Assembly (NCBI GenBank): GCA_949294735.1
Contig: CASFII010000006.1
Location: 310,001-374,000 of the forward strand
Direction of reading: 5' to 3'
DNA length: 64,000 nucleotides
DNA from: an uncultured Coriobacteriaceae bacterium
GTDB taxonomy: Bacteria; Actinomycetota; Coriobacteriia; Coriobacteriales; Eggerthellaceae
Positions within the stretch are counted from its first letter, which is position 1; the number at the start of each line of letters is the position of its first letter. Below, piece after piece: positions 1 to 64,000 of this stretch. A program made the translations under genes and the position numbers. The notes beneath the pieces are model-generated. The model saw only the letters and a program-made list of their open reading frames with translations, did not search any database and had not been told where the DNA came from.

Positions 1-1210
1 CTTGTTCGATTCCTTGCTGAATTGCGCTAAGTGAGCCTTGCGCCTGTTCATACGTTATACCCGCCTGAGCCCATGCGACATCAAGCTGAGCCTTATTTGT
101 TTCGAGTTGAGCTTCCGCATCCGCAAAACCCACCTCAGCCGCTTTGCGCTGCTCTTTCAGTTCTTTAACACCGCCGTTATAGTCGTCCCAGCCATCTTCG
201 ATTTCCTTTTCCGAAGAAACAATAGTTGACCAGGCATCATTAAGCTGTGCTTTTGCGTCATCAAGTTCGCGCTTGCCGCTTTGCAATTCTGCTTCAGCAT
301 CATCAAGCTGCTGAAGGGCATCAGCCTTTTCTTTTTCAAACTCTTCCCAACCCTCATCCAGCTCTTCTTGTGCTTCGGCTTTTACCGCAGCGGTACGGTC
401 AGTTACTAGCTGAGGCTCAAGTTCATCAATTCGTTTAAGTACTTCATCAACGACTGCTTGGTACGAATCTGAGCCAGAAAGCTCGTCACGCGCACCTTCG
501 ATCGTAAGATAGGCTTCGGTGTAGGGTAAATCGGCAGAAAACGCCGTTTCGGGAACGTATACAAACTGATCCAGCGCCCCATTACCTAGCGACGTTGAAC
601 CAAGACTTGTGGGGGAAGCATAGTAGGAGGAGCGCACAAAACCCGTGATGGTATATTCTTTTACCTCAAAGGTATCTTCTAGATCCTGCGTGCCTTCAAT
701 TAAGGTAACCGTATCTCCGATTTGTACATCGGTACCCATAACCACATCGGCACCGATAACGCATTCATCTGCTTTTTGAGGGAAGGCACCCTCAACCAGA
801 ATTAGACGATTAATATAGTCTTCATTATCTGAAACCGCATTGGTTCCATCAGAAGTATCGCTTGCTAAAGCTGATTCGGTATCTAGCGAATGTATAGATA
901 CGGTATAGCGTTCATCTGCTATTTCGGCAATCACATCAGATTGATAACCTGGCATGACCGCTTCCACACCCTCAATTCCACGGAGGGTTTCAACGTCTTC
1001 ATCGCCTAAACCAAGGCTCGACATAACGCGGATGTCGCTTAAGTGCGTACCGTCGTAGTATTCGTCACCAGCGAGACGCATGTCGGGACCCGTCATGCGA
1101 AGCGCAGCATAAAAACCCACGCCTAACGCAGCAATAATGGCAATAGAAAGGAAGCGCCCAAGCGAATGGGTGATAGAACGAAGAATGTCTTTGTTAAAAA
1201 TACTATTCAC
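1..1210 (-). CDS. FtsX/MacB-type ABC transporter permease, partial (3' end beyond left edge)
   Basis: The frame is open from a GTG at 1210 to the window edge, giving at least 402 codons of the N-terminal part. It begins MNSIFNKDILRSITHSLGRF, followed by one hydrophobic segment and then a long extracytoplasmic region. From about residue 260 this becomes charged heptad-like sequence rich in E, A, L, D and K (for example EFEKEKADALQQLDDAEAEL), a probable coiled coil. This is the plan of large FtsX-like permeases with a periplasmic or extracellular coiled coil, used in export or envelope remodelling rather than import. The ABC ATPase immediately upstream on the same strand is the obvious partner. 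No strong ribosome-binding site precedes the GTG; an in-frame TAG just upstream limits the choice. The substrate cannot be told. Confidence 0.8.
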   Translation of the reverse strand, partial: MNSIFNKDILRSITHSLGRFLSIAIIAALGVGFYAALRMTGPDMRLAGDEYYDGTHLSDIRVMSSLGLGDEDVETLRGIEGVEAVMPGYQSDVIAEIADERYTVSIHSLDTESALASDTSDGTNAVSDNEDYINRLILVEGAFPQKADECVIGADVVMGTDVQIGDTVTLIEGTQDLEDTFEVKEYTITGFVRSSYYASPTSLGSTSLGNGALDQFVYVPETAFSADLPYTEAYLTIEGARDELSGSDSYQAVVDEVLKRIDELEPQLVTDRTAAVKAEAQEELDEGWEEFEKEKADALQQLDDAEAELQSGKRELDDAKAQLNDAWSTIVSSEKEIEDGWDDYNGGVKELKEQRKAAEVGFADAEAQLETNKAQLDVAWAQAGITYEQAQGSLSAIQQGIEQ

Positions 1211-1311
1211 GTAGGCTGTACCGTTCTGGCAATCTTTCTATTGAGTCTCTTCCCTTGCTCTGAGTATCTTCTTGGTGAACCTTCAATCTTTCTTGCCGCT
1301 ACACCAGCGCC

Positions 1312-2013
1312 TTACCACTCAATAGTCTCTGCAGAAAGCGGATGCTCGTTGAGTTCCATGGCCTCCACTTTACCTTCTTTGATATGAATCACCCGATTGG
1401 CAATTTCAGTAAAAGCACTGTTGTGTGTGACTACAATAACGGTACGTCCCGTATTCCAGCAGGTATCCTGTAAAAGCTTCAGGATGGCTTTGCCTGTTTT
1501 GTAGTCCAAAGCGCCTGTTGGTTCGTCGCATAGCAAAAGTTTCGGATTTTTGGCCAACGCACGGGCAATAGCTACGCGCTGCTGTTCGCCACCAGAAAGC
1601 TGCGCTGGGAAGTTACTGATACGATGCGACAACCCTACCTGTCCGAGCACTTCTTCGGCATCCAAGGGGTCTTTACAAATCTGTGAAGCTAATTCGACGT
1701 TTTCGAGCGCAGTCAAGTTTTGCACCAGATTGTAGAACTGGAACACAAAACCAATGTCATAGCGACGATAATACGTCAGTTCCTTTTCACCGTATTGGTC
1801 AATGCGATTTCCGTCCAAAACAATTTCACCAGAAGTACAGGTATCCATACCACCTAGCATGTTGAGCAATGTGGTTTTTCCAGAACCAGAAGGGCCAACA
1901 ATTACTACCAATTCTCCCTTTTCAATTTCGAAATCCATACCATCAGCAGCGGAAACTTTAACCTCGCCCATGGTATATTTTTTGTGCACATCCCGAAATT
2001 CAACAAAAGCCAT
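1312..2013 (-). CDS. ABC transporter ATPase, MacB/LolD/FtsE family
   Basis: The 233-residue ATPase carries Walker A (GPSGSGKTT, residues 40-48), the signature [15 protein letters not shown] (139-153), Walker [13 protein letters not shown] (159-170) and the switch histidine in VVTHN. The N-terminal pattern [18 protein letters not shown] and the DEPTGALD box are typical of ATPases that pair with FtsX/MacB permeases. It lies about 100 bases upstream of the permease and should be cotranscribed with it. The ATG at 2013 follows a GGAAGG-like site. Cargo is unknown; lipid, peptide or lipoprotein extrusion are the usual family roles. Confidence 0.9.
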
Positions 2014-2038
2014 GTTGTACCTTCCAACACAAATTTGG

Positions 2039-2056
2039 TAGGTGTAACTACACCTA
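2039..2056. promoter_or_regulatory. Perfect palindrome, probable operator of the ABC exporter operon
   Basis: TAGGTGTA-AC-TACACCTA has perfect 8-bp arms and lies 26 bases upstream of the ATPase start. It sits between a TATACT-like -10 element (minus strand) and the ATG, where a TetR-, MarR- or PadR-type repressor would block transcription. No such regulator gene is next to it within the window. The position and symmetry are seen; the function is inferred. Confidence 0.45.
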
Positions 2057-2174
2057 TAATGCTCAACCTTAAAGTATACGAAAAGAACCGCTGAGGTTTG
2101 AAGTTCTTTCGCTGTGAAGCGTAAATTTAACGCAACTGTTACTTTGAAAGAGGAGAGTGCCTATCACCTCATAC

Positions 2175-2206
2175 AAAAAAGTGGGTGCCGCCTATGCGAC
2201 ACCCAC
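2175..2206 (-). terminator. Intrinsic terminator of the surface-protein gene
   Basis: Read on the minus strand, GTGGGTGTCGC pairs with GGCGGCACCCAC-type sequence across an ATA(G) loop, with one G-T pair, followed directly by TTTTTT. It lies about 90 bases beyond the stop codon of the surface protein and separates it from the ABC exporter operon. Confidence 0.85.
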
Positions 2207-2293
2207 CATTAAGGGCTCGAATAAATTTTCTCTTAAGTTGCTAGATACCGCATACCGTTAGCTAGAGCGGAAATCTAGCAAGGCCAGCGCTTA

Positions 2294-3676
2294 TTAAAAC
2301 TCGCGACGACGCAGAACGTAAGCGCCACCAGCCAAAACAGACAGAGCAATCACAGAAGCTGCAGCCATACCAGCTATCGGCATAGAGTCACCCGTTTCTG
2401 CCAAGGTGTCTCCAGCTTCTTCTTCAGCTGCAGGCTTGTCGCCTTCCTCAGTTCCCTGTTCGGTTTCATCTGCCCAACCACTGTAGAGCGTAAGGTCAGT
2501 AGTAATGGGTGTCGTTAATTCAAACTCGGTGCCCGGAGTTGCGTCTTTAGAAGTGTACCAACCCTTTAAGGTAAGACCACTGAACTCACCAGGAACTTCA
2601 GGGGCAACTACCGTTTTGCCATCTTCTACAGCTACAGCAATCTTTTCGGATAAGTCACCCTTAACAAATACGAATTGCACAGTGTGATAGATCGGTTCAG
2701 GTACTACTTGACCGCTTTCGTTAAGAATAAAGCCATCAGCAAGGAACTCGTCGGGGACTTCGCCCGTGAAAGTACCACCAGAAACTACCACTGTACCAGC
2801 AGTAACTTCCCAGCTGGTAATATTGATATTACCACCCGTAATTTCCGTTACAGGAACTACCGAAAGAGTTGGATCATACTCGTAGGACATAAAGGGGCCA
2901 TTAATGGTTGCTTCCCCACCAATAGTAGTTTTGCTGGCAGGAAGATCATTACTCCATACACTAGTCAAAATAAGACCATCGATGGTTCCACCCGTAATAT
3001 TAGCCTCAGCCCAGTTTTGAACAGCTGATTTATTTGCGCTAATAATGTGACCACCGGTGATGTTTAGAATTCCATAGTCATCGTTCTTAACAGCGATGAA
3101 GTTATCTTGCCGAAGCGTGCCTCCCTCAATAGTGAGCGTAGCTTTGTCATATCCGCCGTTACGAATAAGAGATGAGCCTACGTCTCCATTAGCAGGATCG
3201 CCAGAGTTGTTCGTAATGAAACCACCCTGAATGGTCATGGTTCCCTGATTGTCGATAACATAGTAGGAGGAATTCGCCGTTCCCTCGTCTTCACGCTGAA
3301 TGACTCCATTTCCCTTAGTATCAACAATGGTTAAGGTACCATTATTGAGGATTGCGGCCATACCGCTATGTTCAACACCAGTACCACCACTTAAGGTAAA
3401 ACCATTAAGATCGAGTGTGATGTTGTCATCTTCAGCAATGGTTACGTTCTCGGTAACGCTAGCTTCCAAAACTACGGTTTCACCTGCTTTAGCAGTATTT
3501 ACCGCCTCCTGCACGGAAGAGTACGTATCCTTTCCGACGGAAGCTACAACCGAGGTGTCGCCCGACGCGTCACCCTCCACAGCTAAAGCTTGTGGGACAG
3601 CAAAGGCTGCCGTTAAGCTTAGCGCTGCGACAAGAGCAAGAACGCCAACCCAGGCTTTCTTGATTGCCTCAATCAT
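2294..3676 (-). CDS. Sortase-anchored surface protein with beta-helix-like region and Flg_new-type repeat
   Basis: The ATG at 3676 is preceded by GAAAGGAAG at good spacing and opens a typical signal peptide (MIEAIKKAWVGVLALVAALS, cleavage near ALA-VEG). An in-frame ATG 75 bases upstream has no such site. The mature protein (460 residues in all) is rich in short G-T-I-G repeats such as NNGTLTIVDTKG and ITGGNINITS, resembling right-handed beta-helix or pectate-lyase-like surface proteins. Residues around 350-410 look like a Listeria-Bacteroides (Flg_new) repeat (GWYTSKDATPGTEF). The C-terminus has an acidic spacer, the LPxTG-like motif LAETGD, a hydrophobic helix and RRREF, so it should be attached to the wall by sortase. 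Ligand unknown. A G10 tract lies in the apparent promoter. Confidence 0.85.
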   Translation of the reverse strand: MIEAIKKAWVGVLALVAALSLTAAFAVPQALAVEGDASGDTSVVASVGKDTYSSVQEAVNTAKAGETVVLEASVTENVTIAEDDNITLDLNGFTLSGGTGVEHSGMAAILNNGTLTIVDTKGNGVIQREDEGTANSSYYVIDNQGTMTIQGGFITNNSGDPANGDVGSSLIRNGGYDKATLTIEGGTLRQDNFIAVKNDDYGILNITGGHIISANKSAVQNWAEANITGGTIDGLILTSVWSNDLPASKTTIGGEATINGPFMSYEYDPTLSVVPVTEITGGNINITSWEVTAGTVVVSGGTFTGEVPDEFLADGFILNESGQVVPEPIYHTVQFVFVKGDLSEKIAVAVEDGKTVVAPEVPGEFSGLTLKGWYTSKDATPGTEFELTTPITTDLTLYSGWADETEQGTEEGDKPAAEEEAGDTLAETGDSMPIAGMAAASVIALSVLAGGAYVLRRREF

Positions 3677-3760
3677 CTGTTTTCTTCCTTTCAAATTGTT
3701 ATTTACGAGCCCTTTGGGATAACAAATTAAACAAAGCGTGTAATTTCCCAATTACATAGC

Positions 3761-3791
3761 AGAATAGCTATATTTACCCCCCCCCCGTCAA
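3761..3791 (-). promoter_or_regulatory. Promoter with a G10 tract in the spacer (probable phase-variable switch)
   Basis: On the minus strand a TTGAC(G) -35 box (3786-3791) runs straight into ten G residues (complement of C at 3777-3786). A TATTCT -10 candidate lies at 3761-3766. As sequenced the spacer is 19 bp, above the optimal 17. Loss of two G residues would restore 17. Variable G or C tracts between -35 and -10 control surface genes in several pathogens. The motif is seen; switching is inferred. A second -10 candidate (TATGTA after TGC) lies further downstream. Confidence 0.5.
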
Positions 3792-3852
3792 GAAAATTAT
3801 TAGTAAAGAGCGATGAAGAAAGAAAAAAAGAATAAAGGGAGACGAAAGGATA

Positions 3853-3880
3853 AACCCATTAAACACGTCCCTTTGGGTTT
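3853..3880. repeat. Dispersed hairpin repeat, copy A
   Basis: AACCCATTAAACACGTCCC followed by TTTGGGTTTT matches the family consensus (AACCCAAAAGACACGTCCCC, then TTGGGTT), with complementary ends. It lies between the S10-operon terminator and the surface-protein promoter. The other copies are near 15855, 22418, 35943, 45654 and 54443. Confidence 0.7.
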
Positions 3881-3907
3881 TCAGGTTATGAAAGGAGATT
3901 TTGCATG

Positions 3908-3948
3908 GGAATCAAAAAACAAAACAGCCCCCAGAAAACTGGGGGCTG
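3908..3948 (-). terminator. Intrinsic terminator after rplW
   Basis: CAGCCCCCAG and CTGGGGGCTG form a perfect 10-bp stem with a 4-base loop (3925-3948). On the minus strand it is followed by TTTTGTTTTTTG. It starts 26 bases after the rplW stop and should end transcription of the str/S10 genes here, although in most bacteria the operon runs on into rplB. Confidence 0.9.
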
Positions 3949-3973
3949 CAGTGTATCTTATGCGCTTCGCAAA

Positions 3974-4258
3974 TTAGGAAGCAAACATTTCGATGGTGTC
4001 ACCAGGTGCCAGGGTAACCATAGCCTTTTTCCAGGTACGGGTGTAGCCCAGCTGGTAACGTACGCGCTTCGGCTTAGCCTTAACGGTAGAGGTGTTCACC
4101 TTAACCACCTTAACGTTGAAGATAGCTTCAACAGCTTGGCGGATTTCCACCTTGTTAGCAGTCTTAGCTACTTCGAAGGTGTAGGTGTTGCCTTCCATAG
4201 CGTCATAGCTGCGTTCGGTAATAACCGGACGAATGATAACTTCACGAGGATCCTTCAT
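3974..4258 (-). CDS. rplW: 50S ribosomal protein L23
   Basis: The 94-residue protein begins [20 protein letters not shown] and has the L23 core (YTFEVAKTANKVEIRQAVEAIF), with a basic central loop (KAKPKRVRYQLGYTRTWKKA). L23 binds 23S rRNA domain III at the exit tunnel and docks trigger factor and SRP. Its start overlaps the rplD stop by one base (TAATG), so the two are translationally coupled. It is the last gene of this operon; rplB, which normally follows, is absent and a terminator stands in its place. Confidence 0.97.
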   Translation of the reverse strand: MKDPREVIIRPVITERSYDAMEGNTYTFEVAKTANKVEIRQAVEAIFNVKVVKVNTSTVKAKPKRVRYQLGYTRTWKKAMVTLAPGDTIEMFAS

Positions 4259-4881
4259 TATGCGAGCACCTCCTCGAGACGCTTCAGTGCGGCTTCAGTC
4301 AGCACTAAAGCCTTGTTGTCAACCAGTTCGTAGGTGTTAGCTTCAGCTACAGGAAGTACGTTTACCTGCGGAAGGTTGCGGAATGCCAGGTAGGTGTTTA
4401 CATCGTCGTTAGCAACAACAATGGTTACACGACCTTCCAAACCCAGAGCCTTCAGTGCAGCTACAGCTTCTTTGGTCTTCGGTTCAGCGAAACCAAAGTT
4501 GCTCACAATATGCAGCTGACCATCAGCCAACTTAGCAGACAGTGCGCTACGCATTGCCAGCTTAACTTCTTTGTTGTTTACGCGGAAAGCGTAAGAACGC
4601 GGATGCGGGCCAAATACCACACCGCCGCCTGCCCATTGGGGTGCACGGATGGTACCTTGACGAGCACGACCAGTGCCCTTCTGGCGCCACGGCTTCTTGC
4701 CGCCGCCACGAACCTGACCGCGAGTTTTGCTGTCATGGGTACCCTGACGCCACGATGCGCGCTGCGCACGAACGACTTGGTGCATGACAGGCACGTTCGG
4801 CTCAATGCCGAAGACGGTAGCGGACAGTTCGGCGTTGCCGGTAGCACGCCCGCTTGCGTCTTTAATCTCAATCGTTGCCAT
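4258..4881 (-). CDS. rplD: 50S ribosomal protein L4
   Basis: A 207-residue L4 with the tunnel-facing loop sequence [20 protein letters not shown] and the following [16 protein letters not shown]4 binds 23S rRNA domain I, lines the exit tunnel and in some bacteria represses its own operon. It lies 40 bases after rplC. The N-terminus ([20 protein letters not shown]) has normal length, and the start at 4881 is the only sensible one. Confidence 0.97.
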
Positions 4882-4921
4882 AATATTTGCAGCTCCTCAA
4901 CTTCGTAACTTATACGTGGAC

Positions 4922-5560
4922 TTATGCCATGCGAACGCGAACGATACCGTTCTTGCCGCCCGGCACAGCACCCTTAACGAGGATGAGGTTCTGTTCCTCG
5001 TCAACGCGGATGACGTCCAAATTCTTAACCGTCACCGTTTCACTACCCATGTGACCAGGCAAACGCAGGCCCTTGAACACGCGGGACGGCGTGGCGCACT
5101 GACCAACCGAACCGGGTGCACGATGGAAGTGAGCACCGTGACCACCTGGGCCGCCGCCGAAGCCATAACGCTTCATAACACCAGCGAAGCCCTTACCCTT
5201 AGAAGTACCGGTTACGTCAACCTTCTTTACCTCTGCGAAAGCAGCAACGGTCTGAAGGTCACCAACTTTGTATTCAGCAGCGTCTTCAACGCGAACTTCG
5301 CGCAGGTAGCGAGTAGGTTCGGTACCCTGCTTTGCGAAGTGACCAGCCATTGGCTTGTTTACACGAGCTTCACCAGTCTTCTTCCAGGTGCGAACTTCGC
5401 CAAAACCCATCTGAACTGCTTCGTAACCATCAGTTGCAGTGGTCTTAACCTGGCAAACCTTGTTCGGTTCAGCCTGAATAACCGTAACGGGTACAACCGT
5501 ATCGTCTTCGGCAAAGATCTGAGTCATGCCGAGCTTTTTACCAAAGATGGCGTTAATCAT
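4922..5560 (-). CDS. rplC: 50S ribosomal protein L3
   Basis: A 212-residue L3 beginning [20 protein letters not shown]. It has the central extension that reaches toward the peptidyl-transferase centre ([20 protein letters not shown]) and the [20 protein letters not shown] block containing the normally methylated glutamine region. It lies 14 bases after rpsJ and belongs to the same transcript. Confidence 0.97.
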
Positions 5561-5574
5561 ATTTGCACGCCCCC

Positions 5575-5883
5575 TTACAGCTTAATCTCGATGTCGACGC
5601 CCGCAGGAAGGTCAAGACGCATCAGGGAGTCCACCGTGTTCGGGGTGGGTTCCAGGATGTCAATCAGACGCTTGTGCGTACGCATTTCGAACTGTTCACG
5701 AGAGTCCTTGTTCACGTGCGGTGAGCGGATTACGCAATACAGGTTGCGTTCCGTCGGCAGCGGAATAGGACCGGATACCTTGGCACCCGTCTTCTGGGCG
5801 GTGTCCACGATGAGCTTCGTGGACTGATCCACGATTTCATGGTCATAACCCTTCAGGCGAATGCGAATCTTTTGATTAGCCAC
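5575..5883 (-). CDS. rpsJ: 30S ribosomal protein S10
   Basis: A 102-residue S10 ([50 protein letters not shown]). S10 sits in the 30S head and also acts with NusB in antitermination. It follows fusA after 36 bases with no tuf gene between, so elongation factor Tu must be encoded elsewhere. Confidence 0.97.
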
Positions 5884-5919
5884 TTACCTTACCTCCGTAA
5901 TAATCACCGTGCGCACGCA

Positions 5920-8037
5920 TTAAGCGTTTCCGCCGGCCTTGCTAATAATTTCATCCGCAACGTTCTTCGGTACCGGTTCATACGAATCAAACTGCATCGT
6001 ATAAGAAGCGCGGCCCTGCGTAGTGGAACGCAGGTCAGTTGCGTAACCGAACATTTCAGACAGCGGAACTTTCGCCTTGATGGTCTTTGCGTTACCGCGG
6101 TCGCCCATGCCTTGAATTTGGCCACGACGGCTGGACAGGTTGCCCATTACGTCGCCCATGTATTCTTCAGGGGTTTCCACTTCAACAGCCATCATAGGTT
6201 CAAGAAGCGTCGGGGAACCCTTTTTCAGAGCGTCTTTGATTGCCATAGAACCAGCAACCTTAAACGCTGCTTCAGAGGAGTCAACTTCATGGTAAGAACC
6301 ATCAACCAACTCAACTCGAACATCAACTACCGGATAGCCTGCCAAAACACCAGAGTTCAGTGCTTCTTGGATACCCTTGTCGATAGGCGTGATGTATTCC
6401 TTCGGAACCACACCGCCAACGATCTTGTTTTCGAAGACGTAGCCCTTGCCTGGTTCCTGTGGGTACATATTGATAATGGCGTGACCATACTGACCGCGAC
6501 CACCAGACTGGCGAACGAACTTGCCTTCGGCGCCCAGTACTTCTTTGGTAGCGGTTTCGCGATAAGCAACTTGTGGCTTACCAACGTTTGCTTCAACCTT
6601 AAACTCGCGAAGCAGACGGTCAACGATGATTTCCAGGTGAAGTTCGCCCATACCAGCAATAATAGTCTGACCAGTTTCCTGGTTCGTGCTTACGCGGAAC
6701 GTGGGGTCTTCTTCAGCCAGCTTCTGCAAAGCCATTGACATCTTGTCTTGTTCAGCCTTGGTCTTCGGCTCAACGGCAATGTCAATAACCGGTTCAGCAA
6801 ATTCCATGGATTCCAGGATGATGGGAGCATGTTCATCGCAGAGGGTGTCACCCGTAGAGGTGTCCTTCAAACCTACCACTGCAACAATGTCGCCAGCCTG
6901 GCAGGAATCAATGTCAACACGCTGGTTAGAGTGCATTTGCAGCAGACGACCAATGCGTTCCTTCTTGTCCTTAGAAGCGTTCAATACATAAGAACCAGAA
7001 TCCAGCTTGCCGGAATACACACGCAGGTAGGTGAGCTTACCTACATACGGGTCGGTCATAATCTTGAATGCCAGTGCGCTGAACGGAGCCTTCGGATCAG
7101 CAGGACGTTCGTCCTCTTCTTCGGTGCCCGGCTTAACGCCCTTGATTGCGGGTACGTCAACTGGAGACGGCATGTAATCAACTACAGCGTCCAGAAGTTC
7201 CTGAACACCCTTGTTCTTGTAGGAGGAACCTACAAATACCGGATGCAGCTGACAAGCGATGGTGCCCTTGCGAATAGCAGCCTTCAGTTCTTCAACTGTG
7301 ACTTCTTCTTCCATAAGAACTTTTTCCATCAAATCATCGTCGCAGTCAGCAGCAGCTTCCAGCAGTTCCTGGTGACGGAGTTCAGCTTCTTCAGCGAATT
7401 CTTCAGGGATGGCGTCCATTGGTTCAGGATAGGTCATGCCCTTTTCGTCAGCCTTGAAGTCCCATGCCGTCATGGTAACCAGGTCGATAACGCCCCAGAA
7501 GTTGTCTTCTGCACCCATAGGTATCTGTGCTGCAATAGCTGGAGCACCCAGGCGATCTTTCATGGTGTCAATTGCATGGAAGAAGTCAGCGCCAACGCGG
7601 TCATACTTATTAATGTAAGCGATACGCGGAACGCCATAGTTAGAAGCCTGACGCCATACGGTTTCAGACTGAGGCTGAACACCAGCAACAGCGTCAAACA
7701 CTGCAACTGCACCGTCAAGAACACGCAGAGAACGTTCAACTTCAGCGGTGAAGTCTACGTGACCAGGGGTGTCGATGATTTGGAAGCGGTACGGCTTACC
7801 CTTCGGATCGCCACCAGGATACATCCAGGTACAAGTGGTAGCAGCAGCCGTAATGGTTACGCCACGTTCCTGTTCCTGAACCATCCAGTCCATGGTGGCA
7901 GCGCCGTCATGGACTTCACCAATCTTGTGGGTTTTACCCGTGTAATACAGAATACGTTCAGTAGTGGTAGTTTTGCCCGCGTCGATGTGGGCCATAATAC
8001 CAATGTTACGCGTATCCCTTAAATCCATTTTAGCCAT
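5920..8037 (-). CDS. fusA: Translation elongation factor G
   Basis: The 705-residue GTPase drives tRNA-mRNA translocation and, with RRF, ribosome recycling. It shows the P-loop AHIDAGKTT (near residue 16), the switch I region [21 protein letters not shown], and NKYDR where most EF-G have NKMDR. It also has domain III/IV features such as [13 protein letters not shown] and the C-terminal [14 protein letters not shown]. Full length for the family. It sits between rpsG (20 bases upstream) and rpsJ. Confidence 0.98.
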
Positions 8038-8057
8038 GTGTTTACCTCACGCTGCGC

Positions 8058-8528
8058 TTAGAAACGATAGTGCGAGAATGCACGGTTAGATTCGGCCATC
8101 TTGTACAGGTCTTCACGCTTCTTTACGGAAGCACCCGTGTTTTCAGCTGCATCCATGATTTCAGCAGCCAGGCGGTCCTTCATGGTGTGTTCCTTGCGCT
8201 TACGAGAGAAGTCCACAATCCAGCGAATTGCCAGCGTGGTTGCGCGACGGGAATTCACTTCCATCGGCACTTGGTAGGTAGCACCGCCCACACGCTTCGG
8301 CTTTACTTCCAGCGTAGGACGAACATTGTCCATAGCCTTCTTGAAAACCTGCATGGGGTCTTGACCAGTCTTTTCTTCAATTACATCGAAAGCACCATAA
8401 ACAATGCCTTCAGCGACGGACTTTTTGCCGTCAAGCAAAATCTTGTTGATCAGCTGCGTGATCAAACGGTTGTTGTACTTTGCGTCCGGTTTCGGTTCAC
8501 GACGGACAGCTGCTGCACGACGCGGCAT
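8058..8528 (-). CDS. rpsG: 30S ribosomal protein S7
   Basis: A 156-residue S7 ([61 protein letters not shown]). S7 starts assembly of the 30S head. The 114-base spacer to rpsL holds the pyrimidine-rich repeat CTTACTTACTA twice and no gene. In other bacteria this interval is where S7 regulates its operon; no such structure is demonstrated here. Confidence 0.97.
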
Positions 8529-8642
8529 ATTGTTTCTCCTTCTTGTTATGCGCGCTTCGGGGCTTTTCCTTGTTGTTTCTTAAAGCCCATTAGGTTGCCC
8601 TCTTACTTACTACTTTTGCAACCCGCGCGACTTACTTACTAA

Positions 8643-9014
8643 CTACTTCGGGCGCTTAGCACCGTAGCGGCTGCGAGCCTGCTTGCGGCTGTCCACTGCA
8701 GCGCAGTCAAGCGTTGCGCGGATAACCTTGTAACGAACACCTGGGAGGTCCTTAACACGACCACCGCGGATAAGCACCATGGAGTGCTCCTGCAGGTTGT
8801 GACCAATGCCAGGAATGTAGGCAGTCACTTCCATGCCGTTGACCAGGCGGACACGGCAAACCTTACGCAGAGCCGAGTTCGGCTTCTTCGGCGTGGTGGT
8901 GTACACACGCGTGCACACACCGCGCTTTTGCGGGTTGCCTTTGAGCGCCGGAGTCTTTTTCTTGTCGACCGTCTTCTGGCGGCCTTTCCTCACGAGCTGG
9001 TTGATAGTAGGCAA
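8643..9014 (-). CDS. rpsL: 30S ribosomal protein S12 (TTG start)
   Basis: S12 maintains decoding accuracy and is the classic streptomycin-resistance site. The protein is [14 protein letters not shown]..., with the conserved [17 protein letters not shown] and the [20 protein letters not shown] block. The start is set at a TTG (9012-9014) because AAGGAG lies six bases upstream and the product is then 123 residues, the family length. The ATG at 9053 would add 13 alien residues and has no ribosome-binding site. First gene of the str operon. Confidence 0.95.
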
Positions 9015-9100
9015 AACTGTCTCCTTCTTACTATAAGAATTTCCCCCTACCAAGGGAAAATTCCATGCTTACACACGCCTTCAAAAAGACGCGAACGAGA

Positions 9101-9129
9101 ATATTAGTGCCCTTTGTGCAGCTTGTCAA
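9101..9129 (-). promoter_or_regulatory. Promoter of the str/S10 operon
   Basis: On the minus strand a perfect TTGACA (9124-9129) is followed after exactly 17 bp by TAATAT (9101-9106). It lies about 90 bases upstream of the rpsL start and downstream of pth, consistent with a strong promoter for the translation operon. Confidence 0.75.
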
Positions 9130-9161
9130 ACGCCACGCACCCGGGTGTGTCTATTCTTTTT

Positions 9162-9719
9162 TTAGTTAAATTTTTGTTGAGTTTTTTCGAGCCCGTTTTC
9201 TACCAAAAACAGTGCTGCTTCAGCCGCTCGATTGCAGGCGTATTCGAATTCTTCTTCCGCCTCTTTTTTAGGAAGCGACAAAACATAGTCGGCAACTGGC
9301 ATTCTCCCTGGTGGGCGTCCAATACCAACCCGCACCCTATACCAGTCTCGTGTACCTAGCTTGTCGCAGATTGAGCGCAAACCATTGTGTCCTGCATGTC
9401 CCCCACCGAACTTCACACGAATGGTGCCTGGGTCAATATCCAGTTCATCATGAATAACAATCAATTCATCGGGCTGGACACCATAGGCATTCAAGATATT
9501 TTTTACCGGACCGCCTGAAGTATTCATAAAACTTTGGGGCTTAGCTAAAAGGATTTCTTGCCCATGCAACATACCCTTAGCTGTGAGCGCGCCACATTCG
9601 GCCTTCCAGTAACGAGCACCTACTTCTTCAGCTACGCGATCAAGCGTATCAAAACCCGCGTTATGACGCGTGTGCTCATATTCTTGCCCTGGATTTCCCA
9701 GCCCGACAACTACAAACAA
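9162..9719 (-). CDS. pth: Peptidyl-tRNA hydrolase (TTG start)
   Basis: The 185-residue enzyme releases peptides from prematurely dropped peptidyl-tRNAs. It carries GLGNPGQEYEHTRHNAGF with the catalytic histidine, the substrate-binding KPQSFMNTSGG, HDELDIDPG, and GHNGLRSI. The start codon is TTG, with AAGGAA six bases upstream. It follows prs after 18 bases, so glmU-prs-pth form one unit on the minus strand. Confidence 0.95.
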   Translation of the reverse strand: MFVVVGLGNPGQEYEHTRHNAGFDTLDRVAEEVGARYWKAECGALTAKGMLHGQEILLAKPQSFMNTSGGPVKNILNAYGVQPDELIVIHDELDIDPGTIRVKFGGGHAGHNGLRSICDKLGTRDWYRVRVGIGRPPGRMPVADYVLSLPKKEAEEEFEYACNRAAEAALFLVENGLEKTQQKFN

Positions 9720-9737
9720 AACGAGTTCCTTGTTTCG

Positions 9738-10703
9738 TTATTCAAACAAGCTCGAAACTGAACCATTGACGAACACGTTTTGGATGGTCTTAGCAAACAG
9801 CGGACCAACGGAGAGTACCTTGATTTTACCCGTCTGCTTGTCTAAAGGAACAGGAACAGCGTTCGTTACAACCACTTCGTCAATAGGCGAATTTTCAATG
9901 CGTTCATACGCAGGACCGCTGAATAAGCCATGTGTTGCGCAAGCGAAAACTTGTTCTGCACCGCGTGCCTTCAAGGTTGCTGCTGCAGCCACCAAAGAAC
10001 CTGCCGTGTCAATCATGTCGTCGTTCAGGATGCAAATCTTGTCCGTAACATCACCAATCAAGGCAGTAATTTCTGCCTGGTTATGCTTCGGCCGATCCTT
10101 ATGCATGATGGCAATGTCGCAATCAAGCATGGTGGAGAATTTCTTTGCTGCCTTTGCGCGACCTACGTCTGGAGAAACCACGCAGAGCTTTTCAGGATCT
10201 AAGCCCATACTCTTGTAGTAGTCAGCAAAAATAGGCATTGCCGTCATATGGTTTACCGGCAAATCAAAGAAACCTTGGATAGCATCCTGGTGAAGGTCAA
10301 TGGTAATAACATTTCCCACACCAGCTGCTGTCAGAAGGTCAGCAACCAGTTTTGCAGTGATAGGTTCACGAGAAGCTGCCTTGCGGTCTTGGCGGGCATA
10401 GCCATAGTGGGAAATTACCGCACTCACATTATGAGCAGAAGCGCGCTTTGCCGCGTCAGCCATAATCAGCAGTTCCATAAGGGCGTCGTTTACGTCATAG
10501 CCATTACCTGGGCAAACTGACTGCACCAAAAAGACTTCACGTCCGCGTACGCTTTCTTGATAACGAGCATAAATTTCGCCGTTAGCGAACTTTTCCAACT
10601 TAACGTTGCCCAGTTCGATACCTAAATCAGCAGCAATTTCATCTGCCAAACCAGGGTTTACCGAACCAGTAAATACCGCGATAGAACGCTCAAAATCTGT
10701 CAT
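9738..10703 (-). CDS. prs: Ribose-phosphate pyrophosphokinase
   Basis: This enzyme makes PRPP from ribose 5-phosphate and ATP, feeding nucleotide, histidine and tryptophan synthesis. The protein shows the FANGEIYARYQESVRG region, the metal/ATP site VITIDLHQDAIQGFFD, the VSPDVGRAKAAKKF flexible loop and the PRPP-binding loop DDMIDTAGSL. The ATG at 10703 (321 residues) is preferred because AAAGGA lies at proper spacing; an ATG three codons upstream is too close to it. It lies 86 bases after glmU. Confidence 0.95.
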   Translation of the reverse strand: MTDFERSIAVFTGSVNPGLADEIAADLGIELGNVKLEKFANGEIYARYQESVRGREVFLVQSVCPGNGYDVNDALMELLIMADAAKRASAHNVSAVISHYGYARQDRKAASREPITAKLVADLLTAAGVGNVITIDLHQDAIQGFFDLPVNHMTAMPIFADYYKSMGLDPEKLCVVSPDVGRAKAAKKFSTMLDCDIAIMHKDRPKHNQAEITALIGDVTDKICILNDDMIDTAGSLVAAAATLKARGAEQVFACATHGLFSGPAYERIENSPIDEVVVTNAVPVPLDKQTGKIKVLSVGPLFAKTIQNVFVNGSVSSLFE

Positions 10704-10789
10704 TGCCCGCATCCTTTCTGCGCAAACACCCTTGCAAAAGCCACCAAAAATTGTAGCACGAAGACCGTGCGGTTTGATAAGCGAATAGG

Positions 10790-12166
10790 TTAGCGATTAT
10801 GTTCCGAACGGCGCTTGTCAGCCCAGTCTGGAATTTCAGTTTGACGAGCGCGACCCAAGCCTAAAGCACCCGCAGAAACATCTTCCGTAATGACAGAGCC
10901 AGCCCCAATGATGGCGCGGTTACCAATTTTAACGGGAGCAACCATCATGGTGTCGCTACCAACAAACACATCGTCACCAATGATAGTTTGATGTTTGTGA
11001 TAGCCGTCATAGTTGCACGTAATTGAAGCAGCGCCAATGTTTACATCTTCACCAATGGTGGCATCCCCGATGTAGGACAGATGCGGAACCTTGGAATTCT
11101 TACCAACGCGTGACTTCTTTAGTTCAACGTGTGTACCCACCTTGGCGTTTTCACATAAATAGGTATCAGGACGCAGATAGGCACGAGGACCACAATGAAC
11201 ACCGTCTTCCAATTCGGCTTCAATAGCCACCGTTTCGTCCAGTACGCAATTATTGCCCACAATAGTATCGGTGAGACGCGTATTGGGCCCAATGACGCAG
11301 CCCTCCCCAATAAAGGAACCGCCCATGAGGAATGTCATGGGAAGAATTTCGGTATCCTGACCAATGTTGACATCGGGAGAAATCCACACTAAATCAGGGT
11401 CAGTCATAGTAACCCCCGCCGCCATATGGGCAGCGTTAATACGTTTTTGGAGCTGCTTTGTTGCTTCTGCCAGTTGCATGCGAGAGTTTACCCCTAAACA
11501 TTCGGCAGGATCTTCGGTAGTCAGCGCCAAAACAGCCCTACCCTCTTCCCTGCAAATTGCAAGGACGTCCGTCAGGTAAAATTCACCCTGAGCATTGTGG
11601 TTGTCCACCTTGCCCAGCGCATCAAAAAGTGCTTTAGCGTCAAAGCAATAAAAACCTGAATTGCATTCATTGACTGCTGCCTCTTCTGGCGTGGCGTCTT
11701 TTTGTTCGACAATGCGCTCTACCTGGCCATTTACGTCGCGAATAATGCGTCCATAGCCAAACGGGTTATCAAGCTTCATAGTCAGCACAACCACCGCAGC
11801 GTCGTTTTCTTCACGCATTTGTACTAGCGCGCGAATGGTCTTTGAGGTGATTAAAGGGCAGTCGCCTGAGAGCACAACCAAAGAGCCATCGAAGTCCGCA
11901 AATGCATCACGACACACGTTTACGGCATCGGCAGTGCCACGGCGCTGAGGTTGTTCAACTACTTCGCAGTCATCTTCGACAAGCGGAATAACCTGATCGC
12001 TTTCGTGACCAACAACCGTAACTACGCGCTTAATACCAGCTTTGTTTGCAGCGTCTACCACCCATCGAACTAAGGGTTTGCCCAAAACTTCATGAGCAAC
12101 CTTTGGTTTCGTGGATTTCATACGCGTACCGGCTCCTGCCGCTAAAACGATTGCCGCAGATTTCAT
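10790..12166 (-). CDS. glmU: Bifunctional GlcNAc-1-P uridyltransferase / GlcN-1-P acetyltransferase
   Basis: The 458-residue protein makes UDP-GlcNAc for peptidoglycan. The N-terminal pyrophosphorylase has LAAGAGTRMKS, the downstream QPQRRGTADAVN and GDCPLI. The C-terminal left-handed beta-helix acetyltransferase has hexapeptide repeats and the conserved VPHLSYIGDATIG and NIGAASITCNYDG blocks. Normal length. An AAAGGA site precedes the ATG. The glmU-prs pairing is a common gene order. Confidence 0.97.
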   Translation of the reverse strand: MKSAAIVLAAGAGTRMKSTKPKVAHEVLGKPLVRWVVDAANKAGIKRVVTVVGHESDQVIPLVEDDCEVVEQPQRRGTADAVNVCRDAFADFDGSLVVLSGDCPLITSKTIRALVQMREENDAAVVVLTMKLDNPFGYGRIIRDVNGQVERIVEQKDATPEEAAVNECNSGFYCFDAKALFDALGKVDNHNAQGEFYLTDVLAICREEGRAVLALTTEDPAECLGVNSRMQLAEATKQLQKRINAAHMAAGVTMTDPDLVWISPDVNIGQDTEILPMTFLMGGSFIGEGCVIGPNTRLTDTIVGNNCVLDETVAIEAELEDGVHCGPRAYLRPDTYLCENAKVGTHVELKKSRVGKNSKVPHLSYIGDATIGEDVNIGAASITCNYDGYHKHQTIIGDDVFVGSDTMMVAPVKIGNRAIIGAGSVITEDVSAGALGLGRARQTEIPDWADKRRSEHNR

Positions 12167-12206
12167 GCTTTATCCTTTCATCAGGTATATCGAATGCAGG
12201 TATGAA

Positions 12207-13733
12207 CTAGTCGTGTTGCTCTGCTTTTGTAGGCTCTGATTTCGCGTTTCCGCTCTGATGCTTCGCCTGCATAAAAAGGAGCAAAAAGCCCACTACCCCC
12301 GCCATAAACGACGCTGCCAAAATGCCACATTTCGCGAGCGTTATCATGGCTTCGTTTGAATACGCTAAGTTTGCCACAAAAATCGCCATCGTAAAACCGA
12401 CACCACCTAAAACACTTGCACCCAGCAGATGGCGCCACGTAACGTTTTCAGGCATAGGCGCTAGTTTTGTCTTAATGACGATACAGCTCATGAGCATAAT
12501 TCCGATAGGCTTTCCCAGTAACAATCCGAAGAAGACCCCAAAGAATGCGGGGCTAGAAAGCACTTCACCCATGTCTACACCCACAAGTGATACGTCGGCG
12601 TTGGTAAGTGCGAACACGGGCAAAATTGCAAAATAGACCCACGGATAGAGTTTGTGTTCTAGGCGCGTTGCAGGGGGCGTAACCTGCTTAGCAACCTTGG
12701 AAAGCTTCTTGACTGTTTTCAGATAGTCTTTTTGCATTACCACAGGGGTGTCTTCGTCAAACGATTCGTGCGCTGCTTTTACTTGTTCACCTGACCAGCG
12801 GGTAAAGCTACGTAAATTCACTCGCGAACCAGTGGGAATGGCGAAAGCCAAAAGCACGCCCGCAATGGTGGAATGAACACCTGACATGTATACGCAGAAC
12901 CAGAGGACAGCCCCCATAAGCAGATAAGGAAAAAGTGCATACACGTGGCGTTTATTCATGATGATGAGGAACACGAATATAACCGCAGCTGCCGCCAGCC
13001 AAGAAAACGACGGACTATGTCCGTAGAAAATAGCAATGACCAGAATAGCAATGATGTCGTCTGCCACAGCAAGGGTACTCAAAAATACTTTCACGCCATT
13101 GGGAATGCGCGATCCTAAAAGCGCCAAAATACCGAGTGCAAAAGCAATGTCGGTTGCCGTGGGAACACCCCATCCACCTATGGTTTCAGGGTTGTTTGCA
13201 TTGAAAGCAAGATAGATGGCCACGGGAGCCATCACACCACCAAAGGCAGCCAAAATAGGCAGCAGCGCCTGACGGATATTAGTAAGTTCCCCTACGGTCA
13301 TTTCGTATTTGATTTCCAAACCTACCAGCAAGAAGAATACCGCCATAAAAATGTCATTGATGATGTGTAAAAGCGACATTTCCCCTACAAAATCACCTAT
13401 GAAGAAGCCTATTTCAGTATGGCAAAATTCTATAAAGGTTGCGTAGGCGGAAGTATTCGCAATGATGAGCGAAACTATGGCAGCCAATAGCATTACGGCA
13501 GCAGCTTTTGTTGAGGAGCTCGTAAAGTTCAGAAGGCGCTGATAGCGCACTTCGTGCTGCTGAACTTCTTCTATGTAGACTTCTCTTTTTCCAGCACGTG
13601 TTGATTCCTGCTCAGCCTGTGCTGATTCCTTTTCAACCCGTGCTGGTTCCTGTTCCGCCTGAACCACTTCCCTTTCGGGCAGTGAGCCAGACAAAGAATC
13701 TGCCAAAGAGGTTTTGTCGGTCTGAGAACTCAT
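12207..13733 (-). CDS. nhaA: Na+/H+ antiporter NhaA with a long N-terminal tail
   Basis: NhaA exchanges external H+ for internal Na+ or Li+. The membrane core (about 11-12 helices from residue 75) includes FFLLVGLEIKYE, GVPTATDIAFALGIL with the paired aspartate region, LSTLAVADDIIAILVIA and GVHSTIAGVLLA. At 508 residues it is longer than usual. The first 70 residues are a charged tail with imperfect repeats (QAEQEPARVEKESAQAEQES), probably cytoplasmic. A GGAAAG site precedes the ATG. Its 5' region runs into a 440-base non-coding stretch. Confidence 0.93.
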   Translation of the reverse strand: MSSQTDKTSLADSLSGSLPEREVVQAEQEPARVEKESAQAEQESTRAGKREVYIEEVQQHEVRYQRLLNFTSSSTKAAAVMLLAAIVSLIIANTSAYATFIEFCHTEIGFFIGDFVGEMSLLHIINDIFMAVFFLLVGLEIKYEMTVGELTNIRQALLPILAAFGGVMAPVAIYLAFNANNPETIGGWGVPTATDIAFALGILALLGSRIPNGVKVFLSTLAVADDIIAILVIAIFYGHSPSFSWLAAAAVIFVFLIIMNKRHVYALFPYLLMGAVLWFCVYMSGVHSTIAGVLLAFAIPTGSRVNLRSFTRWSGEQVKAAHESFDEDTPVVMQKDYLKTVKKLSKVAKQVTPPATRLEHKLYPWVYFAILPVFALTNADVSLVGVDMGEVLSSPAFFGVFFGLLLGKPIGIMLMSCIVIKTKLAPMPENVTWRHLLGASVLGGVGFTMAIFVANLAYSNEAMITLAKCGILAASFMAGVVGFLLLFMQAKHQSGNAKSEPTKAEQHD

Positions 13734-14175
13734 ATATAGTCAACTTTCCAATTGCGTAGGATAAAAGCAGAGGGCAACATACACTATTGCCCCCATAATA
13801 CGCCCACAAAAAACGAACCTCCAAAAGAAACCTACTAAATGACTATATAGCTGAGATAAAACCACTTTTTACTGTTACTTAGCCCCTCATCAGGCAGGTG
13901 CAAAAGACGCGGCAGTAAAGAAAATTCGCCGTTCACCGCCAGTTTCGCAAGCAACGCGCCCGTGCGTATCGCGCGAAATATTTCTAATTGATAGAAATTT
14001 TCACATATTGCCGCACGTCACATTCGTGACTTTCATTACAGCTTTCCAACAGGTAGAAAAATAACCCGCCGCGGGCACAAAAAGTACGGTATTCTATATC
14101 CAGCGGATGTGCTTAATGCCAGATGGCAGCACATTTTGCGACAGGTTTGTTGGCATGAACGAAGAGGTGAGCACT
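13734..14175. other. Non-coding interval between nhaA and hpf
   Basis: This 442-base divergent interval has no credible ORF. It contains small inverted repeats: TTTCTA-ATTGA-TAGAAA near 13980, GTCAC-ATTC-GTGAC near 14027 and a CCCGCCGCGGG-type element near 14070. It should hold the nhaA and hpf promoters. Structured RNAs are known upstream of both gene families in other bacteria (raiA and nhaA motifs), but I could not match a consensus by eye. Confidence 0.4.
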
Positions 14176-14751
14176 ATGAGCATTACCGTAACCGGACGTA
14201 GAATGCCTGTCTCTGACGCTTTGCGTCAGTACGCCGAAGAGAAAATCGGCAACGCCATGAAAGTCATGGACATCAGCCCGCTGGATGCTGAAGTAGTTTT
14301 ATACAGGGAAAAGAATCCAGCAAATCCTCGTCCTGCTGTATGCGAAGTCACTATGCGCACCAAAGGACACATCATCCGTGTAGAAGAAAACGAAGAAGAA
14401 ATGTATGCTGCCATTGATGTGGCTGCAGCAAAGGTTCTTCGCCAGCTGCGTAAATACAAGACGCGCGTAATTGACCGCAAGGTTCGCTCGACTGAAGACA
14501 TTCTGGCAGCAGTTCCTGAACCGAAGCCAACCGATCTTGATGCACTGATGGAAGAACTCTCAGCTGAAGATGAAGTTGTTCGTGTTAAAGAATTAGAATT
14601 TGAGCCCCTGACCGAAGAAGAAGCTCTTGTACAAATTGACCTTTTGGGTCACGACTTCTTCGCCTATACTGACCGCGACACAGGTGTCGTATGTATTTTG
14701 TATCGCCGCGGCGAGGGTGGCTACGGCTTGCTGAAACAAAAGGAGGACTAA
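14176..14751 (+). CDS. hpf: Ribosome hibernation promoting factor, long form
   Basis: The 191-residue protein has the N-terminal RaiA/HPF fold (MSITVTGRRMPVSDALRQYA..., EVTMRTKGHIIRVEENEEEMYAAIDVAAAKVLRQLRKYK written here in parts) that blocks the decoding centre. It also has the C-terminal dimerisation domain (EEALVQIDLLGHDFFAYTD) that makes 100S ribosomes. The ATG at 14176 follows GAGGTGA by five bases. An upstream in-frame ATG at 14107 lacks a site and would add 23 unrelated residues. acpP follows immediately. Confidence 0.93.
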   Translation: MSITVTGRRMPVSDALRQYAEEKIGNAMKVMDISPLDAEVVLYREKNPANPRPAVCEVTMRTKGHIIRVEENEEEMYAAIDVAAAKVLRQLRKYKTRVIDRKVRSTEDILAAVPEPKPTDLDALMEELSAEDEVVRVKELEFEPLTEEEALVQIDLLGHDFFAYTDRDTGVVCILYRRGEGGYGLLKQKED

Positions 14752-14756
14752 CTTTT

Positions 14757-14981
14757 ATGGCAACGCTGGATATTGTGAAGGAAATCCTTCAGGAGAACCT
14801 TGAAATTGATCCTTCAACCGTAGACGAAAATTCTACCTTTGATTCATTGAACGTTGATTCGCTGGACATGGTAGAACTGATTTGCGAACTGGAAGAAAAG
14901 TGCGACATTGATTTTGGCGAACCTGAAGGTTTGCAAACCGTCGGCGATGTTATTAAGCACGTTGATAGCCTGAAGGCATAG
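14757..14981 (+). CDS. acpP: Acyl carrier protein
   Basis: A 74-residue acidic carrier protein with the phosphopantetheine serine in NVDSLDMVELICELEE. It carries acyl chains for fatty-acid synthesis. The ATG at 14757 is preceded by AAGGAGG; the longer frame from 14691 overlaps hpf and is not coding. It starts five bases after the hpf stop, so the two are one transcript ending at the terminator at 15024. Confidence 0.95.
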   Translation: MATLDIVKEILQENLEIDPSTVDENSTFDSLNVDSLDMVELICELEEKCDIDFGEPEGLQTVGDVIKHVDSLKA

Positions 14982-15023
14982 CAACCAGCTAAACCAGCTG
15001 CAACTTCATCCAGAAGTTAGACC

Positions 15024-15057
15024 CAACCCGAGTGCTTCGGCACTCGGGTTGTTTTTT
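15024..15057 (+). terminator. Intrinsic terminator after acpP
   Basis: CAACCCGAGTGC-TTCG-GCACTCGGGTTG forms a perfect 12-bp stem with a UUCG-type tetraloop, followed by TTTTTT. Confidence 0.95.
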
Positions 15058-15061
15058 AAAG

Positions 15062-15150
15062 CTATTCCAAAAATCGAAAAATAATTTCATTTTTTGGAAT
15101 AGAACATTGCACTTATTCCAAAATTCTTAAAAGTTTTAACTTTTTTGGAA
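15062..15150. repeat. Two tandem AT-rich inverted repeats with TTCCAAAA arms
   Basis: CTATTCCAAAAA...TTTTTGGAATAG (15062-15102) and ATTCCAAAA...TTTTTTGGAA (15115-15150) lie between the convergent acpP and folC genes. All four arms share TTCCAAAA or its complement. They could act as weak terminators for folC or as protein-binding dyads. Nothing else is coded here. Confidence 0.6.
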
Positions 15151-15178
15151 CAGGAAAACTCTACACCAAGTTTTGTTC

Positions 15179-16609
15179 CTATTGTTTTGCGTAAAACAGC
15201 TTGCGGTATTCACCCACGGAATAAAGACTTCCAAAAACACAGATAAGCTTGGTATTGGCGGCGTGCGCAAGTTTCGTGGCGGCTTCCAGAGCCTCTTCGG
15301 CTGAGGCTACGGTTTGCACAGGCATCAACGTGCCTTCTTTCACGGCTTCTGAACGAATGGCGGTAGCCAATTCTTCCGCTGATAGTGCTCGCGGATTGTT
15401 GGGCGTAGTACACACAAAACCTGAAGTTAAGGGGATAACTTGCTGAATCATGGCAGGGTAATCTTTGTCTGCCAGCACACTCATTATGAAAACAGGCTCT
15501 TCGCCAGGAAAAACGCTTTTAAGCGAATTCGCTAGCGCTTCGGCGCCTTGAGGATTATGACCACCATCGATAATAAGTTGAAAATCTTGGTAAGGTACTA
15601 CTTCAAAGCGACCTGGCCATACGGTTTGAGCTATTCCCTGCTGAAAGTTTTCTTCAGTAATGTTCCAGCCGCGGGTTTTCAGAACTTGGATAGCCTCTAT
15701 AGCAAGCGCTGCGTTTTCTGGCTGATAACTTCCCAGTAAACGAGTTGTATACGCGTGCTCTCGATAGGTAAACTGTCGAACAAGTTGATTCTTGAGTCCA
15801 TCGAAGTCAGATGCTTTATCATCCGTAGGGACGGGTATTTTAGATTTATTCGCCAACCCAAGGGGACGTGTCTTTTGGGTTCTTTGGGTTGTCAATTCCC
15901 CAACCGAAAGCTCGCTGAAGTCGGCAATATGCAGGTCACAGCCACATTCACTAGCACGAACTGCAATAATATCCCGGGCTTCAGGCTCTTGAGGATAAGT
16001 GACCACGGACACGCCAGGCTTAATAATCCCCGCTTTTTCAGCCGCAATCTCCGCTAAAGTGTTTCCCAACAGGTCTGTATGATCCAGCCCAATGCGCGCG
16101 ATAACGCACACCTCAGGGTTCTTAATCACGTTGGTAGAGTCTAGCTTGCCACCCAAGCCAACTTCCAAAACCACTATGTCACAAGCACTACGCGCAAAGT
16201 GCAGTAGCGCCACCGCTGTCATGAGTTCAAATTCAGTGGCATGGTCTCCTGTTTCTTCTGCTAACGCTTCTGCCTGCTTTTGCACATCCAGCGTTACGGA
16301 ACATAAGTCATCCCAAGCGATATTATTCCCATTTACGCGAATGCGTTCTTCAAAAGTTTCAATATAAGGACTCGTAAAAAGCCCCACCTTATACCCTGCT
16401 GCTTGTAGGACGTTTGCTATATACGCACAGGTGGAGCCCTTGCCGTTTGTGCCAGCAACATGCACAAACCGAAGCGAATCCTGAGGATTGCCTAATCGCT
16501 CCATGAGCGCCACAATACGACCAAGCCCCGGTCTGGATGCTCTCCACCGGGGCTCGTTAATATACTCGACCGGATTAAATCCTTGAAGCAAAGACACTTT
16601 GTTATCCAT
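15179..16609 (-). CDS. folC: Folylpolyglutamate synthase / dihydrofolate synthase family
   Basis: FolC adds glutamate to folates in a Mur-ligase-like reaction. The 476-residue protein has the ATP loop AGTNGKGST (residues 52-60), FTSPYIETFEERIRVNG, the VLEVGLGGKLDSTN block, GLDHTDLLG, and the C-terminal VWPGRFE and DGGHNPQGA motifs. The ATG at 16609 is used; a TTG three codons upstream is possible and neither has a strong site. Residues 240-252 (TTQRTQKTRPLGL) are encoded by a copy of the dispersed hairpin repeat, an in-frame insertion in a poorly conserved stretch. It lies 28 bases after nfnB. Confidence 0.92.
   Translation of the reverse strand: MDNKVSLLQGFNPVEYINEPRWRASRPGLGRIVALMERLGNPQDSLRFVHVAGTNGKGSTCAYIANVLQAAGYKVGLFTSPYIETFEERIRVNGNNIAWDDLCSVTLDVQKQAEALAEETGDHATEFELMTAVALLHFARSACDIVVLEVGLGGKLDSTNVIKNPEVCVIARIGLDHTDLLGNTLAEIAAEKAGIIKPGVSVVTYPQEPEARDIIAVRASECGCDLHIADFSELSVGELTTQRTQKTRPLGLANKSKIPVPTDDKASDFDGLKNQLVRQFTYREHAYTTRLLGSYQPENAALAIEAIQVLKTRGWNITEENFQQGIAQTVWPGRFEVVPYQDFQLIIDGGHNPQGAEALANSLKSVFPGEEPVFIMSVLADKDYPAMIQQVIPLTSGFVCTTPNNPRALSAEELATAIRSEAVKEGTLMPVQTVASAEEALEAATKLAHAANTKLICVFGSLYSVGEYRKLFYAKQ
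15855..15890. repeat. Dispersed hairpin repeat, copy B, inside folC
   Basis: On the plus strand AACCCAAGGGGACGTGTC is followed by TTTTGGGTTCTTTGGGTT, the reverse orientation of the family consensus plus an extra TTTGGGTT arm. It lies wholly within the folC reading frame and keeps the frame open. Confidence 0.75.
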
Positions 16610-16637
16610 GCTGGTCAACAGAACTCAGCAGCGGAAC

Positions 16638-18092
16638 TTATGCTTGCTCCGTCAGATACTTTTCAATACCTGCAGCAGCACGTTTACCGGCACCCATTGC
16701 TAGAATGACCGTAGCGGCACCAATAACCGTATCGCCACCAGCAAATACGCCTGGTTTAGATGTCGCACAAGTTTCTTCGTCAGCCACCACCAAGTTGCGC
16801 GAAGTCACATCCAAACCAGGAGTGGTTTGCGCAATTAGAGGGTTGGTCTTCGAGCCAACAGCAATGACCACCATATCAACATCAATAACAAATTCGCTAC
16901 CCTCAACCGGCACAGGACGGCGACGACCACTGGCATCAGGTTCACCTAATTCCATACGGACACATTCAATGCCAGTCACCCAGCCAGCATCATTCGTTAA
17001 AATGCGCGTGGGGTTCGTTAAGAGCTGGAAGTTCACACCTTCCTCTTCGGCATGGTGAATTTCTTCAGCGCGGGCAGGCATTTCTTCCATGCTACGACGA
17101 TATACGATAGTGGTGTCTGCACCCAAGCGCAAAGCGGTACGCGCCGCGTCCATAGCGACGTTGCCGCCACCAACTACTACACATTTCTTACCAGCATATA
17201 CGGGCGTATCGTATTCGGGGAACAGGTACGCCTTCATAAGGTTCACACGCGTAAGCAGTTCGTTTGCCACCATCACACCGTTAGCAGCTTCACCCTCAAT
17301 ACCTAAATAGCTCGGAAGACCAGCGCCCGTGCCCACAAAGACGGCGTCAAAGCCACGCTCTTCCATAAGCTCATCAATGGTATAAAGCTTACCTACCAAC
17401 GCGTTTACTTCAAACGTTACACCTGCATCACTCAGAGCAGAAACTTCGCGTGCTACCAAATCTTTCGGAAGACGGAATTCGGGAATGCCGTAAGAAAGTA
17501 CGCCGCCCACTTTATGGAGTGCTTCATACACCGTAACTTCACAGCCGCGCTTAACCAATTCGCCAGCGCACGTCAAAGACGCAGGACCAGAACCAACTAC
17601 CGCAACTTTTTTGCCAGCAAGCGTTTTAGCGGCGGCATCAGAACCTGCACCTACACCTTCCTCAGAATTTGCTTCAGATGAGGTGATTCCCTGCTCCATT
17701 GCCCAGTCGGCAACAAAGCGTTCCAGGCGGCCAATACCCACCGGATCGCCATTTCTGCCGCGCGTACACTTGCCTTCACACTGTGTTTCTTGGGGACACA
17801 CGCGACCACAAATAGCAGGAAGGGCATTTGCATCTTTCACCAGCGCAAATGCTTCAGCAAAATTACCTTCAGCAACCTGTGCCACAAACGAAGGAATGGG
17901 AACACCAACGGGACAACCTTCCACGCACGGGCTGTTTGGGCATTGGATGCAACGACGCGCTTCGTTTATAGCATCTTCTTCGGTGTAGCCTAACGCCACT
18001 TCTTCAAAGCACGTAGCCCTATAAGCAGGCTCCAGCGAAGGCATTGGGGTCTTTTCTTTTGACCTGTTCGGTTCATAGTTTAAACGTGGCAT
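16638..18092 (-). CDS. nfnB: NADH-dependent ferredoxin:NADP+ oxidoreductase large subunit (NfnB/GltA-like)
   Basis: The 484-residue iron-sulfur flavoprotein resembles the glutamate-synthase small subunit. The N-terminal cysteines (CIQCPNSPCVEGCPVGVPIP; CGRVCPQETQCEGKC) ligate 4Fe-4S clusters. VVGSGPASLTCAGELV binds FAD and VVVGGGNVAMDAARTALRLG binds NADPH. The partner gene ends one base upstream (TAA-C-ATG), which makes the pair the NfnAB complex that couples NADH and reduced ferredoxin to NADP+ by electron bifurcation, rather than a glutamate synthase (no large GltB gene is nearby). The ATG at 18092 follows AAGGGGG; a longer frame would overlap the partner gene. Confidence 0.88.
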   Translation of the reverse strand: MPRLNYEPNRSKEKTPMPSLEPAYRATCFEEVALGYTEEDAINEARRCIQCPNSPCVEGCPVGVPIPSFVAQVAEGNFAEAFALVKDANALPAICGRVCPQETQCEGKCTRGRNGDPVGIGRLERFVADWAMEQGITSSEANSEEGVGAGSDAAAKTLAGKKVAVVGSGPASLTCAGELVKRGCEVTVYEALHKVGGVLSYGIPEFRLPKDLVAREVSALSDAGVTFEVNALVGKLYTIDELMEERGFDAVFVGTGAGLPSYLGIEGEAANGVMVANELLTRVNLMKAYLFPEYDTPVYAGKKCVVVGGGNVAMDAARTALRLGADTTIVYRRSMEEMPARAEEIHHAEEEGVNFQLLTNPTRILTNDAGWVTGIECVRMELGEPDASGRRRPVPVEGSEFVIDVDMVVIAVGSKTNPLIAQTTPGLDVTSRNLVVADEETCATSKPGVFAGGDTVIGAATVILAMGAGKRAAAGIEKYLTEQA

Positions 18093-18093
18093 G

Positions 18094-18990
18094 TTATTCC
18101 CCCTTCCCTTCTTCGCCAGCGGGTGTTTGTGCATGTTCCCCGCAGTCGCGCCCTTCGGAAGCCGCCAACTTGGCAGCCATAATCTCACGCGCGGTACCTT
18201 CAAATTCTCTATACATAACGCCGCGACGCATTGCGTCATCAAAGTCAACCAAATGACCATCAAAGTCAGGGCCGTCAACGCAAGCATGCTTGTATTCGTC
18301 GCCCACCTTGACGCGACAACCGCCACACATGCCTGTGCCATCCACCATAAGTGGATTCATGGAAACCAATGTTTTGATGCCATGGGGGCGAGTTGTGGCG
18401 GCAACAAACTTCATCATGATGACTGGACCAACCGCCAATACCAGGTCATAGTCTGCGCCTTCTTCAATCCATTCTTGGAGCGGAGCAGTAACTACACCCT
18501 TGTTGCCATTTGATCCGTCGTCAGTCATAACTTTGTACCGATAAGCACATGCAGCAATTTCGTCTTCCAAAAGCACCAGGTCTTTATTGCGGAAACCGGT
18601 AATAACGTCCACCTTGCACCCGTGGTCAGCAAGCCACTTGGCCTGTGGAAAAGCAATAGCGGTACCTAAACCACCGCCAATTACGCACGCACGCTTGGAA
18701 CCTTCAAGTTCGGTAGGGTTGCCCAAAGGGCCAGCAAAGTCCAGCAAACATTCGCCCGCTTTCATCTGAGCAAGACGCATGGTGGTTGCACCCACCGCTT
18801 GGAAAATAATGGTAACGGTTCCCTTTTCAGGATCGCATGCGTTCATGGTTAAGGGGATGCGTTCGCCTTTTTCGTCAATACGCAGCATAATGAACTGACC
18901 AGGCAAGATTTTATTAGCAATCTCTGGTGCCTGAACCACCATGCGCGTTACTTCAGAATTTAAGGCTTCGGTGCTCAGAATGGGATACAT
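18094..18990 (-). CDS. nfnA: NADH-dependent ferredoxin:NADP+ oxidoreductase small subunit (NfnA/SudB-like)
   Basis: The 298-residue ferredoxin-NADP reductase-like protein has a FAD-binding barrel (GQFIMLRIDEKGERIPLTMN), an NAD-binding fold (CVIGGGLGTAIAFPQAKWL) and a C-terminal 2Fe-2S site (GTGMCGGCRVKVGDEYKHAC with D-G-P-x-F-x-G-H after it). This order matches NfnA and the sulfide dehydrogenase beta subunit. It precedes nfnB by one base. Divergent from the LysR gene, which may regulate it. The same protein pair has been annotated as sulfide dehydrogenase; Nfn is favoured for an anaerobe. Confidence 0.88.
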   Translation of the reverse strand: MYPILSTEALNSEVTRMVVQAPEIANKILPGQFIMLRIDEKGERIPLTMNACDPEKGTVTIIFQAVGATTMRLAQMKAGECLLDFAGPLGNPTELEGSKRACVIGGGLGTAIAFPQAKWLADHGCKVDVITGFRNKDLVLLEDEIAACAYRYKVMTDDGSNGNKGVVTAPLQEWIEEGADYDLVLAVGPVIMMKFVAATTRPHGIKTLVSMNPLMVDGTGMCGGCRVKVGDEYKHACVDGPDFDGHLVDFDDAMRRGVMYREFEGTAREIMAAKLAASEGRDCGEHAQTPAGEEGKGE

Positions 18991-19337
18991 GTGCTTACTC
19001 CTTTGAAGTACCTTATTGTGCCTAACATATGCGCAGTAACACTGACTACCTACAACACTTCATCATAGCAAAATACAGCTTCAAAACAGCGAAACCTTTC
19101 AGGCTTCACCAAGCAATCAAAGAACTACTTGTAAATTAATTGTGATGAATCTTCAATTATTGGTTGAGGATGTAAAGAACTTAATCTGAACAGCAGATTC
19201 GGAGCGAAGTCTACGCTAAAGTTAGTATTGGTATACCGTGAAGCAGGTTGTGCGAATTAACAGAATACATGCTCGTAAATACACGGACCTTTAGGGTCGA
19301 TTTGCACTCAAAGCTTCTCTACGCACAAAGGAATGCA
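18991..19337. other. Divergent regulatory interval between nfnAB and the LysR gene
   Basis: No gene is seen in these 347 bases. It is AT-rich and holds the dyad AATCTG-AACAG-CAGATT (19183-19199), and should carry both promoters. The layout (regulator divergent from target) is the usual LysR arrangement. Confidence 0.6.
19183..19199. promoter_or_regulatory. LysR-type box (T-N11-A dyad)
   Basis: AATCTG-AACAG-CAGATT has perfect 6-bp arms and fits the T-N11-A core of LysR-family sites (T CTGAACAGCAG A). It lies about 140 bases upstream of the LysR start and 190 bases from nfnA. Confidence 0.45.
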
Positions 19338-20231
19338 TTGAACATCAACCAAATCAAATACTTTGTTTCCGTTGTTGAACTGGGCAGCTTTTCTAAGGCC
19401 GCTCAAAGTCAATTTCTTACGGTTCAGGGCATGTCTAAAGCTATTTCCGATTTGGAACGCGAAGTAAAAACACCTCTTTTGGTGCGCAAGGCTCGCGGAG
19501 TAGCTCCTACTGCATTTGGTCTGATTTTCTTTGAGCAGGCTCGCTTAGTGCTAGATACCTTCCAAGAACTTGAAGAGTTATCTGCCAGCCATAACCAGGC
19601 TATTGCCTCAGAGAACCCTTTGACCATCATCGTTTCTTCCCCTACGTTTTTAAGCGCAAAGCGAGCAGCTCGCTGTCTTGAACAGTATTTCAAAAAGCAG
19701 CTTGGGTTAGAAACCTTTGTTTCTTTCGGGTCTTCCGCAACCTGCTACAAAGCCTTAGCAGATGGTACGGTAAACGCTATGGTAGTCTTCGGCACCATTG
19801 AAGCAGAGCATCTTTCCTCAACGTTTATCGGCAAAGTTCCCGTAGGAGCTATGGTGCTCAAAAACCACCCCTTAGCAAAACAAGCCGAAACTACTCTTTC
19901 TGAAGTTATGAGCTATCCGCTGGGACTTTCACTTGCATTTGAAGGTTTTAACACTTCTTTGGAAGAGGACTTTAGAAAACGCAATCTACCCACTGACTTT
20001 ATTCGCATGCAACCCCGTCTTAAAGACACACTCAGCTTTTTCAAGAACAAAGGGGTTACCCTCGTTCCTTATATTCCTGCAATTGGAGATCTACTTCCGA
20101 AAAGCGTTGTGCTCCCCTTTAACGAACCAGATGTTCCTACCGTTCCACTCTACTTGGCACACTCAAAGCAACATGAAGACGAAAATTACTTGAAACTACG
20201 CAATCTTGTTGCGCCGAAATTATCAGAATAA
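19338..20231 (+). CDS. LysR-family transcriptional regulator (TTG start)
   Basis: The 297-residue protein has an N-terminal winged helix (NINQIKYFVSVVELGSFSKAAQSQFLTVQGMSKAISDLE, split here as one domain) followed by a substrate-binding domain with TIIVSSPTFLSAKRAARCLE. A TTG at 19338 is chosen because AAAGGA lies six bases upstream and the protein then begins at the usual LysR position. An ATG at 19248 would add 30 residues before the helix-turn-helix. Divergent from nfnAB, which is a candidate target. Effector unknown. Confidence 0.85.
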   Translation: MNINQIKYFVSVVELGSFSKAAQSQFLTVQGMSKAISDLEREVKTPLLVRKARGVAPTAFGLIFFEQARLVLDTFQELEELSASHNQAIASENPLTIIVSSPTFLSAKRAARCLEQYFKKQLGLETFVSFGSSATCYKALADGTVNAMVVFGTIEAEHLSSTFIGKVPVGAMVLKNHPLAKQAETTLSEVMSYPLGLSLAFEGFNTSLEEDFRKRNLPTDFIRMQPRLKDTLSFFKNKGVTLVPYIPAIGDLLPKSVVLPFNEPDVPTVPLYLAHSKQHEDENYLKLRNLVAPKLSE

Positions 20232-20244
20232 GAGCTTTCAGCTC

Positions 20245-20398
20245 TGCACCTGGTAGCACTTCAGGTAGCTGCACCAGGTAGTAACTTCGGGTAGCACTTC
20301 AGGTAGCTATACTTGGCAGCCACCTTTTGCGACTGCGTTTGGCAGCCACTTCATATAACTGCACTCAGAAACCAGCTCTAGCAACTGCGCCAGAACAG
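20245..20398. repeat. Degenerate tandem repeats downstream of the LysR gene
   Basis: A decaying array of about 25-bp units built on GCACYWGGTAGCACTTCAGG-like words: CACTTCAGGTAGCT occurs twice exactly, and GGTAG or GGCAG recurs at least six times. It lies between the convergent LysR and uracil-DNA glycosylase genes. No coding function is apparent. Confidence 0.5.
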
Positions 20399-20399
20399 G

Positions 20400-20975
20400 C
20401 TATTCTTCGTTGTTTTCTTTACCGAGTAATTCACCCAACGTTGCAAAGTCGTTTTCAAGCGCTTCGCGTTTTTTGCCGTCATACAACGCTGCGGCGGGAT
20501 GGAAAATAGGAAACACCTTGAATTTACCTGCTTGATGAAGTGTGCCATGCAAACGAGTGATGCCTATTTCAGTTTTCAATATGAACTTAGTGGCAAAGTT
20601 CCCCAAAGTCACAATAAACTCAGGATCAATGGTGCGCGTTTGTTCGCGCAGAAATGGCGTGCAGACTTCAATTTCTTCTGGACGTGGGTCGCGATTTCCC
20701 GGGGGACGACATTTCAACACATTCGCAATGAAAACGTCTTCTCGCTTAAGCCCCGCAACTGAAAGTAATTCATCAAGATATTTGCCTGCAGCACCCACAA
20801 AGGGCTCACCCTGCAAGTCTTCATTTTTCCCCGGAGCTTCACCCACAATCAGCACCCGTGCTGCTGGATTTCCTACTCCAAACACGGTCTGCGTTCTTCC
20901 GTCGGCCAGAGGACAAGCGTGACACGCTTCCACCTGAGCGCGAATTTCATCAAGAGGAATATGAGGTTTAGACAT
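20400..20975 (-). CDS. Uracil-DNA glycosylase, family 4 (iron-sulfur type)
   Basis: A 191-residue enzyme that removes uracil from DNA at the start of base-excision repair. It has the 4Fe-4S cysteines beginning CHACPLADGRTQTVFG, the active-site block GEAPGKNEDLQGEPFVGAAG, FIANVLKCRPPGNRDPRPEE, and the C-terminal FHPAAAL motif. Family-4 enzymes also resemble the phage SPO1 polymerase-like domain. Normal length, single gene. Confidence 0.93.
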   Translation of the reverse strand: MSKPHIPLDEIRAQVEACHACPLADGRTQTVFGVGNPAARVLIVGEAPGKNEDLQGEPFVGAAGKYLDELLSVAGLKREDVFIANVLKCRPPGNRDPRPEEIEVCTPFLREQTRTIDPEFIVTLGNFATKFILKTEIGITRLHGTLHQAGKFKVFPIFHPAAALYDGKKREALENDFATLGELLGKENNEE

Positions 20976-21029
20976 ATTGGTTCCTACTTAAAACGACATC
21001 GAGTAACTGAGCGCGTTTTGTGAAACGTT

Positions 21030-22304
21030 TTATTTATACAAACGCGGCAGACGGAGCGAAAATCCTGTTGCCAGCTCATAATTAATGGTGTCAAGCTTGT
21101 TTGCCATGTCGTCAAGCGTGATTACTGCATCACCTTGACGCCCCACCAACAACACTTCGTCGCCCACCTGCGGTTCTATTCTTTGGCGTACACCGTATGA
21201 ACGCAAATCAACCTCAAACATACACTGATCCATACAGATAGAACCTACTTGATGAAAACGCTTCCCCTGGAAAATAACGTCTGTATTATTTGAAAGCTTA
21301 CGTGGAAGCCCGTCGGCATATCCAATGGGAATGGTGCAGATTTTCACACTACCAGGACTTCTGTAGGTCATGCCATAGCTCACACCTTCGCTCATAGGCA
21401 CCACACGCGCATCCGTAACACGCGCATGCACGCTCATGGCGGGATGAAGGTCAACCATCATGCGAGTTTCTTGGCTAGGATGCAGTCCATACATAGCAAT
21501 CCCCAAGCGCACCATATCGAAGCGTACTTCAGGATAGCGAATTGCTGCCGCAGAGTTGGCTGCGTGAACAATGCCAGGGTTAATTCCTGCGGCGCGAAGC
21601 GCGTTGATGGCCTCCACAAAGCGCTTCGCCTGGATGTTGAAATCCAGTGTTTCACTACTGTCAGCTGTAGCAAAATGAGTAAAGGTACCTTTCAGCTCAA
21701 GCGCACGATGGAAGCTTACTTGACTCATAAATGCCACAACTTCGTCATGACGCACGCCGATTCTGTTCATGCCAGTGTTCACGGCTAGATGATACGGAGC
21801 TCGTAACCCACAAGCATCCGCTGATTCGGCGTATTGGATAGCGAATTCGGGCGAATAAACCGATGGCATGATTTTATAAGCCAAAAGAAGCGGAATGGAT
21901 TCTGCTGGCGGCTGCGACAAAATGAGAATAGGCGCATTCACTAAGCCCTCGCGCAAGTCGATGGCCTCTTGAACGGTTGCAACACCCAAATAATCTGCGC
22001 CAGAATTGAGAGCCGTTTTCGCACAGCGAACCGCGCCGTGGCCATAGCCATCAGCCTTCACTATTGCCATTAAACGTGTATTTGCACCAATGCCTTTACG
22101 AATAAGACTTACGTTATGACGAATGGCATTAAGGTCGATTTCCAACCATGCCCAGCGACGATCGGTTTCGGGAATTCGTGCCAGCTTTTCTGGGTCAAAC
22201 GTAGCAGGCTCAGTTGCTTGTACACGGTTATGATCACGCGTGTATTGAAAGGCACCAACGCCCCTATTTGCAAAACCTGTAAAACCGTTTGGAATATCAG
22301 CCAC
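21030..22304 (-). CDS. alr: Alanine racemase
   Basis: This PLP enzyme makes D-alanine for peptidoglycan. The PLP lysine is in MAIVKADGYGHGAV and the opposing catalytic tyrosine in SEGVSYGMTYRSPG; YADGLPRKL and GSICMDQCMFEV are conserved C-terminal blocks. At 424 residues it carries about 40 extra N-terminal residues (TGFANRGVGAFQYTRDHNRV) before the barrel (RRWAWLEIDLNAIRHN). The start is a GTG with AAAGG upstream; internal starts are possible. Confidence 0.94.
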   Translation of the reverse strand: MADIPNGFTGFANRGVGAFQYTRDHNRVQATEPATFDPEKLARIPETDRRWAWLEIDLNAIRHNVSLIRKGIGANTRLMAIVKADGYGHGAVRCAKTALNSGADYLGVATVQEAIDLREGLVNAPILILSQPPAESIPLLLAYKIMPSVYSPEFAIQYAESADACGLRAPYHLAVNTGMNRIGVRHDEVVAFMSQVSFHRALELKGTFTHFATADSSETLDFNIQAKRFVEAINALRAAGINPGIVHAANSAAAIRYPEVRFDMVRLGIAMYGLHPSQETRMMVDLHPAMSVHARVTDARVVPMSEGVSYGMTYRSPGSVKICTIPIGYADGLPRKLSNNTDVIFQGKRFHQVGSICMDQCMFEVDLRSYGVRQRIEPQVGDEVLLVGRQGDAVITLDDMANKLDTINYELATGFSLRLPRLYK

Positions 22305-22417
22305 CGAAAAGCCTTTCTCTCAATGCGGCATGGCTTTTAAGATGCGCCTTTGCGCTTAGTCACGCTCTTTTTGATACGAGAAAAGTATACCGCTAATTGC
22401 AACAGTAAGCTTAATTA

Positions 22418-22456
22418 ACCCAAGGGAACCCAAGGGGACGTGTCTTTTGGGTTCTT
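22418..22456. repeat. Dispersed hairpin repeat, copy C
   Basis: AACCCAAGG (22418) precedes the core AACCCAAGGGGACGTGTC + TTTTGGGTT (22428-22454). It is reverse-oriented relative to copy A and has a doubled left arm. It lies between alr and the 3' end of the nickel ABC operon. Confidence 0.75.
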
Positions 22457-22472
22457 AGGTGCTGCGAAATTA

Positions 22473-23093
22473 TTAGAGGTGGACTATGCGCGTAGCGAAA
22501 TAATTCACCAAGCTAGGCTTATGGCTTGTGAAAATGAGTCCTTTGTTTTTTTGCTCAATTTCAGAAGCCAACACATTCCAAATATCAACTTCAGTTATAG
22601 CATCTAACATGGTAGAAATCTCATCGGCTATCAAATAGGGTGAATTAGTAGCAAGCGCTCGTGCGATACAAAAGCGCTGTAGTTCTCCTCCTGAAAGCTC
22701 GTGTGGATAACGGTCAAGCCACGCTTTCTTAATGCCCAAAATCCGCATGAGCCGCTCGTTCTCTTCAGGTGAGCCTCCTGCTTCCGCAAGTGTTTCGTCT
22801 AAACGCATGCGAGGATCAAGAGCTCGTTCTGGATGCTGCCCGATAAGCTGAACGGGAAAAACACCTTGGATACTACCAGAGCTTGTGCAATCCCCTGCAA
22901 CAGGTACACCATCCACCAAAACACACCCACCTTGCGGCGCAATATACCCCGCCGCAATACAGCATAAGGTAGTCTTTCCACCTCCTGAAGGCGCCAAAAG
23001 TGCCACCCTCTCGCCGGGGGCAACTTTCAAATTGAAATTCTTAAAGAGAGCTTTATTGCTAAACCCAAAGGTAATATCCCGTAACTCAAGCAT
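22473..23093 (-). CDS. Nickel/peptide ABC importer ATPase 2 (NikE/OppF-like, short)
   Basis: A 206-residue ATPase with LLAPSGGGKTTLC, LSGGELQRFCIARAL, and a Walker B written YLIADEISTMLDA, followed by FTSHK in place of the usual switch histidine motif VTHD. The ATG at 23093 overlaps the preceding ATPase gene by 8 bases, so they are coupled. A frame extending to 23252 is only a shadow. It lacks the C-terminal oligopeptide/dipeptide tail of larger OppF proteins. Last gene of the operon. Confidence 0.88.
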   Translation of the reverse strand: MLELRDITFGFSNKALFKNFNLKVAPGERVALLAPSGGGKTTLCCIAAGYIAPQGGCVLVDGVPVAGDCTSSGSIQGVFPVQLIGQHPERALDPRMRLDETLAEAGGSPEENERLMRILGIKKAWLDRYPHELSGGELQRFCIARALATNSPYLIADEISTMLDAITEVDIWNVLASEIEQKNKGLIFTSHKPSLVNYFATRIVHL

Positions 23094-24018
23094 GAGACTC
23101 ACCGCCCTTATCCCATGCATGCACTGCGCGCCACAGTGCCTTACTGAAGGGATGCTGGAGCGTTTCTTCGCTGGAGAAATTATCCGCTGCTGTTTCTTCC
23201 ACAACCGTACCGTCTTTAAACACGGCAACACGGTCAGCAACGCGAAGGGCAAGTTCTACGTCGTGCGTGATAAGCATAACGCCGCCACCCGCATCAGCAA
23301 AGAAACGGAAATCGTCCATAGCGCGAACGGCCAAATCAAGACTCATACCTGGTGTAGGTTCATCCGCAATAATAAGTTTAGGGTTATCCATAAGAGCGCA
23401 GCACAACAAAACACGGCGCGCCATACCGCCAGAAAGCTCATGTGGGTATAAATTCGCTACACTTAAATCTAATCCATAGCGCTTAAACAATTCTTGCTGT
23501 TTACGTTCACGCTCAGCACGGTTTGCCGCAGAAGAGCACCAACCTTGCACCTGGTTACCAACACGCATGAGTGGATCGAGATAGTTCACACTTTGCGGCA
23601 CTAAAGAAATCCCATGTCCACGCAACTGAGCCAGCGTTTCAGCTGTTTGCGGCTTACCGTCAAACCAAATTCGCCCACGGACCGTAGCGTTTGGTTCAAA
23701 TAGCCCCAAAATACTATCTGCCAAAAGCGTTTTTCCTGAACCACTAGCGCCTACTACTGCCAAAATCTCTCCAGCGTGCACCGAAACGCTTAAATCACGC
23801 GCCGAGTGAACTTGTTCTCTTTCAGAAGCAAAGAATGAACCTTGCGAAGCGTACCGTTCGAAGCTGATTGACAGGTGCTCTACCTGCAACAAATGATGAC
23901 CGTCTGTATGCATTGAATCAGAAGTGTGCGTATGGTGGTGGTGCATCTGCGTACTTACATGCTGAAGGTTTTCGTGCAGTGTTATGTCCTTTTGCGCGCC
24001 TTCCTGCAGGTTATTCAT
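23086..24018 (-). CDS. Nickel/peptide ABC importer ATPase 1 (NikD/OppD-like) with His-rich N-terminus
   Basis: The 310-residue ATPase has VGASGSGKTLLADSILG, HELSGGMARRVLLCCALM, LIIADEPTPGMSLDL and LITHD. Before the ATPase domain, residues 25-43 are histidine-rich (QMHHHHTHTSDSMHTDGHH), which suggests metal binding or storage on the cytoplasmic side and supports nickel as substrate. The ATG at 24018 has GGGGGTG upstream; a GTG three codons earlier is possible. It follows permease 2 after about 12 bases. Confidence 0.9.
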   Translation of the reverse strand: MNNLQEGAQKDITLHENLQHVSTQMHHHHTHTSDSMHTDGHHLLQVEHLSISFERYASQGSFFASEREQVHSARDLSVSVHAGEILAVVGASGSGKTLLADSILGLFEPNATVRGRIWFDGKPQTAETLAQLRGHGISLVPQSVNYLDPLMRVGNQVQGWCSSAANRAERERKQQELFKRYGLDLSVANLYPHELSGGMARRVLLCCALMDNPKLIIADEPTPGMSLDLAVRAMDDFRFFADAGGGVMLITHDVELALRVADRVAVFKDGTVVEETAADNFSSEETLQHPFSKALWRAVHAWDKGGESHA

Positions 24019-24030
24019 CGCAACCACCCC

Positions 24031-24900
24031 CTATTCCTGCGAGGTACGGGGGTCAAGCAGCTTGCGCACATTTTGCCCCAAACGATCAAACACCAAAACC
24101 ACTACCAACAAAGCAAGTCCAGGAAATGCCGCAAGCCACCACATTCCCGCCGAAAGATACCCCATAGCTTCTGACAAAATAATGCCAATGGCGGGCTGTT
24201 CGGGTGACAGACCAAACCCCAAAAAAGTGATGGACGCCTCGTGCAAAATGGCGTGCGGAAATAACAATATTAATCCGGCAATAAACTGAGGTAAGACATA
24301 GGGCAAAAAATGGTGCAGGGCTATGTAGAGAGGGCCCTTCCCTAAACGACGGGCAGCCATAATGTAGTCAGCTTGTTTGCATTGCAGAAGTTCCGCACGA
24401 ACCACTCGCGCAAGGCTTCCCCAGTGGGTAAGCGCAACACCAACCGTCACGCCAACAAAACCTTTACCAAGTGCAAAAGAAATGAGTACCAGCAGCACAA
24501 TATGGGGAACACCCATTAAAAGGTCAATGAGCCAGGTTACAACCGTGTCTGCCCGCTTGCCTCCCAAAGCAGCTACCGCGCCTAGAACAAGAGCAATAAC
24601 TGCAGAACAGCCTGCAGCCAAAACGCCTACTAAAATACTGGTAGAAAGCCCAGCCACGCTTCGGAGAAGCATATCGCGGCCGAGCCAGTCGGTTCCAAAG
24701 GGGTGTTCAAAGCTGGGAGCTAGCTGCTTCTCTAAAAAATTACTTTGCGAAGCCGCATCAGAAAACAGAAGCCCCGCAGCAACCGTCATAACCAAAAGCA
24801 ACGAAGCAAGCACACACACAAACACCATGCGCTTACGTGTAGCAACACGCCGCTTGGGTGGCTGATATAAAACGGGCACTGCCACAGAATCGCTACGCAT
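24031..24900 (-). CDS. Nickel/peptide ABC importer permease 2 (NikC/DppC-like)
   Basis: A 289-residue integral membrane protein with an N-terminal helix, the periplasmic block LAPSFEHPFGTDWLGRDMLL typical of DppC/NikC, and the cytoplasmic EAA-type loop (RAELLQCKQADYIMAARRLG). The ATG at 24900 follows GGAGG and overlaps the permease 1 gene by 8 bases. It forms the heterodimeric channel with permease 1. Confidence 0.92.
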   Translation of the reverse strand: MRSDSVAVPVLYQPPKRRVATRKRMVFVCVLASLLLVMTVAAGLLFSDAASQSNFLEKQLAPSFEHPFGTDWLGRDMLLRSVAGLSTSILVGVLAAGCSAVIALVLGAVAALGGKRADTVVTWLIDLLMGVPHIVLLVLISFALGKGFVGVTVGVALTHWGSLARVVRAELLQCKQADYIMAARRLGKGPLYIALHHFLPYVLPQFIAGLILLFPHAILHEASITFLGFGLSPEQPAIGIILSEAMGYLSAGMWWLAAFPGLALLVVVLVFDRLGQNVRKLLDPRTSQE

Positions 24901-25915
24901 GAGCACCCGCCTCCGTATCATCAACATGAAACACGCCTTTTGCTTGTTTCTTAGTGCGCATCCGCGGATCTATCACCGCGTATAAAACGTTTGCACACGC
25001 GTTGCCGCCGAACACCAGCGCCGCAGAAACAAGAGCAATACCAGCTAGAAGCGCCACGTCGCCACCTAAACCTGCGGTCACTGCCGCCTGTCCTAACCCT
25101 GGATACGAAAAAACCTGTTCCACTAAAACAGAACCGCCGAATATTTCTGAAATGCTTGCAAATTGCAGACTCAGGGCAGGCAGAGCAACATTGCGAAGAA
25201 CATGACGGCGAATAAGCGTGAACCCGCCTTCGCCTCGTGTTCGCGCAAACTTCACATAGGAACTCTCAAGCACATCACACGCTTTTTCGCGCGTATGAAG
25301 AGCAATGTTAGCAACCCCCAACAATGACAGCGTTGCTGCAGGCAGCACTAAATGGTGAGCTAAGTCTGCCACGGTAATGTCCGAAGCTGCCATGCCTATG
25401 GGAACTGAAAAGCCAAAGGGAAACCAGCCAAGCCACACGGAAAAAACCATCAACGCAATAAGCGCAAGCCAAAAGGTAGGAGTTGAGGCGAGTAAATACG
25501 CATAAGCACGTATTATTTTATCGGGCCATCTACCCCTAAACGCGGCCGCGACCACACCAAGCACAAAACCCAGGACACCACTTATAGCCCAAGCAATTCC
25601 CATGAGAACCAAAGAATTGCCCGCCCTTTGTGCAATAACTTCTGCCACAGGAGCGTTGAAACGAAGAGAGGTGCCCATATCTCCCTGCAAAAGAGCACCT
25701 AGCCAATTGACGTAGCGCTCCCAAAATGGCGCATCAACACCCCAATATAGTTCAAGTTGTACGCGCTTTTCTTCGCTCATTGTTACGTAAGCTGCTTGAC
25801 CAACATTTGCTTGAACTGGGTCAATGGGAGAAACGCTTACCAGAAAAAAGACGACGAGGCTTACTGCCAACATAAGAAGGCAAAATTTAAGCAGTTGTCG
25901 AATAAGTGTATGCAC
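24893..25915 (-). CDS. Nickel/peptide ABC importer permease 1 (NikB/DppB-like)
   Basis: A 340-residue permease with six predicted helices: the first (LLKFCLLMLAVSLVVFFLV) is followed by the NikB/DppB start pattern SPIDPVQANVG and by WGVDAPFWERYVNWLGALLQ. The coupling loop is EKACDVLESSYVKFARTRG. The start is a GTG 27 bases after the binding-protein gene. Confidence 0.92.
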   Translation of the reverse strand: MHTLIRQLLKFCLLMLAVSLVVFFLVSVSPIDPVQANVGQAAYVTMSEEKRVQLELYWGVDAPFWERYVNWLGALLQGDMGTSLRFNAPVAEVIAQRAGNSLVLMGIAWAISGVLGFVLGVVAAAFRGRWPDKIIRAYAYLLASTPTFWLALIALMVFSVWLGWFPFGFSVPIGMAASDITVADLAHHLVLPAATLSLLGVANIALHTREKACDVLESSYVKFARTRGEGGFTLIRRHVLRNVALPALSLQFASISEIFGGSVLVEQVFSYPGLGQAAVTAGLGGDVALLAGIALVSAALVFGGNACANVLYAVIDPRMRTKKQAKGVFHVDDTEAGAHA

Positions 25916-25942
25916 CTTTGTAGTTCCCTAAAACTGCTGAAG

Positions 25943-27595
25943 CTATCGCCAAGACCACTGGTCAATATTGTTCACAAGCGACCATCCGTGCCCGTGAGGA
26001 TGAGGTTTCTGCTCTGCCACATCTAAACCTTGGCGGCAGAAATAAAGGTGGTCAACATTAGCGAGCCATACCCAAGTGGAAGCACCCTGTGGTGCTACCC
26101 CTGTCTGCGTTTCGCTATCCCATTGAGCCTTGTGGTAGTACGTATAAGAATCTTCAATCTGAGGCTGCTTTAAAGCGTTTTCAAGCGCAGTATCAACTTC
26201 TGAGTTTTCATAGCACGCATAATCACCCCATCCTTGCGAATGAGTGAGTTCGTATAACTCAACAGGTGAGTTCGATCCCCAACCCCACAACACGGGAGTG
26301 GAATACTGCCGTACATATATGTCGTCCCAGCTTAAACCTTGCACGATAACCTCAATACCAAGCTCTGCTGCCTGTTCGGCAAAATCGAACGCTAGTGCCT
26401 GACGCGTGGAATCGCCTGCCGCATACAACAAATCAAACGACGCGCGCACCCCTTCTTTTTCGCGAACACCATCAGAACCTGCCTTCCAGCCAGCTTCATC
26501 TAAAAGCTTTTTCGCATACGAAGTATCAGGAGTTATTTCCATATCAGGGGAAGCCCAAGGCATACCGTCTGAAACACTCCAGGCAACCTTGCCAAACCCA
26601 TTGAGTACATGGTCAATCATGCGAGTACGATCAATTCCGTAATTGAGAGCACGCCTTACGACGATGTCACAAGTAACATCATTTCCCGCTTCATAAGCCA
26701 TATCTTCTTCAATGACTTTCGTACTGCCTGCAGGGATACTCGGCAACGAAATACCGCGCGAATCAACAGAAGCGCAGTTTAGGAGGTCATAATTTTCGGG
26801 GATGTTGGCTGCAAGACTAGCGGAAGTATATGCCACATCAATACTGCCACTTACCGCAGCTGCCATAGAAGCGTCCTCTTCCATAAAAAGCACCACTAGA
26901 CGTTCTATCTGCGGTTTTTCACCGTAATACAGTGGATTTGCCGTGAGAATAACCTGTTGGCCTTGATCCCACTGCTCAAGCAAGTAGCGTCCACTACCAA
27001 TGGGATTTGCGCCATAGTTTTCGCCGTAGGCATGTTCGGGAACAATACCCACCACTGCGAGCGTATATAAAAGTGCATTGTTGGGCGCATTCATTTCTAG
27101 CACCACATGAGTGTTATCCGTTGCGGTTGCCTTCTTAACCGAAGAAAGATCTGCTTGGGAGGCAGGGTTTTTAAGTATGCCATTAATGGTAAACGCAACA
27201 TCTTTAGCAGTCAGAGGTTCGTCGTCGGAAAAGACCACATCATCTCGAATCGTAAACGTCCATTGCATGCCATCAGGCGAGCACTCATAGGAAGTTGCCA
27301 GGTCATTTTCAAACTCTAAATCCACATTGGTAGTAATGAGCGTCGACTGAATGAGCGGTTCATGAACATGTTCCCCGCAGCCCCACGCAACTAACGGATC
27401 AAAACCAGCCGCCGGTTCAGAACCAGGAGTCATGGAAAGTATCACCTGTTGGGCTGTTTGAGCGCCAGTTTCATTCTCTGTCTCTGCGCCGCTACTTCCC
27501 CGCTGAGAGCACGCCGACAAAAGCCCTCCTACAGAAACAGAGGCAGCACCAAAGGCAGCTAATTTAAGAAAACCTTGTCGTGAAATGTTTTTCAT
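25943..27595 (-). CDS. Nickel/peptide-binding lipoprotein (SBP family 5)
   Basis: The 550-residue solute receptor has a lipoprotein signal (LSAC lipobox near residue 29). The family-5 fold shows in WTFTIRDDVVFSDDEPLTAKDVAFT, the QAALNYGIDRTRM-like VRRALNYGIDRTRMIDHVLN, and the C-terminal lobe. The C-terminus contains PHPHGHGW, a histidine cluster seen in nickel-receptor members. With the His-rich ATPase and the NikR-like operator upstream this favours nickel (or a nickel-chelate) over peptides. First gene of the five-gene operon. Confidence 0.88.
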   Translation of the reverse strand: MKNISRQGFLKLAAFGAASVSVGGLLSACSQRGSSGAETENETGAQTAQQVILSMTPGSEPAAGFDPLVAWGCGEHVHEPLIQSTLITTNVDLEFENDLATSYECSPDGMQWTFTIRDDVVFSDDEPLTAKDVAFTINGILKNPASQADLSSVKKATATDNTHVVLEMNAPNNALLYTLAVVGIVPEHAYGENYGANPIGSGRYLLEQWDQGQQVILTANPLYYGEKPQIERLVVLFMEEDASMAAAVSGSIDVAYTSASLAANIPENYDLLNCASVDSRGISLPSIPAGSTKVIEEDMAYEAGNDVTCDIVVRRALNYGIDRTRMIDHVLNGFGKVAWSVSDGMPWASPDMEITPDTSYAKKLLDEAGWKAGSDGVREKEGVRASFDLLYAAGDSTRQALAFDFAEQAAELGIEVIVQGLSWDDIYVRQYSTPVLWGWGSNSPVELYELTHSQGWGDYACYENSEVDTALENALKQPQIEDSYTYYHKAQWDSETQTGVAPQGASTWVWLANVDHLYFCRQGLDVAEQKPHPHGHGWSLVNNIDQWSWR

Positions 27596-27743
27596 ATTAA
27601 ATCCTCGAAGAAAAGGAGGGGTCTAAAGTCTTTAGGAAACCAAGCGCCCTTTTAACACACGCTTTTTGTGGCAGCTGCGCGGCATTCTTTCACCAGCCGC
27701 TCCATTTCGTTTCCTTTCCCCGATTGCAATGCTAACTTTTACA

Positions 27744-27770
27744 GTGTTACTCATTTCAAATCCGTAACAC
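27744..27770. promoter_or_regulatory. NikR-like operator (GTGTTAC-N13-GTAACAC)
   Basis: Perfect 7-bp arms GTGTTAC (27744-27750) and GTAACAC (27764-27770) are separated by exactly 13 bases. I recall this signature (N13 or N14) as the NikR recognition site described in Desulfovibrio. It lies just downstream of a TATAGT -10 element (complement of 27781-27786), so a bound repressor would cover the start of the nickel-operon transcript. Confidence 0.6.
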
Positions 27771-27831
27771 AGCGCACCTCACTATACCAGAAGAAGTGCG
27801 CTGGTAGTGTTACGAATAGATAATTCGTAAC
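27763..27831. repeat. Nested inverted repeats sharing GTAAC half-sites
   Basis: CGTAACAC-AGCGCAC (27763-27777) pairs with GTGCGCT-(4)-GTGTTACG (27796-27814). The last arm overlaps a second perfect dyad, GTTACGAAT-AGATA-ATTCGTAAC (27809-27831). The cluster spans the -35/-10 region of the nickel-operon promoter. Confidence 0.7.
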
Positions 27832-27969
27832 TTCATAGGTAAAAGTTCGGCAAATGGTATTTTTTGCAAAACATCACCACATTTTGGGGTCAACCTTTGG
27901 GCTATAATCAAGCGGTTGTGTGAAGCCGATTTCGAAGAGATGCAGTCACCAGCGACGAAAGGAAAAATT

Positions 27970-29454
27970 ATGCGCATCGGGTTTGATAACGAGAAATACA
28001 TCACCTTGCAAGCAGAACGTATTCGCAAACGCATTAATTCTTTCGGAGGAAAACTATATCTGGAATTCGGCGGCAAGCTTTTTGACGACCATCACGCTGC
28101 TCGCGTTTTGCCTGGTTTTGAGCCTGATTCTAAGATTCGCATGCTTAAAAGCCTCATTGATGACGTAGAAATCATTGTTGCCATCAACGCCAACGACATC
28201 GAAAAGAGCAAAGTTCGCGGGGACCTTGGTATTACCTACGATGATGATACCCTGCGCCTGATGGATGTTTTCCGCAGCATGGGTTTTTATGTAAGCAGTG
28301 TTGTTATTACACACTATGCTGGGCAGCCTTCTGCTGACCTGTTCCGTCGCCGGTTAGATAGCCTGGGTATTAAGAGTTATCTGCACTACCCTATTCCAGG
28401 TTATCCCTATGACATTGATCGCATCGTAAGTGATGAAGGTTATGGCAAAAACGATTTTGTAGAAACTACGCGCCCGCTTGTTGTGGTGACGGCACCTGGC
28501 CCTGGTTCAGGCAAAATGGCTACGTGCCTTTCTCAGCTTTATCACGAAAACAAGCGCGGTGTTGCTGCTGGGTACGCCAAATATGAAACGTTCCCTGTTT
28601 GGAATCTTCCTCTAAAACACCCAGTTAATATCGCCTATGAAGCTGCTACGGCAGACTTAGACGATGTAAACATTATTGACCCCTTCCACCTGGAAGCATA
28701 TGGTGAAACCACCGTTAACTACAACCGTGACGTAGAAATCTTTCCCGTGCTGAAAGCCATGATGGAAAAGATTTCTGGCACGAGCCCCTACAAAAGCCCC
28801 ACCGACATGGGTGTTAATATGGCAGGCATGGCAATCATCGATGATGACGTGGTTTGCGAAGCTGCTCGCAAAGAAGTTATTCGTCGCTTCTTCAACGCTG
28901 CTGTTGAAGAAAAACGCACCGGTGCGGGCGCAGATATTGTTGAAAAACTTGAGCTCTTAATGAACCAAGCTGGTGTTTCAGTGAATCAATTCCCGGCTCG
29001 CAGTGCCGCCCTGTTAAAGGAAGAAATGACAGGTCGCCCCGCTGCCGCCATGATGTTGCCCGATGGCACAGTGGTCACGGGTAAAACCTCGAACCTCCTT
29101 GGTGCTGCAAGTTCACTTATTATGAACGCCTTGAAGGGTGTAGCGGGCGTAGACGATGAAATTGACGTCATTAGTGACGCAGTTATTGAACCTATCTGCA
29201 ACTTAAAGACAGGCGTGTTGCATAGCAAGAACCCACGCCTCCATTCGGATGAAACGCTACTGGCTCTTTCCGTGAGCTCTGCAACTGACCCACTTGCTAA
29301 GAAGCTCATTGATCACGCAGGGGACTTGAAAGGCTGCGACGCATTTTTCTCAGTCATTATTTCTGCAGCAGACGAAAAGCTTTATCGTGCTTTGGGTATC
29401 AATGTATGCTGCGAACCGAAATATGAATCACATCGCTTCTATCACAATAAGTAG
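27970..29454 (+). CDS. DUF1846-family protein of unknown function
   Basis: The 494-residue protein matches the conserved DUF1846 family by sequence feel: MRIGFDNEKYITLQAERIRK, KLYLEFGGKLFDDHHAARVLPGF, and a P-loop-like APGPGSGKMATCLSQLYHE. The family has no agreed biochemical role; a nucleotide-binding metabolic function is only a guess. The ATG at 27970 is preceded by AAAGGA at good spacing; the frame upstream from 27916 has none. Single gene ending at the terminator at 29516. Confidence 0.85.
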   Translation: MRIGFDNEKYITLQAERIRKRINSFGGKLYLEFGGKLFDDHHAARVLPGFEPDSKIRMLKSLIDDVEIIVAINANDIEKSKVRGDLGITYDDDTLRLMDVFRSMGFYVSSVVITHYAGQPSADLFRRRLDSLGIKSYLHYPIPGYPYDIDRIVSDEGYGKNDFVETTRPLVVVTAPGPGSGKMATCLSQLYHENKRGVAAGYAKYETFPVWNLPLKHPVNIAYEAATADLDDVNIIDPFHLEAYGETTVNYNRDVEIFPVLKAMMEKISGTSPYKSPTDMGVNMAGMAIIDDDVVCEAARKEVIRRFFNAAVEEKRTGAGADIVEKLELLMNQAGVSVNQFPARSAALLKEEMTGRPAAAMMLPDGTVVTGKTSNLLGAASSLIMNALKGVAGVDDEIDVISDAVIEPICNLKTGVLHSKNPRLHSDETLLALSVSSATDPLAKKLIDHAGDLKGCDAFFSVIISAADEKLYRALGINVCCEPKYESHRFYHNK

Positions 29455-29515
29455 TAGCGCGTATTAGCACTAGCGTGCTAAACCTCCACGCAGCTACGTG
29501 GATTCCTAAAAAATC

Positions 29516-29547
29516 AACGCCCAAGAAAATCTCCTGGGCGTTTTTTT
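29516..29547. terminator. Bidirectional terminator between the DUF1846 gene and nadK
   Basis: AACGCCCA and TGGGCGTT form a perfect 8-bp stem with an 11-base loop, followed on the plus strand by TTTTTTT. On the minus strand TTGATTTTTTAGG follows, so it can also serve nadK. Confidence 0.85.
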
Positions 29548-29567
29548 CACGGAAAACTAGGGAAACC

Positions 29568-30440
29568 TTAGAAAAACACCTTCGAAACATGTTCGTAGAA
29601 GCTGTCGCTCTTATAGCGCAAAAGCGTGGTAGGAACGTCGCCCGTGTGCACATAAACCCGCTGCACGGGCGTCTCAAACGGAATCATTTCACCATCGATA
29701 AAAAGCGTCGCCTCACGCGATGCTGGGTTACCAGATAAATCAACCTCAACGATGTCGTTGCTGGCAGTTACCAAAGGTCGCGCATGCAAGCTGTGGGGAG
29801 CCAGGGGTACAATCACCAGTCCGTCGAAACTTGGAGCCACCAGGGGTCCTCCAGCCGAAAGAGCATAGGCGGTAGAACCAGTAGCGGTAGCTACCACCAA
29901 ACCATCTCCACGCATTTCTGCAATAGAAGATCCTGCTATAGCCAGCGAAAAGTCAATAATGCGCCCATTCGCACCACGAGTTAGCGCCATCTCATTCAGA
30001 GCAAAGAAGCTCCGCGGATTGATAGGGTCACCATATTCGTCAACTTCATCGCCTTCGCAAAGAACATCAATACGTAAATTGGTACGCCGCTCTGCCGTTG
30101 CATCTTCCGATAAAGCTGCAGCCAAAACAGCTACAACACCTTCGCTATTGGAATTCGCCAAAAAGCCCAATCTGCCAAAATTAATACCTAAAATAGGAAC
30201 ACCCGACGCCCCAATATAACGTGCCGTGCGCAAAATGGTTCCATCGCCGCCTAAGATAACGGCCAAGTCGTAATCTTCGGGACTACCAAGATCTGACTCT
30301 ACAGGCGCATCAATCACACCCACCTGTGGCGAATCGCATAACGCATAGTCAATGCCCTGCGTTGCTAAATAGGTTGCTAAAAGCAGCGAAGCGTCCACTG
30401 CCTGTGAATTGGAATTATTACGTACGATAAGGATACGCAT
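29568..30440 (-). CDS. nadK: NAD kinase
   Basis: A 290-residue enzyme that phosphorylates NAD to NADP. It shows the catalytic GGDGTILRTARY, the ALNEMALTRG block for NAD binding, and GDGLVVATATGSTAYALSAGGP. The ATG at 30440 is preferred because AAGGTGGG lies upstream; the ATG six codons earlier at 30458 has no site. Divergent from murJ. Confidence 0.95.
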   Translation of the reverse strand: MRILIVRNNSNSQAVDASLLLATYLATQGIDYALCDSPQVGVIDAPVESDLGSPEDYDLAVILGGDGTILRTARYIGASGVPILGINFGRLGFLANSNSEGVVAVLAAALSEDATAERRTNLRIDVLCEGDEVDEYGDPINPRSFFALNEMALTRGANGRIIDFSLAIAGSSIAEMRGDGLVVATATGSTAYALSAGGPLVAPSFDGLVIVPLAPHSLHARPLVTASNDIVEVDLSGNPASREATLFIDGEMIPFETPVQRVYVHTGDVPTTLLRYKSDSFYEHVSKVFF

Positions 30441-30501
30441 AGGGCTTCCCACCTTCATTTTTGCTATGATGGGACATTATACTAAATGCAAAGGAACCCG
30501 T

Positions 30502-32736
30502 ATGTCCGACAAGCTCAGCCGAGCTCAACATAGTTTCTCGACTCGCCCGTTTTCTACGGGCGAGTTACCTGTTCGTGGCCGGCATGCGGCACTTGACCGC
30601 ACCGCTATAGCTCATGGCGTAGCGCAAACGGTCGTTCCTTATCAACCAAATGCAGAAGAAAGCATCCGTGCCCGTGCGGCACACCATGCCAAACAGGGTA
30701 CTACCACTCGCACTGCTGCGGCCGCTGCCGAAAGTGCCAAAGCTAAAGCAGGTGGAGTTTCGGGACGCCATGTAGCTGGTGTAAGCCCTGCTTCTACAGC
30801 AGAAATCGTCATAAAAGGAAAACACGCGGGACGCGACAAAACACGCGAAGCAATGTGGGAGCTAACGCAAGACTACCAAAGAGCAACGCACGGAACGCCA
30901 ACGAACGCCGCACGCATTGCCCAGCGCCATGCGCAGAACGCGATCGCACAGCACAAAAGCTCGCCGCAGCGCACAAGCGAACAGCCAGAGGCGCATCAAA
31001 ACCAGCAAACACTGTCTCAGCACTTGCCCGTTCAACAAGCAAGACAACAGCAGAAAGCGTTGAACCAGGCGCGCGCGCAGCTAGCGCAACCAGCTCAGCC
31101 GCCCAAGCCGTCACAAAACAAAACCAATAAGCCCACTCCCACCCCCGACGAAAACAACATTGGCGCTTCAGCAGCACTCATGAGCGTCTGCACCATTATT
31201 TCGCGCATCACGGGGTTTGCACGAACCTGGGCGATGGCGTTTGCCCTTGGTTCCACCATGCTTTCCAGTTCTTATCAGGTGGCTAATAACTTGCCTAATA
31301 TGCTCTATGAACTGGTTATTGGCGGCATGCTGGTAACAGCATTTTTGCCAGTATATCTTTCAGTTAAGAAGAAACTAGGCAACGAAGCAGGGAACGCCTA
31401 CGCCTCCAATTTATTTACCATTGTTATTATCTTGCTGGGCGCGCTTTCGGTTGTATGCATAGCATTTCCTGCACAGGTCATTTATACACAGAGCTTCTTC
31501 TCTGACCAGAGCACCATGGGAGATGCCACCTACTTCTTCCAAATCTTTGCTATTCAGATTGTATTCTACGGCGTCAGCTCTATTTTGTCGGGTCTTCTGA
31601 ATGCAAACCGCGACTATCTATGGTCTTCAATTGCGCCAGTAGCGAACAACCTAATTGTTATCGCGTCGTTCGTGGCTTATGTATTTGTTGAACCCGTCAA
31701 TTCCACCCTCGCACTTTTGATTATTGCGGTAGGCAATCCATTGGGCGTGTTTATTCAAATGGCAATGCAGTGGCCTGCTCTTCGCAAAAACGGCATTCGC
31801 CTGCGCCTTCGCTTGAACCTGCGTGACCCCGCCCTGCGCGAAACCATAGCACTTGGCCTTCCTACGATTCTGGTAATGATTGGTTCATTTGTAGTAGTTT
31901 CCGTACAAAATGCCACGTCCTACGCTTACACCGAAGACGGCCCTTCCATCATCATGTATGCACGACTTTGGTACACGCTACCCTATTCGTTCTTGGCAGT
32001 TCCTATTACAACCGCCATGTTTACCGAGCTATCTGACATGCACGCCGACAACAACTTCGCTGGCATCAAGCGAGGCATCGTCAACGGCACGAACCAGATT
32101 CTTTTCATGCTGATTCCATTCGCTGCCTACTTGATTGTATTTTCGGTGCCGCTGGTAACGCTTTACCACGCAGGTGCATTCACCATGGACAGCACCTACC
32201 AAATTGCAAGCTACTTGTGTGCACTTTCGCTTTCCTTGCCAATTTATGGTGTTCATTCCTACCTGCAAAAAGCGTTTAGTAGTTTGCGCCGTATGGGAAC
32301 TTTTGCCATCGTGAACACCATTATCAGCGTTATGCAAGCGCTTCTTATTGTTGGTGCAGCAGCGTTCACCACCCTGCCCATTGAAAGCATCGCGTGGTCA
32401 AGCATCGCATTTTACCTGGTAGGAGACGTTATGCTCTTTGCTTACCTGCGCATTCGCTTCGGCAAACTGGGACTAAGCTCTATCTTCCGCGCATGCGTGC
32501 TGGGAACCATTTTTGGCGTGATTGGCGCGGCAGCTGGCGCAGGCGTGCTTTTGGCACTTGAAACATTCGTGGCGCCTCTTTCGGGAAGTATTCCGCAGGC
32601 ATTTGGCTACGTAGTTGCAGGTGGCTTAGTTGCCCTATTTGTTACGTTCGGACCAGCCGCAGCGCTTCGTCTACCCGAAGCGGTATTCTTTACATCGGTT
32701 ATTGATAAATTCACACGAAAGTTTAAACATAGCTAG
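30502..32736 (+). CDS. murJ: Lipid II flippase MurJ with a 217-residue hydrophilic N-terminal extension
   Basis: From residue 220 the protein is a classic MurJ/MviN (GASAALMSVCTIISRITGFARTW), with about 14 membrane helices, and flips the peptidoglycan precursor. Residues 1-217 are hydrophilic and low-complexity (A, Q, R, H, P-rich; for example QQQKALNQARAQLAQPAQPP), probably disordered and cytoplasmic. Extensions before MurJ occur in actinobacteria. The ATG at 30502 follows AAAGGAA. The ATP-grasp ligase gene downstream suggests a cell-wall unit. Confidence 0.93.
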   Translation: MSDKLSRAQHSFSTRPFSTGELPVRGRHAALDRTAIAHGVAQTVVPYQPNAEESIRARAAHHAKQGTTTRTAAAAAESAKAKAGGVSGRHVAGVSPASTAEIVIKGKHAGRDKTREAMWELTQDYQRATHGTPTNAARIAQRHAQNAIAQHKSSPQRTSEQPEAHQNQQTLSQHLPVQQARQQQKALNQARAQLAQPAQPPKPSQNKTNKPTPTPDENNIGASAALMSVCTIISRITGFARTWAMAFALGSTMLSSSYQVANNLPNMLYELVIGGMLVTAFLPVYLSVKKKLGNEAGNAYASNLFTIVIILLGALSVVCIAFPAQVIYTQSFFSDQSTMGDATYFFQIFAIQIVFYGVSSILSGLLNANRDYLWSSIAPVANNLIVIASFVAYVFVEPVNSTLALLIIAVGNPLGVFIQMAMQWPALRKNGIRLRLRLNLRDPALRETIALGLPTILVMIGSFVVVSVQNATSYAYTEDGPSIIMYARLWYTLPYSFLAVPITTAMFTELSDMHADNNFAGIKRGIVNGTNQILFMLIPFAAYLIVFSVPLVTLYHAGAFTMDSTYQIASYLCALSLSLPIYGVHSYLQKAFSSLRRMGTFAIVNTIISVMQALLIVGAAAFTTLPIESIAWSSIAFYLVGDVMLFAYLRIRFGKLGLSSIFRACVLGTIFGVIGAAAGAGVLLALETFVAPLSGSIPQAFGYVVAGGLVALFVTFGPAAALRLPEAVFFTSVIDKFTRKFKHS

Positions 32737-32793
32737 CACTTACACAATGGCGTTTGATTAATGCCTGCGTCCAAAAATGTTCAAGGAGACAAG

Positions 32794-34095
32794 ATGACTT
32801 TGAATGCTTCGTATACGCCCCTTCTTAAGCGCGAACAAGTCGCCGAACTTTTGCAACCAGTTGTTGTGGGTGGCGACATCCTTGCCTACAGCTATGTGCG
32901 AGAACTTCACCGCGCCTTCGGTATTCCTAAAACTATTGTCCTAGCAGCTGCAGATATCAAAATGCTTTCAAGCAGCCGTTTCACTGACTACCGCATAGAA
33001 GAAGGGGTTCACGACGAAGCAGAGCTCATGGTCATCCTTGAAAAGCTGGCTGAAGAGGTGCACCAGGAAAACCCGAATCGCATGCTGCTCTTACTAGGAT
33101 GCGACGACTGCCACGCGCGCCACCTTTCTGGAAATAAGGCACGCTTGGAAGCGGCTGGTTATGTGGTTCCCTATATTGATTTCGAACTCCTGGACAGCAT
33201 TACACAAAAGCGCCGCTTCTACGAAATATGCGAAGAACTTGATATTCCTTACCCCCAAACCTGGTATTTCAGCTGCGGCGAAGATGGGCCCAAGACTCTC
33301 CCTGTGGAAGACTTCACATATCCGCTGATTGCAAAGCCTTCTAATTCAGCGCAATTCCAGGATGCCGAAGAAACTATTCCTGGTTGGCGCAAGATTTATG
33401 AAATCGACAGCGCTGAAGAACTTACTCAGGTGTGGGAAAGTATTCGTCAATCAAGTTACAACAACCTCCTGGTACTGCAAGACTTTATTCCTGGTGGCGA
33501 CGATGCCATACGCACGCTTACTACCTGCTCTGATGCGCAAGGCGAAGTGAAGGCAGTATCTGGCGGTGTTGTGTGTTTGCAAGATCACGATCCCACCGCT
33601 TTAGGAAACCCGCTTTGTATTATGGGAGAACGCGAAGAGGCCATTATCGCGTGCGCAAAAAAATTCCTGGCGCACACCAAATATCGCGGGTTTGCAAACT
33701 TCGACATCAAGTATGACGAACGTGACGGTTCATTCCGTTTCTTCGAGGTAAACACCCGCTGCGGACGCAACACCTACTACATGAGCTTGGGCGGTCTGAA
33801 TTTCGCTGAACTTATGGTGCAAGAATTTATTTTGGGCGGCATTGAAGAATACCGTGAAGCCTACGAGCCGTTTTTGTACTGCTGCGTTCCTGCCTATGTA
33901 CTCAAACGAAGCATGGATAATAAAGACCGTTTGACAAAAGCTCTCAAACTATTAAAGAAAACCAAAGATGCTTATCCGCTCCATTACAGCCCTGATACTT
34001 CAGCACACAACCGCTGGGCAGAGATAATGTATCTGAACCAAATTCGCAAGTTTAAGCGCTTTTACTGGGACACTAACGGAAAGCAACTCAAGTAA
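32794..34095 (+). CDS. ATP-grasp carboxylate-amine ligase, possibly D-aspartate ligase-like
   Basis: The 433-residue protein has an N-terminal nucleotide-binding-like domain and a central ATP-grasp fold (YPLIAKPSNSAQFQDAEE; LLVLQDFIPGGDDAIRTLT; GFANFDIKYDERDGSFRFFEVNTRCG, where the aspartate, glutamate and asparagine would hold magnesium). Actinobacterial relatives near murJ are annotated as carboxylate-amine ligases, and some of this group add D-aspartate to peptidoglycan stems. The start ATG at 32794 follows AAGGAG, 57 bases after murJ. The substrate is inferred from context only. Confidence 0.75.
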   Translation: MTLNASYTPLLKREQVAELLQPVVVGGDILAYSYVRELHRAFGIPKTIVLAAADIKMLSSSRFTDYRIEEGVHDEAELMVILEKLAEEVHQENPNRMLLLLGCDDCHARHLSGNKARLEAAGYVVPYIDFELLDSITQKRRFYEICEELDIPYPQTWYFSCGEDGPKTLPVEDFTYPLIAKPSNSAQFQDAEETIPGWRKIYEIDSAEELTQVWESIRQSSYNNLLVLQDFIPGGDDAIRTLTTCSDAQGEVKAVSGGVVCLQDHDPTALGNPLCIMGEREEAIIACAKKFLAHTKYRGFANFDIKYDERDGSFRFFEVNTRCGRNTYYMSLGGLNFAELMVQEFILGGIEEYREAYEPFLYCCVPAYVLKRSMDNKDRLTKALKLLKKTKDAYPLHYSPDTSAHNRWAEIMYLNQIRKFKRFYWDTNGKQLK

Positions 34096-34144
34096 ACCTG
34101 TGACACACTGAACCGCTTTGGGACTGTATCAAGGCTGCTTCGAA

Positions 34145-34192
34145 GTCACCGCTGGCGACTCCCTGTAACCACAAGGTAACCGCCAAGTAACC
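34145..34192. promoter_or_regulatory. Three GTAACC direct repeats at 11-bp intervals
   Basis: GTAACC starts at 34165, 34176 and 34187, one helical turn apart, with a related GTCACC at 34145. This is the pattern of OmpR-family response-regulator boxes; MtrA of actinobacteria recognises GTAAC-type repeats upstream of wall-remodelling genes. The promoter of the deacetylase lies 55 bases downstream. Confidence 0.45.
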
Positions 34193-34246
34193 GCACTGTT
34201 ACAGGACAGTAATTCTAGGTCAAACGTGGGTATTTTCCGAATATGC

Positions 34247-34274
34247 TTGCAACACTTTACAAGCCGTTTACAAT
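34247..34274 (+). promoter_or_regulatory. Promoter of the polysaccharide deacetylase gene
   Basis: TTGCAA (34247-34252) and TACAAT (34269-34274) are separated by 16 bp and lie about 50 bases upstream of the start codon. Confidence 0.55.
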
Positions 34275-34325
34275 GACGTAGTTACGGAATAAACAAGACT
34301 GGTACTTCTGAATAAGGAGTTTCTT

Positions 34326-35939
34326 ATGCCAGATACACCACAAAATCAGCCAAATCGCTATGGGTCTCAGCGCCCTTCAAATAACTATGGACAACCTCGC
34401 GAAAGCTATGGTCGCGCCCATACAAACCCTGCTTCTCGTTCAGCGTATGGTCAGCCTTCACAAAGTGCTAACCGTCAAGGCGAACGCGCTCAAGTGGCTT
34501 ACCCAGGACGCCCTAGCAGGAATGGATCTTATCAGCATCCGCAAGGTACTTCGCGCACGCAAAACGCATCGCGTTCGCAAGAACACACCCCACAAAGATC
34601 TTCGGTAAATCAAGATCGTCGGTCTCGCACCGCTTCTGATGGTACACGCAAGCAGCGTCCGTCATACAGCCAACAGCGCCGTACAAGCACAGGCCGCACA
34701 GATGCAAACAGGCGCAATGCGGTTCAGAAAAACCCAGAAACGGCAATGTATAATTCGTTCGACCGTTATTCCCAGGCTAAGAAGGCACGTAAAAAGAAGA
34801 ATCCTTTTGCCATTGGTGCTGCAGTGGTACTGCTTGTTGCCATTGCGGTAGGTATTTATCTTTTCATTAATCCCCCCGTATACAACATTACTGTTAATGG
34901 TGCCACCCATACGGTAAACCGCGGGTGTACTATCGACACCATTTTGGAAGAAGGCTACGCCGAACCAACACCGGGTAACCTTATGGCTATTGATGGGTCG
35001 CTCCTGGAAGAAGGCAAGGGCGATCGCTTTGCTGCAACGGTCAACGGTAAAGAAACAAACGACGGCAACACTGAACTTGGAAAAGACGCCGTAGTGGAAA
35101 TCAGCGATGGCGCTGACGTGACTGAAACTTTCCAAACCACCGTTGAAGAAGTCCCCTACAAAAAGGTAGAAGACGACAACTACTGGGCAGGTTCGCTCCA
35201 TGTCTACACTAAGGGTGAAAACGGCGAACGCACCACAAAGACAGGTGACATCTCTGGTATTCAAGTTACCGAAGACACGAAGCCTGTCGTAAACGAGGGC
35301 TATCACATCTATACGGCCGACACGGGCGACGACAAGGTTATTGCCCTTACGTTTGACGACGGTCCTTGGGATACCACTACAGAACAAATCTTAGACATCC
35401 TGAAAGAAAATGGTGCGAAGGCAACGTTCTTCACTATTGGCGAACAGATTTCTAGCCATAAAGACACGGTAAAGCGAGCTGCTGAAGAAGGCCACCAAAT
35501 TTGTACACATACTTGGGATCACGCGAGCGGCAGCGGCAATGGCGTTGACCTTACGCTCATGAGTGCTGACGAACAGATTGAAGAAATTCAAAAGGGTCTG
35601 GAAGCCATTTCTGAAGTTACTGGCGAAGAAGCCAGCAAGGTTATTCGCGCCCCAGGCGGTAACTTCCACGGTGACATCATTTGGACCCTGCAGCCTTATA
35701 TCACCGCTGAAGCAGGTTGGAACGTAGACACTGAAGACTGGCGTTTGCCAGGCGCTGACACCATTGCGCAGCGCATTATGAGCGCCAAGTCAGGCGATGT
35801 GGTTCTGATGCACGACGGCGGCGGTGACCGTTCGCAAACCGTGGCTGCTCTGCGTCAAGCATTGCCACAGCTGGTGGAACAAGGCTATAAGTTTGTCACT
35901 ATTGATGAGCTTTTAGCTTACGGTATGCCCTCTGAATAG
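34326..35939 (+). CDS. Membrane-anchored polysaccharide deacetylase (NodB family)
   Basis: The 537-residue protein begins with about 155 residues of disordered R/Q/S/Y-rich sequence, then a single membrane helix (FAIGAAVVLLVAIAVGIYLF, 161-180) and a linker domain. The NodB catalytic domain follows from about residue 335: the metal aspartates in TFDDGP (about 342), the zinc histidines in HTWDH (about 395), RAPGGNFHGD (about 441) and LMHDGGG (about 494). It should deacetylate a wall glycan such as peptidoglycan GlcNAc outside the cell, which would lower lysozyme sensitivity. The ATG follows AAGGAG. Confidence 0.88.
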   Translation: MPDTPQNQPNRYGSQRPSNNYGQPRESYGRAHTNPASRSAYGQPSQSANRQGERAQVAYPGRPSRNGSYQHPQGTSRTQNASRSQEHTPQRSSVNQDRRSRTASDGTRKQRPSYSQQRRTSTGRTDANRRNAVQKNPETAMYNSFDRYSQAKKARKKKNPFAIGAAVVLLVAIAVGIYLFINPPVYNITVNGATHTVNRGCTIDTILEEGYAEPTPGNLMAIDGSLLEEGKGDRFAATVNGKETNDGNTELGKDAVVEISDGADVTETFQTTVEEVPYKKVEDDNYWAGSLHVYTKGENGERTTKTGDISGIQVTEDTKPVVNEGYHIYTADTGDDKVIALTFDDGPWDTTTEQILDILKENGAKATFFTIGEQISSHKDTVKRAAEEGHQICTHTWDHASGSGNGVDLTLMSADEQIEEIQKGLEAISEVTGEEASKVIRAPGGNFHGDIIWTLQPYITAEAGWNVDTEDWRLPGADTIAQRIMSAKSGDVVLMHDGGGDRSQTVAALRQALPQLVEQGYKFVTIDELLAYGMPSE

Positions 35940-35942
35940 CGA

Positions 35943-35991
35943 AACCCAAAGGTAACTTAAAGAACCCAAAAGGGACGTGTCTTTTGGGTTC
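35943..35991. repeat. Dispersed hairpin repeat, copy D
   Basis: The core AACCCAAAAGGGACGTGTC + TTTTGGGTT lies at 35963-35990, preceded by an extra AACCCAAAGG arm at 35943. It sits between the convergent deacetylase and recN genes, just beyond both stops, and could also act as a terminator. Confidence 0.75.
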
Positions 35992-36009
35992 TTTTCTCAC
36001 GCAAAACGA

Positions 36010-37695
36010 TTACTTTGAACGTGCAAGTAATTCGCGAGCATGCGCAAGCGAGGTTTCACTTACCTCACCCGAAAGCATGCGGGCAATTTCAGCGGGACGC
36101 CCTTCTTCCGAAAGCTGCCTCAGTAAGGTTTCTGGCATATCGCCTTCGGTTTTGCTTACGACATAGTGAGCATCACCGCGGACAGCAACCTGTGCAAGAT
36201 GTGTTACTACCAACACTTGATGTGTTTGAGCTAAGTCTGCCAAAACATCAGCCAGAGCAACCGCCGTACTGCCTCCAACCCCAGCATCCACTTCGTCAAA
36301 CACTAAGGTATCTACCTGGTCAGCTTCACCTAAGACAACCTTGATTGCCAGCATAACACGGCTAATTTCGCCACCCGATGCTATGCGCGCTAAAGGACGA
36401 GCTTGCATGCCAGAACCAGGTTTAAAGAGGAATTCCACTGCTTGCGAACCTAAGCGCGTCCACGCTTGGCGCGGGAGCGGCTGAAGGCTGCACACTAACT
36501 CGGCTTTGCCCATTTCTAGACGCGCCATCTGATGTGTCACTGCTGCAGCAAACTGCGGCGCCGCAACGCTGCGAGCCTGCGCTAAAGCTTCGGCAGCTTC
36601 AGCAAGTTTTGCTTCGGCAGCGTCTAAAGCTTTTTGGGCCGCCTTTTCGCGCTCTGCTGCGTCATCTACCAAAGAAACCAACTCCGCCGCTTCTGCGCGA
36701 CGCTCTAACACCATTTCAATGGTTGGACCATAGGTGCGCAGAAGCGTTTGCATTGCCGCCATGCGTTCTTGCTGAGCAGACAGAATTTCTGGGTCAAATT
36801 CCACTTTGTCGCGATAATCGCGCATTTCCTGAGCCACGTCTTCAAGTATGTAGCTTGCCTCACGAAGCGAGGCAGCATACTCAGACAGCGAGGCATCGTA
36901 ACGCGAAGCAGCATCAAGAGCACTGATAGCGGTGTTGAGGGCGTCCAATGCTGCATTGTCATCAGTAAGCGATACGTGTGCCGCATCAGCTGCCGTTGCC
37001 AAACTTTCCGCATGTTCGGCACGAGCTAGTTCTGCGCTCAGTTCTTCATATTCACCAGGTTGCGGATCTACTGCATCAATGCTTCTCAGAACAAAACGAG
37101 CTTCTTCTAACTTGGCGGTGGAAGCTGCTCCCGCCTCTTGAACACGACGCAGCTCAGCTGCAGCTATACAGGCCTCATCGTAGGCTTCTTCGTATTTCGC
37201 ACGAACTAAGGAAACCGAATCTTCTGCCCAGGCATCCAACATCTGCAAATGAGCAGAAGGTTTCATAAGCTGCTGGTGTTCATGCTGACCGCATAAATCA
37301 ATGCTCGGAGCCAAAGCTTGCGCAAGTTCACCCACACTTGCCATTTCCCCATTAAGAGTAACGCGCGAACGACCATCTGCCGTTACCGTACGAACTACCA
37401 CCTGTTCAGCTTCGGCATCAAAAAGTCGATTCAATTTGTCCGTTTCGTCTACTTCCGTGTTTTCGTAAGGCGCTTCAACAAACGCTCCGAAGAAACGTCC
37501 AGAAACTTTCAGGGCAGATTCGCCGTCACGTACAAGGCTTTTGTCAGCTCGTTCGCCAATAAGGAGTTTTAACGCGGAAAGTAATGCCGTTTTACCTGCG
37601 CCTGTTTCGCCTGTGAGCACGGTTAAACCACGTGAAGGAACGAGCGTTGCTTCGCGAATGAGCGCTAAATTCTCAACTTGAATTTCGTCTAACAT
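36010..37695 (-). CDS. recN: DNA repair protein RecN
   Basis: A 561-residue SMC-like ATPase that organises broken DNA ends for recombination. The N-terminal P-loop is GETGAGKTALLSALKLLIG; the DLCGQHEHQQLMKP motif is diagnostic for RecN; long coiled-coil arms occupy the middle; and the C-terminal part has RIASGGEISRVMLAIKVVLG (signature) and VFDEVDAGVGG (Walker B). Full length. The start at 37695 opens MLDEIQVENLALIREATL. Confidence 0.96.
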   Translation of the reverse strand: MLDEIQVENLALIREATLVPSRGLTVLTGETGAGKTALLSALKLLIGERADKSLVRDGESALKVSGRFFGAFVEAPYENTEVDETDKLNRLFDAEAEQVVVRTVTADGRSRVTLNGEMASVGELAQALAPSIDLCGQHEHQQLMKPSAHLQMLDAWAEDSVSLVRAKYEEAYDEACIAAAELRRVQEAGAASTAKLEEARFVLRSIDAVDPQPGEYEELSAELARAEHAESLATAADAAHVSLTDDNAALDALNTAISALDAASRYDASLSEYAASLREASYILEDVAQEMRDYRDKVEFDPEILSAQQERMAAMQTLLRTYGPTIEMVLERRAEAAELVSLVDDAAEREKAAQKALDAAEAKLAEAAEALAQARSVAAPQFAAAVTHQMARLEMGKAELVCSLQPLPRQAWTRLGSQAVEFLFKPGSGMQARPLARIASGGEISRVMLAIKVVLGEADQVDTLVFDEVDAGVGGSTAVALADVLADLAQTHQVLVVTHLAQVAVRGDAHYVVSKTEGDMPETLLRQLSEEGRPAEIARMLSGEVSETSLAHARELLARSK

Positions 37696-37753
37696 GCCTT
37701 GCCTAAGTACGAGAGCTTCTTACCGAAAATGATTCGCAGCTAAGTATAACAAA

Positions 37754-38119
37754 CTACAGGAGCGCTTTTTCCCATTCATCAGGCTTAAAACCAGTAAGTA
37801 CAAAGGTATCGCTTACCACAACTGGGCGTTTCACCAACATGCCGTTTTCAGCAAGTAAAGCATAGGCCGCTTCATCGGCGATACCGGCATCCAGTTGCGC
37901 CTTAATGTTGCGCTCTCTGTACAACATACCTGAGGTATTGAAGAAACGACGAATGGGAAGTCCGCTGCGTTTGTGCCATTCGGCCAGTTCTTCGGCAGTG
38001 GGGTTTTCTTCTACAATATGACGAGCATTATAGGTAACACCATGCTCATCAAGCCAAGCTTTCGCCCTTTTACAGGTAGAACACTTGGGATACCACAAAA
38101 ACAAAACCTTCTCCGCCAT
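37754..38119 (-). CDS. ArsC/Spx-family thioredoxin-fold protein
   Basis: A 121-residue protein of the ArsC/Spx superfamily with a CSTCKRAKAWLDEHG motif (C-x-x-C), then NARHIVEENPTAEEL and FFNTSGMLYRE. Members include arsenate reductase and the regulator Spx. The residues after the CxxC and the MLVKRPVVV segment fit the arsenate-reductase-like YffB group, but no arsenic genes sit beside it here. Function uncertain. It lies 58 bases upstream of recN on the same strand. Confidence 0.85.
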   Translation of the reverse strand: MAEKVLFLWYPKCSTCKRAKAWLDEHGVTYNARHIVEENPTAEELAEWHKRSGLPIRRFFNTSGMLYRERNIKAQLDAGIADEAAYALLAENGMLVKRPVVVSDTFVLTGFKPDEWEKALL

Positions 38120-38401
38120 ACTGCATCCTTTCGTTTCTTAGCAGCACTTATTCTACCGATAATTCTACCGTGAGCGTTGAGCAAATTCTTTGCAATCCAT
38201 CATCGGTTTCTTTCAAGAATAACGCTAGATTCTAGCCCGAAGCCAACACAATCTCCCACAAACACACCAGCGCTTCAGCAGGCACCTTTCACCTGCCCTC
38301 CATCTTTCAAGCCTTCCTTCATCAAGTATCCCACGTCAAAGGCAAACTCTCCTAATCCCTTCCCGCTTTTAAATCCGAACATGATTTGAACAAAAAATTT
38401 A

Positions 38402-38430
38402 TTGACAACTGTGTATAGCGTGTATATAGT
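38402..38430 (+). promoter_or_regulatory. Promoter of the GntR-ABC operon
   Basis: A perfect TTGACA (38402-38407), a 17-bp spacer and TATAGT (38425-38430), immediately followed by the operator dyad. Confidence 0.8.
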
Positions 38431-38451
38431 GTGTATATCGGGTATATACAC
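38431..38451. promoter_or_regulatory. Operator dyad for the GntR (YtrA-type) repressor
   Basis: GTGTATAT-CGGGT-ATATACAC has perfect 8-bp arms with a 5-base centre, abutting the -10 element. GTGTATA is repeated twice more in the promoter spacer. The gene downstream encodes a YtrA-type regulator, which suggests autoregulation. Confidence 0.65.
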
Positions 38452-38460
38452 CACCGCATT

Positions 38461-38608
38461 GAGGTTCTTCTACAGGGTGCACACCGTAAAAGAATCTCGT
38501 GCCGCTCAAGCAGTCCGGAAAGCCTGAGCGAAAGTAAAGCCTTCTTTGCCTAGTGCTTGATTGGCATAAACCAATAGCCAAAACAAGCAGACTAGGTAAG
38601 CGGGCACG
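38461..38608 (+). ncRNA. Structured 5' leader of the GntR-ABC operon (candidate cis-regulatory RNA)
   Basis: The leader folds on paper as: stem 1, GAGGTTCTT (38461-38469) with AAGAATCTC (38490-38498), one G-U pair; a closing helix CGTGCC (38498-38503) with GGCACG (38603-38608); inside it stem 2, CGCTCA/TGAGCG (38503-38530), and stem 3, CCTAGT-CTTG-GGC with GCC-CAAG-ACTAGG (38549-38596). The closing helix ends four bases before the AGGAG ribosome-binding site, so it could control translation. No known riboswitch consensus was recognised. Confidence 0.45.
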
Positions 38609-38618
38609 TAGGAGAACT

Positions 38619-38993
38619 ATGGAAATCATTATTAGCAATGCGAGTGACAAGCCTATCTATGAGCAAATCACTTCTCAGATGAAAGATCTCATCCTGAGTG
38701 GAGAACTCAAAGAAGGAGAGCAGCTTCCTTCCATCCGTGCTTTAGCAGCTGATTTACGAATTAGCGTTATCACTACGAAGCGAGCTTACGCAGATTTGGA
38801 AGAACAAGGGTTTATCGAAACAGTTCCTGGTAAAGGGAGCTTTATCGCGGGCGGTAATCAAGAACTTCTAAGAGAAGAACAACTCCGCACCATTGAAAAA
38901 CACCTTGAAAAAGCTGTCACTGGGGCAAAGAAAGCTGGCATTGAAACTGATGAACTTGTTGAACTTCTGCGCTTGATTGCCAACGAACAATAA
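38619..38993 (+). CDS. GntR-family regulator, YtrA subgroup
   Basis: A 124-residue winged-helix repressor (PIYEQITSQMKDLILSGELK; LPSIRALAADLRISVITTKRAYADLEEQG split over the helix-turn-helix; GKGSFIAG) with the short YtrA-type C-terminal helix instead of a ligand domain. YtrA-type regulators control adjacent ABC exporters in response to wall antibiotics. The ATG at 38619 follows AGGAG. The ABC gene starts 14 bases after the stop. Confidence 0.92.
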   Translation: MEIIISNASDKPIYEQITSQMKDLILSGELKEGEQLPSIRALAADLRISVITTKRAYADLEEQGFIETVPGKGSFIAGGNQELLREEQLRTIEKHLEKAVTGAKKAGIETDELVELLRLIANEQ

Positions 38994-39007
38994 GGATGGG
39001 ATTTACC

Positions 39008-39922
39008 ATGACCAACCTCATTAGTGTGCGTCACGTTACGAAAAAATACAGTGACCGCGCAGTACTCGATGATATCAGCTTAGACGTACCCTCAGGTCAA
39101 GTAGTTGGATTTGTCGGCGTAAATGGTGCTGGCAAAACTACCACTATTCGTGCCATTTTGGGTTTGTGCGCTCTGAATACAGGAGAGGTAATCCTTTTCG
39201 GAGAACCCTTTAGTAGTACCAGCAATAGTGACACCGCTCAGCGAATAAAAAGCAATATCGGCGTCGTGTTTGATACGTGTCCTTTTGTAACCGAACTGCC
39301 CATTAAAACCATTGCCGCTATCATGCGCAATTCGTATCCCGAATGGGACGACCACGCTTTTAAAACGCTGTTGACGCAATTCGGGCTTACCTTGAATCAA
39401 AAAATCAAATCACTGAGTCGTGGCATGGGCATGAAACTGCAAGTAGCGTGTGCTCTTGCCCACCGTCCCCAGCTTCTTATTATGGACGAAGCTACAGCGG
39501 GTCTTGACCCTATGGCTCGTGAAGAAGTGTTGGATATTCTTCGTGCTTATCTCGCCGAAGATGAAAACCGTGCGGTACTCCTTTCAAGTCACATAACTTC
39601 CGATTTAGAAAAAATAGCTGATCGGATTGTATGCATTGATAGTGGTCGCATTATCTTTGACCTAGAAAAAGACGAGATTACCGATATGTCGGGCATTGTC
39701 AAATGCCGCTCAAACGAATTCGAAGAAATTATGTCCAGTGACTTTATCCAGGCAACCTTGGCAACCACCAAGGAAGGCATCCGCTACACCAACCATGGCT
39801 ATGGCATAGATTTTCTGGTGCCCGATCGCTTTGCCTTTACGAAACATTTCCCAGAAATCGTCTGCGAACGCGCAACCATTGAAGGCTACATGCAACTTAT
39901 GTTGAAAGGAGAAATCCGATGA
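39008..39922 (+). CDS. ABC transporter ATPase (YtrB/BcrA-like)
   Basis: A 304-residue ATPase with GVNGAGKTTTIRAILG, LSRGMGMKLQVACALAHRP as signature and LLIMDEATAGLDPMAREE as Walker B. The C-terminal extension (about 80 residues) is typical of drug or lantibiotic exporters. The ATG at 39008 is spaced from AAGGATGGG; an ATG four codons earlier (38996) lies directly on the purines. It overlaps the permease by four bases (ATGA). Confidence 0.9.
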   Translation: MTNLISVRHVTKKYSDRAVLDDISLDVPSGQVVGFVGVNGAGKTTTIRAILGLCALNTGEVILFGEPFSSTSNSDTAQRIKSNIGVVFDTCPFVTELPIKTIAAIMRNSYPEWDDHAFKTLLTQFGLTLNQKIKSLSRGMGMKLQVACALAHRPQLLIMDEATAGLDPMAREEVLDILRAYLAEDENRAVLLSSHITSDLEKIADRIVCIDSGRIIFDLEKDEITDMSGIVKCRSNEFEEIMSSDFIQATLATTKEGIRYTNHGYGIDFLVPDRFAFTKHFPEIVCERATIEGYMQLMLKGEIR

Positions 39923-40623
39923 AAGCTGCATTGTTTTCCGAATTCGCCACCATTAAGAATATCTTTTTGCAGATGATGCTTATTTATTTGATTATTGGAG
40001 TTATTGTTGGGCTGAGTGCTGGCAGCGTCGTTGTTTTAGCGGCTGCTATTGGTGCTATGACACCTATCATGCTCCTATTCACCCTTTCTTCTTATGATGA
40101 AATGAATGGTTGGGAGCGCTTTAGGGCAAGTTTACCGATTTCGCGTAGCTCTATTGTTCTTGCACGCTACGCAAACCTGCTTTTATGCGCGGTAGGAATG
40201 GCTCTCATTGCCGCCCTGGTAGGATTTTTGGTTGCAGCGAGTGCACCATATTTAGGATTTCTACCAGAAAAAACGGTGATTGCGTTATCAGAACAATGTG
40301 ACGTTCAGCTCTTGCTTCTTGCAGCTTTTGCTGGTTGCGCTTCTATCCTTATCCTCGCTACCTTTATGCTTCCTCTTGTCATGCGTTATGGAGCAACGAA
40401 AGCTCTGCGTTTCATTCCTGTAGTTGTATGTATAGCTTTTCTGGCTATTGTATGGTTCATTCCAGAACTCGAGAACGTCCCTTGGATATATTCAGCTATA
40501 CAATTCATTGCTAATCCCAGCAATACCCTTTTGATTGCAGCGATTGTCGCTTTAAGTATTTTTACTATCTATGCAGCAAGCTGCTTTGTGGCCGTCAAGC
40601 TTTATGCGCAAAAAGAACTGTAA
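39919..40623 (+). CDS. ABC-2-type transporter permease
   Basis: A 234-residue membrane protein with about six hydrophobic helices (ATIKNIFLQMMLIYLIIGVI; VVLAAAIGAMTPIMLLF; FMLPLVMRYGATKALRF) and the sequence YDEMNGWERFRASLPISR, which is typical of ABC-2 permeases paired with YtrB-like ATPases. Its ATG overlaps the ATPase stop. Substrate unknown; export of an antimicrobial peptide or lipid is plausible from the regulator type. Confidence 0.85.
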   Translation: MKAALFSEFATIKNIFLQMMLIYLIIGVIVGLSAGSVVVLAAAIGAMTPIMLLFTLSSYDEMNGWERFRASLPISRSSIVLARYANLLLCAVGMALIAALVGFLVAASAPYLGFLPEKTVIALSEQCDVQLLLLAAFAGCASILILATFMLPLVMRYGATKALRFIPVVVCIAFLAIVWFIPELENVPWIYSAIQFIANPSNTLLIAAIVALSIFTIYAASCFVAVKLYAQKEL

Positions 40624-40647
40624 GTAGAACTTGACAGGATTCGTTAC

Positions 40648-40761
40648 GTTGTCGGCTGGTGAGATGCTTTAGGCGAGTTCCACAGCGACTGAAATAGTCC
40701 AGTGGACAGTTTCATCAAGCGAGAACTGCCTGAACAAGAAAATATCTCACCAGCCGACAAC
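40648..40761. repeat. Long inverted repeat (114 bp) with internal secondary stems
   Basis: GTTGTCGGCTGGTGAGAT (40648-40665) is exactly complementary to ATCTCACCAGCCGACAAC (40744-40761). Inside, AGGCGAGTTC/GAACTGCCT (one bulge) and TGAAA-GTCC-AGT-GGAC-TTTCA-type stems continue the hairpin. It lies between a plus-strand and a minus-strand gene, with no U-run. It could be a MITE-like remnant or a structured RNA. No target duplication is visible. Confidence 0.75.
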
Positions 40762-40772
40762 TCTTCATATTG

Positions 40773-41738
40773 CTATGGACGTAATTTAGACGAAAGCTCC
40801 CAGAAAGCTACCGCAGACGCAGCAGCAACATTGAGCGAGTCAACCTCATGCGCCATGGGAATTTTGACGGTATAGTCACAAAGCGCAATGGTCTCTTCCG
40901 CCAACCCTTCCCCTTCGGTCCCTAAAACCAAAGCTAGCTTTTCACAGGTAGCAAGCTCCAACGCATCTAAGGAAAGCGTGTCATCACGAAGAGCTAACGC
41001 TGCCACCTTAAAACCAAGCCTGTGCAATAAAGGAACCCCTTCAGCTGCCCAGTGCTGTTCAGTCCCAATGCGCGTCCAGGGAATCTGCAATACCGCGCCT
41101 TTACTTTCTCTGGCGGCACGCCTATAAAGCGGATCGTGACAAGAATGAGTAACAAGCACCGCATCTATTCCAAAACTTGCTGCAGCACGAAAGGCAGAGC
41201 CAATGTTGCGATAGTTGCCTACGTCTTCCAAAACCGCCACTCGCTGAACGTCGCCTGTAAAACCACCTAGCAGCTCTTCAACCGTCAAAAGCGCAGGGCG
41301 TTCAAATACCGCCAAGCCACCGCGAATAGTTTTATACCCAGTTATAGAGGAAAACACTTCTTTATCAACCACAAAAACAGGAGCCTCAGGCCACCTGTGC
41401 TCAAACTGCCACAATATCCCTGACCAAGGGTTTTCTTCAGATGAAACCGAGGGACAACCTTCAGATGAAGCGGGTGAACAACCTTCGGGAGGGGCAGCCG
41501 AACAACCTTTGAAGGAAGCAGACACAAAACTTTCGGGAAGCAACAGTGACTGCGGGCGCAACCCTGCCCTCAGCGCCTGCGCAATCACCTTAGGAGTCTC
41601 GGCCATAAAGAGCCCTGCAGGCGCAGCAGTATTTTCGCGCAACTGCCAATCGGGAATGACCCTATAGAACTGTAGGTACTCTTCCCACTCGGGATGAGCA
41701 GACAAAACATTTACATCTGTTACTTCAACATGAGGCAT
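40773..41738 (-). CDS. SpoU/TrmH-family RNA 2'-O-methyltransferase
   Basis: The C-terminal SPOUT domain shows VAVLEDVGNYRNIGSAFRAA, LVLGTEGEGL and the final VDSLNVAAASAVAFWEL, the knot motifs that bind SAM. The N-terminal half is an RNA-binding substrate domain. It carries an insertion with three 8-residue repeats (KGCSAAPP, EGCSPASS, EGCPSVSS) encoded by a 24-bp tandem repeat. About 321 residues. The start is uncertain: the ATG at 41738 begins MPHVEVTDVN without a clear site, and a TTG at 41762 is possible. Confidence 0.85.
   Translation of the reverse strand: MPHVEVTDVNVLSAHPEWEEYLQFYRVIPDWQLRENTAAPAGLFMAETPKVIAQALRAGLRPQSLLLPESFVSASFKGCSAAPPEGCSPASSEGCPSVSSEENPWSGILWQFEHRWPEAPVFVVDKEVFSSITGYKTIRGGLAVFERPALLTVEELLGGFTGDVQRVAVLEDVGNYRNIGSAFRAAASFGIDAVLVTHSCHDPLYRRAARESKGAVLQIPWTRIGTEQHWAAEGVPLLHRLGFKVAALALRDDTLSLDALELATCEKLALVLGTEGEGLAEETIALCDYTVKIPMAHEVDSLNVAAASAVAFWELSSKLRP
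41451..41523. repeat. Three-copy 24-bp tandem repeat inside the SpoU gene
   Basis: Units begin GGACAACCTTCAGATG, GAACAACCTTCGGGAGG and GAACAACCTTTGAAGG at about 41451, 41476 and 41500. They keep the reading frame and encode EGC-type octapeptides. Copy number may vary between strains. Confidence 0.6.
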
Positions 41739-41843
41739 GATCAAAGTGTAGCATGAAACCAATTCGTTACCTGTTGCCCCTGTATTCCCCCTTCATGTTT
41801 GCGCTACAATAGTTAGCCGATTTTTTACCTTTAAGGAGTCGTT

Positions 41844-44054
41844 TTGAACGAAAACTTCGAAACAAATGCAGCGGTGAACCAACCAATGAACTCCGCGACT
41901 TGCGCAAACAATGTCGCTGAGGATACACCCACTTCTGGTCCTATTTTTGAAGCCGAAGCAGCTCATCTTGCCCAAACCTCCCAAGCATTGCGCGAGCTAG
42001 CTTCTCAATTGGTAGAAAAAATAACCAAAAATCGTGAAGCGGCTGCAGAAGACCGCAAAGGTATGTCTGAAGAACTCACCTATAACGCCACCACCTTTGA
42101 CGAAGCTTTAGAAACCTACGCCGCGTTTTCTGCGGTTAATCGTATCGTTGATGCCTACAACCTGACCGAAGACATAAACGTTCGCAAGCTCAACGACGTG
42201 CAGCTTTTGCTCAAGCAGCCCTACTTCGCAAAAGTGTCTTTACAGTTCAAACCTAACGAAGAACCGAAAGAACTCTATATCGGCGCAGCGGGAGCGTCGG
42301 ATGAAAACTGCAAGCGTCTAGTAGTTGACTGGCGCAGTCCTGTTGCAGAGACCTACTACAACCAGGACATGGGCTCCACCTCATACGTTGCAAATGGGCG
42401 ACGCATCCACGTAGACTTAAAACTGCGCCGTCAGTTCGACATAACAGGCACCGAGCTAAATGCCTATTTCGATACGAGCGTAGCTATTCAAGATGCCTTG
42501 CTTCTTGCCTCCCTTTCGCAGGAACGCACTGCTCATATGCACGCTATTACAGCAAGTATCCAGAAGGAACAGAACCTGGTAGTTCGCCATGAAGATGTGC
42601 CTGCTCTTTTAGTTGCTGGCATTGCTGGCAGCGGTAAAACCTCAGTACTGCTTCAGCGCATTGCATACCTGTTCTACCAGCAGCGCGAAACACTGAACCC
42701 GCGTGAAGTATGCCTTATTACCCCTAACCCCGTTTTTCGGGCATATATTGCTGATGTTCTGCCTGAACTGGGAGAACGCAACCCTGAAACAACCACCTGG
42801 AATGAATTTGCCGCGCGCCTTATACCTCCTGCGCGTCGAAACGGCGATCTTAACACCCCATTAGAAAACCTCGCGCGCATTGACGAAGCAGTGAAGCACT
42901 TCACGTTTGAAGATGCTGACGTGCGTGATATCCGTATAGGCGACACGCTTCTCATCTCCGCAAACGTAGTACGACAAGCCCTGGCGAAGTATCGTCATCT
43001 TCCTGGTGGTACCCATCAGGTAACGCTTGTTCGGGAAGACTTGGAAAAGCGCCTGGAAGCACGTCTGGCACAAATGGCAGCCAGCGAAAAAGTCCAGGGT
43101 GAAATGCTTGATCTTTCTTTAGACGAACAGCTAGAGCTTTTCCATGAAACCCTCGACCCGCAAAACGAACAGGAATTGCGCCAACTGGCCCTAAATTACG
43201 TACGGGAAAAATACGCGCTTGCATTTTCCCTGGTTGAACAAGATGAATGGCTCCGGATAGATCGTGTGGGCATGCGCCTTCTAGGTAAGGCAAACCTAAG
43301 CCCCGTGGAATGGCTCTATCTCAAAATTGCTATCACGGGCATGGGAAAACCTGAAACAAAGTATGTCATGATTGATGAAGTGCAAGACTACACCGCTGCT
43401 CAGCTGGCAGTTTTGGCACGCTACTTCCGCCGCGCACACTTCATGTTGCTGGGCGACGAGCACCAGGCTATCAAAGCAGGTACGGCAAGCTTTGCCCAGG
43501 TTCGCCAGGTGTTTGAAAAAGAACGTGGGAGTATTGCTGAATGCAAGCTGCTTACCAGCTATCGTTCTTCGCCAGAGATAACTGCACTTTTTGCAAGCCT
43601 TCTACCTAGCGAAGAACAGATGCGTATTTCTTCGGTGCAGCCCGCACAACGTGAACCCATCCTCAAAGAATGTACCACTGAAGAAGAACACTTGACTGCC
43701 CTCTGTGTGGCGCTCAAGCAAGCGCAGTCAGATGCTGGTTTAACAGCTGTAATCGTACCCTGGAAGCACGAAGCTCGGCGCCTACGTAATACCCTTGAAG
43801 AAGTAGCTCCCAACCTTTTACCACCCCTGGTGGACGAAAACAAGAAACTCCCTGAACAAGGATTGGTGTTTTTGACGTTGCCGCTGGCTAAAGGCCTGGA
43901 ATTTGACCACGTTATCATTCCCGACGCTTCTGAGCGGCTCTTCCCTGCTGATGATGCGGTAGCTCATAACCGCTTGTACACCAGTATTTCCCGAGCAACC
44001 CGCAGCATTACCATCTTGGCTCGCGGAAAAATTACGCCAATTTTGCAAAAATAG
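41844..44054 (+). CDS. HelD-like superfamily 1 helicase (TTG start)
   Basis: The 736-residue protein has the HelD plan: an N-terminal charged arm (EAAHLAQTSQALRELASQLV), a UvrD-like motor with GIAGSGKTSVLLQRIAYL (about residue 258), DEVQDYTAAQLAVL (about 511), GDEHQAIKAG, and C-terminal GLEFDHVIIPD and LYTSISRATRS. HelD proteins of Gram-positive bacteria recycle stalled RNA polymerase; the length agrees, but DNA helicase IV-like activity is possible. The TTG start is supported by AAGGAG six bases upstream. Confidence 0.85.
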   Translation: MNENFETNAAVNQPMNSATCANNVAEDTPTSGPIFEAEAAHLAQTSQALRELASQLVEKITKNREAAAEDRKGMSEELTYNATTFDEALETYAAFSAVNRIVDAYNLTEDINVRKLNDVQLLLKQPYFAKVSLQFKPNEEPKELYIGAAGASDENCKRLVVDWRSPVAETYYNQDMGSTSYVANGRRIHVDLKLRRQFDITGTELNAYFDTSVAIQDALLLASLSQERTAHMHAITASIQKEQNLVVRHEDVPALLVAGIAGSGKTSVLLQRIAYLFYQQRETLNPREVCLITPNPVFRAYIADVLPELGERNPETTTWNEFAARLIPPARRNGDLNTPLENLARIDEAVKHFTFEDADVRDIRIGDTLLISANVVRQALAKYRHLPGGTHQVTLVREDLEKRLEARLAQMAASEKVQGEMLDLSLDEQLELFHETLDPQNEQELRQLALNYVREKYALAFSLVEQDEWLRIDRVGMRLLGKANLSPVEWLYLKIAITGMGKPETKYVMIDEVQDYTAAQLAVLARYFRRAHFMLLGDEHQAIKAGTASFAQVRQVFEKERGSIAECKLLTSYRSSPEITALFASLLPSEEQMRISSVQPAQREPILKECTTEEEHLTALCVALKQAQSDAGLTAVIVPWKHEARRLRNTLEEVAPNLLPPLVDENKKLPEQGLVFLTLPLAKGLEFDHVIIPDASERLFPADDAVAHNRLYTSISRATRSITILARGKITPILQK

Positions 44055-44146
44055 TGGGCGATTTATCCTTTCACGCACAAAGAGGCTTTCGCAGTTTTAT
44101 ACTGGATACTTCTTGAAAAACCATAGAGGGAAATGGAAGGCGAATC

Positions 44147-45571
44147 ATGGGCGGTTTCTTTGGTGCGACGTCAAAGCGCGATGTAGTTCTGGATGTGTTC
44201 TTCGGTGTAGACTACCATTCTCATCTGGGTACCAGGCGCGCAGGTCTTATCTTCCAAGGAGAAGACGGTTACTTTCAAAGAGCCATTCACTCAATTGAGA
44301 ACACTCCTTTCCGCACTCGTTTTGAAGGCGATTTACCTGGGTTCAAGGGCAACATCGGCATTGGCTGCATCAGCGACACGGACCCGCAACCACTAATCAT
44401 TCGAAGCCACCTTGGCACCTTCGCTATTGCAACGGTTAGTGCCATCAACAATTTTGATTCACTGGTTGCTGATTATTTTTCTCATGGTGACCGTCAACTA
44501 GCAGCCATGGGGTCAGGTAAGGTAAACGACACCGAACTTATTGCTGCGCTCATTAACCAAAAGAATGACTTTGTTTCCGGCATTCAACACGCCCAAGATG
44601 TTATTGACGGTTCGGTGACCGTTCTTATCATGACCGAGTACGGTGACATCCTTGCTGCACGCGACAAGCGCGGCCGTCTACCCATTCTTATCGGCAAAAA
44701 TGAAGACGGCCACTGTATTTCATTCGAATCGTTTGCCTATCACAAGCTTGACTACGAAGACGAATACGAACTTGGTCCTGGTGAAATTGTTCGCGTCCAT
44801 CCCGATAGTTACGAAACTCTGGTTCCCGCAACTGACGACATGAAAATCTGTGCGTTCTTGTGGGTGTATTATGGTTATCCAAACTCAAACTACGAAGGCA
44901 AAAACGTTGAAATGATGCGTTATGCCAATGGTCAAATCATGGCTCGCGAAGAAGCTAAAAACGGTACTCTTCCTGACCTTGACTACGTAGCGGGCGTGCC
45001 CGATTCTGGTGTACCGCACGCTATTGGTTATTCCACCGAATGCGGTGTGCCTTTTACGCGACCTTTCATCAAATACACGCCAACGTGGGCACGTAGCTTT
45101 ATGCCAGCAAACCAAGAAGTGCGTAATCGCATTGCAAAGATGAAGCAGATTCATATCCCGGAACTTATTAAGGATAAAAAGCTTCTATTTGTTGACGACT
45201 CTATTGTCCGCGGAACCCAGCTTCGTGAAACGGTAGATTTCTTAGCAAGCTGCGGCGCAGGTGAAATTCACATGCGTTCTGCTTGTCCGCCCATCATGTA
45301 TAGCTGCAAATACTTAAGCTTCTCTCGCGGCAAGTCTGACATGGATTTGTTGGCACGTCGTAAGATTCAAGAGCTTGAAGGCGACGAAGGCCAAAAGCAC
45401 CTTGAAGAATATGCAGATGGCACCACCGAACGCGGAAAGTGTCTTTTGAAGGCCATCTGTGACGAAATGGGCTTTGATTCTTTGGGCTATCAATCGCTTC
45501 CTGGCATGCTGGAAGCCATCGGTATTGACCCAAGCAAGGTGTGCACCTATTGCTGGGATGGCAAAGAATAA
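44147..45571 (+). CDS. Amidophosphoribosyltransferase-like protein without the glutaminase cysteine
   Basis: A 474-residue PurF homologue. The C-terminal half is a PRPP-binding phosphoribosyltransferase (LLFVDDSIVRGTQLRETVDF, about 346-365), with iron-sulfur-type cysteines (RSACPPIMYSC; VCTYCWDGKE). The N-terminal half is the Ntn glutaminase fold (VDYHSHLGTRRAGLIFQGED), but the chain starts MGGFFGATSKRD; the catalytic Cys of the usual CGVFG is absent. So it either uses free ammonia or does another job. Prefer not to call it purF without knowing whether a second copy exists. GGAAGG precedes the ATG. A terminator follows. Confidence 0.8.
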   Translation: MGGFFGATSKRDVVLDVFFGVDYHSHLGTRRAGLIFQGEDGYFQRAIHSIENTPFRTRFEGDLPGFKGNIGIGCISDTDPQPLIIRSHLGTFAIATVSAINNFDSLVADYFSHGDRQLAAMGSGKVNDTELIAALINQKNDFVSGIQHAQDVIDGSVTVLIMTEYGDILAARDKRGRLPILIGKNEDGHCISFESFAYHKLDYEDEYELGPGEIVRVHPDSYETLVPATDDMKICAFLWVYYGYPNSNYEGKNVEMMRYANGQIMAREEAKNGTLPDLDYVAGVPDSGVPHAIGYSTECGVPFTRPFIKYTPTWARSFMPANQEVRNRIAKMKQIHIPELIKDKKLLFVDDSIVRGTQLRETVDFLASCGAGEIHMRSACPPIMYSCKYLSFSRGKSDMDLLARRKIQELEGDEGQKHLEEYADGTTERGKCLLKAICDEMGFDSLGYQSLPGMLEAIGIDPSKVCTYCWDGKE

Positions 45572-45598
45572 GCTTACGCTACATAGAAGAAAAGAGAA

Positions 45599-45627
45599 GA
45601 AAGTCGGCGCCAGCCGACTTTCTTTTA
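45599..45627 (+). terminator. Intrinsic terminator of the PurF-like gene
   Basis: GAAAGTCGGC-GCCA-GCCGACTTTC is a perfect 10-bp stem, followed by TTTTATC, 27 bases after the stop codon. Confidence 0.85.
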
Positions 45628-45653
45628 TCACTAGTTATAGCCTGAAGAGCCTT

Positions 45654-45683
45654 AACCCAAAAGACACGTCCCCATTGGGTTTT
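45654..45683. repeat. Dispersed hairpin repeat, copy E
   Basis: AACCCAAAAGACACGTCCCC + ATTGGGTTTTT is in the same orientation as copy A and very close to the consensus. It lies between the PurF-like terminator and the 3' end of asnS. Confidence 0.75.
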
Positions 45684-45716
45684 TCTGAGATTGGTTTCTT
45701 GGGTTTGGCAGGCTGC

Positions 45717-47120
45717 TTAGAAATCAGCGTTTCCTACCGTGCGAGGATGCGGCAATACGTCGCGGATGTTTGCAACACCCGTCATGTACATAACCAAGCG
45801 ATCAAAGCCTAAGCCAAAACCTGCATGTTCACAGGTGCCATAACGGCGCAAATCGCAGTAATACTTGTACTGCTCTGGATCCATGCCTAAATCTTTAATG
45901 CGGCGTTCTAGAATGTCCAGACGTTCTTCACGCTGTGAACCGCCAACGATTTCGCCCACTTCGGGAACTAAGCAGTCCATAGCGGCAACTGTTTTACCAT
46001 CGTCGTTTAATCGCATATAGAATGCCTTAACGCCTGCAGGGTAATCCGTCACAAACGTCGGACGCTTAAAGTGGTGTTCGGTCAGATAGCGCTCATGCTC
46101 AGTCTGCAGTTCCACGCCCCATTCAACCTTATACTCAAACTTTGTACCCGCAGCCACAGCAGCTTCCAGAATTTCGACTGCTTCGGTATAGGTAATGCGC
46201 GCAAACTCTGAAGTGGCCACATGATGCAAACGCTCCAGTAAGCCTTTGTCTACAAACTTGTTCAGCATATTCAGCTCGTCGGGACACTTTTCCATGACAT
46301 AGGTAATGACATACTTCAACATGGCCTCAACGGTGTCCATGTCATCCTTCAGATCCGCAAATGCCATTTCGGGCTCAACCATCCAAAATTCAGCCGCATG
46401 GCGCTTCGTATTGGAATTTTCAGCGCGGAAGGTAGGACCAAAGGTATATACATCACCAAACGCCATAGCGAAGTTTTCGGCATTCAGCTGACCGGATACC
46501 GTCAGACTAGCAGGCTTACCAAAAAAGTCTTGAGAGTAATCAACCGCACCACTCTCCGTGCGTGGTGGATTGTCAATATCCAGCGTGGTTACATGGAACA
46601 TTTCACCAGCGCCTTCAGCATCTGACGTGGTGATGATAGGCGTATGTACATACAAAAAACCACGGCTTTGGAAAAAGTCATGAATAGCAAATGCAGCCAC
46701 GGAACGAATACGGTACACCGCACGGAACAAGTTCGTACGCGGACGTAAGTGCTGCTGTGTGCGCAGGAATTCCACCGTTGTACGCTTCTTCTGCAGTGGA
46801 TAGTCAGGTGCGCTTTCACCCAGCACTTCTACACTGGCTGCAGCAACCTCAATAGGCTGCGGGGCATCGGGCGTAAGCTTCAATTCACCCTTGGCCACTA
46901 CTGAAGCTCCAGCCAGCTGACGAGCCACTTCATCATAGTTGCTAACCGCATCGCGGCTTACTACCACCTGAAGATCTTTGAAACAACTGCCATCATTGAT
47001 AGTAACAAACGCGAAGTTTTTCATATCGCGTACACTACGTACCCAGCCAGCAACAGTTACCAAACTGCCGCCCAGTTCTGATGCTTTCTCATACAAATCT
47101 ATAATCTTTGTACGTTCCAC
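45717..47120 (-). CDS. asnS: Asparaginyl-tRNA synthetase (GTG start)
   Basis: A 467-residue class IIb synthetase. The N-terminal OB fold ([20 protein letters not shown]) binds the anticodon; the catalytic domain has [20 protein letters not shown] (motif 2 region) and [24 protein letters not shown] (motif 3). The GTG at 47120 is preferred since AAAGGA lies six bases upstream; the alternative start at 47135 overlaps that site. Direct Asn-tRNA synthetase means the amidotransferase route is not needed for Asn. Confidence 0.95.
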
Positions 47121-47257
47121 AATTGTCCTTTCCAAGGGATCCTATGCCACCTTGCGTACATCATCCAATTAAACATTATCAGGCTCTTTGAAGCCCTCTA
47201 AGTAGGCGTCTCATCTCAAAAAACAAACAGCGCCTATGATACCTGAAAATAGCTTTT

Positions 47258-48175
47258 TCACAATCCTAACCAGTTCTTCCACGCTGGAAGCTCTTGCTGA
47301 GCTTGCGCATATCCCAGATTAAATGCCTCTTCAAGCTTGCTGAAGTTCGTTTCCTTGTTACTTATGCGCATTTCCTCAGGATAAAAGACATACGCTGTTC
47401 CTTCGTCCTCTAAGCACTCCAATTCGTCACAAAGGGCGTTGTAGTGCTTCCACCTTGCAAGCGTATTCTCAGCAACCTTTGGATGCTTACGAAAGAGGAA
47501 GCGGAAGAGCGCCTGCTCTGCTTTGCCCGGCTCTTTTTTGCGATATCCCCTTGGTTGCGTGCGCACCACAAAAAAGCGCTTAAATCCGTCGCGTCGAGCA
47601 GCATCTAAAAGTATTCCCCAGCTGCTTCCCATTCCCCCATCCATATATGTTCTTCCCTCAAAAGTTACAGGAGGCATAAAGATAGGCATGGTTGAACTGG
47701 CACGCACACGAAGCATAATGTCGCGCAGGGTTTGCATGTCCTTTTTAGTCCAGGCTATCGTTTCGCCGGTATCCCAATCAAACCCCTCAATATGTACTTC
47801 AGCGGGATTGCTCAAGAAAGCATCCAAGTCAAACTCAAACACATCCCCTGTACCCACCAAGTTTTCAACATTGCCTTCATAGAGGTAATGCGCACTAAAG
47901 AAGCCTTTGCCCTGTAGAAAAGTTTTTATGCCACCAAATTTTGGATCGTTTACCAAATCTACGAAGGAAGCTTTAGCGCGAGGAATATCGCGAGAAACAT
48001 AATTCACTACATGGCTAGAGCCCGCTGAGATACCATATACCTTACTAAAATACAGCTGTTGTTCCAGAAGGGTAACCACCACAGCTGCGGTATAACTGGC
48101 ACGCATGCCTCCACCCTCAAAAATAAGGGCAACATCAGGCACGTTAACAATCATCTGTCCAGCATTCGGTTTCAT
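47258..48175 (-). CDS. Patatin-like phospholipase
   Basis: A 305-residue serine hydrolase of the patatin group. It shows the oxyanion glycines FEGGGMRASYTA, the nucleophile elbow YGISAGSSH (G-x-S-x-G) and the catalytic aspartate in TYMDGGMGSSWG. It has no signal peptide, so it should act on cytoplasmic membrane lipids; YvdO/RssA-type relatives have no settled substrate. The ATG is at 48175 with no strong site; a second ATG seven codons later is possible. Confidence 0.9.
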   Translation of the reverse strand: MKPNAGQMIVNVPDVALIFEGGGMRASYTAAVVVTLLEQQLYFSKVYGISAGSSHVVNYVSRDIPRAKASFVDLVNDPKFGGIKTFLQGKGFFSAHYLYEGNVENLVGTGDVFEFDLDAFLSNPAEVHIEGFDWDTGETIAWTKKDMQTLRDIMLRVRASSTMPIFMPPVTFEGRTYMDGGMGSSWGILLDAARRDGFKRFFVVRTQPRGYRKKEPGKAEQALFRFLFRKHPKVAENTLARWKHYNALCDELECLEDEGTAYVFYPEEMRISNKETNFSKLEEAFNLGYAQAQQELPAWKNWLGL

Positions 48176-48211
48176 GCTGATGATTATAGTGCTTTTACCA
48201 CAAAATATAAT

Positions 48212-48598
48212 TTATACGGAGGGCTCTTCTTCCTCTTTTAAGAGGTTAATTCCGCCCCGCTTGCCCGCTTTACGGTCAGGAGAAAAACGTTCAGCTAAAG
48301 CTATACCTTTAGGAGTTGCTTTATAGCTATTACCCATTTGCGCTCCGTTTTCAGCATACAAAAACTCAGAAATGATGAGACCTTCGCGCCGAAGGGCGAC
48401 AATAGCTCTGTCAAGCGATCTAATATAACAATTGAGATGTTTTGCCAGCGTCATTTTTTCAAAGACGACTGAACCATTCTTTTTGGTTTCTTCTGCTATA
48501 TATTGCAGCACGCGTTCACTTACGAACGCGTGCCTGCCATTAATTCTTTCCGAAACTCCCGAAAGAGTATCTTTCGTATGTTTAGACTTCTTACTCAT
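48212..48598 (-). CDS. Small winged-helix-like protein, downstream of the large surface protein
   Basis: A 128-residue basic protein that I do not recognise. Residues 30-90 (ERVLQYIAEETKKNGSVVFE, KMTLAKHLNCYIRSLDRAIV, ALRREGLIISEF) fit a winged-helix domain, with a possible recognition helix at about LNCYIRSLDRAIV; the tail is basic and then acidic (KEEEEPSV). It starts 24 bases after the surface-protein gene on the same strand and is probably cotranscribed with it, which makes it a candidate regulator of that gene. No such pairing is known to me. Confidence 0.65.
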   Translation of the reverse strand: MSKKSKHTKDTLSGVSERINGRHAFVSERVLQYIAEETKKNGSVVFEKMTLAKHLNCYIRSLDRAIVALRREGLIISEFLYAENGAQMGNSYKATPKGIALAERFSPDRKAGKRGGINLLKEEEEPSV

Positions 48599-48622
48599 CC
48601 AACAACTTTTCAGCTTACAAGC

Positions 48623-51600
48623 TTATTGTTCGTTGTGCTTTCTAGAGAAGCCATAGCCAGCAGCTGCAGCCAAAGCTGAAACGCTTAGGGCTCCCAGCAG
48701 CAAGGCAACAGGAGTATTGTCGCCGGTTTTGGTAAGAGTATCTTCACCAGCGTCTTCGCCAGAATCGCCTTCGCCTGTGGTGCCTTCTTCGCCCGTGGAA
48801 CCGCCCTGACCAGGTACCGCCTTAAAGCTTACATAGATAAGCTGTGCATCAGTAACATTTTCAAAGGTGTAGGAAGTACCCGTAATTTCAACAGGAGAAC
48901 CATTTACCAGAACTTGGTCAATTTCATAGCCTTCGTCTGGAATGAAGTTGAAGGTCTGGTTTTCACCTTCAATTACTTCAACTTCACCAGCAGGATCAAT
49001 GGTGCCCCCTTCACCAGCTTCCGCAGTAATAACATGCTTTACTGGCGTATCGGTTTTGACAACTACCTTACCCGTAATGTCGTTGAAGTTGCGGCTTGAA
49101 ATGGTTACGGTGATGTTGGCAACCGTAGCTTCTTCGGTGGTATCTACTTTGTTGACAGGGATCTGCAGATAGCTTCCGCCTACCACAGAAATATCCGAAG
49201 CTTCAAAATAACCCGTCTTCAGAATTTCAACTGCGTCAGCGCCTAAGCTAAATGCTTGACCATTCAGGAAACCTTCAGGAGCATTGTCAGGAGTCAGGTT
49301 TGCCAAACGTACATAGTAGGTACGCTGCGTGTCGTTATAGATTACTTGAACAATCTCTTTCCCGTTCAGGTCCGTGTCTGCCTTAGAAATGGTTACGGTT
49401 GCTGTTGCAGGGGCCTCTACCAACTTGTAATTGTCTTTGTCAGCGCCAGTCAGTTCACAGGTCAAATCAACCGTCTTGTTTTCGCGTACATCAGGCGTAC
49501 GAAGTTCGCCGCTAATATTTAGTTCTACGTCATCATTATTGATAACACCATCAAGGTCTGCCGTTACCTCAACCTCGGTAGTTCCGTCATATTGGCGGTC
49601 GGTAGTCTGCACGTTGACAACTTTTACTTCCTTGGGCAAAACATGTACCCAAATGCTACCCGTTGACTGAGCATACGGTGGATTAGCAGAATTGTTTTCA
49701 GCTATGGTTACGGTAACTTCTGCCCAACCAGCCCCTACAAACGTTACTTCGCCATTTTGGTCAACCGTAGCAACATCCTGGTTTTTACTTACCCACGTTA
49801 ACTGAGATGCGTCAGGAGTCAACGGAGTACCTTCTAACGTAAAGCTCGGGGTGAGCGTTTGGGCGGCATCGCCGTAGGTAACTTCGATATAGTTGTCAGC
49901 AAAATCAACGTCTACTGGGGTAAATTCAGTAATAATAACTTCGATTTGACCTGACTTCGGACTTACGAAATTACCGTCATTGTGAGCATATTCCCAATAC
50001 AGCGTAGTGGAGCCCAGTTCGGCGTTTTCGAGACTTGTATCAGTAACGGGCTGCTGATGGTCAGCGTCAAGATACCAGGTAAAAGTACCGGCCTTTAAGT
50101 CAGCAAGGTCGTCATTTTGGATACCAGGAGCACGTACCGCCGCACCCTTGCCAATAGTTGGAAGCTTCGAAAGCAGGGCTGTTTCTCCTTGTTTTACATT
50201 CCAAGGTGACTGCACGCTTACCGTAAAGTCTGCCTTCACAATTGAGTAGGTCTTTTCCACCTTATCAGTGTCTAAAAGATTACCCGTTCCCGTAGAAGTA
50301 ACGGGGATGGTGTAGTCGCCCACTTCAACACTAGGTGAAGGCATAGTTAGCGTATAGTCTGCAGGGGTTTCAAATTCCTGGTCATAGCCCCACAGATCTT
50401 CAAGAACAACGCTCACCGTAGGAGCCTGCGTTGCACCGTTATAAGTAAATTTGGTCTCGCTAAGCGAAACCAAAGCTTCGGTCAAAGGAACCTTTACTGC
50501 AGCGTTTAGATCAACGTTTAACGCGCCATTTCCGGCAGTCTGCTCTTTACCACCCCAAAGCACAAGCGTAGAAGTGTCGTTGTCATTTGAGCCGAGAACA
50601 ATTCGGCCGTTATTGGTCAGCGTTACGTTATCCTGCATAGTTAAAGAAGCAGGATTTTTTGTTTCAGTAGCTTCAACAATGTGCAGCGTCGTGCCAGAGC
50701 TTACTGTGATGTTATAGTCGGCTACTGGATCACCCCACACTTGCACGTTAGCGGTTGTGTCAAACGTTACACCGCCATCCGCACCAAGCGTAGCGGAATT
50801 TTCAGTGCCGTCGTAGCTTACGAAGATTGCATCCCAAGAAGCATTATTTTCAGGATTACCAATACCTTGAGGAGCACAAATTACTGCGTTGCCGTTAGTG
50901 CCCGTGCTAAAGGTGCCGTGACCGCTATCACCAATAGCGCGGTGCCCACCACCAATACTGCTGGAACCGTCACCACCCTGGGCATACACGACACCACCGT
51001 TAATGGTGATAGTGCCTTCATAGTGCGCGTTTTCGCCAGAACCAATACCAGCGCCAGAAACGCCTGCAATGCCTTCACCGCCAAAGGCTTTTACCCAACC
51101 ACCATTGATAGTGATGTTGCCATCCACGCTGCCAGTTCCGCTTTCGTAGCCGCCGCCAATGCCAGCACCACCGCCAGAACCATAGGCGATTACGTTGCCG
51201 CCATTGATGGTAATGTCACCAAAGTTCGAATTGGTGCCAGTGCCGCCACCGATAGCAGCTGCATTGCCGTAAGCGTGTACAGTCAAGGTGCCGTTAGTAT
51301 CAGAATCAATCGTAAGAGAGGAGCCTGGCTCTACCCAAATAGTAGGATGTCCACTTTCACCATGAATGGTATTTGTGCCTTCTAGTTTTAAGGTAACCTG
51401 AGCGCCACCTCTAATTTCAATAGCAGAACTAAGGTTCCTTGTTTCAGAAATAGAGAGATTTGAAAGCGTGATAGTAGGTGAACCGCCATCAATAATAATG
51501 GAGTTTCTACCTAAAATTCCGGTAGTTCCTTCGCCGGAAAGTGTGTGAGATCCAGTTGAATTGCTGATCTCAATATCACCTCTACCTTGTTCTTGCCCAT

Positions 51601-51742
51601 CAAGGTAGATGTTTGCCCATGCGGTTTGAGGCAGACATAAAAGCATCACTGCGAACAGCAGCGTTACAATTAAGGTACCCCCCCCCATTAGCAAGTTTTT
51701 AGGTGCAGCTACTGAATGTGAAGTACTGCTATTGAACACCAT
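48623..51742 (-). CDS. Large sortase-anchored surface protein with a G9 tract in the signal-peptide codons
   Basis: The 1039-residue protein begins MVFNSSTSHSVAAPKNLLMG and has a long signal peptide (hydrophobic core LIVTLLFAVMLLCLP, cleavage near TAWA-NIYL). Residues 80-280 are G/N-rich repeats (ITINGGWVKAFGGEGIAGVS, GAGIGGGYESGTG). Further on are Ig-like (Big_2) sequence such as SKNQDVATVDQNGEVTFVGA and YDG-type repeats (DRQYDGTTEVEV). The C-terminus is an acidic linker, LTKTGD (LPxTG-like), a hydrophobic helix and SRKHNEQ. AGGAG lies eight bases before the ATG. Residues 20-22 (GGG) come from nine consecutive G bases, so slippage would shift the frame. An adhesin role is inferred. Confidence 0.88.
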   Translation of the reverse strand: MVFNSSTSHSVAAPKNLLMGGGTLIVTLLFAVMLLCLPQTAWANIYLDGQEQGRGDIEISNSTGSHTLSGEGTTGILGRNSIIIDGGSPTITLSNLSISETRNLSSAIEIRGGAQVTLKLEGTNTIHGESGHPTIWVEPGSSLTIDSDTNGTLTVHAYGNAAAIGGGTGTNSNFGDITINGGNVIAYGSGGGAGIGGGYESGTGSVDGNITINGGWVKAFGGEGIAGVSGAGIGSGENAHYEGTITINGGVVYAQGGDGSSSIGGGHRAIGDSGHGTFSTGTNGNAVICAPQGIGNPENNASWDAIFVSYDGTENSATLGADGGVTFDTTANVQVWGDPVADYNITVSSGTTLHIVEATETKNPASLTMQDNVTLTNNGRIVLGSNDNDTSTLVLWGGKEQTAGNGALNVDLNAAVKVPLTEALVSLSETKFTYNGATQAPTVSVVLEDLWGYDQEFETPADYTLTMPSPSVEVGDYTIPVTSTGTGNLLDTDKVEKTYSIVKADFTVSVQSPWNVKQGETALLSKLPTIGKGAAVRAPGIQNDDLADLKAGTFTWYLDADHQQPVTDTSLENAELGSTTLYWEYAHNDGNFVSPKSGQIEVIITEFTPVDVDFADNYIEVTYGDAAQTLTPSFTLEGTPLTPDASQLTWVSKNQDVATVDQNGEVTFVGAGWAEVTVTIAENNSANPPYAQSTGSIWVHVLPKEVKVVNVQTTDRQYDGTTEVEVTADLDGVINNDDVELNISGELRTPDVRENKTVDLTCELTGADKDNYKLVEAPATATVTISKADTDLNGKEIVQVIYNDTQRTYYVRLANLTPDNAPEGFLNGQAFSLGADAVEILKTGYFEASDISVVGGSYLQIPVNKVDTTEEATVANITVTISSRNFNDITGKVVVKTDTPVKHVITAEAGEGGTIDPAGEVEVIEGENQTFNFIPDEGYEIDQVLVNGSPVEITGTSYTFENVTDAQLIYVSFKAVPGQGGSTGEEGTTGEGDSGEDAGEDTLTKTGDNTPVALLLGALSVSALAAAAGYGFSRKHNEQ
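51678..51686 (-). repeat. G9 homopolymer within the large surface-protein gene
   Basis: On the coding strand ATG-GGGGGGGGG-TACC spans residues 19-23 of the signal peptide. As sequenced the frame is open (ON). A change of one base gives a frameshift and early loss of the 1039-residue product. Confidence 0.7.
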
Positions 51743-52134
51743 AGCTCTTCTCCTGCAAATCGATTGACTAATGTTAAAGTTACTAAATCATTATGCTGGG
51801 AATAGACATACTCCCCCTATATGTAGTCCTAGTCACTTTATCATAAGAGCGTAGGAGTGGCTACCTTTTTAACCATTAATTTCGCCAGTTGGAAAATTAA
51901 AAGTCCTGATAGATTAGCTAAAATTGTAGGGGGGCGTCATTTCTGAATACAATTTCAGGAAGAATCTGAGGATTATTTTACTACTATAAATTGTGGTATT
52001 CAAGATTTTGCTTGTGAAAGCTCTACGAGCACTTCATAGAAAATGGGGTCAGATTTTCCCTGACCCCATAAGATTAATTCGTAGCACTGCCGCAAGTGCG
52101 CTTACGCAGCTGTACGGCTATTGGTTCCGAGCTT
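51743..52134. other. Non-coding interval upstream of the surface-protein gene
   Basis: The 392 bases hold no credible gene. On the minus strand TTGTAT, an 18-bp spacer ending in CCCCCC and TACAAT (complement of 51923-51928) make a weak promoter candidate whose spacer also ends in a homopolymer (C6). It leaves a leader of about 180 bases. The enolase terminator (52038-52068) occupies the right side. Confidence 0.45.
52038..52068 (-). terminator. Intrinsic terminator after enolase
   Basis: TGGGGTCA (52044-52051) pairs with TGACCCCA (52061-52068), loop GATTTTCCC. On the minus strand the stem is followed by TTTTCT. It lies 66 bases after the eno stop codon. Confidence 0.75.
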
Positions 52135-53481
<1,347 letters not shown>

Positions 53482-53627
53482 TTAATGATACCACGCAGGA
53501 GTATTTCGCGGCGAATGAAAGAGTTTTGCGAGCTTCAAGTTGAGGTCTATGGAGTCTCGGGAATGTCGGAATCGCAGTATTACTCTATAAAGACCAATAA
53601 ATGAGATGGGGCTATGTAGCCTAATAA

Positions 53628-54395
53628 CTACAGAAACACTGAAAGTGCTATACAAACTGCAAAACCTCCAGCACACTGCACAAACTCTCGAGCGCCAAAA
53701 GTTTGCTTGTGCAGCTTGGTAGGAGCAGTTCCAGCATGGTAACAACGCGCTTCCATAGCCAAAGCTAAAACTTCTGATCGGCGAAAAAGACCAGCGATAA
53801 GTGGGATGAAGACGGTCTGCCAAGCGCGAACCTTCTTTGTAAGACTGGAATCCTCAAACGCTGCGCCTCGCGCAACTTGTGCGTTGTAGACGCGACTAAA
53901 TTCTTCAGCAGTAACAGGAATAAAACGTAGCGCCAAGGAAAACACCATTGCTACGTCTTCTACAGGAATATGTAAAACGCGAAGAGGTTTCAGAAAACTA
54001 CGAAACGCATCGGTAAGCTCGTTGGAAGTAGTCGAAAAACTCACCAGGAACGTTGCAAAGACCAACAAAATGATTCGAAGAGCGAAGAAGCAAGCTTTGA
54101 AAAAACCAGCTTCATTAAAAGCAAACCCAGAAGCCGTCCAGAGAAAACTATTGCAGACAACCATAATGCCCACGATTACATATATAGGAATGGCAAGCTT
54201 TAACACGCGAGAAAGCGGAATACTACTCAACAGGTGTATTACGCCATAGATGACAGCACATACCAAAAGACCAGTCCAGGTATCCACTAAAAAGAGTGTT
54301 ATCCAATACGCTAAAAGGAGCAATACTTTTACCCGCGCATCACAGGAATGTACGGGAGAGTTCCCGGAAATATATGTTCCTATAGACAACCGCAT
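53628..54395 (-). CDS. ecfT: ECF transporter transmembrane component EcfT
   Basis: A 255-residue membrane protein (five or six helices) that couples the ECF ATPases to substrate-binding S subunits for vitamin or metal uptake. It has the two signature arginine motifs on the cytoplasmic coupling helices: AQVARGAAF (ARG) and AMEARCYHAG (ARC rather than ARG). Commonly EcfT follows rplQ together with two ATPase genes; here rplQ is upstream but no ATPase lies between or after. No ribosome-binding site is obvious. Confidence 0.85.
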   Translation of the reverse strand: MRLSIGTYISGNSPVHSCDARVKVLLLLAYWITLFLVDTWTGLLVCAVIYGVIHLLSSIPLSRVLKLAIPIYVIVGIMVVCNSFLWTASGFAFNEAGFFKACFFALRIILLVFATFLVSFSTTSNELTDAFRSFLKPLRVLHIPVEDVAMVFSLALRFIPVTAEEFSRVYNAQVARGAAFEDSSLTKKVRAWQTVFIPLIAGLFRRSEVLALAMEARCYHAGTAPTKLHKQTFGAREFVQCAGGFAVCIALSVFL

Positions 54396-54442
54396 GTCGG
54401 CTTGCTGTAATCCGTTCTTCTCAGTAACTTATCATCCCTAGG

Positions 54443-54533
54443 AGCCCAAAGAACACGTCCCCTTTGGGCTATCTTTTAGGATCCACAAGACACGGGCTAT
54501 TGGGTTCTTTGGGCTATCCTTCCCCTTTGGGCT
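54443..54533. repeat. Dispersed hairpin repeat, copy F (with a degraded second copy)
   Basis: AGCCCAAAGAACACGTCCCC + TTTGGGCT (54443-54470) has GCCC/GGGC arms where other copies have ACCC/GGGT: both sides of the stem changed together. A degraded repeat (ACAAGACACGGGC..., TTGGGTTCTTTGGGCT) runs on to 54533. It lies between rplQ and ecfT. Confidence 0.75.
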
Positions 54534-54557
54534 CTTTGCGTTCTTGGACTCCAATAT

Positions 54558-54585
54558 AAAAGAAAAGCCGCGCAAAGGCGCGGCT
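54558..54585 (-). terminator. Intrinsic terminator after rplQ
   Basis: AGCCGCGC-AAAG-GCGCGGCT (54566-54585) is a perfect 8-bp stem, followed on the minus strand by TTTTCTTTTATA. It ends the alpha operon 29 bases after the rplQ stop. Confidence 0.9.
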
Positions 54586-54614
54586 CATTCTTCAGATAAA
54601 CAAATCTGCAAAAG

Positions 54615-55166
54615 TTATTCAGCCTTCTTTTCGGCTTCTTCTGCAGCTTCTTCAGCAGGAGCAGCTTCTTCAGTGGTTTCTTCAACCGCTTCTTCAGCCT
54701 TAGCTTCTTCAGCAACTTCTTCTGCAGGAGCTTCTTCTGCCTTAGCAACCTTCTTCGGAGTTGCCTTCTTGGTGGACTTAGCAGGCTTTTCTTCTTCCTT
54801 GATAAGCTCTTCGGTCACCAATTCAATAATAACCATGTTGGCGTTGTCGCCCTTGCGGTTGCCCAGCTTCATGATGCGGGTGTAACCACCGTTGCGACCG
54901 TCGAACATACCCTGCGCAACCTTTTCAAACACTTCGCGCACGAGTTCTTTGTCGCCCAACTTGGCAATGGCAAGACGGCGAGAATGCAGGTCGCCTTTCT
55001 TTGCCCAGGTAATAATGCGGTCAACGTCGCTGCGGATTTCCTTAGCGCGTACGTCGATCGTCTTAATACGGTCGTTAGTGAACAGAGCAGCAGTAAGGCT
55101 CTTCTTCATAGCCTTAGTGTGGCTCTTGTCAGTGCCCAGCTTACGACCCTTCTTATAATGCCTCAT
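54615..55166 (-). CDS. rplQ: 50S ribosomal protein L17 with acidic C-terminal tail
   Basis: Residues 1-118 form L17 (MRHYKKGRKLGTDKSHTKAM; ITTEVRAKEIRSDVDRIITW-type; GGYTRIMKLGNRKGDNANMV). Another 65 residues follow: a low-complexity tail of K, A, E and P (APAEEVAEEAKAEEAVEETT), disordered and typical of actinobacterial L17. Last gene of the alpha operon, 13 bases after rpoA. Confidence 0.95.
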   Translation of the reverse strand: MRHYKKGRKLGTDKSHTKAMKKSLTAALFTNDRIKTIDVRAKEIRSDVDRIITWAKKGDLHSRRLAIAKLGDKELVREVFEKVAQGMFDGRNGGYTRIMKLGNRKGDNANMVIIELVTEELIKEEEKPAKSTKKATPKKVAKAEEAPAEEVAEEAKAEEAVEETTEEAAPAEEAAEEAEKKAE

Positions 55167-55179
55167 GATGACGTATCTC

Positions 55180-56130
55180 CTAAAGTTTCAAATTCAAGTC
55201 CATAGAAATGAGCTTGTCTTTCACTTCTTCGATGGACTTTGCACCAAAGTTCCTGATGTTGAGCAGGTCATTCTCGCTGAATTCAACCAGCTGGCGCACA
55301 GAATGAATGCCAGCACGCTTCAGGCAGTTGTAAGAACGGACGGAAAGATCCAAATCTTCAATCTGCTTGTCCAATTCAGCACTGCTTTCCTGGCCTTCAG
55401 GAGCAAAGATGGAAGGAACTTCTGCTTCCTCTTCTTCGTCCGTAGCAGCCAAGCTCAAGAATGCACCCATGTACTGGTTGATGATGTTAGCGGCCTGGCA
55501 TACAGCATCCGTTGCAGTAATGCTGCCGTCAGTTTCCACTTCCAGAACCAGCTTGTCATAGTCGGTGCGCTGACCAACACGCGTGTCAGTAACGTTCAGC
55601 GTGCAACGACGCACCGGTGAGAACAGTGAGTCAACATGAATGATGCCGATGGGGTCTTCCGTACGCTTATTGCGTTCAGCGGAAACATAGCCACGACCCA
55701 CACCAATACGAACGGTCATATCAAACTGACCACCGTCAGCAACCGTGGCAATCACATGCTCGGGGTTAATCAGCGTGAATTCAGCTGGAACTTGCAGATC
55801 TGCACCAGTAACCGTGCAGGGGCCTTCAACTGAAACGTGAGCCGTTGCTTCGGTTACGTCGTCAGTATTAGCTGCAAATACCAAGCCTTTCACATTCAGC
55901 ACAATGTCGGTAATGTCCTCAATTACGCCTTCAGCGGTGGTGAATTCGTGCTGTACGCCTTCAATTTTGATGGCGGTAGCCTTTGCACCATCCAGCGAAT
56001 TGAGCAGCACGCGACGCAGGCTATTGCCCAGCGTGTTGCCGAAACCACGTTCCAGCGGCTCCACGATGAAACGTGCTACGGTTTCGTTGACTTCTTCTGT
56101 TGTTACCGTCGGCCTCATGAACTCCGTCAT
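55180..56130 (-). CDS. rpoA: RNA polymerase alpha subunit
   Basis: A 316-residue subunit. The N-terminal assembly domain shows FIVEPLERGFGNTLGNSLRR and VEGPCTVTGADLQVP; the C-terminal domain (from about 245) shows LDLSVRSYNCLKRAGIHSVR and the DNA-binding ENDLLNIRNFGAKSIEEVKD. It should bind UP elements and activators. It sits between rpsD (64 bases upstream) and rplQ. Confidence 0.98.
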   Translation of the reverse strand: MTEFMRPTVTTEEVNETVARFIVEPLERGFGNTLGNSLRRVLLNSLDGAKATAIKIEGVQHEFTTAEGVIEDITDIVLNVKGLVFAANTDDVTEATAHVSVEGPCTVTGADLQVPAEFTLINPEHVIATVADGGQFDMTVRIGVGRGYVSAERNKRTEDPIGIIHVDSLFSPVRRCTLNVTDTRVGQRTDYDKLVLEVETDGSITATDAVCQAANIINQYMGAFLSLAATDEEEEAEVPSIFAPEGQESSAELDKQIEDLDLSVRSYNCLKRAGIHSVRQLVEFSENDLLNIRNFGAKSIEEVKDKLISMDLNLKL

Positions 56131-56194
56131 AAAGGGTTCAGCCTCCTTACTTATGTGCTTCCTTACGTATGCTGTACTTTACGCTGCGAAGTTA

Positions 56195-56821
56195 TTACTT
56201 CGAGTAAAGTTCGACAATGAGCTGTTCGCGAATGTCCAGGTCAATCTGTTCACGCTGCGGAAGCGACAGCACACTACCCTGTAATTTCTCGATGTCGACT
56301 TCAAGCCATGCAGGAACCTGTACGCGTTCGTTGGAAATCAGAGCGCTCTTGATAACCAGCATGTCTTTCGCTTTCGGAGCAACAGCAACCAAGTCACCAG
56401 GACGCACACGATAAGACGGAATGGTTACGCGAACGCCATTCACGTTGATGTGCCCATGACGAATTTGCTGACGAGCCTCGGCGCGAGACTTCGCGAAACC
56501 AAGGCGATACACTACGTTGTCCAGGCGGCTTTCCAGAATGCGGAGCAGTTCTTCACCGGTCTTGCCTTCGGTGGAAACAGCCAGGTCATAGTAGTGATGG
56601 AATTGCTTTTCCAGAACACCATAAATACGCTTGGTCTTCTGCTTTTCACGCAACTGAGTGCGGTATTCACTTTCTTTTACGCGCTTCTTACCGGCTTCAC
56701 CAGGCGCGTAGTTGCGGCGTTCGATTGCGCATTTGTCCGTGTAGCAACGGTCGCCCTTGAGGAACAGTTTCGTTCCTTCGCGGCGGCACAATCGGCAGTC
56801 CGCTCCAGTATAACGAGCCAT
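56195..56821 (-). CDS. rpsD: 30S ribosomal protein S4 (zinc-type)
   Basis: A 208-residue S4 with the cysteine-bearing N-terminus ([20 protein letters not shown], plus CAIERR), giving C-x2-C...C-x5-C: a zinc-ribbon form. It also has the S4 RNA-binding domain ([20 protein letters not shown]). S4 starts 30S assembly and often represses the alpha operon. 19 bases after rpsK. Confidence 0.97.
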
Positions 56822-56840
56822 AATACTATCGTCCTTTCAA

Positions 56841-57239
56841 TTAGACGCGACGACGCTTGCGCGGACGGCAACCGTTGTGCGGAATGGGAGTGCAATCCTG
56901 AATGCTAGCAATTTCAAGGCCTGCTGCCTGCAGAGAACGGATAGCCGTTTCGCGGCCAGAACCAGGACCCTTTACGAACACAGAAACCTTGCGAAGGCCA
57001 TGTTCCATTGCAGTTTTAGCCGCAGCTTCTGCAGCCATCTGAGCTGCAAAAGGAGTGGACTTACGAGAACCCTTGAAGCCAACCGTACCAGCGGACTGCC
57101 AAGAAATGACGTTACCCTGCGGGTCGGTAATGCTAACAATGGTGTTGTTGAACGTAGATTTAATGTGTGCAGCACCCACGGCAATGTTCTTACGTTCGGA
57201 ACGCTTAATGCGGGTGCGTACTTGCTTTTTAGCTGCCAC
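56841..57239 (-). CDS. rpsK: 30S ribosomal protein S11
   Basis: A 132-residue S11 ([57 protein letters not shown]). S11 forms the platform near the mRNA exit and the Shine-Dalgarno helix. 11 bases after rpsM. Confidence 0.97.
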
Positions 57240-57250
57240 TTTTCGTCCCC

Positions 57251-57619
57251 TTACTTCTTCTTGCCGCCGATTTGCTTACGCGGACCTTTGCGGGTACGCG
57301 CATTCGTGTGCGTGCGCTGACCGCGAACGGGCAGGCCGCGACGGTGACGCAGACCGCGGTAGCAGCCAATTTCCATAAGGCGCTTTACGTTCTGGGAAAC
57401 TTCGCGGTGCAAGTCACCTTCCACGTGGAGGTTTTCCTGAATGTAGTCACGCAACTTGGACAAATCATCTTCAGTAAGATCCTTAACGCGAACGTCTGGG
57501 TTTACACCAGTTTCAGCAAGAATCTTCTTTGAGGTGGTCAAACCAATGCCATAAATGTAGGTCAAGCCGACTTCAATGCGCTTGTCGCGAGGAAGGTCGA
57601 CACCAACAAGACGTGCCAT
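57251..57619 (-). CDS. rpsM: 30S ribosomal protein S13
   Basis: A 122-residue S13 ([60 protein letters not shown]). The C-terminal basic tail contacts P-site tRNA. 21 bases after rpmJ. Confidence 0.97.
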
Positions 57620-57640
57620 AGATAGCTCTCCTCTTTCTTC

Positions 57641-57754
57641 CTAGCCCTGACGCTGCTTGTGGCGCGGGTTTTCGCAGATTACGAGCACCTTGCCGTGGCG
57701 TCGGATAATTTTGCACTTGTCGCACATTTTCTTGACCGAAGGACGTACCTTCAT
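57641..57754 (-). CDS. rpmJ: 50S ribosomal protein L36
   Basis: This 37-residue protein is read directly from the sequence: [20 protein letters not shown] followed by [18 protein letters not shown]-x2-C...C-x4-H ligands make it the zinc-binding form. It lies between infA (187 bases upstream) and rpsM. Confidence 0.95.
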
Positions 57755-57941
57755 ATCATTTTCCTTTCGGTTATGCGTTTTACTCTATGTTCACACCCAG
57801 CCGCTGGTGGTTATTTTCTTACTTACGAAGGGCAGTGCAGCGGCTTTTGCGCGCCACCCTTTTTGCTTCCATGCCGCTAAAATTTCCTTCTACAGCGCGC
57901 AAAAATGCACAGGAAGTACACAATTCCCGTGCAAATTCTTA

Positions 57942-58160
57942 CTACTTGAAGCGGTAGGTAATGCGTCCGCGGTTCAAGTCGTAGACGGAAAGCTCCGTCA
58001 TTACTTTGTCTCCTGGCAAAATCTTAATGTAATGCATACGCATCTTGCCAGAAATGTGGGCCAATATCTTGTGGCCATTTTCGAGCTCAACCCTAAACAT
58101 TGCGTTCGGCAGCGCCTCGAGGACGGTGCCCTCAAGCTCGATAACATCTTCTTTCGCCAA
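57942..58160 (-). CDS. infA: Translation initiation factor IF-1 (TTG start)
   Basis: A 72-residue OB-fold protein ([44 protein letters not shown]) that blocks the A site during initiation. The start is TTG, with AGGAG six bases upstream. secY, adk and map, which often precede infA, are not upstream; tRNA genes are. The 187 bases to rpmJ contain no gene. Confidence 0.96.
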
Positions 58161-58203
58161 AAGTGCTCCTCTGCAGTCCTAGCGACTAAAACAGCGACAG
58201 TAA

Positions 58204-58233
58204 ATAATAGCAAAAAATTCTTAAGAGCGTCAA
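58204..58233 (-). promoter_or_regulatory. Promoter of the infA / alpha operon
   Basis: On the minus strand TTGACG (58228-58233), an 18-bp spacer and TATTAT (58204-58209) lie about 45 bases upstream of infA. The -35 box is part of an inverted repeat, GCGTCAAA...TTTGACGC (58227-58248). Confidence 0.65.
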
Positions 58234-58304
58234 AGAAAATTTTGACGCAAAAAATATCCACTTTTTGATGATGAGCGTAGTTTTGAAAGCTGGTTTGAGA
58301 AAGT

Positions 58305-58378
58305 TGGCTGGGCCACCAGGATTCGAACCTAGATAGCTGGAACCAAAATCCAGAGTCCTGCCGTTGGACGATGGCCCA
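58305..58378 (-). tRNA. tRNA-Gln (anticodon TTG)
   Basis: The minus strand starts TGGGCCATCG, with an anticodon stem CTGGA/TCCAG around a TTTTGGT loop (anticodon TTG), a T-arm GGTTCGAATCC and a 3' TGGCCCA-G-CCA. All four stems pair; CCA is encoded. It follows tRNA-Lys on the same strand. Confidence 0.95.
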
Positions 58379-58461
58379 AAACCAAAAGAAAGAAAAAGCG
58401 CTTATCTTCGCAAGGGAAAGCTTTGGCGAACCCAAGCTTTTCAGAAGCGAAGTGCGAAACA

Positions 58462-58537
58462 TGGTGGGCCGTGAGGGAATCGAACCCGCGACCTTGGGAT
58501 TAAAAGTCCCCTGCTCTGCCAACTGAGCTAACGGCCC
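58462..58537 (-). tRNA. tRNA-Lys (anticodon TTT)
   Basis: The minus strand starts GGGCCGTTAGCTCAGTTGG; the anticodon loop is CTTTTAA (TTT); the T-arm is GGTTCGATTCC; the 3' end is ACGGCCC-A-CCA with encoded CCA. One G-A pair lies at the end of the anticodon stem. First gene after the promoter at 58565-58593. Confidence 0.95.
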
Positions 58538-58564
58538 ATAGTCTTTCGCAACGCGCAAGCGCTT

Positions 58565-58593
58565 ATTTTAACGGCAGCACCGCGCAAGGTCAA
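58565..58593 (-). promoter_or_regulatory. Promoter of the tRNA-Lys / tRNA-Gln pair
   Basis: On the minus strand TTGACC (58588-58593), a 17-bp spacer and TAAAAT (58565-58570) lie 28 bases upstream of tRNA-Lys. Confidence 0.75.
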
Positions 58594-58615
58594 CATGAAT
58601 AATTGTAAGGTTTTG

Positions 58616-58629
58616 TAAGGGTACCCTTA
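58616..58629. promoter_or_regulatory. Perfect 14-bp palindrome
   Basis: TAAGGGTACCCTTA lies between the tRNA promoter and the 3' end of the C39-like gene, 47 bases after that stop. It may be an operator or a short terminator stem; no U-run follows. Confidence 0.35.
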
Positions 58630-58675
58630 TCAAAGTCTCGATAGAAACTTATCCAGACTTTTAAGTAAAACAGAC

Positions 58676-59890
58676 TTACGCAAGACGATACGCCCAAAGC
58701 CCCATTGTCTGGTTTAGTACTCGATCAATATCCCACGCTTTATCAGAGCGTTCCGCAGAGAAGGGGTCGTTAATCTTCAAGGTGCCGTCATCATTGAGGC
58801 CAGCTATCACCAAGAAGTGACCGCCGTCAGTAAAATCACCCGCGCCTACATTGCAGATTACTACCGCCCCGCCAGACAATGCTGAACGCAAGCTATCAGC
58901 ATCCACCGAAATTGACTCACAGCTAAGCCCCAAGCTCTCCGCTTCGTTAGTAAGAAAAGCCGTATCAGTTCCGTTGTAGGTGGTCATATAGCCACCCTCC
59001 TGTGCGCGCAAAGACATATCGTATGGCGATAAATCATTGCTGCCCGTTAACCCCTGATACACCATGGATAAAGCGGTAGGACAGCAGCCCGTCAGCGCAA
59101 ACGTAGTTGAACTATAAACGGAGTACCCCCAACGAGGATCCCATTGATACAACCGAGGAACTGTCCCCTCCGCCACTTCGTCACAGGCTCCACCTGTATC
59201 AGACGGATACGACTCGGGAAAGCCGCGAACAAACGAAATGGCTTCAGGTTCTAAAGTAGCTAAACGTAAAAGTTTGAACTGAACCCTTTCGCCATCAACA
59301 CCATATTCTTCAGGATGAGACGCAATCCATGCCACGTCTTCGTTTTGGTCTGCCTTTTCTATCATCTGAGCAGCCAAGTCATCTCCGAGAATGTTTTGCA
59401 GGGTTTCTTTATTGATTGATACTTGCTGCGTTTCGGGTTTTTTGGCAGCTGGTTCTTCAGAAGCTGCTTCATTGGTTTGCGCTTCCGCAGCCGCGGGAGG
59501 TTCGGCTGCCTGAGAAGTAGCGCTTCCCGCACAGTTGACAATGCCAAATATGGCAAGAAGCAAAACTACAAGCACTACTACAACGAGTGCAACGCCCTTT
59601 ACCCCAAACGATTCTGCGAACTGCTGAATAAACGCGCCCGCACGACCAAATAGTGACTGAACACCGCCCAGAACCCGACTGCTTCGTGATTGATTGCTAG
59701 GCGAACCCTGCAAACCTCTTGAACTACGCGGAACCCACGCTCCACGAGACTGTGTCTGCGGCGAAAGGGACTTCCCTGACGAATTCGTTCTGCGACCACC
59801 ACGGTTCGAAGGCGTGGTGCCGCCATGCAGGCGAGCCTGACGCTCTGCTAAGCGTTTTCGTGCTAGTTCGCGTCTTTCTTCGTCGGTCAC
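58676..59890 (-). CDS. Membrane-anchored C39-like cysteine peptidase
   Basis: The 404-residue protein has a basic, disordered N-terminus, one membrane helix (VALVVVVLVVLLLAIFGIVN) and an extracytoplasmic peptidase_C39_2-type domain: catalytic Cys in FALTGCCPTALSMVYQGL, His in GGHFLVIAGL and the downstream INDPF. The topology suggests an external wall or peptide hydrolase. The start is a GTG after AAGGA, 25 bases after the exporter gene, so the MerR-exporter-peptidase order may be one transcript. Substrate unknown. Confidence 0.82.
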   Translation of the reverse strand: MTDEERRELARKRLAERQARLHGGTTPSNRGGRRTNSSGKSLSPQTQSRGAWVPRSSRGLQGSPSNQSRSSRVLGGVQSLFGRAGAFIQQFAESFGVKGVALVVVVLVVLLLAIFGIVNCAGSATSQAAEPPAAAEAQTNEAASEEPAAKKPETQQVSINKETLQNILGDDLAAQMIEKADQNEDVAWIASHPEEYGVDGERVQFKLLRLATLEPEAISFVRGFPESYPSDTGGACDEVAEGTVPRLYQWDPRWGYSVYSSTTFALTGCCPTALSMVYQGLTGSNDLSPYDMSLRAQEGGYMTTYNGTDTAFLTNEAESLGLSCESISVDADSLRSALSGGAVVICNVGAGDFTDGGHFLVIAGLNDDGTLKINDPFSAERSDKAWDIDRVLNQTMGLWAYRLA

Positions 59891-59915
59891 GTGCGTTCCT
59901 TAAACTGCCTTCAAT

Positions 59916-60869
59916 TTAAAAGCTAATGCCAAACAACATTACTAGTAAACCCCAGAAGATGGCCATGGCGAAAAGACCTGCCAAGATAATAAGATTATCC
60001 CCTGGTCTACGGTTTGTGCGGAAAAGGACCAAAAGCCCCACGCCCGCAGAAGCAAGCAAACCCGCAAACATAGCTCCCGCGCCAAGCGCACCATCAACGT
60101 ACAACTGCGCAATGACTACGCTTGCTGCACAATTAGGAATAAGCCCCACAAGCGCTGCTCCCATAATGGAAAGCAACTCATTTTGCCCCAGGAAACGTGC
60201 CAGTGCGTCTTCACCAATGAATACCAAAATAGCATTAAGTACCAATGTAATTGCAAAAATAAACAGCGTCACTTGAATAGTATGAATCACAGCGCTCTTG
60301 AAAATGGATGCACCGCTGTGGTCGTGATGATGTTCGTGATCGTTTTCGTGGTCGTAGGCCAATTCAGGCTGCAATTCGCAGGCTTCACAGCGACCATTAC
60401 ATTGACAATGGCTCTGCTCGCACAGCTCATGAATACGAAAAGCTTTAGCTTCGCGACGTGCAATATGAACAGCCGCGTCTACTACAAACCCCATTACCAT
60501 GCCTACCAGAATCTTGGCACCAAGTATTTTAGCAATGGTGGGCAGTGGTACTTGTTCCGCCAAAAAGATGGGAAGCATTTCATCGGAGGTGGAAAGAAAC
60601 ACCGCAAAAAGTGTTCCGAGCGTTACCACACGCCCTGCATAGAGCGTGGCAGCTGCCGCCGAAAAGCCGCACTGAGGCACCACACCCAAAATGGAGCCCA
60701 CCACTGGTCCCGCTACTCCAGCACGTCGAATGCTTTCCTGGGCTCGCTCCCCCGTTTTATGCTCGAGCCATTCCATCAGAAGATAGGTGACCAGCAAAAA
60801 CGGTACCAGATACGCGGTGTCTTCCAGCGAATGTAAAAGAATATGTTCAATGCTTCCTAAAATATCCAT
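59916..60869 (-). CDS. Putative 10-TM heavy-metal exporter (ArsP_2-like)
   Basis: The 317-residue membrane protein has pairs of hydrophobic helices in two similar halves (GVAGPVVGSILGVVPQCGFS and AALVGLIPNCAASVVIAQLY, each with a P-x-C-x-x-S/A element) around a cytoplasmic loop rich in Cys and His (CEQSHCQCNGRCEACELQ; HENDHEHHHDHSG). This is the plan of the putative heavy-metal or arsenic exporters of the ArsP_2 type. The metal-binding loop is seen; the metal is not known. The ATG at 60869 is chosen over a TTG two codons earlier; neither has a clear site. Confidence 0.8.
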   Translation of the reverse strand: MDILGSIEHILLHSLEDTAYLVPFLLVTYLLMEWLEHKTGERAQESIRRAGVAGPVVGSILGVVPQCGFSAAAATLYAGRVVTLGTLFAVFLSTSDEMLPIFLAEQVPLPTIAKILGAKILVGMVMGFVVDAAVHIARREAKAFRIHELCEQSHCQCNGRCEACELQPELAYDHENDHEHHHDHSGASIFKSAVIHTIQVTLFIFAITLVLNAILVFIGEDALARFLGQNELLSIMGAALVGLIPNCAASVVIAQLYVDGALGAGAMFAGLLASAGVGLLVLFRTNRRPGDNLIILAGLFAMAIFWGLLVMLFGISF

Positions 60870-61011
60870 GGGCAAAATTGTAGCTGACGCGTCAAGAAGT
60901 TAGCCCTTATGTCGCCAACTACGCATGACTTTTGGCTGATAGTTAGCGGCATCTGGCTACAACTTGCTTCCCAGCAACGCACGGCTTCACCTAATTTCAC
61001 GCAACTTTGGC

Positions 61012-61785
61012 TTATTTGCAATACACCGCAATGGCTTTAGACGCGAACTCTGCAGTTCCTTCGCCGCCCACCTTGTCAATGTTTTCCTTAAACCGTAAAT
61101 CAGCCGTGTACATCTGGCCAAGACCTGCAAAAACCTCTTTCGTGCAGGTATAGAAATTATCTGTAATGAATTGCTGAATAGAAGCAACCTTAGCCTGTAC
61201 TTCTTCACTATCTGAAGGCAGGTGCCTCAACTGACCCAGTTCGCCAAATAAGTTCATCATCTGTTCACCCGCAACAGCAAAGTTTGATCCTTGCTGCTCT
61301 CGTCGGGTGAATTCCTTATAAGCTGAAGTAGTCCCCCATTTGTTTTTCACTTCGGCTTTATAGGCTTCTAATTCAGAGGTGTTAAACGCATCAAATGTCA
61401 TTGATATATCCTTTTCTTGCTTTTGAAGTCTTTTTGCAAACGCAATAAGCTGTTCTATATGAACTTTTTGTAACTCCAAGATTTTTATTTGCTCACACAA
61501 AGCTTGTTTCTGATCAAACGAAGGACTTTCCAAAATATCGGATATGTCTTTCAGCGAAAACTGAAGTTCTTTTAAAAGTAGGATACTTTGCAAGCGGCGA
61601 AGGTTGTGGTTGTCGTACAAGCGATAACCCGCTTTGGTAATGGTGCTTGGTTTTAGTAAGCCAACCTGATCATAGTAATGAAGCGTACGAACACTAACCC
61701 CCGCAAAATCACTTACTTCTTTTACCGTGTATAAAGATTTCTTCTTCATGCGCTTTGCTTCTTCTTTTCCTGCAACTGCCGCCAT
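61012..61785 (-). CDS. MerR-family regulator with TipAS-type ligand domain
   Basis: Residues 13-80 are a MerR winged helix (YTVKEVSDFAGVSVRTLHYY; AGYRLYDNHNLRRLQSILLL). The middle helix forms the dimer coiled coil, and the C-terminal region (SELEAYKAEVKNKWGTTSAY onward) matches TipAS, the drug-binding domain of TipA-like regulators. The start is set at 61785 (GGAAGAG upstream); the frame runs further up to 61815, but that ATG overlaps the -10 element and probably precedes the transcript. An ATG 12 codons later is also possible. Next gene: the metal exporter. Confidence 0.88.
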   Translation of the reverse strand: MAAVAGKEEAKRMKKKSLYTVKEVSDFAGVSVRTLHYYDQVGLLKPSTITKAGYRLYDNHNLRRLQSILLLKELQFSLKDISDILESPSFDQKQALCEQIKILELQKVHIEQLIAFAKRLQKQEKDISMTFDAFNTSELEAYKAEVKNKWGTTSAYKEFTRREQQGSNFAVAGEQMMNLFGELGQLRHLPSDSEEVQAKVASIQQFITDNFYTCTKEVFAGLGQMYTADLRFKENIDKVGGEGTAEFASKAIAVYCK

Positions 61786-61817
61786 ACGACTGCTCTTCCT
61801 GATATCAAGATACACTC

Positions 61818-61848
61818 AGCATAAACTATAACGTAACGTAAGGGTCAA
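61818..61848 (-). promoter_or_regulatory. MerR-type promoter (19-bp spacer) of the TipA-like regulator
   Basis: On the minus strand TTGACC (61843-61848) and TATGCT (61818-61823) are separated by 19 bp, the extended spacing that MerR proteins untwist. The spacer, CTTACGTTACGTTATAGTT, has an ACGTnACGT core like the known TipA operator. Confidence 0.65.
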
Positions 61849-61966
61849 GACACTATTCCGAACTATTTGTCGCGAAAGCCTCTTGCAAGAGGTTCTAAGG
61901 TTTTCTGAAGTGGCTTTGGGATACAATAAACTTACTATGTGACAACCCGACACATCGGAGGAAACT

Positions 61967-63175
61967 ATGGGTAATTGCCTTGTTGCACAATCCGGCGGAC
62001 CAACCACCGTCATTAACGCAAGTTTAGCTGGCGTCATTCGCGCAAACCAGCTGAATCCCGTTTACGAACACGTATACGGCGGACTTCACGGTATTGAGGG
62101 TGTGCTAGCCGACAGGCTTTATGACCTCACCAATCTTTCCAGCAATGAAATTGATATTTTGAAGCAAACGCCTTCCTCTGCTTTGGGCACTTGCCGCTAC
62201 AAGCTGAAGCGTGAAAATGAAGAAGATTTTCAAACTTTGATGGACGTGCTGGTAAAGCATGACATTGAAGTCATGTTCTATATTGGCGGCAATGACAGCA
62301 TGGACACGGTTGATGCGCTTTCAGAATGGGCTCAGAAGCACAACCTTCCTCAGCGTTTTGTTGGCATTCCTAAAACCGTCGACAATGACCTGGTTCCCGT
62401 GGATCACTGCCCTGGTTTCCCCAGCGCTGCCAAGATAGCAAACCAGATCGTACATGCAACCGCACTTGACTATGCAGCTTATACGCGCCCTGAAGTTTTC
62501 ATCGTGGAAACTATGGGTCGCGACGCTGGTTGGCTGGCTGCCAGCTGCTGTGCAACGGGCGATGTTGATTTGCTGCTTTTGCCCGAAGTTCCCTTCGACA
62601 AGGATGCTTTCCTGGCAGAAGTTCAGAAGAAGTTCAATGAAAAGGGTTCTTGTTACATCGTAGTAAGCGAAGGTGCTCGCTACGCTGACGGTACCTATCT
62701 TTCCGCTGGCAGCAGTGCAAACGACGGTTTTGCTCATGCAGTTTTGGGCGGTGCAGGTGAATGCCTGAAGCAAATGATTATTGATGCAGGTGTTGCTCCG
62801 CGTGGCGTGGTTCAGTCGCTCTCCCGCGCTGCTCGTTCTTCCAACTTTGCCCAGAGTAAGATTGATGTGGACGAAGCATACAACTTAGGCATGAGCGCTC
62901 ACATGCGCAGCACCAATCCTGGCTTTACCGCCATGGCAGTTGGCGTTGACCGCGGCACAGACGAAAACGGCAACTATAAGCCCCTTTACACCGCAAAGCC
63001 TGTGTGCGAATTTGCGAACTTCGTAAAACAATTCCCCATCGAATGGGCACTGCCGAACTATCAGGGCATTACTCAAGAAGCTATCGATTACGTAAAGCCT
63101 TTGATGGAGGGTGAGCCGAAACTCATTATGGATGGCGCTATTCCGGCTACTATTGTTCCGTTTAACCTGCGCTAG
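61967..63175 (+). CDS. pfp: Pyrophosphate-dependent 6-phosphofructokinase
   Basis: A 402-residue enzyme that phosphorylates fructose 6-phosphate reversibly with PPi. It has AQSGGPTTVINASL, the GGNDSMDTVDAL loop where an ATP enzyme would have a second glycine (GGDGS), and PKTVDNDLVPVDHCPGFPSA with the lysine typical of PPi enzymes, plus ETMGRDAGWLAAS. It would give glycolysis reversibility and ATP saving in an anaerobe. GGAGG precedes the ATG. A terminator follows. Confidence 0.93.
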   Translation: MGNCLVAQSGGPTTVINASLAGVIRANQLNPVYEHVYGGLHGIEGVLADRLYDLTNLSSNEIDILKQTPSSALGTCRYKLKRENEEDFQTLMDVLVKHDIEVMFYIGGNDSMDTVDALSEWAQKHNLPQRFVGIPKTVDNDLVPVDHCPGFPSAAKIANQIVHATALDYAAYTRPEVFIVETMGRDAGWLAASCCATGDVDLLLLPEVPFDKDAFLAEVQKKFNEKGSCYIVVSEGARYADGTYLSAGSSANDGFAHAVLGGAGECLKQMIIDAGVAPRGVVQSLSRAARSSNFAQSKIDVDEAYNLGMSAHMRSTNPGFTAMAVGVDRGTDENGNYKPLYTAKPVCEFANFVKQFPIEWALPNYQGITQEAIDYVKPLMEGEPKLIMDGAIPATIVPFNLR

Positions 63176-63233
63176 TTGATGTCATAAAGGTTGCGTCAAA
63201 CGAAACGCTTGACGCTTCAACACTCACGAAACA

Positions 63234-63268
63234 AAGAAGTGCCCGATTACTCGGGCACTTCTTTTTTA
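63234..63268 (+). terminator. Intrinsic terminator after the PPi-PFK gene
   Basis: AAGAAGTGCCCGA-TTAC-TCGGGCACTTCTT forms a perfect 13-bp stem followed by TTTTT. A weaker inverted repeat, GCGTCAA...TTGACGC, lies just upstream (63193-63215). Confidence 0.93.
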
Positions 63269-63312
63269 GTTCGCTAGCTTGAAAACGCTAATTTGTAACG
63301 CGAGCGCTCTGG

Positions 63313-64000
63313 TTAGTTAACCGAAATCGTAGACTGCGTTTCAATCTCAAGAGCGCCAGCATCTTCTTCGGTTGCCTTCGGCTTGCTGGATTCAATAAAC
63401 GCATTACGCGTCTTACGAGCTTCCTGTTCCTTTTCTTCCAGGTTAGCCTTCGCCACCGAAATCATCAGCTTAATGCGGTTCAGCTGATTTACTTCTGAGG
63501 CGCCTGGGTCATAGTCAACCGCCACAATATTGCTTTCAGGATACCTACGGCAAAGCTCCTTGATAACCGCCTTGCCCACCACGTGGTTCGGCAAGCAAGC
63601 AAACGGCTGCGTGCAAACTACGTTCGGAGCACCCGTCTTAATGAGCTCTACCATTTCCGCTGTCAACAGCCAACCTTCACCCATAGAGTTGCAAAGCGAA
63701 AGAATTTCGCTGGCGTATTCAGCCAATTCGTAAATATTGGCAGGTGGTTCAAAGCGGTTGGATTTCTTCAGCGCTTCTGTCACCGGCTTACGGAATTCCT
63801 TAATAGCCTGCAGAGCAAAACGGCTACCGATTTCGCTCTTCCTGGATTTGCCCAGCTGGCGTTGGAAAATGCCGCCAGCAATACCGAACAGGAAGAATTC
63901 AACCAAGCCAGGTACTACCGCTTCGCACCCTTCGCGTTCAATTACATCAACAATTTGATTGTTCGCGGTTGGGTGGAATTTAACCAAGATTTCGCCCACC
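63313..64000 (-). CDS. 2-hydroxyacyl-CoA dehydratase activase-related protein, C-terminal part
   Basis: The frame is open to the right edge, so only the last 229 or so residues are seen. They include GEILVKFHPTANNQIVDVIE, VPGLVEFFLFGI, CNSMGEGWLLTAEMVELIKT and VCTQPFACLPNHVVGKAVIK, followed by the YPESNIVAVDYDPGASEVNQ block and a charged tail. These match the C-terminal portion of the large (about 1,400-residue) CoA-substrate enzyme activases and DUF2229 proteins. The cysteines in CTQPFACLPNH likely hold a 4Fe-4S cluster. The substrate pathway cannot be told from this part. Confidence 0.8.
   Translation of the reverse strand, partial: VGEILVKFHPTANNQIVDVIEREGCEAVVPGLVEFFLFGIAGGIFQRQLGKSRKSEIGSRFALQAIKEFRKPVTEALKKSNRFEPPANIYELAEYASEILSLCNSMGEGWLLTAEMVELIKTGAPNVVCTQPFACLPNHVVGKAVIKELCRRYPESNIVAVDYDPGASEVNQLNRIKLMISVAKANLEEKEQEARKTRNAFIESSKPKATEEDAGALEIETQSTISVN

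Follow-up and report, generated by a model that had tools for sequence, protein, structure and literature searches.

Among the closest described systems is that of Bifidobacterium breve, in which a G-tract switch of a sortase-dependent pilus has been shown experimentally for bbr_0113 and bbr_1889 (PMC9187656). G/C homopolymeric tracts have also been described in Cutibacterium (Propionibacterium) acnes, where they include those of dermatan-sulphate adhesins (PMC4746626), and in Gardnerella, where colonies of one strain carried tract lengths of 9 versus 10 bp at a surface gene (PMC11287997). For E. lenta, an inversion-based phase variation system has been reported (PMC13174815), and in the literature that we searched, comprising open-licence papers only, we found no G-tract switching in Coriobacteriia or Eggerthella. 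The same literature yielded no account of a spread of such tracts in this order, including the GGDEF-EAL protein and the Tat-exported molybdo-enzymes described below. Mycobacterial NucS leaves indels of 1-2 bp unrepaired (PMC11551767), a gap that would favour such switches if the genome studied here is also devoid of MutSL.

Here we describe a G9 tract within the signal-peptide codons of a sortase-anchored protein from an uncultured Coriobacteriaceae bacterium. The window, by which we mean the whole stretch of 64,000 nucleotides (64 kb) that was analysed, supplies the positions given below unless a contig or locus is named. We consider it likely that the tract is a translational phase switch, i.e. 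a simple-sequence contingency switch of a known kind.

Results

Two G/C runs of at least nine bases are present in the window, namely a G9 tract at 51678-51686 and a G10 tract at 3777-3786, where Markov models of the window predict 0.05-0.17 per 64 kb. The G9 tract is on the minus strand (nine C on the plus strand) and occupies codons 19-22 (Met-Gly-Gly-Gly) of an ORF at 48623-51742, minus strand, being made up of the third base of Met19 (ATG) followed by Gly20 (GGG), Gly21 (GGG) and Gly22 (GGT). Its location in signal-peptide codons as a Gly-Gly-Gly stretch, as claimed in an earlier note on this DNA, was confirmed in exact position and in translation. The ORF encodes a surface protein of 1039 aa with YDG and Big_2 domains and a sortase tail; Beta_helix_3, MBG and Flg_new_2 matches fell below the cut-off. 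A Shine-Dalgarno motif, AGGAG (51750-51754, minus strand; sequence and pattern match), lies 7 nt 5' of the ATG at 51742, and the start of the ORF is credible. The signal peptide, MVFNSSTSHSVAAPKNLLM-GGG-TLIVTLLFAVMLLCLPQTAWA, is encoded by 51614-51742 (minus strand) and would span 43 residues if, as judged by eye, cleavage occurs after AWA. The tract follows the n-region and lies just ahead of the hydrophobic core.

The same protein that carries this Sec signal peptide also ends in a sortase tail, the C-terminal sorting signal (48626-48748, minus strand) consisting of LTKTGD, a hydrophobic stretch and a basic end; its assignment draws on a pattern and on a tail-profile match that is circular for this particular protein. 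The neighbouring genes encode a 128-aa protein without a Pfam match, a patatin and a class II tRNA synthetase, and no pilin operon with a dedicated sortase was present downstream among the neighbouring genes examined. Sequence searches of genomes and contigs for relatives of the 1039-aa gene gave only distant, single-domain matches.

In silico variation of the tract supports the claim that a single slipped base truncates the protein, with 23 aa predicted for G8 and 47 aa for G10, next to 1039 aa for G9. The remaining lengths considered would yield 46 aa (G7), 24 aa (G11) and 1040 aa (G12). Rescue from an in-frame start 3' of the tract was ruled out, as the first GTG and ATG there fall inside the hydrophobic core. 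Replication slippage at the tract would be expected to add or remove one G; with nine bases, and also with six or twelve, the adhesin-like protein of 1039 residues would stay in frame, and at other lengths translation would end at 23-48 residues, too early to yield a functional signal peptide. The truncated product would then leave no 1039-aa protein at the cell wall. We infer that the tract varies in this manner within the population, reversibly and with importance to the cell.

Similar arrangements recur in relatives. The start-anchored pattern GGAG-N(4-10)-ATG-N(24-54)-G9 was run over 138 genomes of the family and 299 of the order, and a second version, in which the spacing between ATG and G9 was N(55-85), was searched as well. 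Matches exceeded those of a reversed-pattern control only modestly, the control matches being numerous too, and many matches were spurious, with short frames or a stop ahead of the tract. Since the reversed control is not a clean null, the raw match counts were not used, and the evidence consists of the reading frames and of a tail-based sample. Hand curation, in which the frame giving the longest ORF was chosen, resulted in 27 long secreted proteins with a G9-G12 tract placed behind a charged n-region and ahead of the hydrophobic core. The tract length places 14 of these in frame (G000, i.e. the window's gene, G003 (two), G063, G091, G023, G005, G110, G212, G270, G229, G277, G271 and G272) and 13 out of frame (G090 (two), G107, G007, G081, G083:C23, G109 (two), G181, G234, G217, G260 and G309). 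A further gene, G083:C67, was excluded from this tally owing to its ambiguous start codon, yet is counted in the tail-based sample. A sortase-like tail was found in 18 of the 27 proteins, while six reach the end of the available DNA or Ns and three have none. Typical N-termini are MLRTMTKSLR-GGG-ALILAAVLALSLIP and MSNLKKRSMMRR-GG-VSLSLILSVLLATTLMIPP, and the set includes the pilin-like members L320, with a VWA domain and eleven FctA stretches, and L324, with SpaA and collagen-binding domains.

Two orthologue pairs, each within one genus, differ by a single G. In the first, G212 (G9) is in frame and G234 (G10) is out of frame, with near-identical DNA flanking the tract; in the second, the same applies to G270 (G9, in frame) and G181 (G10, out of frame). 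The downstream frames of both pairs are all long and intact. These pairs, which are of other genes of the class than the window's, constitute the best evidence for length change at such tracts with the gene kept. The phase switch proposed in the earlier note appears, from this comparison of sequences, to be well supported by the shared position of the tract in relatives, the in-frame and out-of-frame lengths and the one-G differences between orthologues.

The out-of-frame cases invite two other explanations. The lengths assembled in draft genomes may in part reflect sequencing or assembly error, and taken further, the true tract length would be uncertain throughout and the out-of-frame relatives would be miscalls. 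Homopolymers are indeed error-prone, and several contigs terminate in or near G tracts; the existence of the tract and its recurring placement over many genomes are, however, independent of its exact length, and we regard artefact as a highly improbable account of the data. The second explanation is that slippage of RNA polymerase or ribosomal frameshifting provides every cell with a fixed mixture of frames, amounting to dosage control with no heritable switch. Runs of G9-G12 can promote transcriptional slippage, and such a mechanism would accommodate the out-of-frame genes that remain intact in relatives. It does not need the close orthologues to differ in tract length itself, as they do, and the pilin tracts of Bifidobacterium vary at the DNA level (PMC9187656), leaving this explanation quite unlikely.

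The alternative that we take most seriously, albeit still as an unlikely one, is a neutral tract, i.e. that mutational bias generates G runs, that a poly-Gly n-region is tolerated and that lengths change slowly by drift, with no adaptive switching. Such a bias towards G tracts is indeed part of the background in this family: G9 runs are present in 127 of the 138 family genomes, and about half of 39 tracts sampled from three genomes were intergenic, a minority being start-proximal. Given that such runs are so common and often intergenic, G tracts are a general feature, and the surface-gene class represents one use or consequence of them. Precedent comes from C. acnes, where variation was consistent with clades (PMC4746626). 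To avoid selecting on the tract, we picked genes by a sortase-tail profile in 60 family genomes and inspected their 5' ends (n=26). Three (G090, G083:C67 and G109:C13) carried a G tract within the signal-peptide region, where 0.046 was expected from each genome's own tract density (P about 1.5e-5), and this expectation is an over-estimate because the density counts overlapping 9-mers. The sortase-tail genes thus bear a signal-peptide tract at about 65 times the frequency predicted from tract density, which speaks against neutrality, as does the finding that in 13 of the 27 curated genes the long downstream frame is out of frame but has not decayed and retains its tail.

A G9 element of 35 codons, recurrent in family f4, is not a surface gene. 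In L299, L300, L302 and L304-L308, mostly from genus g37 of family f4, a Shine-Dalgarno motif and ATG are followed by about 10 codons, a G9 tract and a short frame ending in EGVA, and this element resembles an intergenic repeat more than a gene. At L275 (G042:C1), nearby tracts of G13 and G11 at 2039 and 2700 are each preceded by an identical leader and followed by signal-peptide-like sequence, as though a switchable gene start had been duplicated.

The G10 tract of the window (3777-3786, minus strand) is intergenic. A second sortase-anchored gene (2294-3676, minus strand; MIEAIKKAW... start, LAETGD tail) has its likeliest start at the ATG at 3676, which the tract precedes by about 100 nt. The earlier note regarded it as a promoter tract; its position upstream of the anchored gene stands, but a minus-strand scan recognised no sigma-70-type promoter across it. 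The hexamer TTGACG adjoins the tract, and transcriptional switching through a promoter spacer at this site is possible but unsupported.

The view that long G tracts of this organism mark one functional class, the surface genes, holds within the window and fails beyond it. The genome (1.34 Mb in 8 contigs, about 86% complete), the gene content of which points to an Eggerthellaceae-like member of the Coriobacteriia, has seven distinct G runs of at least eight bases at six sites, of which five, at four sites, are intergenic and away from sortase-anchored genes. 'Surface genes only' as a rule for G tracts is therefore wrong genome-wide. The rplI-dnaB intergenic region holds two G tracts, one of which appears at two contig ends; further intergenic tracts lie between a cupin-like and a PH-type gene and downstream of hypD. 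The contig-end tract sits in a short tandem repeat with G runs, and the ends, G8 at G000:C7 198285-198292 (end of L031) and G9 at G000:C5 14642-14650 (end of L029), should abut and presumably represent the same tract, the differing lengths suggesting either length heterogeneity or assembly noise. The fifth intergenic tract, a G11 at G000:C8 137092-137102 (L033 12093-12103), precedes the gene of a probable Ltp-type surface lipoprotein by about 150 nt.

Enrichment in anchored genes, for which the earlier note had proposed a genome-wide check of G/C tracts of eight or more against LPxTG genes, was assessed with a tail profile built from three proteins, as PF00746 gave no match above its cut-off in this genome. 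The profile identified four sortase-anchored genes, and a single Pfam match to a sortase (PF04203) was present, on contig C3. A G tract at or close to the 5' end was seen in two of these four genes, far above the 0.004 expected by chance, with one of the two having been pre-selected; the other five of the genome's seven tracts lie elsewhere.

Start-proximal G tracts were also encountered in other classes of protein. In five species belonging to three genera, a GGDEF-EAL-PAS protein has a tract at a shared position, with lengths of 9 in L328 (G093), 13 in L329 (G094), 12 in both L330 (G095) and L331 (G084) and 9 in L332 (G090), two of these being in frame and three out of frame. Molybdopterin oxidoreductases of three species (L289 of G086, L333 of G088 and L157 of G103) have a tract of G9-G11 that lies within the Tat signal or immediately ahead of it, and all three are out of frame as assembled. 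In a LuxR-type regulator (L288 2050-3705; G109:C85), a G10 tract follows MRSTTLGKR and is out of frame.

Discussion

The interest of the G9 tract is raised by its recurrence across the order and by the spread of similar tracts to signalling and respiratory proteins. We lean towards the view that the order has widespread, undescribed G-tract switches. Adhesins and pilins with a sortase anchor would have a Gly-Gly-Gly tract in the signal peptide, after the n-region and ahead of the hydrophobic core, and comparable tracts near the start would make second-messenger signalling by the GGDEF-EAL-PAS protein and respiration by Tat-exported molybdopterin oxidoreductases equally stochastic. Through the c-di-GMP enzyme and the molybdo-enzymes, random switching would then reach beyond surface proteins into signalling and metabolism.

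If the switch is real, clonal populations would be mixtures of cells with differing surface coats, which would matter for adhesion to the host, recognition by the immune system and sensitivity to phage. A reference genome would then capture a single, arbitrary state, and about half of such genes would be labelled as broken by annotation pipelines. The start-anchored pattern provides a ready list of loci, at which tract lengths may be read from existing metagenomes.

Comparison with known systems places the two tracts of the window differently. For the G10 tract at 3777-3786, the poly-G promoter switch of Neisseria PorA (PMC3639595) would be the model, at a site where no promoter was recognised. 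For the signal-peptide class, C. acnes is similar in that its surface genes have G/C tracts, either in the 5' UTR or within the coding sequence, with an effect on expression shown for one tract, but the proteins are other ones and the variation tracked clades, which suggests slow accumulation and not active switching (PMC4746626). Gardnerella likewise has abundant tracts at genes for surface proteins with LPXTG, InlB B-repeat and other domains, although these are mostly upstream of ORFs, whereas the class described here has them in signal-peptide codons (PMC11287997). The switched gene of Bifidobacterium is the first of a pilus operon that includes a dedicated sortase, while the window's gene is without an adjacent sortase and encodes a repeat/Ig-like adhesin. 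The likeness to Bifidobacterium, also an actinobacterium, is that a sortase-anchored gene there contains, close to its 5' end, a G8-G13 tract, and the length of this tract sets whether the Sec signal is in one frame with the LPXTG part (PMC9187656).
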